From: a virus
Virus record (IMG/VR): IMGVR_UViG_3300031857_000835
Location: 1-32,178 of that record
Length of the DNA stretch: 32,178 nucleotides
Reading direction: 5' to 3' (one strand)
Translations under genes and position numbers: made by a program
Notes under the pieces: model-generated
The model's input: the letters and a program-made list of their open reading frames with translations, nothing else
The model's database searches: none
What the model was told of the DNA's origin: nothing
Part shown: one piece after another, positions 1 through 32,178 of the stretch
How the letters are laid out: each line of letters starts with the position of its first letter
Numbering within the stretch: the first letter of the stretch is position 1

Positions 1-199
1 TCTTGCTGCCTTGGTCATACTCGGCGTGGCATCTGTGACACAGCCAAGCATGCATCCCATCGTGCGCCTTCAACCCCTTGCCCTTACCGTGCTCGTAGAG
101 ATTGGAGTGCGCGGCCACGATCGTTCCGTCCTCCAATCCACACCATACACACGCCTGATCCCGGGCTAGGTCAAGCAGCTTCCGGTTCCTGTAAGTCAA
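1..199 (-). CDS. HNH/YbcO-like (DUF1364-type) putative nuclease, 3' end cut off by window
   Basis: An open frame on the minus strand starts at a TTG (197-199) that overlaps the TGA of the primase gene by TTGA and runs off the left edge, so only about 66 residues are visible. They contain a CxxC knuckle (ACVWCG), then AAHSN, a lysine/glycine stretch (HGKGKGLKAHD) and a second CxxC-H pair (LCHRCHAEYDQG). This order of two metal-binding knuckles around a His/Asn motif resembles the phage YbcO/DUF1364 family, small putative HNH-type endonucleases found in recombination regions. The TTG start is forced because no ATG or GTG lies upstream in this frame near the boundary. Coupling to the primase suggests a replication or recombination role. 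The family match is from memory; the missing C-terminus limits certainty. Confidence 0.6.
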   Translation of the reverse strand, partial: MTYRNRKLLDLARDQACVWCGLEDGTIVAAHSNLYEHGKGKGLKAHDGMHAWLCHRCHAEYDQGSK

Positions 200-1893
200 C
201 GCAAGAACCCTGACCCTTGCCCAGCAGGGATGGTGAAGCGCCCTGATGTCTTGTCCCACTCAAGGAAAGTGTTCCCCAACTGACCCAACCACCTCGAGCG
301 GATCTTCTGCACATGCACCTCAGAGTACGCATGAGGATCTGCCTTGTCCCGATGAATGGCGATGATGTTGTCAGCCTTGTTGAAGAAGTGAGCCGACCCC
401 GCTACGTCATAGCCAGTAGGTACCGGGTACTTCCCATCGTTCCCCTTCTGCAACTTGGTTGGGTGCGCCACCAGCCAGATGTGTATCCCCATGTGACGGG
501 CGAACCCTCGCAGCTGCGCCAAGAATTCTGATACGTACTCTGTCTCAGAGATGCCGTCCTTCCTGCCGGTGTGTGCGATCTCGTTGTAAGGATCGATGAT
601 CAATCCCTTCATCCCGTATCGCTTCACCAGCAGCTTGCTCTTCGCCAGCAGAGAATCCAGTGTGCGATCCTCAGGCATGATGAACTTGAAGAACACGCCA
701 ACCCATTCCTTCGCCTCCTCGAACTCTTCCTTGTTCATCTTGTGCAACCGCTTGCCAGCGTACTTCTCCATCAGCTTGGCTGCGTGGTAGGTGATCGGTT
801 GATTCTCAGGTGAGCAAACGCCAATGACCCAGTTGTGATTGCGCGTCATGTTCATAGCCAGCGCATCGAGCCACTCGGATTTACCCATCCCGGGAACACC
901 AGTCACCAACGTCCACTGCCCTTCCATCGGACGGTAGAAGTCATCAACGTTCGACCACCCAGTTGTCAGGCCGGGAGGCAACCCTTCGGTATAGATCTGG
1001 TCAAGGTCAGCACTGAATGCATCCAGCTCGAAGATCCCATCAACAGGAAACGGTACTGCATTCTTTATGCAATCAGATAGCGCCTCCCTTCCCAACTTGA
1101 TGAGTACGTCATTGGCGTCCTTGCAATCTTCCGGCCACTGAACCCGGTAGCACCTTTCTTTTCCAAGGCGACGCGCAAGTTCCTCCTCGAGTTTCCGCCC
1201 GGGTACATCGTTATCAACCGCCAGAATGAACTTCTCGACGGACTCGATACTCGGATCTTCGACATCGAGGTACGAGAATTTCTTTTCGAAGTTCGTCGCA
1301 TTGCCGGTGGGTGCGCCGTCCGGTACTGAGATAGCATGGCGGAAGCCAGCAACTTCCAGCGCCAATGCATCAAACTCACCTTCTGTGATAATCGTAGCCT
1401 TTGGATCGATGTCGTCATATTTGTACCAAGTCTTTTCTGCACCACTCTCTTGAGTGAAGTACTTGTTCCTGTCCCTGTATTTCACGTTGACGATCTCTCC
1501 GTTCTTCACGAACGGGAAAGCAATGCAAGGTACCTCCTCTTCACGCTGAGGCATGTACTTGTTTGTCATCGTGAGCTGATTGCGAGCCGCCACCTCTGGA
1601 GTGATGCCTCTCTCCTCAAGGTATTTCATGCCAGCCTCAGTGAGGAGCTGCGCCTTGAACTCTGGCTTGCGATAGTTCTTTGTGCCCGTAACGTAGGGCT
1701 TCATGTAGTTCCCTTTCCCTATTGACCCTGACCAACCACAGTGCCAGCAGTTGTACATTCCCCTGTCTATGTTTACATTGAGACAGGGATACGATTTCTT
1801 CTTTCTAGTGGGTGAACACTGAGGACATGTGGTTTTGATTTCGCCGTGGCTGTGACCACGCGTATCAATCCCAAGATCAGACCAGTTCTTCAC
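196..1893 (-). CDS. T7 gp4-like DNA primase/helicase
   Basis: Bifunctional replication protein that synthesises RNA primers and unwinds DNA at the fork. An N-terminal zinc-binding domain has two CxxC pairs (TCPQC near residue 23 and NCWHCGW near residue 49). A TOPRIM core carries IITEGEFDALALE (catalytic Glu near residue 171). A RecA-like hexameric helicase domain has Walker A GVPGMGKSEW (near residue 332), an LIIDPYNE Walker B-like strand and a VAHPTK motif. The length, about 565 residues, matches T7 gp4 (566). I choose the GTG at 1891-1893 because AAGGGA lies six bases upstream; the frame also opens at a TTG (1906-1908), which has no ribosome-binding site. The gene is driven by the minus promoter at 2135-2163 and is followed by the HNH-like gene with a 4-base overlap. 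Confidence 0.93.
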   Translation of the reverse strand: MKNWSDLGIDTRGHSHGEIKTTCPQCSPTRKKKSYPCLNVNIDRGMYNCWHCGWSGSIGKGNYMKPYVTGTKNYRKPEFKAQLLTEAGMKYLEERGITPEVAARNQLTMTNKYMPQREEEVPCIAFPFVKNGEIVNVKYRDRNKYFTQESGAEKTWYKYDDIDPKATIITEGEFDALALEVAGFRHAISVPDGAPTGNATNFEKKFSYLDVEDPSIESVEKFILAVDNDVPGRKLEEELARRLGKERCYRVQWPEDCKDANDVLIKLGREALSDCIKNAVPFPVDGIFELDAFSADLDQIYTEGLPPGLTTGWSNVDDFYRPMEGQWTLVTGVPGMGKSEWLDALAMNMTRNHNWVIGVCSPENQPITYHAAKLMEKYAGKRLHKMNKEEFEEAKEWVGVFFKFIMPEDRTLDSLLAKSKLLVKRYGMKGLIIDPYNEIAHTGRKDGISETEYVSEFLAQLRGFARHMGIHIWLVAHPTKLQKGNDGKYPVPTGYDVAGSAHFFNKADNIIAIHRDKADPHAYSEVHVQKIRSRWLGQLGNTFLEWDKTSGRFTIPAGQGSGFLR

Positions 1894-2128
1894 AACGCTT
1901 CCCTTCAATCGTTTTGTTTTTTTCTTTGACTGTCATCCCCGAAAGGAATAGAACCTCACCCGTGTTAAACACGGATGCACGTTTTCAACGTGGGCGCTCT
2001 CGTTTATCTCGCTCTACTTGGACAGCACGTTCCTGTAAGGGCCTATCCAATACTGCAGCTTTGTTTATCCGGGTCTGTCGCACCTACATTCCCGAGGGGT
2101 GGGTTATGCCCCCGATCAATCTCTTGAT
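1894..2128 (-). promoter_or_regulatory. Structured 5' leader of the primase mRNA
   Basis: About 235 bases separate the predicted start of the leftward transcript (near 2128) from the primase start. They contain two adjacent hairpins of the same geometry, each with a 6-bp stem and a 3-base loop: 1960-1974 (CCGTGT/ACACGG) and 1978-1992 (CACGTT/AACGTG), three bases apart. A further hairpin lies at 2115-2128 (ATCAA/TTGAT). A 19-codon reading frame (1877-1936, minus; MTVKEKNKTIEGKRCEELV) overlaps the primase start in another frame and could be a leader peptide. No T-run follows the hairpins, so they do not look like terminators. The regulatory role is inference. Confidence 0.45.
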
Positions 2129-2134
2129 GGGCGC

Positions 2135-2163
2135 AGTATAAGCGGGGCTGATATGTATGTCAA
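2135..2163 (-). promoter_or_regulatory. Sigma70-type promoter reading left into the primase gene
   Basis: On the minus strand the -35 box is TTGACA (2158-2163), the spacer is 17 bases and the -10 box is TATACT (2135-2140). The -35 is a perfect consensus, the -10 matches 5 of 6, and the spacing is ideal. Transcription would start near 2128 and run through the primase and the HNH-like gene. Confidence 0.8.
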
Positions 2164-2173
2164 CAACTGAATT

Positions 2174-2208
2174 GTATTGACAAGCCGATCGGCAGTGCTG
2201 TCCAATAC
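2174..2208 (+). promoter_or_regulatory. Imperfect dyad with an internal perfect palindrome; candidate operator and weak rightward promoter
   Basis: The arms GTATTGACA (2174-2182) and TGTCCAATAC (2199-2208) are inverted copies apart from one base. Between them lies the perfect 10-bp palindrome GCCGATCGGC (2184-2193). The left arm contains a consensus -35 (TTGACA, 2177-2182), with a poor -10 (TCCAAT, 2201-2206) 18 bases away. The dyad sits between the two strong divergent promoters, as an operator for a phage repressor would. No repressor gene is evident in the window. Function is inferred from position and symmetry only. Confidence 0.4.
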
Positions 2209-2240
2209 CCTTATCATTAGTGCAACTAGAGGGCATTGAT

Positions 2241-2403
2241 ATGCCAAGCAGGGATTTGACTCAAGAAGAGATTCATCATCATCGAGGATGAGATAACGCT
2301 CAGCTCTGGGCGCGGCAAGAAGCAGAAGCTAAGCAAGGATGCGTTCCAACTACTACGTGTCATTGGTCGTGTAGTGTCTGTCTTCTTACCAGTAACGAAG
2401 TGA
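2241..2403 (+). other. Possible small gene split between two frames
   Basis: An ATG at 2241 preceded by AGAGGG (2228-2233) opens MPSRDLTQEEIHHHRG and stops at 2291. From 2260 the +1 frame is open to a TGA at 2401-2403 and reads in part EITLSSGRGKKQKLSKDAF, then LLRVIGRVVSVFLPVTK. It has protein-like composition but no start codon of its own. Joining the frames near 2271 would give one protein of about 54 residues. This could be a sequencing error, a decayed gene or a real frameshift. I do not recognise the product. Confidence 0.25.
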
Positions 2404-2429
2404 TAACATATTTTTTTATCGATAGGGTA

Positions 2430-2457
2430 TTGACAAAGCAAATGAATGCTCTATACT
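2430..2457 (+). promoter_or_regulatory. Sigma70-type promoter reading right into the recombination genes
   Basis: The -35 TTGACA (2430-2435) and -10 TATACT (2452-2457) are separated by 16 bases. Transcription would begin near 2464, about 25 bases before the ATG at 2489. A strong Shine-Dalgarno, AAGGAGG (2478-2484), lies just upstream of that ATG. It uses the same -35 and -10 hexamers as the leftward promoter, so both probably answer to the host housekeeping sigma factor. Confidence 0.8.
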
Positions 2458-2488
2458 TGCGCCCACAAACAAACAAAAAGGAGGGTGT

Positions 2489-3124
2489 ATGGATGGGCAA
2501 TCTAGTCCCCATGTCTTAGCAGGTATCAAGCATGTGATGCAGGCATTCGCTGATAAGGGAATCGCCAAGGCACACAAGAACGAATCCCAAGGCTTCAAGT
2601 TCCGTGGCATCGATGACGTCATGAACCGGATGGCTCAGCATCTGGTCGAGGCGGGTCTTGTCATTGTCCCAAGTATTAGGAGTCGTGAAGTTCATGAGCG
2701 TGTTAATAGTCGGGGCAACCCCCTGTTCTATGTGACCGTGCAAGTGGACTTCACTGTGTACTCAGCAGTCGATGGCAGCAGCGTGGTTTGTTCCGTGCCG
2801 GGTGAGGCGATGGACTCGGGCGACAAGGCAACCAACAAGGCGCTGTCGATCGCATACAAGTACATGGCGTTCCAGCTCTTCGCCATTCCGATTGATGAGG
2901 ATCCTGATCGCCACACCCATGTGGTTGGCAAGGAACCCGCCAAGACTCTGACGGATAGCGACATCGAGATCATCCGCAAGCTGATGGCTAGTACGGATGT
3001 GACGGAGCAGAAGCTTCTCGAGATCTACAAGGTAGGCGATCTGGAGCAGATACCAATTGGCAAGATGGCAGAGATCACATCGAATTTACAGAAGCGAATC
3101 AAACAAGCAGAGGAGAAGGAATGA
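2489..3124 (+). CDS. erf: ERF-family single-strand annealing recombinase
   Basis: Cytoplasmic recombination protein expected to bind single-stranded DNA and anneal complementary strands. The ERF signature is clear: GFKFRGIDDVMNRMAQHL near residues 35-52, and GEAMDSGDKATNKALSIAYK followed by YMAFQLFAIP near residues 107-136. The C-terminal third is charged and less conserved, as is usual. Length (211 residues) is normal for the family. The ATG at 2489 has a near-perfect ribosome-binding site, and the gene is first after the rightward promoter. Its stop overlaps the start of the next gene (ATGA), indicating translational coupling. With the Cas4-like nuclease at 4648 it probably forms the phage recombination module. 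Confidence 0.92.
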   Translation: MDGQSSPHVLAGIKHVMQAFADKGIAKAHKNESQGFKFRGIDDVMNRMAQHLVEAGLVIVPSIRSREVHERVNSRGNPLFYVTVQVDFTVYSAVDGSSVVCSVPGEAMDSGDKATNKALSIAYKYMAFQLFAIPIDEDPDRHTHVVGKEPAKTLTDSDIEIIRKLMASTDVTEQKLLEIYKVGDLEQIPIGKMAEITSNLQKRIKQAEEKE

Positions 3125-3384
3125 GTAAGCAATACAACAACATCTCGGTATTCAAAGCAAAGGCAAGCCAGAACGCGAAGGCTCCGCAGTTCAACGTAGT
3201 CATCGAGATGGCTGATGGAACCAAGTGGCGCGGCGGTCTGTGGGAGGCAACATCCAAGGCTGGCACCAAGTACCTGCGTGGCTCACTCGATGAGGACACA
3301 GGTCAAGGTGGTGGCGGTCAGGTCAGAGCAGCGCCTAAGAACGACGATCCATTTGCTGGTGGTGGTGACTTAGTAGATTGGTGA
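3121..3384 (+). CDS. Small protein coupled to ERF; possible ssDNA-binding accessory
   Basis: An 87-residue protein whose ATG overlaps the ERF stop by 4 bases. The first 55 residues look like a small beta domain (FNVVIEMADGTKWRGGLWE, then KAGTKYLRGSL). A glycine-rich linker and an acidic end follow (KNDDPFAGGGDLVDW). The layout of a compact beta domain, a flexible Gly-rich linker and a DDPF-like acidic tail recalls single-stranded DNA-binding proteins, and the fold also recalls the DUF736 type. Neither assignment is proven by eye. Its place directly behind ERF supports a role with ssDNA. Confidence 0.7.
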   Translation: MSKQYNNISVFKAKASQNAKAPQFNVVIEMADGTKWRGGLWEATSKAGTKYLRGSLDEDTGQGGGGQVRAAPKNDDPFAGGGDLVDW

Positions 3385-3542
3385 TCGACGCGCCCCGGGT
3401 TCATACGTATTGCAGATGCGCCCACCGACCGGGGGCCAACGCAAAGGGTGGGGAAACTTCCTTTCGACTCGGGGAACCGGGTGGTTACAGCCCATAACGT
3501 CAGGGTAATCTGCATCGGCGTGACAACTGGAGAGACAGTGAT

Positions 3543-3629
3543 GGAGAGGACGCCTCGTAGGAAGGGCACCGGACTGTAACTCCGTGGTCGGCTAGTTCCG
3601 TGAAGGTTCGAATCCTTCCCTCTCCACCA
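3543..3629 (+). tRNA. tRNA-Tyr (GTA anticodon) or tRNA-Tyr-like domain
   Basis: The acceptor stem GGAGAGG (3543-3549) pairs with CCTCTCC (3619-3625), followed by A and an encoded CCA. The T arm GAAGG/TTCGAAT/CCTTC (3602-3618) is canonical and identical to the E. coli tRNA-Tyr T arm as I recall it. The anticodon loop CTGTAAC (3574-3580) gives GTA, tyrosine. A 16-base variable region with a short CGG/CCG stem makes it class II, as bacterial tRNA-Tyr should be. The D stem GCCT/GGGC (3552-3555/3564-3567) closes with a T-G pair. Oddities: position 8 is A where U is nearly universal, and pair 27-43 is a C-T mismatch. It may therefore be a weak tRNA or a structural tRNA mimic inside the larger RNA. 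Confidence 0.75.
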
Positions 3630-3716
3630 AGACGCATGAGGATTGACCATTCAAAAGATGGGCGTCGGGCAGGACAGATAAACCTGTACCCACTTGCAGT
3701 CCTCAGTCGTGTTGGT
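3627..3716 (+). repeat. Long-range helix unit A (first copy of duplicated stem)
   Basis: The left arm CCAAGACGCATGAGGATT (3627-3644) starts in the CCA end of the tRNA. The right arm AGTCCTCAGTCGTGTTGG (3698-3715) pairs with it as 8 bp, a CA/GT internal loop, then 8 bp with one G-G mismatch. The interior holds an alternative GACGC/GCGTC stem (3631-3635/3662-3666) with CCAT/ATGG, and an ACAG/CTGT hairpin (3674-3687). Both arms recur in unit B. Confidence 0.7.
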
Positions 3717-3839
3717 GACGACCATCATACCGGGCCGTGTGGGAAAACGGGGCATCACCAGATCTCAACTTGGGAGATCGGCGGCGAAACCAAGAGGCAG
3801 CGCGGAAAGACGCGCCGTGTTCCTGACTGATCATCAGGG

Positions 3840-3981
3840 CCAACACGCATGAGGATTTGGGCAGGATGAAGCCGGTCAGTGGAAAGCTCTAACGTCACTT
3901 GCTGCAGCAACACGCTATCTGTCTTTAATCCCGGTGCTCTGTACGGATCGCAACCGTAACCGAGTCCTCAGTCGTGTTGGT
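3840..3981 (+). repeat. Long-range helix unit B (second copy of duplicated stem)
   Basis: The left arm CCAACACGCATGAGGATT (3840-3857) differs from unit A by one base, and that change restores a perfect CCAACACG/CGTGTTGG outer stem. The right arm repeats 19 identical bases of unit A (3963-3981 against 3698-3716). The interior is unrelated to that of unit A and includes a TTGCTGCAGCAA palindrome (3899-3910) and hairpin TACGG/CCGTA (3942-3958). Confidence 0.7.
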
Positions 3982-4147
3982 TTCAACGAGGGAAAGCAAG
4001 CGGCGGGGAGCTTTGGTCGGTTCATCCCAAATGCTTGTGAGTACCTCACCCGTTTATGGGCAAAAGCGGATGCTGTGAAATGGGTAGCCGGGAACAATCA
4101 CTACCGGCCACAGACGCAGCGAGTAGCCCACCTTATTAGGAGGATGT

Positions 4148-4651
4148 GTGGATCAGTACATAGGCACCAAGATCATCAAGGCAAAGCCAATGAACCGTCT
4201 GGAGTACAACCAGCTGCGCGGCTGGGAAGTTCCGGCAGACGAAGACCCGAATGATGAGGGCTACCTCGTAGAGTACACGGATGGTGGTAAAGCTAACCAT
4301 CGCGACTTTGGGGGCTATATCAGCTGGTCTCCAAAAGATGTGTTCGAGCGAGCGTATCAACCGACAGCGGGTATGGATTTCGGGATGGCGATTTGCGCAT
4401 TGAAGCAGGGCGCCAAGGTTACCCGCTCTGGTTGGAATGGCAGGGGCATGTGGCTAATCCTCGTGAGCGGCCAACCAGAAGTAAATACGTTCCCCAACAG
4501 CGCGTACTACAACGCTGGCGTTAAGCAGTGCGAGATTCTCCCCCACATTGATATGTGGACTGTGAATGCACAAGGTCGTCGCGCAATGCTTCCGGGCTGG
4601 TTGGCAAGCCAGTCGGACATGCTGGCTGAGGACTGGATGATCGTCGAATGA
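4148..4651 (+). CDS. Tad2-like (DUF2829) anti-Thoeris protein with an extra N-terminal domain
   Basis: Residues 76-167 match the DUF2829/Tad2 pattern: MDFGMAICALKQGAKVTRSG, WNGRGMWLILV, HIDMWTVNAQGRRAMLPGWL and SQSDMLAEDWMIVE. Characterised Tad2 proteins form oligomers that sequester the cyclic ADP-ribose-type signal of the Thoeris defence system. Residues 4-70 form a separate domain (YIGTKIIKAKPMNRLEYNQL, GYLVEYTDGG, GGYISWSPKDVFERAY) often seen joined to DUF2829 in phages; its function is unknown to me. The start is GTG at 4148 with GGAGG at 4139-4143. A start at Met15 would cut into the conserved first domain. The gene directly follows the structured RNA, and its stop overlaps the nuclease start (ATGA). 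Sponge activity here is inferred from family. Confidence 0.85.
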   Translation: MDQYIGTKIIKAKPMNRLEYNQLRGWEVPADEDPNDEGYLVEYTDGGKANHRDFGGYISWSPKDVFERAYQPTAGMDFGMAICALKQGAKVTRSGWNGRGMWLILVSGQPEVNTFPNSAYYNAGVKQCEILPHIDMWTVNAQGRRAMLPGWLASQSDMLAEDWMIVE

Positions 4652-5520
4652 ATCTCACCAATATCCATGACCTGCCTCAGGCGCTGGTCGATGCAGTAAG
4701 GAATGATCCTTACACGGGCGGCGGCGACATCTCAGTCACCAAGTTGATCGATTCCCCGCACCGTCGCGTCCTGCTCAAGAAGTATGGCGGCTCGGTTGTG
4801 GAGGATGTCAGTGAGCGCATCTGGTCCCTCCTCGGTCAGGCGGTACACACCATCCTCGAGCGAGCCAACAAGTCTGATGTTGTCGAAGAACGTCTCTACG
4901 CTGACGTAGATGGCTGGTCTTTGTCCGGTCAGTTCGATCGCATGGACTTGCGTAACGAGACATTAGATGACTACAAATGCACCAGTGTGTTTAAGGTCAT
5001 GATGTCTGACATGAAGGAATGGGAACGGCAACTCAATGTGCTGCGTTGGTTGGCAATCCAGAACGGTTACAAGGTAGACAAGCTGCGCATCATTGCGATC
5101 CTTAGAGACTGGCGCAAGTCTGATGCAAAGCGTAAGCAAGACTACCCACAAAAGCCGGTGGTCACCATTGATATCCCGGTGTGGCCGCTTGACGAAACAT
5201 ATCAGTACATTAGAGATCGTATTAGCTTACATCAACAGGCAGAAGCAGGTGGCACACATATTGTCTGTAGTGATGAGGAGCGCTGGTATGCAGGTACCAC
5301 ATACGCACTGATGAAGCCGGGTGGTAAGCGAGCAATCAAAGTATTCGAAAGGAAAGAAGATGCTGAATCCGCACTCACTGACAGCACAGTTATTGAAGAG
5401 AGGCGCGGAGGATACCGAAGGTGCGAAGAGTACTGTGAAGTCTCTGAGTTCTGCGACCAGTATCGATCTGAGCGGGAAGACGCTGCGACTTCCTTCTGGG
5501 AAGTTGGTGACGGTAGTTGA
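4648..5520 (+). CDS. PD-(D/E)XK nuclease of the Cas4/RecB type
   Basis: A 290-residue protein with RecB-family nuclease motifs in order: GQAVHTILE (His67), SGQFD (Asp97), DDYK (Asp108, Lys110) and a Gln motif RQLNVLRW near residue 132. The C-terminal part has several cysteines (IVCSDEERW, RRCEEYCEVSEFCDQ) that could ligate an iron-sulfur cluster, as in Cas4/AddB-type nucleases. It is expected to be a DNA exonuclease producing single strands for the ERF annealing protein. The start overlaps the Tad2-like gene by 4 bases. The last 161 bases are also read in another frame by the next gene. Confidence 0.87.
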   Translation: MNLTNIHDLPQALVDAVRNDPYTGGGDISVTKLIDSPHRRVLLKKYGGSVVEDVSERIWSLLGQAVHTILERANKSDVVEERLYADVDGWSLSGQFDRMDLRNETLDDYKCTSVFKVMMSDMKEWERQLNVLRWLAIQNGYKVDKLRIIAILRDWRKSDAKRKQDYPQKPVVTIDIPVWPLDETYQYIRDRISLHQQAEAGGTHIVCSDEERWYAGTTYALMKPGGKRAIKVFERKEDAESALTDSTVIEERRGGYRRCEEYCEVSEFCDQYRSEREDAATSFWEVGDGS

Positions 5521-5683
5521 GGACACTGGGCGGGGGTCATACAAGTGCATGTACGAACTACCTGAGGTCAACTCATATACGGGCATGACAAAAGAAGAGC
5601 TGCACGAAGCCCGCAAGGTTGAGTTCAGCAAGGTTTTTTTACTGAAGTTTGGCTTGGAGTACGAATGGAACATCAAAAACTAA
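5360..5683 (+). CDS. Unrecognised protein overlapping the nuclease gene by 161 bases
   Basis: The protein of 107 residues begins at the ATG at 5360 (GGAAAG just upstream); the frame also opens at a GTG at 5321. The middle reads like a small beta barrel (KTLRLPSGKLVTVVEDTGRG, then SYKCMYELPEV), followed by a helical end (TKEELHEARKVEFSK). No family is recognised. It shares 161 bases with the end of the nuclease in a different frame, unusually long for this genome, and both frames look protein-like there. It ends 19 bases inside the HTH gene. Confidence 0.65.
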   Translation: MLNPHSLTAQLLKRGAEDTEGAKSTVKSLSSATSIDLSGKTLRLPSGKLVTVVEDTGRGSYKCMYELPEVNSYTGMTKEELHEARKVEFSKVFLLKFGLEYEWNIKN

Positions 5684-5862
5684 TGGATGTGGAGGAGGCG
5701 GCGGACTATGTAGGTTTGTCCACGTTCACGGTGCGTCGTCTGGCGAAGAACGGCGCCCTCCCCGCAGCAAAGATTGGCCGCGCATATCGATTTAAGAAGG
5801 AGGACATCGACTCTTACCTTCGCAACCAATACAAAGGGGAAGCCAATGGAGCAGCAGCATAA
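5665..5862 (+). CDS. Excisionase/MerR-type HTH DNA-binding protein
   Basis: A 65-residue protein with the helix-turn-helix pattern of excisionase-family (HTH_17) proteins: LMDVEEAADYVGLSTFTVRR, LAKNGALPAAKIGRAYRFKK and EDIDSYL. These bind DNA as small winged-helix units, either in site-specific recombination or as transcription switches. No integrase is present in the window, so a regulatory role is as likely as excision. The ATG at 5665 overlaps the previous gene, and the C-terminal tail is Ala/Gly rich. Confidence 0.85.
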   Translation: MEHQKLMDVEEAADYVGLSTFTVRRLAKNGALPAAKIGRAYRFKKEDIDSYLRNQYKGEANGAAA

Positions 5863-6097
5863 GGATTTTGAGGCGGTTGAGTCCATTGTTTCTGGATGGG
5901 TGGCGATGAGCATGGAGAACCCAGAGCTAACGGCACATGTATGGCTTCGTGCCATCGGCATCATGAGTGGCCTGACTCTTAGCCTGTCTGGTGCTGGCGA
6001 GACAGAGGCTGAAGGGGCGATGAATGTCGTGTCTCGATTGGCAATGGATGTGTATCGCGATACACCGAAAGCCAGACTAGCGGCGACACTCCAGTGA
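5846..6097 (+). CDS. Hypothetical helical protein
   Basis: An 83-residue protein starting at the ATG at 5846, with AAAGGGGA at 5833-5840 as ribosome-binding site; the longer frame from 5774 lacks one and overlaps the HTH gene. It begins MEQQHKDFEAVESIVSGWVA and is mostly helical, with a weakly hydrophobic middle (GIMSGLTLSLSGAG) that is short for a membrane span. No family is recognised. Confidence 0.7.
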   Translation: MEQQHKDFEAVESIVSGWVAMSMENPELTAHVWLRAIGIMSGLTLSLSGAGETEAEGAMNVVSRLAMDVYRDTPKARLAATLQ

Positions 6098-6098
6098 C

Positions 6099-6428
6099 AT
6101 GCAGAATTGCCCTAAATGTCAGGCGAAGACCGACGTCTATGACTCGCGTCTATCTATGGAGGGAGAGTTCCGGCGCAAGCGTAAGTGCCGGGGCTGTGGC
6201 TACCGCTACGCCACGATCGAAGTACTAGATAACTCCCGTCCATTAGAGGAGCGCAAGCAGAAAGAGAAGGCGCCACCAAAACCAAAGAGGGTTGTCACGC
6301 CCAAGCAAGTCAAGGTAGTAAAGGAGAAGAAGGTCAAGCGCTTCTATGACGATGACTATGAGGCGGGGACAATCGAGCACGAGATTCAAGACATCGCAAG
6401 AGAACTAGGGATTGGAGACTTTACGTGA
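6099..6428 (+). CDS. NrdR-like zinc-ribbon protein
   Basis: The N-terminal 45 residues copy the zinc ribbon of the ribonucleotide-reductase repressor NrdR: CPKC at the start, [20 protein letters not shown], then [12 protein letters not shown]. The ATP-cone domain of NrdR is absent. A Lys/Pro-rich linker and a short acidic helical tail ([12 protein letters not shown]) take its place. It may bind DNA or RNA; regulation of host nucleotide genes is possible but not shown. The start is ATG at 6099, immediately after the preceding stop, and the end overlaps the next gene by GTGA. Confidence 0.75.
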
Positions 6429-6754
6429 CTGACAGAGAGCTATTGCAGCAGGCGCTGGATGCTATTCACCTGTGGCATTGGACAAGTGAAACACATTTAC
6501 TTATGCCAGCCCATGACGCTCTGAGAGACAGACTAGCGCAGCATTCTGAGATGGATGACGCAATTGCCGCAGGCGATGGGACGCTGCACGGAGCAATCGA
6601 CTACTGGCAAAAGAAAGCACAGCGCGAATGGGTTGGGCTGACGGATGAGGAAGCTAAGAAAACTTTTGAAGCGCATAACTGCACTATTTCGGCAGACCTT
6701 GCTGGAATACTTGCCCGCGCCATCAAAGCCGCACTGAAAGCCAAGAATGCCTAA
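6425..6754 (+). CDS. Hypothetical phage protein with a WVGLTDEEA motif
   Basis: A 109-residue protein starting at a GTG that overlaps the previous stop. It holds the motif [12 protein letters not shown], common in small early proteins of many phages, and a helical C-terminus ([15 protein letters not shown]). Function is unknown. Confidence 0.7.
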
Positions 6755-6983
6755 GCCGCCAAAGGTTGACCCGCACTGGCAAGCGGTGATTGATGCGTAC
6801 CGTGAAGGAGTAATGCGAGTCATCAACAGCATCAACAAGGGTGAGGTCAATGAGCTGGAACTTGAGAAGCTACACAACTTTGCTCAGTTCTCTTTGGCTT
6901 TGATGCAGATCAGTGGGCCTGAAAAATGGGCACGAGCCAAACTCAACGCGGAACTAATGATGTATATGAGGGAGAAGAAGTAA
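6747..6983 (+). CDS. Hypothetical small protein
   Basis: A 78-residue, mostly helical protein ([20 protein letters not shown]) overlapping its upstream neighbour by 8 bases. It ends in a charged stretch (MMYMREKK). No recognisable family. Tight packing in the operon supports it being real. Confidence 0.65.
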
Positions 6984-7192
6984 TGGACATGCAAGAACTA
7001 GCAAACCGGATGGACGCAACAGTACAAGCCCTGCTCGACGCACAGAACCGGGACATCACTGAGGCTACCCTGATTCGTACCGCCGCCAACCTGTTAGACA
7101 AACTGAGGGAACGAGACATCACGATCAACGTCCTTCGCGCCCAGCTGGTCGAGCTTCAATCTGAGATCGATCAACTCAAGACGAATGGATGA
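6983..7192 (+). CDS. Small coiled-coil protein
   Basis: A 69-residue protein starting at the ATG in a TAATG junction with the previous gene. The second half (LLDKLRERDITINVLRAQLV, then ELQSEIDQLK) has a clear heptad pattern of hydrophobic residues, suggesting a dimeric coiled coil. Function is unknown. Confidence 0.65.
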   Translation: MDMQELANRMDATVQALLDAQNRDITEATLIRTAANLLDKLRERDITINVLRAQLVELQSEIDQLKTNG

Positions 7193-7433
7193 CCTGTTCG
7201 AAGACCCGCAGGAGATTCTGTGGGCACAACAACTAGCTGAATGCCAACAGCGCTTCTCAGCCAGACTCGAGGAAGCAGTCAAGTTGCGCAGTAGCAAGAA
7301 GGCAAGGAAGGAGCTGTATCAGAAGTGGCGAACAGAACTAGGGGATGACACTGCGCGTGAGTCAGCCAAGTATGTCGAGGCGCTACTGGTGGGGAAAGTT
7401 GGCTGGCCTAAGTTCTATAAGCAACCAAAGTGA
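7185..7433 (+). CDS. Hypothetical charged helical protein
   Basis: An 82-residue, highly charged protein (MDDLFEDPQEILWAQQLAEC, then KKARKELYQKWRTELGDD) overlapping the preceding gene by 8 bases. It ends in GWPKFYKQPK. No family is recognised. Confidence 0.65.
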   Translation: MDDLFEDPQEILWAQQLAECQQRFSARLEEAVKLRSSKKARKELYQKWRTELGDDTARESAKYVEALLVGKVGWPKFYKQPK

Positions 7434-7460
7434 TGCTGATGATTAGGGAAGAGAACACCC

Positions 7461-7484
7461 TTAAAAACAACCGGCACTGGCCGG
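7461..7484 (-). terminator. Weak candidate terminator for leftward transcription
   Basis: The hairpin CCGGC-ACTG-GCCGG (7471-7484) is followed, on the minus strand only, by TTGTTTTT (7463-7470). It could stop read-through from the late leftward operon, whose last gene ends 1.5 kb away at 8966. It could equally be a simple structure before the next ribosome-binding site. Confidence 0.3.
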
Positions 7485-7506
7485 ATAAACCTTAGGAGAT
7501 CTACGC

Positions 7507-7890
7507 ATGGCGCGTGAACACGACGAAGTGAATCGCCCGAAGCACTACACCTCAGGCAGGATCGAATGCATCGAGGCGATCGAATCAGCCTTGACGCCGG
7601 AGGAGCTGAAGGGGTTCTTGAAGGGCAACATCATCAAGTACACATGGCGGGAGCGGAACAAGGGTGGGGTGGAATCGCTGGCGAAAGCCCAGTGGTATCT
7701 GAACCGTCTGCTGGGTACGGACTTGGCGCCACCGGCTGACCCTCCCCTGCCGAAACTCCATGTCCGCCGTGAGGGTGATGTGGTTCAGGGTCGCATCCCA
7801 AAGACTATTGGTGAAGCCTTGGGTATCAAGGAAGAGCTGGACGCATACGATAAAGTGGAAGCACACGTATTCAGAAAGGAGCACATGTGA
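7507..7890 (+). CDS. DUF3310-family protein
   Basis: The first 60 residues carry the DUF3310 signature: VNRPKHYTSGRIECIEAIES, LKGFLKGNIIKYTWRERNKG and SLAKAQWYLNRL. This family is common in phage early regions, has no proven biochemical role, and is sometimes labelled nucleotide-kinase-like. The C-terminal half is not conserved. A good Shine-Dalgarno (AGGAG, 7494-7498) and a 73-base gap with a hairpin mark a fresh translation start within the operon. Confidence 0.88.
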   Translation: MAREHDEVNRPKHYTSGRIECIEAIESALTPEELKGFLKGNIIKYTWRERNKGGVESLAKAQWYLNRLLGTDLAPPADPPLPKLHVRREGDVVQGRIPKTIGEALGIKEELDAYDKVEAHVFRKEHM

Positions 7891-8195
7891 GCTACGCAGA
7901 ACTTGAACTCGAGGTGGTGCGCTGGTCTGAGGCCCGGGGGATCATCCAGAACAGTGACGCCAAGACGCAGCTGCTGAAGGCTTTCGAAGAGATGGGTGAG
8001 CTGGCATCCGGGGTCAACAAGAAAGACATGGCGCTGATCAAGGATGGTGTGGGGGATGTCTTGGTCTGCCTCATCAATGTCTGTGCGATTTTAGATATCA
8101 GCATTACTGAATGTCTTCAGCTTGCTTATAACGAAATCAAGGATCGCAAAGGTTATCTAACTAAGGATGGTGTGTTCATCAAGGAGGCGGCATGA
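7887..8195 (+). CDS. MazG-like NTP pyrophosphohydrolase
   Basis: A 102-residue all-alpha NTP pyrophosphatase. The metal-binding motifs are FEEMGELASG (EExxE) and DGVGDVLVCLIN (the second acidic helix). Such enzymes hydrolyse (d)NTPs to monophosphates or alter alarmone pools during phage infection. The GTG start overlaps the stop of the DUF3310 gene, and the end overlaps the following microprotein by ATGA. Confidence 0.85.
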   Translation: MSYAELELEVVRWSEARGIIQNSDAKTQLLKAFEEMGELASGVNKKDMALIKDGVGDVLVCLINVCAILDISITECLQLAYNEIKDRKGYLTKDGVFIKEAA

Positions 8196-8368
8196 TCGCA
8201 ATCGGGATTGTTTTGTTCTTCTTGGGGGTGCTTATCGCCAATCTATTGGGGGATCCTAGACCGCTCAGGCACAACCGCTGGGACTACGTGGCTGGCGCGA
8301 TGGTCCTGCTTGGCGCGGTTTCTGGCGCAGTTGGCGCGGTTATCTTGGCGTGGAAGTACCTGCCGTGA
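8192..8368 (+). CDS. Small membrane protein, two transmembrane segments
   Basis: A 58-residue protein starting at the ATGA overlap with the MazG-like gene, with GGAGG upstream. It has two hydrophobic spans (IAIGIVLFFLGVLIANLLG and VAGAMVLLGAVSGAVGAVIL) joined by a short basic loop. It lies in the early operon, away from the lysis cassette, so a membrane-targeted host-takeover or superinfection role is possible. No family is recognised. Confidence 0.7.
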   Translation: MIAIGIVLFFLGVLIANLLGDPRPLRHNRWDYVAGAMVLLGAVSGAVGAVILAWKYLP

Positions 8369-8451
8369 TCATCGGGTTCATCCTTGGGCTTGTAGTGGGG
8401 ATTGCCCTCTGTGTCTTCGTTGCTTGGAACTGGATGTCGGAGGATCCGTGA
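8365..8451 (+). CDS. Single-span membrane microprotein (28 residues)
   Basis: A 28-residue reading frame starting at a GTG that overlaps the previous stop by GTGA. It is almost entirely one transmembrane helix (IIGFILGLVVGIALCVFVAW), ending NWMSEDP. The next gene's ATG overlaps its stop (TGATG). The exact operon-style junctions on both sides are the main evidence that it is translated. Confidence 0.55.
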   Translation: MIIGFILGLVVGIALCVFVAWNWMSEDP

Positions 8452-8615
8452 TGGATATTCACAGCTGTAGTTACTATTGCGACAAGCCTCCCTGCATCAA
8501 GCGGCAGAGGGATGAGTTGAGAGACAAGCTGTTCGATGAGCTTGAGAAGGCCGAGGAAGAGAAGAAAAAACTGGAGGCGATCGAAGTCGTCGGCAGGAAA
8601 ATCAATCCAGAATGA
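8451..8615 (+). CDS. Small cysteine-containing coiled-coil protein
   Basis: A 54-residue protein (ATG at 8451 in a TGATG junction). The N-terminus has three cysteines (MDIHSCSYYCDKPPC), perhaps a metal site, followed by a highly charged helix (RDKLFDELEKAEEEKKKLEA). The frame extends upstream to 8208 but that part overlaps the two membrane genes and is not credible. Confidence 0.6.
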   Translation: MDIHSCSYYCDKPPCIKRQRDELRDKLFDELEKAEEEKKKLEAIEVVGRKINPE

Positions 8616-8625
8616 AAGGTTAAGG

Positions 8626-8982
8626 ATGAGTGAGCTAGAAAGAATCTACGCAGAGGCAAGAGAGTATGCGGAGGGTGAGCGCAGGTTGGCTCAAGAGGGA
8701 GTCATGCAGCTGGACATCCAAGCGCTGCGCAGGGAATACATCGATTTGATGGCAATGGTGGCGTACTACACCCGTATTGAACAGGCAATGTCTGCCACCC
8801 CGCGCCTACACTTCGATGCGCTGAAGAAGGCAATGAAGGACATCAAGGCAGAGGAGATGCTGCATCAGGCAGAGGTTGCATCTGAGGACGGGATGCCGAT
8901 TGCAGGGACCGCCCGTGTTCCGGCTAAGCCCCTGCTCGAGATCCTTTCACGGCTGAAGGCGATCCTTAGCGATCATCAATAA
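8626..8982 (+). CDS. Hypothetical helical protein, last gene of the rightward operon
   Basis: A 118-residue protein starting at the ATG at 8626 (MSELERIYAEAREYAEGERR); the longer frame from 8536 overlaps the previous gene and lacks a ribosome-binding site. It is helical throughout, with a linker (PIAGTARVPAKP) before the last helix. No family is recognised. Its final 17 bases overlap, tail to tail, the end of the giant minus-strand gene. Confidence 0.65.
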   Translation: MSELERIYAEAREYAEGERRLAQEGVMQLDIQALRREYIDLMAMVAYYTRIEQAMSATPRLHFDALKKAMKDIKAEEMLHQAEVASEDGMPIAGTARVPAKPLLEILSRLKAILSDHQ

Positions 8983-11900
8983 CCTCGGCAGTGAAGCCAC
9001 GCTCCAGTGCTGCCTTAACAGATCTGGCTCTCCATTCCTTCCTCATCGCTTCGTATTCGTTTCGAAGTTCTACCTTCTGACGATCGGAGCGATTGGGGTC
9101 GCGCTCGATGGCTTCCAGATTTTTGCTCATCTGTTTCATCTGCTGCTCGATCCCAGAGAACATGGCTTGCATTTCACCAATACGAGGATGAGCTTTGAGG
9201 ATCTCACGCTTTCTCGCCTCTGATGTTTCGGGTGCCATGTACTCCTTGTAGGAAGTATTGACCTCCTCCTTGACTCGACGGTACGCGCCAGCGTTGAACG
9301 AGTCCTCATCGATCTTGGCCTTGAACCTACCAAGTACCGGGAGGTCTTGATCCTTTGTATCCCGGCCAGCAGCGGCGTTCAAAGCCTTCCCGGCTCCTTG
9401 ATACATCGAAGAGATCAGACCCGGCAGATAGCTGTTGATCAGGTAATCCACGGTTGCTGGATTAACATCGATCAACGACTCGTTGTACCTCGGGTTCTTC
9501 CCGCCAGATGTAGCCTCAGCCAAGAAGTGCATCAGGCTCTTCGAAATCGGGTTCACGCTATCAAAGTGCTTGTAGGCGTCAGACTCTTTGATGTCAGAGA
9601 AGTCGCTCTCACCCTTGGCAATCGGAGCGCCAAAGCGGTTTTCGTTCAACCCCAACTCGAGCAGCGGAACCGTAGGACTTGGCAGCAGAGTCTTACCAAC
9701 CTGACCCAAGAAGCTCTTCGATTCCACGCCGGAACCAATCGGAGCAAACGCATCGAATGCGGCCTTGACAACCTTGCCAGCTGAACTTGCTGCGCTGCGG
9801 TAACCCATCGCCGTGTCGTAGGCGTACTGCCCCATTGTGGAGAACACGTTCCAGCCATAAGCCACAGGAATGGAGCCGAAGTAGGTGTCAGGCAGGAAGG
9901 TGATCGAGGTAGCTCGCTTGTAGTCAGGCACCTTGTCGATGGCGCGAAGACCTTTCTTGCGTTCCTCTTCATCGTCATCACCAAAGGCGTCAGCAATCAT
10001 GCTACCGATCATGCCCATCGTGATCCAGCCCGCAGCCACGGCGCCAAAGCGAACGTAGTTGCCTTCCTTGGCATCCTTGAACATACGCATCGTGCCCTGA
10101 ATTGCCGGATTGGCAAACACGTACAGGGCTCGCAGAGGTTTGTAGGCGCCCTTCATGTTGAAGTTGACCGTCAGCTCCTTTGCGTAGCGAGCCGCCTCTT
10201 CTCTGGATCTTCCAGCCTCACGCAGCACCTTGTATGCAGCAAGACGCGGGGCGATCTCAGCAGGTGTGCCAAGCAGATCCATCAGATCAGCGATCGCATC
10301 GAACTTGCCGGTTGTCCAGATGCCAGCATCTTTCACGCCTCGGATCTTACCGATCGTCATCGGGTTCAGGTGACGGTTTAGCTTGTCGATCGTTTGCTCC
10401 AGACCGTTCCTGTCGATGAAGTATGTAGCTGCTCCGTCCTCGAAGAACTCACTGATCCACTGCTTCTCAGAAGCCGACAGCGGGTTCTTCTGAGCAGCGG
10501 CTTTCATGCGGTTGCCCCACCATCCCTGCTTTGCGTCGGCTTGCTCTGCTACCAAGTGACGGAAGGCAATACGGTGAGTGCGCTTCCACTCCATGAACAT
10601 CTTGCCAGCCAGCTCAACACCAACCTCAGGGTCAGCGGCAGCGTTGGCGAACGCAGTTTGAATGTCTCGGACCATGTTTACCGGTACCCAAGCCGGGTTC
10701 ATCGTTGTGACCATCTGCGAGAACAACCTGTTCCAAACAGCAACAGCCTCAATGAACGGTCCGTTCTGGGTGATGTTCATCCCGGTGATAGCATCGAAGA
10801 AGTCCATCGACTTGCCGTTGAACTCCATCGTGATTGGCTTGCCGTTGACCTTGACCACCACCTGACGATCTTTGTCGCCCGTGGTCTCGACGGTCGTGAC
10901 GTATCCGTCTGGGCTCAGTCTTGCCGAGATCACAACCTGCTCGTTGATGTTGCGAACTGCACGAGCTGCTTCGTCTGGAGAGATGTCGCGACGAGTTTCG
11001 GCTTCGTTGATCCGGCGAACCAGATCAGCCATAGCATCATCGCTGTCCAACGCGCCATCTTTCATTTGACGCTGGAGACCAATGAGGTACTCGCGGCCTG
11101 ATTCTTCGGTTGGAGCATCACCAATAGCACGAAGGATCTTCTTGTCGAAGCTCAGGCGGTCGATGTTGATCTGCTTGCGACGATTGACGTTTTCAACCTT
11201 GACGTAGCTCTGGTCGGGGTTCTGCTCAAACATCTGCAGAATTGCTTGCAGCGGACGGTTCTTCTGTCCACGGATGATCGTAGCCAAGTACGAGTTCATC
11301 GTGTTCTGCAATACATCTACAGCTACTGTGCCACGACCAGTTGCTCGAATGATGTCAGAGCCACGCACATTGAACGAGCGCCCACCCAACTGGCTGACGT
11401 CGTACTTGTCGAGATCCAACTCCTGATTGCCGGAGAGGTTGACGTAGTGCTTGTAGCGCGACAGGGACTCGTACTGATACTTGTTGATCAAGCCAGTGTT
11501 GAGCATGTAGCTCAGCTTAGCTTGGCTCATTGCATCCATCAGCCTGCCGATCTCACTCAGCTCATCAATAAACGGCTTACCCTCCATGTCCTTCAGAACA
11601 TCCTCGTACCCCGGCGTGACAGTGCCGTCACTATTGGTTGTATTGCGGGGGCCCATGCCAGAGCCACGCGAGTTCTTGGGGTTGATCGCTTTGATGACAC
11701 GGTTACGCTCCTCGGCATGACGCGCCATCAGGAACAAGTCGATGTCTTCCAGCGTTGCACCTTTCTTGCCAGCCTCACCCATCAAGCGGGTAATCGGGTT
11801 GGCGAACTTTTTCTCGTAGTTGTCGATGAACCACTTGGTGCGAGACTCATACTTGATCAGGTCATCGATGACCGAGTTCTTGATGCCTTTGCCCTCGAGG

Positions 11901-14900
11901 AACTTTGCCACCTCAAAGATGGGCAGGAACATGTTCTGACCTTGGATCAGCATGTTGCGCTTGAATCTAGCCCAGCCACTCAGGTCACTGAAGTTCGGGA
12001 TCTCGGCCACGTTCTTAGGATCAACTTCTTGGCGTGTCGAGCGGTCACGAGCCATCGTCACCTGACCCACCTTCTTCAGCAGATCATGTGCATCCACCAG
12101 CTCTTCAACGGTGTGGACAGTGTAGTTGCCTGAGGCCAGAGACTCTGCGCCATTGTTCAGGGTGAAGACAGTCCAGTACCCATTGACTGGGTTGATGCGG
12201 GTATAGCCGGTGACCTTACCGTCCCGAATAGCGTAGCCTTCGACAGGCATCTTCTTCGAGCGGTTGTACATCACATCAGAAGGGGCGCCATCGAGCGGTG
12301 AGATGCCCTGCTTGGACATTGCTACCTTACGAGCCTGAGACATGACGTATGCCAGCTCAGAGGATCCGGTTGAATCCAGCCAGCTTGCCACGTTGTTCAT
12401 GCCGTGCTTCTTCAGCCAGCGCACCAGACGACCCATCAACTCACGGAATGCACTTGCATTACCTTCAGTTGCCTGATCAGCAATCGCTTCTTCGATGGAC
12501 TCCAACTTGGTCATCGGCATGCCGTTTTCTTTGGCTTCCGCAGCTAGACGGTCGGCAGCTTCACGAACTTTCTGGTTGACCTTGTACTGGTTGTTCAGGA
12601 AAGAGTCGATGCTATCCCCGAGGAAAGCCCTCATGCCCCAGTGACCGTACAGCTCGTGGAACATTGTGAACTCTGCATCTTCCACCGACTCAGCAAACTC
12701 CGAGAAGATGTAGATGTGTCCCGTCTTGGGATCAATCGCACCCTTGAACGAGCCATTCTCAAAGCGGCTCATCAGACGGTTACGCACATCAGCAGGCAGC
12801 TGGTTCGGGTTTTGAACTACCGTGTAAGCAGGAGTTGTGTCCCACTTCGAGAAGATGCGGTTGAAGTGTTCTTGCAGGGTGAGTGCGCCAACCACACCAG
12901 AGAAACGGCCACGACGATAGCGGGTACCCTCGCCGTCCTCATCTGAGATCTCATCCAGATCCTTGGCGTTGGTGTCGTCACGCGCCATTACCTCTTTCAG
13001 GTAGGCGTCGATCGTATTGTCAGGGTTAGCGCCAGCCTCGATTGCAGCCTTGGCAACGTCGTTCAGCTCAGCTGCCTCATGCAGGATGGACTTGAACTGA
13101 CCTTCGTCGGCTTTGGCAATCTGAGTGCGGTAGTTCATCCACATCTCAGGCGACAGGTAGCGCAGCTGATCGAGCTGGGAATACACGGGCGAGCGCATCT
13201 TCATGTCGAGGTTGCGCATTGCCTCTCTCACCTGACGGGTGAAGAATTCGTTGTAGGCTTCCTGCTCTTCTTTCGTCAGAGCGTCGTTGACCTGATTCTC
13301 GAGGTCAGGGCGAACAGTCAGGACGTCTGAGATGTCTTGCAGCCAAGCACGTACCGGATCAGGGAATAGGTCACGGATCATTTGGCGCAAAGGCACCTCA
13401 GTGATCGTGTCAGGATTCCTCATCTCAGACAGGGAGAACTGATTGAACAGGGCGTTCGGGAACAGCGTTTCCAAACTGCCGGTCGAGAATGAAGCGTTGT
13501 CCTTGATGCGGTCGGACAGGCGCTGCATGTACTTCCTGCGATTGTTCTTCCAGTTATCGTAGGCAGTCTTCTCGGTATCACTAAGTGGTACCAAGCTCTT
13601 GACGGGAACGTTGTCGTAGGCTTTGAGCCACGCTTCACGGGCCATGTACGGGCTCATCCCCGACTTGTCCATATAGCCTTCGAGGGTGTAGTTGGCGGCG
13701 ATGTTGCCTGACAAATCGATGTACTTCTTTCCAACTTGAACACCAGCTTCGCGCATAGCGTCGAGCAGATGCATCATCCCTATGTCGTTCTCGCGGACAG
13801 CCTTGACTGCCTCTTCGAAAGTCATCTCTTGGGCTTTATCAACAGCCTCTTTGATGTCCTTCTCGGAGAAGCCCTCCTTCTTCATGCGCTCACGAGTCTT
13901 CTGCTTATTACCAATCGCCTCTACTAAAAGACGAGCCTCGGTGCGTTGCTGGTCATTGAAGTCCAGCTCAGTCTGCATCTCGTTGCTACCCGGGAAGGTC
14001 TCGGGTTCTGCATTAGTGTCTTCTGCCACAGGAACTGCAGGGCGGCTATCGCGTAGCTGTTCTTCAACGATGTCGGCCAGCTCGCCATCACGCAGCGCCT
14101 TCAATTCAGCTTCGGCTTTACCAACAGTAGCGTTGATCTCAGATTCAGAGAACCCATCCCTCGCCATCAGATCTCGCACGCCAGCAAGCTGACCGAGCTT
14201 TCTGTCAACGTCTCTGAGCAGAGAGCGGACGCGCGCGTTCATGATCTGCGCGTTCTCTTCTGCCAAACGATCTTCCTCGGCCTTGCGTTCTTCTGCGGTT
14301 TGGGTCTTCTGCTCAGCTTTGATCTGACCCTCGGCGCCTCCCAGTGATCCAGCCATAGCCAACTGAGTCATCACACCACCGGTATCGTTGTCCAGTGATG
14401 TGTCGGGCATATCCTCAGGGTTGAAGTCTTCAGTGATGCGATCATCCAAAGCCTTGCGCTTGCCCTCTTGACCGCGCTGGATTGCAGTGTCCTTGCGCTG
14501 AGCCTTCTTCTCTTTAACGCGGTCCGTCTCACCAGACATAATCCGGGACACTTCGGTGTCAAAGGGGGTAACGTCACGCTTCAATCGCAGAGCGCCCTGA
14601 GGTTCCTGACTAAAGATCGCCTGACTGATCTTCTTCGACCCTTCGGCTTGGACCGCTGCTTCCAACTCTTTGAAGTCCTCGCCAAACGAACTCAGGCTTG
14701 ATGCCTTGAATAGTTTGTTGGCTTCGATCAACGCCTTGTTTCGAACGCCTTTCTCTGCAGACTTGTTATTTGCAAGACGCAGCAGCTCCACGACGGCGCG
14801 GACATTCTTCTCAGCCTCAGCCAAAGCAAGGGCGCCTTGATCGTAGCGGACTGGAGTTTCCTCTCCAGAGTCGGTCTGATCAGACTGGGACACGTTCGGG

Positions 14901-17900
14901 TCAGCTATACCAAGAGCTTTCCTTTGCTGGGCAATATACTTCTCGTTGTCCTCAATAACTTTCTTGGCGTCAGTCTGATTTGCAGGTGCCTGCTGACTTT
15001 CTTTCACCACATCGTTGAAGTTGACGCCGGTCCTCTTGTACAGATCCGCCTTACGGAAGATGCCACGGGCTTGCTCAAACTCACCACTTGCCAACAAGGA
15101 GCGGACTTGCGCTAAGGTCTGCTTGTCTTCGTCGCTGGTTCCCTCAAAGGCGTTGTCGATCGCGCCATCTGAGGTGAAGTCGAGGTCAGTCCCACCTTGG
15201 GACTCGGTGACAAATCCGACCAGCATCTCCCTGACCTTCTGCATGTCGGTCACGTACTCTGCGATCAATCTGTTGCGCTCGGTCATGAAGCCGAACTTGT
15301 AAAGCATGTCATCGATGACTTGAATGATTTTGTCTACAAGCGTCGGTTGCTTCTGACTCAACTCAGCCCAGAACTCTTTCTCGGTGAACATGTAGCCCAT
15401 CAGGTCGGCGGTCATCTCCTCATCAATCTTGGAGATGTCGTAGCCTCTATTCAGTAGCTTTTGAGCTAACACCTCTTTGCCCGGCTGGGTGACGTAAGAC
15501 AGGATCTCCTGTTCCAACTGGGCAGCGACTTCAGGGTTTCTACGGCGCAGCTCGTGGTACAGCTCATGACCAAAGATAGCCATGTGGTTGTCCTGAGCGT
15601 CAGCGTTGATCAACATGACGCTGCCCGACAGGGAAGACCCACGACGGGTGCGAAGCAGCTTGTTGTTGCCTGCGTACCGGAAACCGTACACCTGAACACC
15701 AAAGCGCTTAGCAAGCTCCCTGATCTGCGGAGGGATAGGGGTCTCGATGTAGTCTGATGGCTTGGCGGTCGGCTCCCTTTCCAGATCTCTCTGGGCCATA
15801 CGCTCACTCACTTGAGCAAACGTCTGGAAGTTGGGGTCGATCTTGGGACGGATGTCTTCTTGTGTGAAGTCCAGATCGGCGGGAGGTGGGGCTGCGTCTA
15901 CCTCTTCAACATTCTCAACAACACCTTGTTGTGGGTTGGCGATAGATCCAAAGACGGACTGAGCCTGCTCTGGGGTGAATCCCCGGCTGATCATTTCCTG
16001 CATCGAGGAAGTGGCGGCAGCGCGACGAGCGCCCTCAGGCATGGACATCAGATTTTCTGCGCGGCGTTCGTAGCCACGGATCTGAATGTCTAGCGGAGGT
16101 TGGCCGGGAAGCTGAACGGATGGGCCAGCACTAAGCGTGTCGGAAGCTGGAGTGGATAGAGGTTTCTCTCGGGAGAACTGACCCTCGGCAATAGCTTGAC
16201 CTTCATCTGCCAGACTTTGCGCCATCTTCATGCGTTCACGAACAGGCACTGGGTCAGGCGGGGCATCTCTCATGGTGCCGCCATCAAACGGAGCGTCGTC
16301 CACACGAGCGTCAGGATTAGCGTTGTTTTCAGCTAACCGAGTGGTGAAATCCGCAAAGAAGTCAGGATTATTGTCGATGCGGGAGTTGCCCTCTTGCAGG
16401 ATAGATTGGTCCTGAGACAGCTCTGCAAAGTTGAGATCAGGGTTGGCGGTTTGTATGCGGGTACGACCGGCTTCGTCAGCGCGAGTCCATGCTGCGGTCA
16501 TGTAGGCTGGACTATTGACAGCCGCGCCGTACTCAGCATCCGTCAATGGAGGGCGGGCAGCTGATGATTGTTGCGTCTGCTGCGTCTGCTGCGTTTGTTG
16601 CGTTTGTTGCGTTTGTTGCGTTTGGCCCGGCTTGTCAGCAGGAGGGGGTGGGGTACTTGCGGGCTTGCTGCCACGAATAGCACTGAGCGTACCAAAGCCG
16701 CCACCAGCCGCAACGCCTAGAGCGGCGCCAGCACCAGCAGCCTGAGGAACACCCTCAAGAAGATCCTGATCAGGCTTAGCTCCCGAGTAGCGTGTACCAA
16801 CGTTGGTTGCAAACTGAGAGCCGCCTTCCTCAACAGCCTCTTGTGCTCCTTCTTTGACAACGCCTTTGCCAATCTCCGCCACGACCTTGCTGGCGGTGCG
16901 CTCCCCGATCTCGGATGCAACTTGACCAGTGAGAACCTTAGCTTCGAGCTTGCCAGCGCCAGTTAAGCCGCCAGACAGCAACGAGATTGTTCCAGCAAGA
17001 GATGCGGCGACAGCAGAGGCGTCATTAGACAGGCGTTCACGCGCTTGCTTTCTACCCTCTGGCGTGTCACCAAATTGTGATAACAACTGCTGATACTGAG
17101 GAGACTTACTCAGCTCATCCTCGCTCATCGTCATCACATTCTGACGAGCGTCCATACCAGCTGAGCCGCCTTCAATCGCGGCATTTAAGCCAAGAACGGT
17201 GCGAGTAGCACTTGTTGTCGCAGCAGTGGCCGCAGCTCCAGCAGACAAGCCAGAGGCTGTAGCAGAACTAAAAGCCCTAGCAGCAGCAGCACGAGCGGCT
17301 AATGCAACTGTGGCCAGCTGAGGCCCCATCTCAAAAACCATCGAACCGGCAAGGCGCGGGTTGGTAAGGATTGTCGAGAAAGAATCGACAAAACCTTTGG
17401 CCTGCTCCAGCTCAGCGCGCTGTGCCTGCAGTTCCGTGGAGTCTTGGGCGTTAAGACCCTTCCGCCATTTGTCCAGCACCTCGCCGGGAGTCGTTCCAGA
17501 GATAGCTCTTGCTGCCGCATCAGGAGCGCCCAACGTAACAAGGTTTGCCACCTCATTCACACCGCCAACAACGCTTATCGCTCCCCTGCCCAATGACCGC
17601 CCTACGTCTCCCAAGAAGGTTCCATCGGTCTCCGGAGTGGGCGCTGCTTTTGCTGTAGATGCTGCTTTGTAACGCGATTGGATTTCTTGCAGGACCCGAT
17701 CTGAATCAGATAAAGCTGGCGCGGGGTTTGGCGCAGCAGATGGCACAGGCGGGGGCGGAGCAATTGCGGCTCTGCGCTGCTGACTCAGATACTCAGCTGC
17801 TTCTTGGCCGGGCACATACTCGCGACCTCTTTGCTGCCGATATACGTCGCCGGGGTTGTATTCGCCACTTGCAATCGCCTGCCCTCTGCGGCGAACCTGT

Positions 17901-17935
17901 TTCCCTGCTTCGTCTGATGTTTGGAAGATCGCCAT
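8966..17935 (-). CDS. Giant polyvalent-type virion protein with two zincin-like motifs
   Basis: At 2989 residues this is the last gene of the late operon. The N-terminal 60 residues are short and Gly/Ala/Pro rich, followed by long Ala-rich hydrophobic stretches (about 195-260 and 395-420) that could interact with membranes. A glutamine/threonine repeat lies near 437-457. A zincin-like metallopeptidase motif GHELYHELRRR has its HExxH at residues 790-794. Long charged coiled-coil regions follow, then a second motif FHELYGHWGMRAFLG near 1760. A conserved block VTTMNPAWVPVNMVRDIQ near 2410 resembles the LPD38-type domain of large polyvalent proteins. A hydrophobic segment (GAVAAGWITMGMIGSMIADA) lies near 2640, ahead of a structured C-terminus. 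Its position after the nozzle and two smaller internal-type proteins matches the slot of the T7 ejection protein gp16. I infer an ejected virion protein that may cleave protein or peptidoglycan and help DNA cross the envelope. Confidence 0.85.
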   Translation of the reverse strand: MAIFQTSDEAGKQVRRRGQAIASGEYNPGDVYRQQRGREYVPGQEAAEYLSQQRRAAIAPPPPVPSAAPNPAPALSDSDRVLQEIQSRYKAASTAKAAPTPETDGTFLGDVGRSLGRGAISVVGGVNEVANLVTLGAPDAAARAISGTTPGEVLDKWRKGLNAQDSTELQAQRAELEQAKGFVDSFSTILTNPRLAGSMVFEMGPQLATVALAARAAAARAFSSATASGLSAGAAATAATTSATRTVLGLNAAIEGGSAGMDARQNVMTMSEDELSKSPQYQQLLSQFGDTPEGRKQARERLSNDASAVAASLAGTISLLSGGLTGAGKLEAKVLTGQVASEIGERTASKVVAEIGKGVVKEGAQEAVEEGGSQFATNVGTRYSGAKPDQDLLEGVPQAAGAGAALGVAAGGGFGTLSAIRGSKPASTPPPPADKPGQTQQTQQTQQTQQTQQTQQSSAARPPLTDAEYGAAVNSPAYMTAAWTRADEAGRTRIQTANPDLNFAELSQDQSILQEGNSRIDNNPDFFADFTTRLAENNANPDARVDDAPFDGGTMRDAPPDPVPVRERMKMAQSLADEGQAIAEGQFSREKPLSTPASDTLSAGPSVQLPGQPPLDIQIRGYERRAENLMSMPEGARRAAATSSMQEMISRGFTPEQAQSVFGSIANPQQGVVENVEEVDAAPPPADLDFTQEDIRPKIDPNFQTFAQVSERMAQRDLEREPTAKPSDYIETPIPPQIRELAKRFGVQVYGFRYAGNNKLLRTRRGSSLSGSVMLINADAQDNHMAIFGHELYHELRRRNPEVAAQLEQEILSYVTQPGKEVLAQKLLNRGYDISKIDEEMTADLMGYMFTEKEFWAELSQKQPTLVDKIIQVIDDMLYKFGFMTERNRLIAEYVTDMQKVREMLVGFVTESQGGTDLDFTSDGAIDNAFEGTSDEDKQTLAQVRSLLASGEFEQARGIFRKADLYKRTGVNFNDVVKESQQAPANQTDAKKVIEDNEKYIAQQRKALGIADPNVSQSDQTDSGEETPVRYDQGALALAEAEKNVRAVVELLRLANNKSAEKGVRNKALIEANKLFKASSLSSFGEDFKELEAAVQAEGSKKISQAIFSQEPQGALRLKRDVTPFDTEVSRIMSGETDRVKEKKAQRKDTAIQRGQEGKRKALDDRITEDFNPEDMPDTSLDNDTGGVMTQLAMAGSLGGAEGQIKAEQKTQTAEERKAEEDRLAEENAQIMNARVRSLLRDVDRKLGQLAGVRDLMARDGFSESEINATVGKAEAELKALRDGELADIVEEQLRDSRPAVPVAEDTNAEPETFPGSNEMQTELDFNDQQRTEARLLVEAIGNKQKTRERMKKEGFSEKDIKEAVDKAQEMTFEEAVKAVRENDIGMMHLLDAMREAGVQVGKKYIDLSGNIAANYTLEGYMDKSGMSPYMAREAWLKAYDNVPVKSLVPLSDTEKTAYDNWKNNRRKYMQRLSDRIKDNASFSTGSLETLFPNALFNQFSLSEMRNPDTITEVPLRQMIRDLFPDPVRAWLQDISDVLTVRPDLENQVNDALTKEEQEAYNEFFTRQVREAMRNLDMKMRSPVYSQLDQLRYLSPEMWMNYRTQIAKADEGQFKSILHEAAELNDVAKAAIEAGANPDNTIDAYLKEVMARDDTNAKDLDEISDEDGEGTRYRRGRFSGVVGALTLQEHFNRIFSKWDTTPAYTVVQNPNQLPADVRNRLMSRFENGSFKGAIDPKTGHIYIFSEFAESVEDAEFTMFHELYGHWGMRAFLGDSIDSFLNNQYKVNQKVREAADRLAAEAKENGMPMTKLESIEEAIADQATEGNASAFRELMGRLVRWLKKHGMNNVASWLDSTGSSELAYVMSQARKVAMSKQGISPLDGAPSDVMYNRSKKMPVEGYAIRDGKVTGYTRINPVNGYWTVFTLNNGAESLASGNYTVHTVEELVDAHDLLKKVGQVTMARDRSTRQEVDPKNVAEIPNFSDLSGWARFKRNMLIQGQNMFLPIFEVAKFLEGKGIKNSVIDDLIKYESRTKWFIDNYEKKFANPITRLMGEAGKKGATLEDIDLFLMARHAEERNRVIKAINPKNSRGSGMGPRNTTNSDGTVTPGYEDVLKDMEGKPFIDELSEIGRLMDAMSQAKLSYMLNTGLINKYQYESLSRYKHYVNLSGNQELDLDKYDVSQLGGRSFNVRGSDIIRATGRGTVAVDVLQNTMNSYLATIIRGQKNRPLQAILQMFEQNPDQSYVKVENVNRRKQINIDRLSFDKKILRAIGDAPTEESGREYLIGLQRQMKDGALDSDDAMADLVRRINEAETRRDISPDEAARAVRNINEQVVISARLSPDGYVTTVETTGDKDRQVVVKVNGKPITMEFNGKSMDFFDAITGMNITQNGPFIEAVAVWNRLFSQMVTTMNPAWVPVNMVRDIQTAFANAAADPEVGVELAGKMFMEWKRTHRIAFRHLVAEQADAKQGWWGNRMKAAAQKNPLSASEKQWISEFFEDGAATYFIDRNGLEQTIDKLNRHLNPMTIGKIRGVKDAGIWTTGKFDAIADLMDLLGTPAEIAPRLAAYKVLREAGRSREEAARYAKELTVNFNMKGAYKPLRALYVFANPAIQGTMRMFKDAKEGNYVRFGAVAAGWITMGMIGSMIADAFGDDDEEERKKGLRAIDKVPDYKRATSITFLPDTYFGSIPVAYGWNVFSTMGQYAYDTAMGYRSAASSAGKVVKAAFDAFAPIGSGVESKSFLGQVGKTLLPSPTVPLLELGLNENRFGAPIAKGESDFSDIKESDAYKHFDSVNPISKSLMHFLAEATSGGKNPRYNESLIDVNPATVDYLINSYLPGLISSMYQGAGKALNAAAGRDTKDQDLPVLGRFKAKIDEDSFNAGAYRRVKEEVNTSYKEYMAPETSEARKREILKAHPRIGEMQAMFSGIEQQMKQMSKNLEAIERDPNRSDRQKVELRNEYEAMRKEWRARSVKAALERGFTAEVIDDR
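16569..16625 (-). repeat. In-frame 9-base tandem repeat encoding a Gln-Gln-Thr tract
   Basis: About six and a third copies of a 9-base unit (tgttgcgtt and variants with ctg or gtc) encode a run of TQQ near residues 437-457 of the giant protein. Three units at one end differ at synonymous positions while the others are identical, which suggests recent expansion by slippage. It probably forms a flexible linker between the hydrophobic N-terminal part and the rest of the protein. Confidence 0.9.
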
Positions 17936-17946
17936 TGTTTATCCAA

Positions 17947-19230
17947 TTACTTCTTAGGTTGGTTCCTTGCGGCCCTAACAGCTGCAGTTGCCTTGGCAGC
18001 AGCGTCCGGCACCGAACTTGCCTTGCCGTCTTTGATCAACGCGTATGCATAGTTCAAAGTATCCAAGTTCTCTTGGGTGTAAGTGTCAATGTTCATGGCA
18101 TTTGATGGATTACTAATTGCCGCCTTGCCTTGACCCATGATCAAATCTTCGAGTTGCCCATACACCGGGTCTTTCTCTGACTTCTTTCTAACTTGAGCTT
18201 GAATCAACTCACGGTCCATAGCCGCCTTGTTGTTCATAGACGTAGTCGTGATGGCCGTCTGATTGTTGCTGGCGGTGTTTGCCTTGCTGGTGTCATTGTT
18301 CATCTGGGTGGTCTCTTTCGCGGTCGCATTGTTTTTATCAGTGCGATCGTTGTCACCCTTCTCTTTGATGGCAAGTTGCTTAAACTGGGACTTGGCGGCA
18401 GCGTATGCTTCAGGACCCATTGAAGGGAGGATGATGTCTTCGAAGCCATCAAAGACCAACTCCTGCTTACCATCCTTACCTACCCGATAACCAAACACAA
18501 CAGGACCCATGACCGCGTCGTTCCGGATTCCAATTTGGACATCGTCGCCCAGCTTCACATTCCCCTGCTTATTGAATCTTTCTCGAATCCCCTTCTGATC
18601 GGACGGGTTGGTGAGCGCGTATTGCATTGCCTTGATCGCCCCCTCCTGCTCGATTTCCCTATCAAATTTCCGGCTCTCCGTGAGCATCTTGAGATCAACC
18701 TTGCCGTGTTTTGCGTTGACCAATTTCCAGACGTCAGCAGCCCGTCGTTGAAAATCAATAGGGTCCATCGGCTTGGCTTCTTTCACTGAGCCGGGGACGA
18801 AAGTCAGTCCTTCTTTGCCGAGCGCTTGATTTGCCTGCTCAACACTAGCAAAGCGTCTGCGGCCAGAAGCCACGCCCTGCGGCGTTACCACATCACCCTC
18901 AATGCCACCCTGCGATAATGCCTGCAGCTCCGAAAAAGCTGCCTTCATATCATCTTGGAATGCCTGATCGCGCTTCCTCTGTGCAAGATCAATCGCGCCA
19001 GCTTCGATTTGCTGTTGCGTGAGCTGCTTGGTCATACCGAACTGATCAGCATCTCGCTTAGCTCTCTCCTCCTCTAGGGTGAATCGCTTTCCTTCAAGAG
19101 CCGCTCGTTCCTTCTCAATAAGCATGCGCTCTTTATCTCTCTGCTCTTGCGCTGCCATTGCATTTAGCTTCTTGCCGGTCTGGTAACCCTCAGCAACACC
19201 TGAGAAAAATGCTCCCAATCCACGTGCCAT
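17947..19230 (-). CDS. Internal virion-type protein (T7 gp15-like position)
   Basis: A 427-residue protein with a strongly helical, charged N-terminal third (LEEERAKRDADQFGMTKQLT, QQQIEAGAIDLAQRKRDQAF). A mixed central domain (FDGFEDIILPSMGPEAYAAA) and an Asn/Thr-rich low-complexity stretch near 305-345 follow. The ATG overlaps the stop of the preceding gene by TAATG. Size, coiled-coil content and its place between the gp14-like gene and the giant protein suggest an internal or ejection protein. I see no enzymatic motif. Assignment rests on synteny. Confidence 0.65.
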   Translation of the reverse strand: MARGLGAFFSGVAEGYQTGKKLNAMAAQEQRDKERMLIEKERAALEGKRFTLEEERAKRDADQFGMTKQLTQQQIEAGAIDLAQRKRDQAFQDDMKAAFSELQALSQGGIEGDVVTPQGVASGRRRFASVEQANQALGKEGLTFVPGSVKEAKPMDPIDFQRRAADVWKLVNAKHGKVDLKMLTESRKFDREIEQEGAIKAMQYALTNPSDQKGIRERFNKQGNVKLGDDVQIGIRNDAVMGPVVFGYRVGKDGKQELVFDGFEDIILPSMGPEAYAAAKSQFKQLAIKEKGDNDRTDKNNATAKETTQMNNDTSKANTASNNQTAITTTSMNNKAAMDRELIQAQVRKKSEKDPVYGQLEDLIMGQGKAAISNPSNAMNIDTYTQENLDTLNYAYALIKDGKASSVPDAAAKATAAVRAARNQPKK

Positions 19231-20414
19231 TATTTTTTCCCCTTAAGAGCTTTGCGCTTGCGCTGACGTTGTACCGCTGCAGGTGTGTGGGTTTCCGCTA
19301 CGAGCTTATCTAGGTTCTTCTTGCCTATCTTTGCCGCCGTATCTGCGGGAATGACGTACTCACCATTTGATAGCATCGCTGGAATCTTGTCATCGACTGG
19401 ACCACCGGGACCTCTTACAGGGCCGGGGCCAACATGAGCGCCATCAGCTAACCGCAAGCCACGACGGATCTCGCCGCCGTCAGCTTTGAAGTAGGCACCA
19501 AGCGCCATACCACCAATTTGTCCCAACCCGCCATAGAAAGCGCCAGCCGCTTCTTGCTGTGCGTTGTAGCCCTGCATACGTGCGTTGAACTCTTGGCCGT
19601 AGATGTTGCCTGCTGCACCGTATCCGCCGATTGCGCCATTGTTTGCATTGATCGCACCTTGGAACCCTTGGCCCATGATCTGCCCGCCAGCCATTGCAGA
19701 TTGCCTACCGCCCTGACCGGCATTGAGTGATACGCCATAAGCAGTAGATGCGTTCGTGGCAAGGTTTCTTCCTAGTCCAGCGGCGTCGTACATCAGAGCT
19801 GTGCCTTTATCTTCCGCCATAGACCGAGCACTGTTCTGCGCACCAGCTCTCGCCAAAGCCTCTTGCGTGAGCATCGTCTGATTGAGCGCAGCGAACCTAC
19901 CTGAGTTCGGCCTAATCCCCGCCGCCGCGAGTTGCCTGTTTTGTTGCTCGCGAACATTACCAAATGCTTGAGCGACATCAGAAGACGCTGTGCGAGCCAA
20001 CTCCTCTCGCTTTGCCTCGGTGTTGTAATTCTTTGCCTGATCAACAAGCGCCTGTTCCACTGGACGGAACGTGCTTTTTTCATAAGCCGCATACTCAGCA
20101 GCTCGATCCTTGTTCTCGCCCATAATGCTCAGTTCCGTCTGAAGCATTTGTTGTATCGATGGCTTGAACTCTTCGTACTGTTGCTTGTAGAAGTTAAGAG
20201 TATTTTGGGCGATACGCTCCTGAGCTGCGGCTGTAGTCTTTGCAGCTTCAGCAGATGCAAGCATCCCGGGGTTGGGGTCAGGCGCACTGCCTTTGCCGCC
20301 GAAAGCGATGTTGCGTTTCTTCATGACCGCTAGCTTGCGCTCGATTGGGTCACGCGGGTCTTCGCAGACATCCCCGTAAAACTGCATGAAGTCGTCGTAT
20401 TTGTGTTCGAACAT
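19230..20414 (-). CDS. Internal virion-type protein with Gly/Ala-rich core (T7 gp14-like position)
   Basis: A 394-residue protein. The N-terminal half is helical (YKQQYEEFKPSIQQMLQTEL, VREQQNRQLAAAGIRPNSGR), a motif series common in podovirus internal core proteins. The middle is Gly/Ala/Gln rich (AGQGGRQSAMAGGQIMGQGF, GGLGQIGGMALGAYFKADGG) and could insert in membranes. The C-terminus has the motif GGPVDDKIPAMLSNGEYVIP, widespread in phage virion and tape-measure proteins, and a basic tail (RQRKRKALKGKK). It is likely ejected with DNA. Specific function is inferred. Confidence 0.72.
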   Translation of the reverse strand: MFEHKYDDFMQFYGDVCEDPRDPIERKLAVMKKRNIAFGGKGSAPDPNPGMLASAEAAKTTAAAQERIAQNTLNFYKQQYEEFKPSIQQMLQTELSIMGENKDRAAEYAAYEKSTFRPVEQALVDQAKNYNTEAKREELARTASSDVAQAFGNVREQQNRQLAAAGIRPNSGRFAALNQTMLTQEALARAGAQNSARSMAEDKGTALMYDAAGLGRNLATNASTAYGVSLNAGQGGRQSAMAGGQIMGQGFQGAINANNGAIGGYGAAGNIYGQEFNARMQGYNAQQEAAGAFYGGLGQIGGMALGAYFKADGGEIRRGLRLADGAHVGPGPVRGPGGPVDDKIPAMLSNGEYVIPADTAAKIGKKNLDKLVAETHTPAAVQRQRKRKALKGKK

Positions 20415-20425
20415 TCTCTAGTCCT

Positions 20426-20845
20426 TTAGATAAAGCGGCATTCTTCTCGCCACATCCGATAGATGATTACGTCGCCGCCGTCTCTAGCCGCGCCCTCGAG
20501 CACAGCCTCTGGTTTAAATCCTAGGTGTTCGTCCAGTTGACGAGCCTTGATGTTTGATGCTTCCACCCATCCACTCACTCGCTTGCATTTAAGCTGGTTA
20601 AACGGGTATCCGAAAACGGCCTTAACAAAAGTCTTTGTTGCCCAGTGCCCACCTTCAATTCCGGCCACGTGCATGAAGATGTTGTTGGTGCTGTAGCTGT
20701 CGTACAGAACCGCGCCCACTAAGTTGCCTTGACGCTCGACCCCTATACCCTGCATGCCCGCCGAATACACCATTGGGACACCTTGGCCGGTTACGAACTC
20801 GAAGATTCTATCTACGTCAAATATCAGATCAGCCATACTATGCAT
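20426..20845 (-). CDS. GNAT-fold acetyltransferase-like protein
   Basis: A 139-residue protein with a GNAT pattern: a beta strand and hydrophobic turn around IGVERQGNLVGAVLYD, the acyl-CoA-binding helix region around GGHWATKTFVKAVFGYPFNQ, and the terminal motif WVEASNIKARQLDEHLGFKP (Asn, Ala, LGF). T7-like phages often have a GNAT-like small protein at this place, before the internal virion genes. Whether it acetylates anything is unknown. The start may be the ATG at 20845, overlapping the previous gene by 8 bases, or the internal ATG at 20836. Confidence 0.78.
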   Translation of the reverse strand: MHSMADLIFDVDRIFEFVTGQGVPMVYSAGMQGIGVERQGNLVGAVLYDSYSTNNIFMHVAGIEGGHWATKTFVKAVFGYPFNQLKCKRVSGWVEASNIKARQLDEHLGFKPEAVLEGAARDGGDVIIYRMWREECRFI

Positions 20846-21029
20846 TCAGTCGCGCTATTATGGCATTGATTGTACTAATAACTTGGCCCAAATCGGCATT
20901 GTTTGGTAGCTGCGCCAACGGCCCTCCACGGACCCCAGTCATGGTCTCAATGTTCTCCTTGATTGGGCGAAGCAGTGAGGCCACTTTGTAGTCCGCGACA
21001 TTCACGGCTGGGATACTTGGCTTTTTCAT
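20838..21029 (-). CDS. Small conserved virion-region protein
   Basis: A 63-residue protein (MKKPSIPAVNVADYKVASLL, RPIKENIETMTGVRGG, ISTINAIIARLNA). Similar short proteins with an RPIKENIE-type motif lie between the nozzle and internal virion genes of many podoviruses. It overlaps the nozzle gene stop by ATGA. Function is unknown. Confidence 0.72.
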   Translation of the reverse strand: MKKPSIPAVNVADYKVASLLRPIKENIETMTGVRGGPLAQLPNNADLGQVISTINAIIARLNA

Positions 21030-23749
21030 AACGTCTTCAGTTCCTTCATGGTCTCAGCAAGCTTCACGTATCGGCACTCGATGTTGCCGGAAAGCTTGAC
21101 CTCAAAGACTTGACCCTTGAAGCCGGACGGCAACCGGTACACACCGTTACTTGTGTATTGACCTGTGTGTACCAGCTCCCCATTAGAGTAGAGCTCTACA
21201 AGCAGATAGACATCATCCACTATCTGCGGAATGTTCTGAAGGATGGAGCCGTTCAGATCTCGGCTGTTCATGGACATGTCGTTGAGAGTTCCTCCGAGCG
21301 ACGCCCCGGTAGCGAACAGTGCTTGGTTCTCCGCGATAATCTGAGCAATCCTTTGCTGGAGATTCTCGGCGTTGGCTATGCTGTCAAAGGATCCATCAAC
21401 CTCAATGGCGCCCAAGTTCGCGGGGGAAGCAAAGACGAACCGCTTGCTCTTCCATTCATACGGGAGCGTATTGATTTCATCGCCCTCCCACCGCTGAATG
21501 ATGTTGTTCGAAACAAGCAGAAGCGTTGCTGAATCATCATCAACAAACACTGCAGAAGCTGTAATACTGCTTAGCGTAAGGGGGGTTGCCTGAACGACAC
21601 GATCCAATATGAACGAGCCTTGCTTGATTACCTCAGCGCCATCATTAAAGAACCCAAAGTACTTGCCGTCGAACATCGCCCCAACGATCGTCGCTGGGTT
21701 GAACTTCTGGAAGTTGTCCCTGAGCATCAGGTTCCCTGTGGCGAGACCCTGCACTCCAAGGCTGATAACGCACATGCCATTCGGGCTTGCGTACATCACA
21801 CCACTACCATCGGAAGCAATCGAACTCTTTGATACGCACGGCTCGAGAATCGGAACGCGCTCAGCGGACATCGACTCAGGCGTGCTGCCTGTAATAATAA
21901 ACGGGTAGTTCTTGGTCATAACAGCCAACGATTGACCGAACACATCGATTCCAACGATGTCGGCGCCCACTGATATCGACCACTCTTCCGGGAAAGTATG
22001 AAAGGCATTGACTGGTGTGAAGTAAACGCGGTTGCCCTTGAAGCCAGCCATAAATTGGTTAGGCAACAGGCACAAGCCACTCAGGTCTGCGGGCGGCTCA
22101 TTCCACCCAAGCGTAGGAAGCACTTCACCCAACTCAGCTGATGTCTTGTTGTCGGTGTATTGAGTACTCGGGGCACTAATCTCATCAACGAGCAGAAAGG
22201 AAGTGGCATTGCTACCAGTCACAGACCGATAGATACGGATTTTGGTGATGTTGTAGTTGACCTGAGGGGGCGCAGAAAAGTTACTGAGGATTACCTCCTG
22301 CCCACTGGAGGTGTTCACCTCGCTCGAGATTGGCGCTGGGGCGGACTCTTCTAGAATAGAGCCGAACTCTGATACAAACGTGTAGGTGTAAACGCGCGTT
22401 TCAGCAGTCCGGAACTTAGCTTGTGCAGTGGCGCTGCTCCCACCCCCACCAGTTATACTGACCGTTGGCTCAGAGGTGTAGCCACTCCCAGCGTCGGTGA
22501 GCCTGATTGAAGTAATGACGCCATTGTCCACAACAGGCTCAGCTGTTGCGCCGGTGCCGCCTCCACCAGTGAGTGAAACTACTGGACCATAACCAGAACC
22601 GCCGTTAGTTATGTTTACCCCAGCAATCACACCAGTGTTGGCGGTAGCAGTCGCCGTGGCGCCAGTAGCTCCAGTGCCAGTAATGGTAACGGTTGGAGTT
22701 GATGTGTAGCCACTGCCCCCGTTGGTTACTACGATAGCAACTAGAACACCATTTGAAATGAATGCGGTTGCCTCTGCGCCAGCGCCGGGACCGGAGAACG
22801 TTACAGTCGGAGCTGTAGAAAAACCTGTGCCGAGGGTTGCTGTCGCCTCAGCCCCAGAGCCTCCACCACCCGTGAAAGAAATTTCCGGAGGCGTTAGATA
22901 GTTTTTGCCCGGGTTTGTGAGAGTGATTCCGGTGACTTTGCCGCCAGAAACAGTTGCGGTTGCCGCCGCGCCAGTGCCGCTACCAGAGAACACAACCGTA
23001 GGCGCTGAGGTATAGTCTTTCCCCGTGGCTGTAATGCTAATCGAGGCCACCTTTCCACCAGTACCACCGTCTGTGACGGATATGGCTGTGACCTTCCCCC
23101 TACGCGGAGTCGCTGTTGCAGCGGAGCCGCCCGCACCAGAAATCGTAATGGTCGGGTTTGAGGTATAGCCAGCGCCCACGTTGGTCATCGTAATGTCCGT
23201 TACAACGCCTTGAGAGACCACCGCCACACCAGCAGCTCCTGAACCACCGCCACCCGCAATAGACACGGTGGGCACAAAGCTGTACCCAGATCCGCCGTTC
23301 GTCACTTCGATCTCGCCTAAGCTAGCCGCTCCTTTTGCTGTACTGATTGCATCAGTCGGCGCTGGTACGCCCATGTACAACCAGTCTTGAGGCGAGACAC
23401 CTTGTATTATCCCGGCAAGCGCGGAGTTTGTCTTTTTTGGCGCGCCGTCTCCGGTGTAATAGATCGACATGGGGTTGTCTTCGTCGGTAAGCGGATTGCT
23501 CACCACGTCCACAGCGTCAAGCCACGAAAGCCACAGAGCGTTCCCGTTACTCCTTTTCCCCTTGAAGATGGTCTTTGTGTCTGGTTGAACTGTGATTGAT
23601 GGGGATAGAAGTCCGAGCTTTTTCCAAGAACGCAAGTCACCTGAATACAACTTGGTATTGAGCGCGAGCTGCGCCTCGTTGTCTGCCAGCAGGTGAGCTG
23701 CTACGCGGGGCACATACCCACCCTGCGTCATGATTTTCAAGCCAGCCAT
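21026..23749 (-). CDS. Tail nozzle-like protein (gp12-type) carrying an inserted beta-repeat array
   Basis: A 907-residue virion protein. The N-terminal 140 residues (KIMTQGGYVPRVAAHLLADN, LNTKLYSGDLRSWKKLG) and the C-terminal 430 residues (FRTAETRVYTYTFVSEFGSI, YRSVTGSNATSFLLVDEI, FPEEWSISVGADIVGIDVFG) resemble podovirus tail tubular protein B/nozzle proteins. Between them, about residues 148-445 are eight Gly/Thr-rich repeats. The gene precedes the small conserved gene and the GNAT gene, as in T7-like virion modules. Identification is by architecture and context rather than by a catalytic motif. Confidence 0.75.
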   Translation of the reverse strand: MAGLKIMTQGGYVPRVAAHLLADNEAQLALNTKLYSGDLRSWKKLGLLSPSITVQPDTKTIFKGKRSNGNALWLSWLDAVDVVSNPLTDEDNPMSIYYTGDGAPKKTNSALAGIIQGVSPQDWLYMGVPAPTDAISTAKGAASLGEIEVTNGGSGYSFVPTVSIAGGGGSGAAGVAVVSQGVVTDITMTNVGAGYTSNPTITISGAGGSAATATPRRGKVTAISVTDGGTGGKVASISITATGKDYTSAPTVVFSGSGTGAAATATVSGGKVTGITLTNPGKNYLTPPEISFTGGGGSGAEATATLGTGFSTAPTVTFSGPGAGAEATAFISNGVLVAIVVTNGGSGYTSTPTVTITGTGATGATATATANTGVIAGVNITNGGSGYGPVVSLTGGGGTGATAEPVVDNGVITSIRLTDAGSGYTSEPTVSITGGGGSSATAQAKFRTAETRVYTYTFVSEFGSILEESAPAPISSEVNTSSGQEVILSNFSAPPQVNYNITKIRIYRSVTGSNATSFLLVDEISAPSTQYTDNKTSAELGEVLPTLGWNEPPADLSGLCLLPNQFMAGFKGNRVYFTPVNAFHTFPEEWSISVGADIVGIDVFGQSLAVMTKNYPFIITGSTPESMSAERVPILEPCVSKSSIASDGSGVMYASPNGMCVISLGVQGLATGNLMLRDNFQKFNPATIVGAMFDGKYFGFFNDGAEVIKQGSFILDRVVQATPLTLSSITASAVFVDDDSATLLLVSNNIIQRWEGDEINTLPYEWKSKRFVFASPANLGAIEVDGSFDSIANAENLQQRIAQIIAENQALFATGASLGGTLNDMSMNSRDLNGSILQNIPQIVDDVYLLVELYSNGELVHTGQYTSNGVYRLPSGFKGQVFEVKLSGNIECRYVKLAETMKELKTL
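22415..23305 (-). repeat. Eight tandem beta-type protein repeats inside the nozzle-like gene
   Basis: Each repeat of about 35-38 residues follows the pattern G-GxGYTSxPTVxIxGGGG-GAxATAxVxxGxVxxIxxTN. Units begin near GGSGYSFVPTV, VGAGYTSNPTI, TGKDYTSAPTV, PGKNYLTPPEI, GTGFSTAPTV, GGSGYTSTPTV, GGSGYGPVVSL and AGSGYTSEPTV. Unit 4 lacks its second half, and unit 2 has an extra spacer with a GGTGGKVASISITA sequence. Similar repeats occur in exposed phage tail proteins. Confidence 0.85.
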
Positions 23750-23759
23750 CTATTTCCTC

Positions 23760-24698
23760 TTAGACAATTTGTTTCCCACGGAAGAACGCTTTCTCTCCGT
23801 GTACTGAACAGAATTCCGGATGTATGAGTTCGCCATCTACTATTGTCAGAACAGTAAAACCGGAGCAGTGATTTGTTGGGTTGTCTTCACCGTAGCTCAT
23901 GTGGGCGCCGTCAGTTTCCCCTAGCGTCCCGCAGTCGATCCCCCATCGGGTGCCGCTATAGTCAGAAAGAATGGTCGCCTGCAGCCGATGTAGGTGCCCT
24001 GTACAGATGGACACACCGCTATGCAGAGTGTTATTCCAAGTGGCGTGGGTACCATTCCTAAAACGGTGCTTGATCATCAAGCTCTGGTTTACGAACAAGC
24101 TGATGCTTATATTCCATCCCGGGAAGTGGTCCTTGAGACAGAACCCATGCACTCCTTCGAACTCTGGTACCGAATTAGCAAGCTTCGCTTCGAACCGCAT
24201 ATCGTGGTTGCCTAAGCACCACCACATCTTTGCGTTACCAGCTACTTGCCGTATCTCATGTAGTCGATCGGACACAGCCTCCAGCTCTTGCTTGACTGTT
24301 GGCACCGCGCCCCAAGAAGATTTCGGCCACCTACTCACACTGGCGCCATCAAACAGGTCCCCGTTCATGACGACGAGGTTTGGTTTCAGCTCTTTAATTA
24401 CCTGCACAAATGCCTTATGCGCTGTACTAATAACCCCGGGCCAATAATGCGCGTCGGATCCGACAACAATCACTCCGTTTTGCATCTCACAATCAACGCG
24501 GGGGGAGTGTTCTCGAATCAGAAACGTTGGCGATCTCACATCATTAGAACGAAGTACAGTTTGATGCTTAGACTCCATACTCTTTCTTCGTCTATGTACT
24601 GTCCGCACATTCAGGCCAAAGTGATCGGCAACTTTCTTCGCCGACTTCAACTTTGTCCATACCTGCATGAACTCATCTTCACTTATGTGTTGTGACAT
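23760..24698 (-). CDS. Calcineurin-like metallophosphoesterase with N-terminal HTH
   Basis: A 312-residue protein. Residues 15-40 (KSAKKVADHFGLNVRTVHRR) look like a helix-turn-helix. The metallophosphoesterase motifs follow in order: GSDAH (Asp82, His84), GDLFDG (Asp114, Asp117), GNHD (163-166), a His in MIKHRF near 211, and GHLHR (His235, His237). It should hydrolyse phosphomonoesters or phosphodiesters with two metal ions; the substrate cannot be told. The enzyme sits between the lysis cassette and the nozzle gene, far from the replication genes. It overlaps the small gene upstream by 20 bases. Confidence 0.88.
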   Translation of the reverse strand: MSQHISEDEFMQVWTKLKSAKKVADHFGLNVRTVHRRRKSMESKHQTVLRSNDVRSPTFLIREHSPRVDCEMQNGVIVVGSDAHYWPGVISTAHKAFVQVIKELKPNLVVMNGDLFDGASVSRWPKSSWGAVPTVKQELEAVSDRLHEIRQVAGNAKMWWCLGNHDMRFEAKLANSVPEFEGVHGFCLKDHFPGWNISISLFVNQSLMIKHRFRNGTHATWNNTLHSGVSICTGHLHRLQATILSDYSGTRWGIDCGTLGETDGAHMSYGEDNPTNHCSGFTVLTIVDGELIHPEFCSVHGEKAFFRGKQIV

Positions 24699-25038
24699 AA
24701 CGTTTTTGTGGTTGTTGCAAAACAGTGATTGAGACGATCATCCCTTTGGGGATTACCAGAGTCTGCGCATGATTCTCTGGCGATACCGTCTGGCATACCT
24801 TCACGTGAGTCTTGGTCTTTTTCATCAGCCACCCAACAGTGAAGCAATTCAATACAGGCTCTTCCTCACTCAAGTCGTTGCCATCCTGCCAACCAAACTC
24901 GTGCTCAGCATCAAGCCATTCCACTAGCACGATCGCTGAAGTGTCTATCGAGGCACTGCTTGTATCCACATCGCGATCTTTACTACCACTCCGCCGATTG
25001 TTGCTGATAGTCCGCTTATCCACAGGAGAGCCCTCCAT
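24679..25038 (-). CDS. Hypothetical small protein with uncertain start
   Basis: The frame allows 119 residues from an ATG at 25038 (AAAGG three bases upstream), which would overlap the membrane-protein gene by 94 bases. The convincing part begins near residue 36 (VLVEWLDAEHEFGWQDGNDL, then a strand-rich end TLVIPKGMIVSITVLQQPQK) and could start at a GTG at 24969 or 24930. WLDAE and VGWL-type patterns occur in small phage proteins of unknown function. Confidence 0.6.
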   Translation of the reverse strand: MEGSPVDKRTISNNRRSGSKDRDVDTSSASIDTSAIVLVEWLDAEHEFGWQDGNDLSEEEPVLNCFTVGWLMKKTKTHVKVCQTVSPENHAQTLVIPKGMIVSITVLQQPQKRYVTTHK

Positions 25039-25187
25039 CCGCCTTTAGCTTCTGATAGTGTTTGCTGAATGCTGGACAACTGCTCCATCACCAGCTTCAT
25101 GTCTTCGTGTAGGTGATTGACCTGCTCTTTGAGCGCCTCGATCTGGGCGTCATGCTTACCAAGGTCGCGGTGAATTTCCTCGCTCAT
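24945..25187 (-). CDS. Small coiled-coil membrane protein, holin-like or lysis-associated
   Basis: An 80-residue protein beginning at the ATG in a TGATG junction with the endolysin stop. The first 50 residues are a coiled coil (IEALKEQVNHLHEDMKLVME, QLSSIQQTLSEAK), followed by a single hydrophobic segment (ALLWISGLSATIGGVVVKIA) and a short basic tail. This layout is common for small proteins beside phage endolysins. A second-holin or antiholin role is possible given the holin-like gene at 26072, but is inferred. Confidence 0.7.
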   Translation of the reverse strand: MSEEIHRDLGKHDAQIEALKEQVNHLHEDMKLVMEQLSSIQQTLSEAKGGWRALLWISGLSATIGGVVVKIAMWIQAVPR

Positions 25188-25606
25188 CACGCAACCTTTC
25201 CGCCAGCCTGAAGCTGTGCCAATGTCAGCCCACCTGTGTACTGGAAGTGCGCCATCTCCTTGAACTTCTTCCATTCACCCGCCCACTCCAGCCCAGCTTG
25301 TTTGCCCAACTCACCTAGCTTTTTCCACACCGGGTCTTTGGTGTTCCAGTTGGCCTTACCGTTGACGAGTGGGACTACATCAATAGCGCACCGATGGTTG
25401 TGCCATGACTGCCCAGCTTTGGCGTTTGTGACAATTTTCCCCGGGGCTGTACGGCCTTGAGCGTAGAGCGCGTTCTGGCTCTCAGCGTCCCGGAAGGTTG
25501 AAGTGATCAATAGATCGATGTTGTTCTCTTTGCACAACTGCTGGAACTTTTCAACCTTCTCACGCACAACCGGAAGGAGTTCTTTAATGTCTCTGGAGTT
25601 GATCAT
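25187..25606 (-). CDS. Endolysin: M15-family peptidoglycan endopeptidase
   Basis: A 139-residue enzyme of the VanY/L-alanyl-D-glutamate peptidase type, cutting the peptide part of peptidoglycan at lysis. The zinc motif SWHNHRCAID (Ser67, His69, Asp76), the catalytic acid region GLEWAGEW (near Glu107) and the last zinc ligand in MAHFQY (His120) are all present. There is no signal peptide, so it needs the holin for export. The start overlaps the spanin stop by ATGA and the end overlaps the following membrane protein. Confidence 0.92.
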   Translation of the reverse strand: MINSRDIKELLPVVREKVEKFQQLCKENNIDLLITSTFRDAESQNALYAQGRTAPGKIVTNAKAGQSWHNHRCAIDVVPLVNGKANWNTKDPVWKKLGELGKQAGLEWAGEWKKFKEMAHFQYTGGLTLAQLQAGGKVA

Positions 25607-26094
25607 TTAGATTGCTGTTCGAGGAGTTGTTGACAAGAATTCAGTTGCTCGGTGACGCGATCGGCTTCTGCGGCGAGCCTGATAAGAAACTCTCCATCCG
25701 CTCGAGGAAGTTCGACTCGCGTTTCACCATCACGTCCGCTGGAGGAGGTGGAGGTTTCGGACACACCGTTTCCACCACTCGGACACTTGGCGTTGATGTA
25801 CAACCCGCCATTGCGAGAACGCTCAATAGCAGCAGCTTCTTCATTCTGTTTCTCCTTGAGAGCTTTTTGATACTTGGCTGACGTCGCTGCAATCTGTTTT
25901 GCTGCATCTCGCTCCGCCTCGAGCGCCTGATTCATTGCAACCTGAACAGACTCCACAGCCTTTGCATTTAGCTCTGCCTTCTCCGCATCCCATGCAGCCT
26001 GAAGACGGGCGCCGTTCCAGCTCCACCCCGCGCCAAATGCCGCAGCCACAACCAGCCCTATCAATATCCATTTAATCGTCTGAAGATTCAGCAT
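25603..26094 (-). CDS. Inner-membrane spanin (Rz-like)
   Basis: A 163-residue type II membrane protein: an N-terminal transmembrane helix (WILIGLVVAAAFGAGWSW), then a long Ala/Glu/Lys-rich coiled coil (AAWDAEKAELNAKAVESVQV, AERDAAKQIAATSAKYQKAL) reaching into the periplasm, and a second helix at the C-terminus. With its embedded partner at 25641 it should fuse inner and outer membranes in the last step of lysis. I take the ATG at 26094; the longer frame to 26190 lies inside the holin-like gene. Confidence 0.88.
   Translation of the reverse strand: MLNLQTIKWILIGLVVAAAFGAGWSWNGARLQAAWDAEKAELNAKAVESVQVAMNQALEAERDAAKQIAATSAKYQKALKEKQNEEAAAIERSRNGGLYINAKCPSGGNGVSETSTSSSGRDGETRVELPRADGEFLIRLAAEADRVTEQLNSCQQLLEQQSK
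25641..25844 (-). CDS. Outer-membrane spanin lipoprotein (Rz1-like), nested in Rz
   Basis: A 67-residue lipoprotein encoded in another frame entirely inside the Rz-like gene. It begins MKKLLLLSVLAMAGC, with the lipobox Cys at residue 15 to be acylated and anchored in the outer membrane. A proline-rich stretch (PKPPPPPAD) follows, typical of Rz1. The ATG at 25844 is preceded by AAGGAG, so it has its own translation signal. The nested arrangement is the one known from lambda. Confidence 0.9.
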   Translation of the reverse strand: MKKLLLLSVLAMAGCTSTPSVRVVETVCPKPPPPPADVMVKRESNFLERMESFLSGSPQKPIASPSN

Positions 26095-26377
26095 CAGTCT
26101 TTCCCTGCTTGATTGCCTCGATTTTTTCTTGCCCACGAGTCCAAGCAGAGATTCCGAGGATTGCCATGAATGCAATGTGTATAAAGCCACCGCCCTGCAA
26201 CGTCATGGGAGCCCATTGGCGGAACGCATCGTTAGCTGACTCAATCTCACCGAATTGCACCAGAGTCCACAACACAGGGAATAGGATGAAGTCGCAGATG
26301 TTAATGACCATGTATGTGATCGCCATCATCGGGCGCCATTTCTGTTGCATCCAGTCTTGCTTAGTGCGCAGCCTCAT
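26072..26377 (-). CDS. Holin-like membrane protein
   Basis: A 101-residue protein with two clear hydrophobic segments (MAITYMVINICDFILFPVLW and FIHIAFMAILGISAW), a charged N-terminus (MRLRTKQDWMQQKWRPM) and a charged C-terminal tail (QEKIEAIKQGKTDAESSDD). Composition and position just before the spanins and endolysin fit a holin of the HP1-like group. The start is the ATG overlapping the upstream stop (ATGA), with GGGGGG upstream; a longer frame to 26404 lacks support. Confidence 0.8.
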   Translation of the reverse strand: MRLRTKQDWMQQKWRPMMAITYMVINICDFILFPVLWTLVQFGEIESANDAFRQWAPMTLQGGGFIHIAFMAILGISAWTRGQEKIEAIKQGKTDAESSDD

Positions 26378-26931
26378 AACCTGCCCCCCTGTTGAAACAT
26401 CCAAATGATCCCGCAGATAATAGCTATGCTAATACTCGCGCCCACGAAAACAGCCGCCGAATTGATGATGGCGTCCATCCTTTCTTGCTTCTCTTTTTGT
26501 ATCGTTCTCAGACGTCGCTTCTCTTCGAGGATTGCTTCGTTGATTTTACGTTGCTCTTCTTCCTGTTCAGCTCGCTCCTCAGCGATGATGCGGTCCCTCT
26601 CTTGGCACATCTCTGCGTAAAGACCTGCCTCACTAAACTGATAGATGAGCATCTCTCGAAGCTCTGTCTCCATGCGCTGCATTTCACGTCGCATGAAAAC
26701 AATGTCTAGCGCACGTTGCGTGGCCGACCGCTTTCTCTCGATGGGAGCAACTGCCTTTTCGAACTCTTGCTTCTTTGCCTCTGCTTCGATCTTCCCTTGA
26801 GCTTGGAAGAAGACGCTAATCTCTTGATAGACGTCGCGGATCTCTTTGCCTAGGGCTACAGCTTTCTTTACGCCTTCAACCGCAGCCTGTGCCCCAGCGA
26901 ATACAGCGGCGATTGTTGATATTGGCTCCAT
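26374..26931 (-). CDS. Coiled-coil protein with a C-terminal membrane anchor
   Basis: A 185-residue protein. It starts with a short hydrophobic helix (ISTIAAVFAGAQAAVEGVKK), then a long charged coiled coil (RREMQRMETELREMLIYQF, AEERAEQEEEQRKINEAILE), and ends with a transmembrane segment (AAVFVGASISIAIICGIIWM). It is translationally coupled to the holin-like gene. Such proteins are common near podovirus lysis genes. Function is unknown; it may regulate holin triggering or act in the virion. Confidence 0.7.
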   Translation of the reverse strand: MEPISTIAAVFAGAQAAVEGVKKAVALGKEIRDVYQEISVFFQAQGKIEAEAKKQEFEKAVAPIERKRSATQRALDIVFMRREMQRMETELREMLIYQFSEAGLYAEMCQERDRIIAEERAEQEEEQRKINEAILEEKRRLRTIQKEKQERMDAIINSAAVFVGASISIAIICGIIWMFQQGGRL

Positions 26932-26950
26932 TCATACAACCCCCGTTTCT

Positions 26951-27643
26951 CTAGTTAAACACTCTCCATGTTCGCGGGTCGAACACACCGGTCGCATAGT
27001 TCGGGGCCTCCTCGTTGAACACTAACAAAACATCCCCTGCCAGCGAGATTCTTGTCTCATCACCCATGTCGCCCAATTTCACTGTGCCGTGCATCAAGTG
27101 ACTTGGGAACACAAGCAGCTGCCCCTCTTCTACCGTTAGCACAGACTGGTTCGCGTTTAGCGCATTCCTATCCAGCACCAATGAGCGCTGCCTCGGTGTT
27201 GATGCTCCAAACGCTCCATAGAATGGCTCATTTGGCGACGCTGGAATCTGGAACGCTATGGCGTCTGCCTCTTTGGGCATGTTCATGTAGTACACAAACG
27301 ACAAGTGACTTGTGGCGTGTGCATGCACTGGAGTAACGGTGTTGTTGTTTGTTGCGCTGACCCAAGTCTTGACGATGTTGATATCAACTCTTGAGCGGTC
27401 GAACGCAAGCTGATCAAGGTACGCCGCGACACCAGCAGAAATAAAACGGAAGAGTCCTTCTAACTCTGAGTCAGTGTGCACATAAACCTTACCGCTACTT
27501 TCCCCGGCAATTAGCCCGCCACCCTCATGATGAATGCAATGCTCAGGGAGGCGATCCATAAAAATTCGCTTGTACTCTTTGTGGTTGTCGCTTTCAAAAC
27601 TGCCTACTGCAGTCGGAAACATGTAGTTTAATGAGCACTTCAT
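26951..27643 (-). CDS. 2OG-Fe(II) oxygenase-like protein
   Basis: A 230-residue protein resembling the phage group of putative 2-oxoglutarate/iron oxygenases. Metal-site candidates are in TPVHAHATSHLSFVYYMN (His107, His109), with the distal His in FPSHLMHGT (His182 or His185) and the 2OG-binding Arg in TRISLAGD (Arg198). The first metal motif is H-A-H rather than the usual HxD, so activity is uncertain. It lies directly after the desaturase gene (ATGA overlap) and could modify a protein, lipid or small molecule. Confidence 0.72.
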   Translation of the reverse strand: MKCSLNYMFPTAVGSFESDNHKEYKRIFMDRLPEHCIHHEGGGLIAGESSGKVYVHTDSELEGLFRFISAGVAAYLDQLAFDRSRVDINIVKTWVSATNNNTVTPVHAHATSHLSFVYYMNMPKEADAIAFQIPASPNEPFYGAFGASTPRQRSLVLDRNALNANQSVLTVEEGQLLVFPSHLMHGTVKLGDMGDETRISLAGDVLLVFNEEAPNYATGVFDPRTWRVFN

Positions 27644-28407
27644 AACGCCTTTTCTTTGGCAAACAGAACCCGAATAATTACACCGATCAAATCGACCTCA
27701 CTCCGACTCTCTGAGGTTGTGAACCGCGTAGGCTTTGCGTGATGGTTGTTGTGGAACGCGACCCCATTCCACCCCAGCATCAAGTTCACCCAATGGTTGT
27801 TGGTTGAGGTGTCTCGCGTGTCATGCGTTCTGTAGCCTTTGCCGTGGCAAAAAACAGTCACCAGCCCGTTTGCAAAAAAGGCGTACACATGCGTAACGAG
27901 CAGCCCGTACACTAGCGCTTTCAGGCTAACCAGACCTATCACGAACAGAGTGCTCAGGTAGATTTTAAGGTAGTGCCGCGCCATGAAGTTCAACCAAGGA
28001 TCCTGCATTAGGCGCTTTGCCGTCCCTTGGTCAATCGACTTTCCAAAGTTCTTCGATACCCAGAACCACGATTGCCAAGGGGTGGAAGAAGGATGCGGGT
28101 CGCGGTCCGTGTCAGAGTACTTGTGGTGTGTAGTGTGCGTTGCCGCAATCCCGATCGGGTTTCCGTACAAGTTGTATATCGATAGAACAGCGCACAGTCT
28201 TTGCGCCCACAATGGCATCTTGAACGACCTGTGGCACAGATAACGGTGGCAGTACATCTCCTGCCCGACCCAAAGAAAAAGAACGCTGCACGCGGCACTT
28301 AACAACAGCCACTTTGGATCCCAAAGCAGAACCACCCCGAAGACTGCGGCGATATGCACCATCAACATAGTGAGGCGCAGCTTCGTAAACTCCGACAATC
28401 GCATCAT
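27640..28407 (-). CDS. Membrane fatty-acid/acyl-CoA desaturase
   Basis: A 255-residue integral membrane di-iron enzyme with all three histidine boxes of the delta-9 desaturase family: HRYLCH (54-59), HTTHH (91-95) and HNNHH (219-223). Two pairs of hydrophobic segments (LMVHIAAVFGVVLLW, WLLLSAACSVLFLW, LSTLFVIGLVSLKALVYGLL) match the four-span topology. It would introduce a double bond in acyl chains with O2 and an electron donor that the phage does not supply here. This is an auxiliary metabolic gene, likely taken from a host, and could alter membrane fluidity during infection. It overlaps both neighbours by 4 bases. Confidence 0.93.
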   Translation of the reverse strand: MMRLSEFTKLRLTMLMVHIAAVFGVVLLWDPKWLLLSAACSVLFLWVGQEMYCHRYLCHRSFKMPLWAQRLCAVLSIYNLYGNPIGIAATHTTHHKYSDTDRDPHPSSTPWQSWFWVSKNFGKSIDQGTAKRLMQDPWLNFMARHYLKIYLSTLFVIGLVSLKALVYGLLVTHVYAFFANGLVTVFCHGKGYRTHDTRDTSTNNHWVNLMLGWNGVAFHNNHHAKPTRFTTSESRSEVDLIGVIIRVLFAKEKAL

Positions 28408-28940
28408 GAAAGCGCTTCCATCACGCGCTCGTAAGGAGTTGTGAGAAATGAAAGAGACAGAACTCGACGCGTTTTCCCGGGTATTAGCTCTACCCCATGA
28501 GGCTTACTCACATCAAGAACCCATGCTTCTCCATCCTTGGCAACAAAGCTACCTATCTCTTTGATTGAACCGCCCGCACCATACTCGTAGAAGCAGGTGC
28601 GTTCTCCGTTCGTGTTGCTGTAGAAGTTGACAGTGGTGACTCGCCCAATATCAGTATGCGGAGCAAGCATTACCTTTTCGTCATGGGTGGCCTGAATGTT
28701 CAGCACCCAAAGCCGAGGGACCTCGATCTCTAGTAGTTTATCCGGGAGCTGCGCAATGACTCGTTTCTCATCTTCCTCTTTGGTGTCGTACACGCGGTTT
28801 GGAACAGATGTGAACGACTTCTGTCTCAGAAGCGCAACGCCGTACTTCTGCTGTTTCATGTACTCACCGTTGCAAAACAGTTGCTCAACAGCCAAGAAAA
28901 CATCCTTAGTGTCGATATTAAGAGGGAACGGCGCGAACAT
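28404..28940 (-). CDS. Second 2OG-Fe(II) oxygenase/hydroxylase-like protein
   Basis: A 178-residue protein with a double-stranded beta-helix pattern: APHTDIGRVTTVNFY (HxD, His95 and Asp97), a distal His in SKPHGVELIPG (His148) and an Arg in KTRRVLSLSF (Arg158). This is the full HxD...H...R set of iron/2-oxoglutarate dioxygenases, resembling the aspartyl-hydroxylase-like group. The substrate is unknown. It is coupled to the desaturase gene by an ATGA overlap. Confidence 0.75.
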   Translation of the reverse strand: MFAPFPLNIDTKDVFLAVEQLFCNGEYMKQQKYGVALLRQKSFTSVPNRVYDTKEEDEKRVIAQLPDKLLEIEVPRLWVLNIQATHDEKVMLAPHTDIGRVTTVNFYSNTNGERTCFYEYGAGGSIKEIGSFVAKDGEAWVLDVSKPHGVELIPGKTRRVLSLSFLTTPYERVMEALS

Positions 28941-28948
28941 GGCACTCC

Positions 28949-29488
28949 TTACATGTTAAAAACGAAGCCCATGCAGTCGGCGTCCGCGACAACCGTCTTC
29001 GCTCCAGATTGGAAATGGATCTGTCTCATGCCGGGGAATTTCCTTCCGGCAATATCAAGAACGCCTTCGACCAAATACAACTTTGTGTCTTGCGGCAGAG
29101 CCCTCTGCTCTCCGGCGACCATCTTGAAAAGCGACAGCGACGGCATCTTTGGATTACGAAGTTCGTTCAGGTGCGTTGCTAAGCAGATGTGCTCGCTGTA
29201 CGCATCGACGTGAATGTTGTGCATTCCTGCCGCAATATCATCCACAAGGTTGCACCAACCCGGCAAGTGAATAGTGGCGTTGCCTGTCGCCTGTTCGGTA
29301 TACGTCTGCTGTCCAAGGATCTGCAGCCACACGTACCCGCTGTTCTTTATCGTCGCAACTCCATCCTCGTTTACAGCGTCGATCGTCATCACGCCGTTAT
29401 CTACGGATATGTCGTTGATGATTTCCCCTGCATTGATCTTGCAGCGAACTAGCACGTAGCCAAACGCTGGGTATGCCTTAGCTTCCAT
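28949..29488 (-). CDS. Cupin-like hypothetical protein
   Basis: A 179-residue, strand-rich protein. The N-terminal part (YPAFGYVLVRCKINAGEIIN) and the C-terminal part (KLYLVEGVLDIAGRKFPGMR, QIHFQSGAKTVVADADCMGF) suggest two small beta domains, the second cupin-like. The motif is not strong enough to name metal ligands. It stands first in the iron-enzyme block, eight bases before the oxygenase gene. Confidence 0.6.
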   Translation of the reverse strand: MEAKAYPAFGYVLVRCKINAGEIINDISVDNGVMTIDAVNEDGVATIKNSGYVWLQILGQQTYTEQATGNATIHLPGWCNLVDDIAAGMHNIHVDAYSEHICLATHLNELRNPKMPSLSLFKMVAGEQRALPQDTKLYLVEGVLDIAGRKFPGMRQIHFQSGAKTVVADADCMGFVFNM

Positions 29489-29489
29489 A

Positions 29490-29789
29490 TCAAACCTCTA
29501 TGATCGTTTGTTCATCAATCATCGCTTGTTGCTCAGCATCAGCTGCAGCTCTGATCTGCCAGTACGATTCCAGAACAAGCTCAAAAGAATCTAAACTGGA
29601 AATCGCATCGTTACTCGCCATCTTGCCGGTCAACGGGTCTTGACTCTCCACTTCCCCGTGGGTGCCATACCACTGCACAGCATGCACAGTCGGATTTACT
29701 GTCGTCATATCCACTCCGACGTATCCAACCCCATCGACAGAGCAGAAGGTGTCGGCAGGGATAATCGTTGCTCTCATTGGCGCTGTCAT
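29490..29789 (-). CDS. Small conserved tail-fibre-associated protein
   Basis: A 99-residue protein starting at the ATG of a TAATG junction (a second ATG four codons in is possible). The opening MRATIIPADTFCSVDGVGYV and VNPTVHAVQWYGTHGEVE recur in small phage genes beside tail fibre genes, some treated as fibre assembly proteins. The C-terminus is a helix (YWQIRAAADAEQQAMIDEQ). Function is unproven. Confidence 0.68.
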   Translation of the reverse strand: MTAPMRATIIPADTFCSVDGVGYVGVDMTTVNPTVHAVQWYGTHGEVESQDPLTGKMASNDAISSLDSFELVLESYWQIRAAADAEQQAMIDEQTIIEV

Positions 29790-30079
29790 TACTTGATCTC
29801 CAATACTGTGTTCTTTGTTAAGGCGATTAGTGTCTGCTGTGAGTTTTCGTTTGCCTTAACCATTTCGTTTCTAAAGGACTCCACAGCGGCGCCCGTAGAC
29901 CTCTGCTGCTGACTGTTTTCGATTAGCAGGATTGGAAGCCATGCAATCGCGCATGCATACTCATCCACCTCTTTGCCGGTGTTTGGGTTTGTCCCTCGCA
30001 CCAAGGTGAACCACGAGCACTGCAAGCCGATGCAGTCCTTTTTAATTAAAGGGCAGTAGTTTCCGTTCTTTAGTTCCAT
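29789..30079 (-). CDS. Small cysteine-containing hypothetical protein
   Basis: A 96-residue protein with a cysteine-rich N-terminus (NYCPLIKKDCIGLQCSWF, then YACAIAWLP), four cysteines that could bind a metal or an FeS cluster, and a polar helical C-terminus (RNEMVKANENSQQTLIALTK). Small CPLI-type proteins like this accompany phage fibre genes. Function is unknown. Confidence 0.65.
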   Translation of the reverse strand: MELKNGNYCPLIKKDCIGLQCSWFTLVRGTNPNTGKEVDEYACAIAWLPILLIENSQQQRSTGAAVESFRNEMVKANENSQQTLIALTKNTVLEIK

Positions 30080-30082
30080 AAA

Positions 30083-31027
30083 TTAGTTTCTAGTGGCGAT
30101 GATTACGTCAACGTACTGAACGGAGAGATCGATAGCTGCTCCGGTAAAAGTGTGATCGTGAGAGCCGCCACCGCCAGTTCCTCCGGTAGCGGTGCCCGTT
30201 GTGGCAGTAGTCCTAACATTCGTACCGCCTTTTGCGGCCACGCTGGTTGCAAATGCAGCACCCGCAGTGTGTGTGTGGCTTGGAATCTGTGTCGTTGTGA
30301 GTGTCGTGGCCCCTACTGTTCCTCCTACTGCCTGCGATGTAAATGCCGATGTAAACGCCAACGTACCGCCAGAGCTTGCTGCGCCAGACACCACCCGCAG
30401 CGCTTTGTTGTTGTGCGTAGTGTCTTTCGTCCAGCCGGTTGGCGCCGCCGTCTGTTGAAACAGCATCTTCGTGCCGATTGGTATCAACGTGTCTAGCGCG
30501 GCTTCCACAAATGCGGTGCTCGCAATCTGCGTGGTATTCGTACCAGACGCCGCAGTAGGCGCGGTCGGAGTGCCTGTCAGACTCGGGCTACTAATGGAAG
30601 GGGTTGTGATAGTTGGCGACGTCAGGGTCTTGTTGGTGAGCGTCTGAGTTGCCGCTGGCGTTACGATGGCGCTTCCACCTAAAGTGGTACCAGCGGGAAG
30701 GTCACTGATGTTGATTCCCTCACCAAGATCTATCAGCGCAGCAGCGGTCGGCCTCAACTCAAATCTGTCGCCGCCAATGTAAGCTTTAGCTGTAGTGCCG
30801 TCCTGACCTCGCACCACAGTCAACGTGTCTGTCGCCCTATTGGTTACCTTGACGATTTCGATGTTGTTGCTCGAGTCAACAAGGGTGGCGTAGAAGTAGT
30901 CCCCGCTTGCGGTAGTAACAGCCGGAAATAGTGCGCCAGTGCCGACAGACAGAGGTATAGACGTAGCTGAAGCTGTTATAGACGACGCTAGGGTCGTGGT
31001 GGCGTTGTTGGTAAACTTAATTGCCAT
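30083..31027 (-). CDS. Tail fibre/collar-domain protein
   Basis: A 314-residue protein. The N-terminal 110 residues (IKFTNNATTTLASSITASAT, LTVVRGQDGTTAKAYIGGDR) form a domain frequent at the base of phage fibres. A Thr/Ser-rich shaft with TQTLTNKTLTSPTITTPSIS repeats follows. The C-terminal part has a tail-collar-like motif (IGTKMLFQQTAAPTGWTK) and a Gly/Thr/His-rich tip (TQIPSHTHTAG, GGGGSHDHTFTG) that could bind metal or receptor. It is probably a minor fibre or receptor-binding protein. Confidence 0.85.
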   Translation of the reverse strand: MAIKFTNNATTTLASSITASATSIPLSVGTGALFPAVTTASGDYFYATLVDSSNNIEIVKVTNRATDTLTVVRGQDGTTAKAYIGGDRFELRPTAAALIDLGEGINISDLPAGTTLGGSAIVTPAATQTLTNKTLTSPTITTPSISSPSLTGTPTAPTAASGTNTTQIASTAFVEAALDTLIPIGTKMLFQQTAAPTGWTKDTTHNNKALRVVSGAASSGGTLAFTSAFTSQAVGGTVGATTLTTTQIPSHTHTAGAAFATSVAAKGGTNVRTTATTGTATGGTGGGGSHDHTFTGAAIDLSVQYVDVIIATRN

Positions 31028-31039
31028 TCTTGATCCCTA

Positions 31040-31483
31040 TTAAGAGATGGTCACAGTCCAAGTGATCGTCATCGCATCGGATGCGCCCTTGTTGACCACT
31101 GCGAAAGTCGTGCGACAGAGCATTGTTCCAACTGAAGCTGCGTTGAAGATACCTGCCTCAGTGAGTGCAGCAGTGCCGGTGCCCGCTCCGAACGTGGCGA
31201 CGTAGGTAGCCACAGAGCCAGAGGCCGTGCCAGAAGTCAGGGCAACACGGGCAGTCTCAGTTCCTAGCGTGGTGTTTCCAACAACAGGGGCGGTGCTTCC
31301 CGTACCCACTGCCATGTGGCTCATGACGTTAGCTGCGACGCCAACCATCCGACTCGCGATAAAGTCTTTGCCAACGGTCACGACAAGATTGTCGATCTCG
31401 CGAGTTTCTTTCAGAGAGCCGTCTGGGTTGAATACATCAATCTTCAAGCACCCAGTGGCTTTCAATAGTTCTTTGGTGAGCAT
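31040..31483 (-). CDS. Tail structural protein of unknown type
   Basis: A 147-residue, strand-rich and Thr/Ala-rich protein. It begins MLTKELLKATGCLKIDVFNP and continues GSLKETREIDNLVVTVGKDF, MSHMAVGTGSTAPVVGNTTL and ending TWTVTIS. The pattern of a VAVGTG-type loop and a TEAGIFNA segment is common in phage tail proteins near fibres. It lies 12 bases before the fibre gene. Confidence 0.72.
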   Translation of the reverse strand: MLTKELLKATGCLKIDVFNPDGSLKETREIDNLVVTVGKDFIASRMVGVAANVMSHMAVGTGSTAPVVGNTTLGTETARVALTSGTASGSVATYVATFGAGTGTAALTEAGIFNAASVGTMLCRTTFAVVNKGASDAMTITWTVTIS

Positions 31484-31505
31484 TACTTTCTCCTAGGTTT
31501 TAATC

Positions 31506-32178
31506 TCACGGTCCGTTCAGCACGAAGAAGTTCAGAACGTAGGTGTTCAGTAGCTGCGGATCCGCCTCATCAATTTCGTAGGTCAGGTTGTCGCTTGCCG
31601 CAATAGAATCGCCCAACTGCCTTTGAAGGCTTTTTGCTGCAGCGTCTGTCTGGTTAATTGTTTCGCCAAGCAACTTGCCGATTGCAACCGTGTTGGCATC
31701 CGTAGTTGCTGCTGTGTCGCTAAAGCTTCGGCTCCAACTAACAACAATAGACCTCGCGTCTGTCACCACTTCCGTATCAGACAAGGGCTTATGTAGCGCT
31801 ATCCCTTTCGCATCGCCTACGTTCGCTACATCTATCAACGCTTTGGCAAGCGATACGTTGCTGCTGTCTGTTGCGTTGGCGCTATCCGCAAAGGATCGGA
31901 CGATCGTAATCAGGATAGTGATCGCGTCACTGAATGACACTGAGTCCGACAGTCCTTTGTTTATTGATCGGTTGCTTGTATCAGATGTGACTACCGAATC
32001 AATAGCCGCTTTGGCGAACGCAAGTGCCGTGGCGTCAAGCGCTACAGCGGTGTCCATCACATACGGGTATCGACCGGACTCATCCAGCGTTGCCGATACG
32101 GTCAGAAGAATGTACTCAATGACCGAGGCCGGAAGCTGATAAACAACGTCGGCCCCAGCCAGCACAACAGAGACACTA
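31506..32178 (-). CDS. Repetitive virion protein, 5' end cut off by window
   Basis: The frame is open to the right edge. A GTG at 32163-32165 could start it, but the frame upstream reads on (SVSV), so the gene probably begins outside. About nine repeats of roughly 20 residues follow the pattern L-SDSxxxSDAxxIxxxKxL: DSVVTSDTSNRSINKGLS, DSVSFSDAITILITIVRSFA, DSANATDSSNVSLAKALI, DVANVGDAKGIALHKPLS, DTAATTDANTVAIGKLLG, DSIAASDNLTYEID. This Asp/Ser repeat is typical of long surface or tail appendage proteins. The last residues (YVLNFFVLNGP) cap the array. Confidence 0.75.
   Translation of the reverse strand, partial: SVSVVLAGADVVYQLPASVIEYILLTVSATLDESGRYPYVMDTAVALDATALAFAKAAIDSVVTSDTSNRSINKGLSDSVSFSDAITILITIVRSFADSANATDSSNVSLAKALIDVANVGDAKGIALHKPLSDTEVVTDARSIVVSWSRSFSDTAATTDANTVAIGKLLGETINQTDAAAKSLQRQLGDSIAASDNLTYEIDEADPQLLNTYVLNFFVLNGP

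What the first reader, a model, noticed from the sequence alone, without database searches (positions are those of the whole stretch)
3385..4147. Candidate giant structured RNA with an embedded tRNA-like domain
Between two coding blocks in a genome that otherwise leaves almost no gaps, 763 bases have no credible ORF but at least a dozen nested or serial helices, several closed by perfect 5-7 bp stems. Named phage RNAs of this size (GOLLD, ROOL) lie beside tRNAs and fold into large multimeric objects. This could be a member or a new class. It sits between a recombination gene and an anti-defence gene, at the head of the early operon.
Basis: partly seen in the sequence, partly recalled or inferred. 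Interest (0 to 1): 0.9.

Follow-up and report, generated by a model that had tools for sequence, protein, structure and literature searches.

The report
Modular structured phage RNA with tRNA
The non-coding gap in this phage encodes a chain of structured RNA modules plus a real transfer-RNA gene, part of a widespread and largely undescribed phage RNA class in which conserved RNA frames hold interchangeable, very variable inserts, some of which resemble pieces of cellular tRNA.

Summary
The gap 3385-4147 is real and non-coding. It is not GOLLD, ROOL or any other Rfam family; the only Rfam hit is a genuine tRNA-Tyr(GTA) at 3543-3629. The fold is not unusually stable (z -1.17), so helices seen by eye prove nothing. 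Comparison with related sequences does. Module A (3390-3538) is a pseudoknotted RNA in 20 divergent phage copies: on a sequence-only alignment 95.5% of cells pair, 8 pairs change on both sides, 0/500 shuffles reach this. Modules B1, B2 and D are 'frames': near-invariant irregular stems around hypervariable inserts. B occurs in more than 100 viral contigs (124 distinct units, 81 insert families). A second B type is common in enterobacterial prophages, followed by element E, a sibling of sRNA STnc100; parts match in 1197 of 5426 complete E. coli genomes. Inserts carry tRNA T-arms far above chance (21/363; shuffles mean 0.06; antisense 0); one matches 16S rRNA. Inserts recur across unrelated phages. 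Best guess: a trans-acting RNA that displays variable domains, some mimicking host RNA, to host factors. Anatomy is shown; function is inferred.

The parts
2489..3124 (+). ERF-family single-strand annealing protein gene (upstream neighbour)
   Evidence: Pfam PF04404 2.7e-15, phrog_155
3121..3384 (+). small DUF736-like protein gene, directly upstream
   Evidence: Pfam PF05284, 22.8 bits, just over its cut-off
3390..3538 (+). Module A: pseudoknotted RNA. P1 3392-3398/3429-3435; P2 3412-3417/3508-3513; P3 3421-3426/3447-3452; P5 3491-3493/3503-3505; P6 3497-3501/3517-3521; P7 hairpin 3527-3538 with GAGAGA loop. P2 crosses P1; P6 crosses P2 and P5
   Evidence: 20 homologues; 95.5% of cells paired, 8 pairs changed on both sides, covariation score 0.304 vs 0.095 shuffled, 0/500; P1 and P3 strand pairs (strands chosen by hand)
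3543..3629 (+). tRNA-Tyr (GTA) gene with encoded CCA; the CCA is also the first three bases of B1
   Evidence: ARAGORN, Rfam RF00005 47.8 bits; same tRNA at the same place in L062, L063, L064, L068
3627..3715 (+). Module B1: frame CCAAGACGCATGAGGATT...AGTCCTCAGTCGTGTTGG with variable insert
   Evidence: repeat families D1/D2; unit scan; arms over 124 distinct units
3716..3839 (+). Module C: linker of unknown structure between B1 and B2, holding a GGAAAG hairpin near 3803-3816
   Evidence: inside a block 97% identical in L060/L061, absent in L059; no other full copy found
3840..3980 (+). Module B2: same frame with a 103-nt structured insert shared with unrelated L222 and L243
   Evidence: 11 of 49 consensus pairs change on both sides and keep pairing among five sequences
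3988..4047 (+). Module D1: GAGG-GAAAGC...GTGAGTA-CCTC frame
   Evidence: conserved in unrelated L148, L210, L187, L251; stem covaries
4058..4129 (+). Module D2: GGGC-AAAAGCGGATGC, insert, GACGCAGCGAGTA-GCCC frame
   Evidence: 27 distinct copies; outer stem run 4.74 in own pairs vs 1.58 after swapping; insert recurs in L148, L199, L210
4148..4651 (+). Tad2-like (Thoeris anti-defence 2) gene, downstream neighbour
   Evidence: Pfam PF11195 1.4e-22

Best explanation
The gap encodes a composite non-coding RNA made of a conserved pseudoknotted domain (A), a functional-looking tRNA-Tyr, and several 'frame' modules (B1, B2, D1, D2). A frame is a near-invariant, irregular stem whose tip carries an interchangeable structured insert. 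Shown: the conserved fold, modularity, insert hypervariability, recurrence of the same inserts and modules in unrelated phages, association with tRNA genes, and tRNA T-arm inserts. Inferred: the transcript is cut at the tRNA (RNase P and 3' processing) and acts in trans. The frames are bound by a common host factor or pack against each other, while the inserts bind or mimic host RNAs or RNA-binding proteins (tRNA elbow, in one case 16S rRNA), as decoys or competitors in host take-over or counter-defence. Fast change and swapping of inserts would reflect an arms race or different hosts.
For: A is conserved RNA structure. B: 124 distinct units, 66 arm pairs, 81 insert clusters, with a kept U-G wobble and 2x2 internal loop. 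D frame covaries; B2 insert covaries across unrelated phages. One cassette (GAGTAACAGCTATCRGCTCACCGTTGAAAGAATACGGACAAGTCGGC) sits inside A in L068, partly inside B in L058, and after B in L231. T-arm hairpins in 21 of 363 inserts vs mean 0.06 shuffled and 0 antisense. One insert type matches 16S nt 243-282 at 4e-7. B lies within 20 nt of a tRNA call in 8 of 113 units vs 0.9 at random. Related modules lie in tRNA regions of P1, ZC08, CASP1, ST16-OXA48phi5.2 and ST4. No protein family accompanies B in most loci (17 of 87 at best), which points to host partners or RNA alone. The neighbour gene is anti-defence.
Against: No expression, binding or phenotype data. Most inserts (over 90%) have no recognisable host counterpart; rRNA matches apart from one family are at the shuffled level. 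Most B units are not next to a tRNA, and a few of the tRNA calls near B may themselves be tRNA-like modules. An anti-defence neighbour in one phage is weak evidence, and neighbours differ elsewhere. In the window the RNA has no promoter or terminator of its own, so a stable trans-acting product is not shown. Variable tips on a conserved core could also be mere tolerance, although recurrence and covariation of inserts speak against that.
Confidence: 0.42

Rival explanations
1. It builds an RNA nanostructure as GOLLD and ROOL do: the conserved frames are tertiary and quaternary joints, the inserts are peripheral stems, and tRNAs may be cargo.
For: Similar size, phage location and tRNA neighbourhood. 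GOLLD and ROOL form homo-oligomeric cages, and GOLLD's linker sometimes holds tRNAs (PMC12286853). Candidate tertiary features: crossing helices in A; the E element has a GCUGA/UCAGC loop-loop complement that changes together to GUCGA/UCGAC in one variant.
Against: No sequence or structure match to either. Copy number and order of modules vary from phage to phage, which is hard to reconcile with one fixed assembly.
Confidence: 0.2
2. The modules are stabilising and processing spacers of phage tRNA operons: they shape RNase access and serve as landing sites where tRNAs and other cassettes are swapped by homologous recombination at the conserved arms.
For: tRNA enrichment near B; tRNA CCA merges with the B arm; identical blocks between phages begin at the 19-nt right arm.
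Against: Most B units and most module A copies have no tRNA near. The kept internal-loop and wobble details, and covarying inserts, exceed what a spacer needs.
Confidence: 0.2
3. A regulatory base-pairing sRNA of the STnc100/PasD sort, with inserts as seed regions for different mRNAs.
For: Element E, which follows B in many phages, shares its GGTGAAT-hairpin ... CCGG-hairpin-CACC plan with STnc100; PasD and STnc100 are prophage sRNAs with a common origin (PMC13192938).
Against: The window has no E element and no terminator with U tail for Hfq. Inserts are folded hairpins with compensatory changes rather than exposed seeds.
Confidence: 0.11
4. Cis-acting leader that controls transcription elongation or translation of the downstream gene.
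For: In the window and in lambdoid phages (Q to holin gap) the elements sit inside an operon.
Against: The gene downstream of module A differs between phages (Tad2, exonuclease, other small proteins). In L211 and L231 the RNA is followed directly by an intrinsic terminator.
Confidence: 0.07

Closest known systems
STnc100 (Rfam RF02076) and PasD prophage sRNAs
   Same: Element E, the usual partner of the B module outside the window, has the same closing GGTG/CACC helix and paired-hairpin plan; sub-threshold matches in Aeromonas ST4 (39.1 bits), P1 (33.4), ES2 (23.8) against a cut-off of 47
   Different: The window itself has no E element; modules A, B, C and D match no Rfam family. STnc100 is described as a single sRNA, not as one module of a combinatorial RNA
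GOLLD and ROOL RNAs
   Same: Large, phage-encoded, near tRNAs, variable part may hold tRNAs (PMC12286853)
   Different: No Infernal match; modular and variable order; different motifs; quaternary structure untested
Phage tRNA genes and tRNA arrays
   Same: A real tRNA-Tyr lies in the gap; many relatives lie in tRNA clusters
   Different: Most of the 763 nt is not tRNA, and module A persists in relatives that have no tRNA there

Membership tests
GOLLD (Rfam) | match to the Rfam covariance model | tested here: not met
   cmscan of 3300-4250 at E<=5 returns only tRNA and two sub-threshold chance hits
GOLLD (Rfam) | multimeric RNA cage | not testable with these tools
   needs cryo-EM or native mass measurement
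ROOL (Rfam) | match to the Rfam covariance model | tested here: not met
STnc100 / RF02076 | score over the gathering cut-off (47 bits) | tested here: not met
   no match in the window; relatives outside it reach 39.1 at best
STnc100 / RF02076 | GGTGAAT hairpin ... CCGG hairpin CACC plan | tested here: not met
   present in element E of related loci, absent from the window
tRNA (RF00005), for 3543-3629 only | full cloverleaf with anticodon, over cut-off | tested here: met
   ARAGORN tRNA-Tyr(gta); 47.8 bits vs 29
Frame-and-insert phage RNA modules (proposed here: B, D) | conserved covarying frame with hypervariable insert in unrelated phages | tested here: met

The most novel reading that the evidence does not exclude
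Phages carry a general RNA display system: a small set of conserved RNA frames (A, B, D, E/STnc100-like) into which interchangeable inserts are plugged, many of them mimics of host RNAs such as the tRNA elbow or an rRNA helix. The repertoire evolves by cassette swapping to hit host or defence factors, and it is present unrecognised in classical phages such as P1 and HK629.
Probability: 0.3. Interest if true: 0.93.

Novelty: new variant of a known kind. Interest (0 to 1): 0.82.

Why it matters
It turns an unannotated gap into a handle on a large, mostly unnamed class of structured phage RNAs. The class spans metagenomic, lytic and temperate phages and matches in over a thousand complete E. coli genomes, and it links the isolated sRNA STnc100 to a modular system. 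Because relatives sit in P1 and lambdoid phages, the long-standing question of what large structured RNAs near phage tRNAs do can be tested with standard genetics. If the inserts are host-RNA mimics, this is a new kind of RNA-based take-over or counter-defence.

Tried and rejected
Folding energy as evidence: z -1.17, rejected. Rfam membership of the window: none but tRNA. Cultured-phage homologue of the whole region: none by blastn. P1 as carrier of a full module A: only 13.8 bits at the GTGACA-hairpin end, E 0.013, not accepted. A duplex-energy control with fixed windows for P1/P3 of module A: uninformative for P1 (-20.9 vs -18.0) and invalid for P3, replaced by the column test on the sequence-only alignment. 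Systematic rRNA mimicry of inserts: only one family, the rest at shuffled level. A conserved protein partner: none. Shared inserts between the freshwater and enterobacterial B types: none found. HDV-like or other ribozyme: no Rfam match, helix order differs; not pursued. Literature searches found STnc100/PasD and GOLLD/ROOL but no description of these modules; the library lacks most subscription papers. Caveat: the loci behind the B right arm were fetched with an exact right-arm pattern, so its invariance is overstated; the left arm was free.

Full report
WHAT WAS CHECKED. The window is a phage record of 32,178 bases. The stretch 3385-4147 follows an ERF annealing gene and a DUF736-like gene and precedes a Tad2-like gene. 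It has no credible ORF. ARAGORN and Rfam both find a tRNA-Tyr(GTA) at 3543-3629. A permissive Rfam scan of 3300-4250 finds nothing else of substance, so it is not GOLLD, ROOL or OLE. Its folding energy is within the range of shuffled sequence.

MODULARITY. Relatives were fetched through the flanking proteins. Their gaps align in blocks, not end to end. Module A (window 3390-3538) lies downstream of the ERF gene in all but one (L069) of the ERF loci L056-L077 and in L081; it is absent from L079, L080 and the more distant ERF relatives tested. It also occurs in three contigs fetched by pattern (L125, L126, L136). After A come, in different phages, tRNA-Tyr, one or two B units, a short hairpin, tRNA-Gly, or nothing. 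B is an inverted-repeat frame of 18-19 nt per arm around an insert. Between L059, L060 and the window the copy number of B changes, and identical blocks start exactly at the arm.

MODULE A IS A CONSERVED RNA FOLD. On a MAFFT alignment made from sequence alone, the helices P2, P5, P6 and P7 pair in 95.5% of cells. Eight pairs have changes on both sides; the covariation score is 0.304 against 0.095 in shuffles (0 of 500), and sliding a partner by 1-3 columns drops pairing to 23-42%. P1 and P3, whose lengths vary, were read by hand: 16 and 12 different strand pairs, 99% and 100% paired, 48% and 61% after swapping strands (hand choice favours pairing). The helix order is P1 P2 P3 P1' P3' P4 P5 P6 P5' P2' P6' P7, so P2 crosses P1, and P6 crosses P2 and P5. 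P7 ends in a GARAGA loop. A conserved ACYUCCU lies between P3' and P4.

MODULE B IS WIDESPREAD. The right arm alone hits more viral contigs than the scan can list (119 stretches). Among 124 distinct units the arms pair almost throughout (position 5 pairs in about half), keep a U-G wobble in 120 of 124 and a 2x2 internal loop, and enclose inserts of 20-104 nt in 81 clusters, 58 of them singletons. The right arm was part of the search pattern, so its constancy is overstated; the left arm was not. In enterobacterial phages an equivalent frame, ACAACAGGTAAGNGCATT ... AGTGCTCTTTCCGTTGT, has 79 distinct units (control 1 of 79) and the same inner core GAGSATTG/CAGTSCTC. It is often followed by element E.

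ELEMENT E AND STnc100. E has two invariant blocks, GGTGAATGCGNAGGCTGATNCGC and GCCGGAGATCAGCRCCGGCCACC, with a hypervariable insert between them; its outer stem covaries (3.79 pairs against 1.44 after swapping). The two hairpin loops are complementary over GCUGA/UCAGC, and one variant keeps this as GUCGA/UCGAC. E is not in Rfam but shares its plan with STnc100, which gives sub-threshold matches in Aeromonas ST4, P1 and ES2. E occurs in or beside tRNA regions of Alcaligenes CASP1, Pseudomonas ZC08, Klebsiella ST16-OXA48phi5.2, Aeromonas ST4 and P1. B and E also lie in the Q-holin gap of HK629 and ES2. Part of the HK629 copy is found in 1197 of 5426 complete E. coli genomes, unannotated in every row shown. 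The window itself lacks E.

MODULE D AND THE B2 INSERT. The last 150 nt of the gap (3988-4129) are 75-82% identical to unrelated phages L148, L210 and L187. They form two frames. The second, AAAGCGGATGC...GACGCAGCGAGTA, has 27 distinct copies whose outer stem is 4.74 pairs long in own pairs and 1.58 after swapping. Its insert recurs in L148, L199 and L210 with GCTGG/CCAGC exchanged for GCCGG/CCGGC. The B2 insert recurs in L222 and L243, with 11 consensus pairs changed on both sides. The inserts are therefore folded, conserved parts in their own right. One cassette is found inside A (L068), inside B (L058) and after B (L231).

WHAT THE INSERTS RESEMBLE. Of 363 inserts, 21 contain a closed T stem with a canonical T loop. 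Shuffled inserts give 0.06 on average (maximum 2 in 200 rounds), and reverse complements give none. One insert (L451) reads as a D arm and T arm without an anticodon arm (Rfam tRNA 34.2 bits). One insert family matches 16S rRNA nt 243-282 (E 4e-7; Rfam 31.5 bits). Other rRNA matches are at background.

HOW IT MIGHT WORK. In the window the RNA lies inside an early operon without its own promoter or terminator, so a product would have to be released by tRNA processing and other RNases (inference). Elsewhere it is followed by an intrinsic terminator. No protein family accompanies it. I therefore favour a trans-acting RNA whose frames bind a common host factor or each other, and whose inserts engage host RNAs or RNA-binding proteins. 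The tRNA-elbow inserts and the neighbouring anti-defence gene are the main hints. This step is inference at about 0.4. Cage formation, tRNA-operon spacing, STnc100-like regulation and cis control are the rivals.

COMPARISON AND NOVELTY. By tool result it is not a GOLLD, ROOL or STnc100 member. By location and size it belongs to the same kind, large structured phage RNAs near tRNAs. The frame-and-insert architecture is not described in the papers I could search. I file it as a new variant of a known kind; if the display reading holds it would be categorically new.

Noticed in passing
L269 (P1 NC_005856.1 69000-71500) 502-1230: The P1 region annotated as minus-strand ORFs plp and upl overlaps plus-strand B- and E-type RNA modules beside tRNA-Asn/Thr; plp overlaps the tRNA-Thr gene. 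Both ORFs may be spurious.
   Followed up: partly
L303 4600-4646 (also L308, L318): The insert of an E element resembles bacterial 16S rRNA nt 243-282 (82.5% over 40 nt; Rfam SSU 31.5 bits).
   Followed up: partly
L451 3978-4026: E insert reads as a tRNA with D and T arms but no anticodon arm (Rfam tRNA 34.2 bits over 49 nt).
   Followed up: no
L264 735-800 (Pseudomonas phage ZC08): CUGAUGAG...CGAAAC...GUC pattern of a hammerhead ribozyme inside the tRNA cluster, read by eye; Rfam did not report it at E<=1.
   Followed up: no
window 3452-3466 and relatives of module A: A conserved ACYUCCU strand between P3' and P4 resembles the 16S anti-Shine-Dalgarno sequence and could also pair with the GGAGAG of P7.
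   Followed up: no
window 2135-2163 (-) and 2430-2457 (+): Divergent near-consensus promoters (TTGACA/TATACT, 11 of 12 each) between the primase-helicase and the ERF gene.
   Followed up: no
window 8966-17935 (-): A 2989-codon gene whose C-terminal 1344 codons match LPD38, a large polyvalent protein associated domain.
   Followed up: no
L062 6213-6288, L063 2694-2769, L064 1392-1467: tRNA-Gly(TCC) directly after B, so that tRNA-Tyr and tRNA-Gly flank one B unit; the B outer stem shares the CCA of tRNA-Tyr.
   Followed up: partly

Follow-up and report, generated by a model that had tools for sequence, protein, structure and literature searches.

The two helices at positions 3627-3717 and 3840-3982 of the window, that is, the 32,178-nt stretch of viral DNA analysed here (IMG/VR record IMGVR_UViG_3300031857_000835, positions 1 to 32,178), probably provide the sockets of a phage RNA with a modular and highly structured design, which is held together by three-strand joints and may act as a scaffold, a reading drawn from sequence comparison to which we assign a probability of roughly 60%. 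Comparison shows that each socket consists of the outer pairs ACG/CGT together with the pairing of an outer 5' strand (alpha) to an outer 3' strand (beta), a fixed 2x2 internal loop CA/GY, and an 8-bp inner helix with compensated changes, while its tip carries an exchangeable, separately folded domain whose exchange points are the arms. Strand beta can pair either with alpha on its 5' side or with a further strand, gamma, located 3' of the following domain, with both pairings covarying. Other recurrent modules accompany the stem within a noncoding phage block, as do tRNAs in some of the loci. The modularity, structure, and spread of this module, hereafter the H-stem, are well supported. A scaffold role of the GOLLD/ROOL type is our best guess for its function, the main rival being a regulatory RNA with multiple seeds.

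The first-pass annotation of this DNA had proposed that both arms of a 16-bp two-part helix are duplicated, and sequence matching in the window confirmed it: the 5' arm occurs as CCAAGACGCATGAGGATT at 3627-3644 and as CCAACACGCATGAGGATT at 3840-3857, and the 3' arm AGTCCTCAGTCGTGTTGGT occurs at both 3698-3716 and 3963-3981, compared with means of 0.03 and 0.01 matches for the arms in shuffled windows (up to three mismatches allowed). Unit 1 (3627-3717, + strand) comprises alpha CCAAGA (3627-3632), the 5' arm CG-CA-TGAGGATT (3633-3644), a 53-nt insert (3645-3697), the 3' arm AGTCCTCA-GT-CG (3698-3709), and beta TGTTGGTG (3710-3717). Unit 2 (3840-3982, also + strand) is made up of alpha CCAACA (3840-3845), the 5' arm (3846-3857), a 105-nt insert (3858-3962), the 3' arm (3963-3974), and beta TGTTGGT (3975-3981). 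As had been claimed, the two interiors have diverged to the point of being unrelated, and the CA/GT internal loop is retained in both units, with columns 9-10 invariant and the opposite side reading G followed by T or C. The outer helix of unit 1, however, has 4+3 pairs instead of 8 because of a G.G mismatch (CCAAGA vs TGTTGG); the same position carries a non-standard pair in 19 of 49 aligned units. Folding of each unit with its own arms yielded z-scores of −3.4 and −3.4 for units 1 and 2 on the + strand vs −1.8 and −1.9 on the − strand, and the stretch 3627-4010 folded as a whole was not unusually stable (z −0.96). The core of the 5' arm, CGCATGAGGAT, also lies on the + strand in the primase region (window position 328, position 1298 of L010, and near relatives), in copies devoid of a 3' arm and perhaps by chance.

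Both window units fit the general definition of the H-stem, alpha-CG-CA-TG-N5-T ... A-N5'-CA-G(T/C)-CG-beta with pairing inner and outer helices. A covariance model (R1), built from 49 other units and no window sequence, scored them at 61.2 bits (unit 1, E 2.6e-17) and 50.8 bits (unit 2, E 5e-14), and favored the + strand of the window, unit 1 reaching 18 bits on the − strand. Across 49 aligned units from different insert families (alignment A3, which retains one outlier row, L258), pairing was kept in 94.5% of cells. Changes on both sides of a pair occurred in 44 cells vs 10.4 upon shuffling, a figure that none of 500 shuffles reached; they affected seven pairs, with a score exceeding every one of the 500 shuffles and of the slid versions. 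These compensated changes bear out the earlier proposal that the helix itself is selected. When the bases of the inner helix were left free, 181 unique units paired at five of five positions in 223 of 233 places and at four of five in the other 10, the best-pairing register being taken when several lengths fitted; CG, UA, and AU are among the replacements. Similarly, alpha and beta paired at five or more of six positions in 270 of 280 units, including changed pairs such as CCATCA/TGATGG, CTAACA/TGTTAG, and CCGTTA/TAGCGG. G-U cells outnumbered A-C cells by 285 to 8, and by 44 to 8 once the fixed U-G pair was set aside, which indicates that this strand is selected as RNA. Units near contig ends were left out of the alpha:beta, G-U, and folding counts, as well as of the gamma position and neighbor-strand counts given below.

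Since the arms are interchangeable, it had also been suggested that one unit could pair with the other, or with units on another molecule, giving dimers or larger assemblies. Identical arms, present in 20 distinct tandem pairs including that of the window, make such an exchange chemically possible and cannot tell cis from trans pairing; GOLLD and ROOL are described as multimeric in PMC12286853, though by contacts other than shared arms. Tandem units that differ from each other, however, gave 38 informative pairs, in which the fit to the own partner was better in 25, equal in 12, and worse in one. This places covariation of the arms within units, and speaks against pairing between units as the selected state. 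Each arm pair, moreover, closes its own insert (z about −3.4), and we regard assembly through shared arms as very unlikely. The idea of a local tandem duplication was not borne out either, because the inserts belong to different families and that of unit 2 (also found in L085, L248, and L262) is common to other phages; the window holds two copies of a widespread module.

The stem looks like a constant socket into which different phages plug different tip domains, as would be expected of RNAs built from interchangeable parts. We collected 266 distinct inserts, 16-183 nt long, which fell into 137 clusters (82 singletons), the largest family being found in 12 different 3' contexts. The window shares ~170 identical columns past the 3' arm with its relatives L085 and L094, yet the unit-1 inserts are unrelated; relative to L085, the replacement of one insert has its borders exactly at the arms, and both relatives also differ from the window in the domain that follows unit 2. 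A relative of the L085 insert resides in a K module (described below) of L045. At least eight clusters occur on a clearly different helix (c5, c8, c14, c35, c36, c49, c58, and c83; flanks read by eye). Our script had placed 18 of the 137 outside the stem, those beyond the at least eight being diverged stems that it missed, a duplicate copy (c45), or ambiguous. The inserts have covarying helices of their own, in keeping with independent folding: double changes were evident in 86 of 256 predicted insert pairs (19 clusters), a count that takes the RNAalifold structure as given and carries no shuffle control. One insert family bears a tRNA T-arm (GGTTCGANTCC or close; L046, L048, L166, L177, and L186); a stem of P1 likewise has a T-arm in its tip (L278, about 1083-1160).

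Conserved arms flanking exchangeable inserts, with replacement exact between the arms, are also what a DNA-level element would display, namely single-stranded hairpins used as cassette recombination sites. Integron attC hairpins have imperfect conserved arms and a variable terminal part, and their hallmarks are the R boxes GTTRRRY / RYYYAAC and an integron integrase. The H-stem shares the conserved arms and the variable terminal part, but its arms are sequence-conserved over the whole stem and the evidence points to RNA rather than DNA, the excess of G-U over A-C outside the fixed pair being unexplained at the DNA level. Furthermore, inserts are found on other helices too, contigs in most loci carry no more than two units, the block tends to run in the direction of the genes, and no integron integrase stood out in a general list of the window ORFs. 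A recombination site is, in our view, very unlikely.

A fixed stem with an exchangeable tip could alternatively be a multi-seed regulatory RNA, with the stem as scaffold and the tip as antisense seed, like the STnc100/PasD prophage sRNAs. According to a preprint (PMC13192938), PasD and STnc100 have a common fold with different seeds and targets. Consistently with such a relationship, STnc100 (RF02076; Rfam gathering cut-off, 47 bits) matched below threshold inside the related-design arrays of ST4 (39.1 bits, E 8.4e-6) and P1 (33.9 bits, E 1.8e-4), although neither gathering nor permissive Rfam scans returned an STnc100 match in the window. STnc100, for which PMC5331693 reports a Northern blot (STnc100_4 in EHEC) and which is also treated in PMC12370729, is characterized as a short sRNA that acts by base pairing, in contrast to the multi-domain array considered here. 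Besides, the inserts are structured domains covering the wide length range given above, and their complementarity to their own contig did not exceed that of shuffled inserts (mean longest match 8.97 vs 8.88; 250 inserts, p 0.60). We hold the antisense alternative to be rather unlikely.

Beta, the strand that follows the stem, reads TGTTGG, usually TGTTGGTG, and has a second, covarying partner downstream, gamma, which closes the neighboring domain and whose canonical form, CACCAACA, is seen in relatives. The motif CCAACA lies downstream in 147 of the 237 units with beta TGTTGG, so gamma is not universal; a control count (84 of 237) is uninformative, since the real joint sequence CAACAACC itself contains the reversed motif. 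In these 147 units, the second base after beta paired with the gamma side in 131 (shuffled 94.7, maximum 107) and the first base in 135 (shuffled 127.2), and the third and fourth positions stayed within the shuffles' maximum. A gamma test that allowed G-U failed to separate real from reversed sequences (242 of 280 vs 223 of 280). In prophage L280, alpha, beta, and gamma are all changed (CCTCA / TGAGGGTG / CACCCTC), and the prophage loci L281 and L284 also have all three strands altered together. Some of the domains closed by beta and gamma resemble tRNAs (L006, L017, and L281). In the window, no CCAACA follows unit 2 before the next gene, and unit 1 has only the 6-nt TCACCA (3755-3760, + strand), a short, non-canonical candidate gamma read from the sequence as complementary to TGGTGA at 3713-3718.

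The alpha:beta and beta:gamma pairings are mutually exclusive. In predicted folds of 120 units, beta paired with alpha at P 0.85 before gamma was present, and at 0.57 with alpha and 0.31 with gamma in full units, which is near balance; nearest-neighbor folding rendered gamma the winner over alpha in only 39 of the 120 full units. We infer that alpha would hold beta during transcription and that gamma would displace alpha once the next domain has been made, a handover by which successive units, despite their identical joint sequences, would fold one after another and not crosswise. With least certainty, the finished RNA might be an infection-stage scaffold, GOLLD/ROOL-like, whose tips bind host or phage factors.

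The window block is bounded upstream by a small gene ending at 3384, which, judging by its sequence, we take to encode an SSB-like protein; its sole match is PF05284 (DUF736), just above the cut-off. It is preceded by an ERF recombinase gene, ahead of which lies a good sigma-70-like promoter at 2430-2457 (one found, 1.6 expected by chance). The block opens with a 5' structured domain (3385-3542, + strand; for example, helix GCAGAT 3412-3417 / ATCTGC 3508-3513), which can be aligned with L085 and L094, where it is conserved and its helix strands correspond. Next comes a tRNA-Tyr (GTA; 3543-3629, + strand; ARAGORN, and Rfam tRNA at 47.8 bits), missing from the L085 and L094 alignments at exactly its window position. 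Since it adjoins unit 1, its CCA (3627-3629) doubles as the first three bases of alpha. Between candidate gamma and unit 2, we read three small hairpins from the sequence (3761-3838, + strand), one of them with a GGAAAGAC loop (3797-3818); TCGGAAAGACGG was found in 17 of 185 nonredundant regions. Unit 2 is followed by two K-type modules, read by eye on the + strand: GAGG-GAAAGC ... GTGAGTA-CCTC (3988-4047), which has the frame of a recurrent module, and GGGC-AAAAGCGGATGCTG ... CAGACGCAGCGAGTA-GCCC (4058-4129). The K half-motifs are present in 38 and 28 of the 185 regions, and the N module discussed below is absent from the window. The RNA region ends at the ribosome-binding site of a gene for a Tad2-like (Thoeris anti-defence 2-like) protein (4148-4651, + strand; PF11195, E 1.4e-22). 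Rfam gathering and permissive scans of the block retrieved only the tRNA and two weak, chance-level matches overlapping it, and blastn against 50,697 phage records retrieved tRNA pieces only. Elsewhere, the window carries a fatty acid desaturase gene (27640-28407; PF00487, E 2.6e-15) and a 2989-aa ORF with the large polyvalent protein domain LPD38 (8966-17935).

The contact between tRNA-Tyr and unit 1, a tRNA-Asn directly preceding the second unit in L027, and the several tRNA-like domains (X domains; L006, L017, and L281) could suggest that the stems are hairpins of phage tRNA operons, acting as spacers or in processing. However, a tRNA was present in just 7 of the 30 loci scanned, and we consider this highly improbable.

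As for the spread of the module, searches with the exact arms hit 94 IMG/VR stretches, a longer-gap pattern 78, and a pattern that left the inner five bases open but required TGTTGG at least 120. The resulting list holds 353 units in 275 loci (~270 viral contigs, the window itself included as L095), corresponding to 185 nonredundant regions, with one unit in 201 loci, two in 70, and three in 4. Because the locus-finding patterns fix parts of the motif, arm-sequence frequencies in this list are biased. In 50 whole records (49 viral, one bacterial), the free-inner pattern was found in 38, with two matches at most in each, as compared with 5 for the reversed control pattern. The module also occurs in prophages of Burkholderiales. 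Bacterial carriers are few: the strict pattern identified 2 contigs in a genome set of 84,980 species, and among 398 genomes of the Polynucleobacter family R1 matched 6. About 1.1 kb of modules, ending at a tRNA-Gly, lies on the − strand of Polynucleobacter sp. UK-Kesae-W10, probably within a prophage (L097:420-1600). The stem had no Rfam match in the scanned stretches (window block and relatives), and such blocks have therefore likely been overlooked in annotation as empty DNA. Among the titles and abstracts listed for open-access literature on GOLLD, STnc100, phage tmRNA, modular or large phage RNAs, and P1 RNAs, none describes the H-stem.

Neighboring genes lie mostly on the same strand as the units, 110 vs 59 upstream and 120 vs 55 downstream, as scored with a mechanical ORF caller that placed an ORF over a unit in 101 of the 185 regions. 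HNH endonuclease is the commonest upstream family (11 of 100 proteins scanned of 110), accompanied by terminase small subunit, SSB, and Holliday resolvase families. Downstream (100 scanned of 120), one family each of the large (12) and small (10) terminase subunits are matched most often, the others being HTH proteins and many more. The predicted RNA is often located where replication genes give way to packaging genes. Alternatively, the block could be a cis-acting leader or riboswitch-like element controlling the gene that follows. This would explain why it stops at the ribosome-binding site for the Tad2-like protein in the window, and a few bases ahead of a start codon in several relatives. 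It fits poorly, though, with downstream genes as varied as those just listed, or with the terminator that closes some copies (L012 and L033; by eye), and we deem it highly unlikely.

We know of no established function for GOLLD, ROOL, and similar large structured phage RNAs. We read the RNA predicted here as a modular large structured phage RNA that is GOLLD/ROOL-like in its setting and a member of neither family. As GOLLD is depicted in PMC12286853, both are large, structured, noncoding, phage-borne, and near tRNAs, with a conserved part and a variable part able to hold tRNAs; the difference lies in the small repeated stem with exchangeable tips. With ROOL, as portrayed in the same source, it shares the phage or prophage setting near tRNA islands and, in the case of the N module, a putative counterpart of the ROOL kissing loops, but it has no fixed single architecture. 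Neither the GOLLD nor the ROOL Rfam model matched the window block (E up to 10) or the relatives scanned.

The N module consists of two hairpins with covarying stems and complementary loops, CUGA/UCAG, replaced by UUGA/UCAA in L082 and by CUCA/UGAG in L280 (by eye). With these two compensated changes, the loops likely kiss. The search returned 38 candidates, a few of them chance finds lacking the loop match. By blastn, the N module is common to the cultured phages P1, phiEt88 (Erwinia), KP591P1 (Klebsiella), and ST4 (Aeromonas), whose blocks read as variable-tip stems and N modules near tRNAs. In the noncoding dmt-tciA block of P1, variable-tip stems alternate with N modules, tRNAs lie inside, and the alpha/beta/gamma logic can be followed by eye (CACAAC / GTTGTGATG / CATCACAAC). 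The P1 stem, however, has another sequence (CACAACAGGTAAGG with CCTTACCGTTGTG), and R1 had no match in L275-L278 (P1 being L278), so the tie to P1 is made by the N module, the layout, and a look-alike stem.

Tentatively, and as a possibility rather than an expectation, phages of beta- and gammaproteobacteria may share a combinatorial system of long noncoding RNAs, put together from well over 100 exchangeable, self-folding domains set in standard three-strand joints. If so, each joint would pass one strand from its upstream to its downstream partner during RNA synthesis, and the stock of domains would include tRNA-like, T-arm, and kissing-loop domains, plus a tmRNA tag in enterobacterial phages. 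Phage-specific sets of domains would suit an arms race, for instance as RNA decoys against host defence or in translation control. The H-stem family appears more modular than the descriptions of GOLLD and ROOL suggest, and natural shuffling of RNA domains through a reusable joint would interest the fields of RNA evolution and RNA design. Since the shared neighboring modules reach cultured model phages, E. coli offers a test bed for questions that uncultured hosts have held up.

Tag frames of the tmRNA type, defined by a resume codon and a tag frame with a ClpXP-type degron at its end, were found only in gammaproteobacterial arrays; for the betaproteobacterial arrays, a search of the 185 nonredundant H-unit loci gave 0 tag-like frames. 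A tmRNA-like domain with resume codon and tag frames (ANDDLMMVAA, ANDNTFLAVA, ANDNVFLAVA, ANDDVVLMAA, ANDNEFKVAA, ANEEMYLAVA, and others) lies in the phage noncoding blocks L276:900-1080, L278:485-600, and L285-L294; ARAGORN called no tmRNA in L276 or L278. A tmRNA encoded by Felix O1 is mentioned in PMC4392139. By blastn, 761 of 50,697 phage records contain the tmRNA-like domain, which is unannotated in most of the matches listed. In the Ackermannviridae phages PhiSH19 (L288), K751 (L292), and phiEa2809 (L293), it lies in ~1.8-1.9 kb that is gene-free by annotation. Finally, a lambdoid E. coli prophage (L286:676-1645) has stems and a tmRNA-like domain between the antitermination gene and the holin, a block that is probably part of the late leader.
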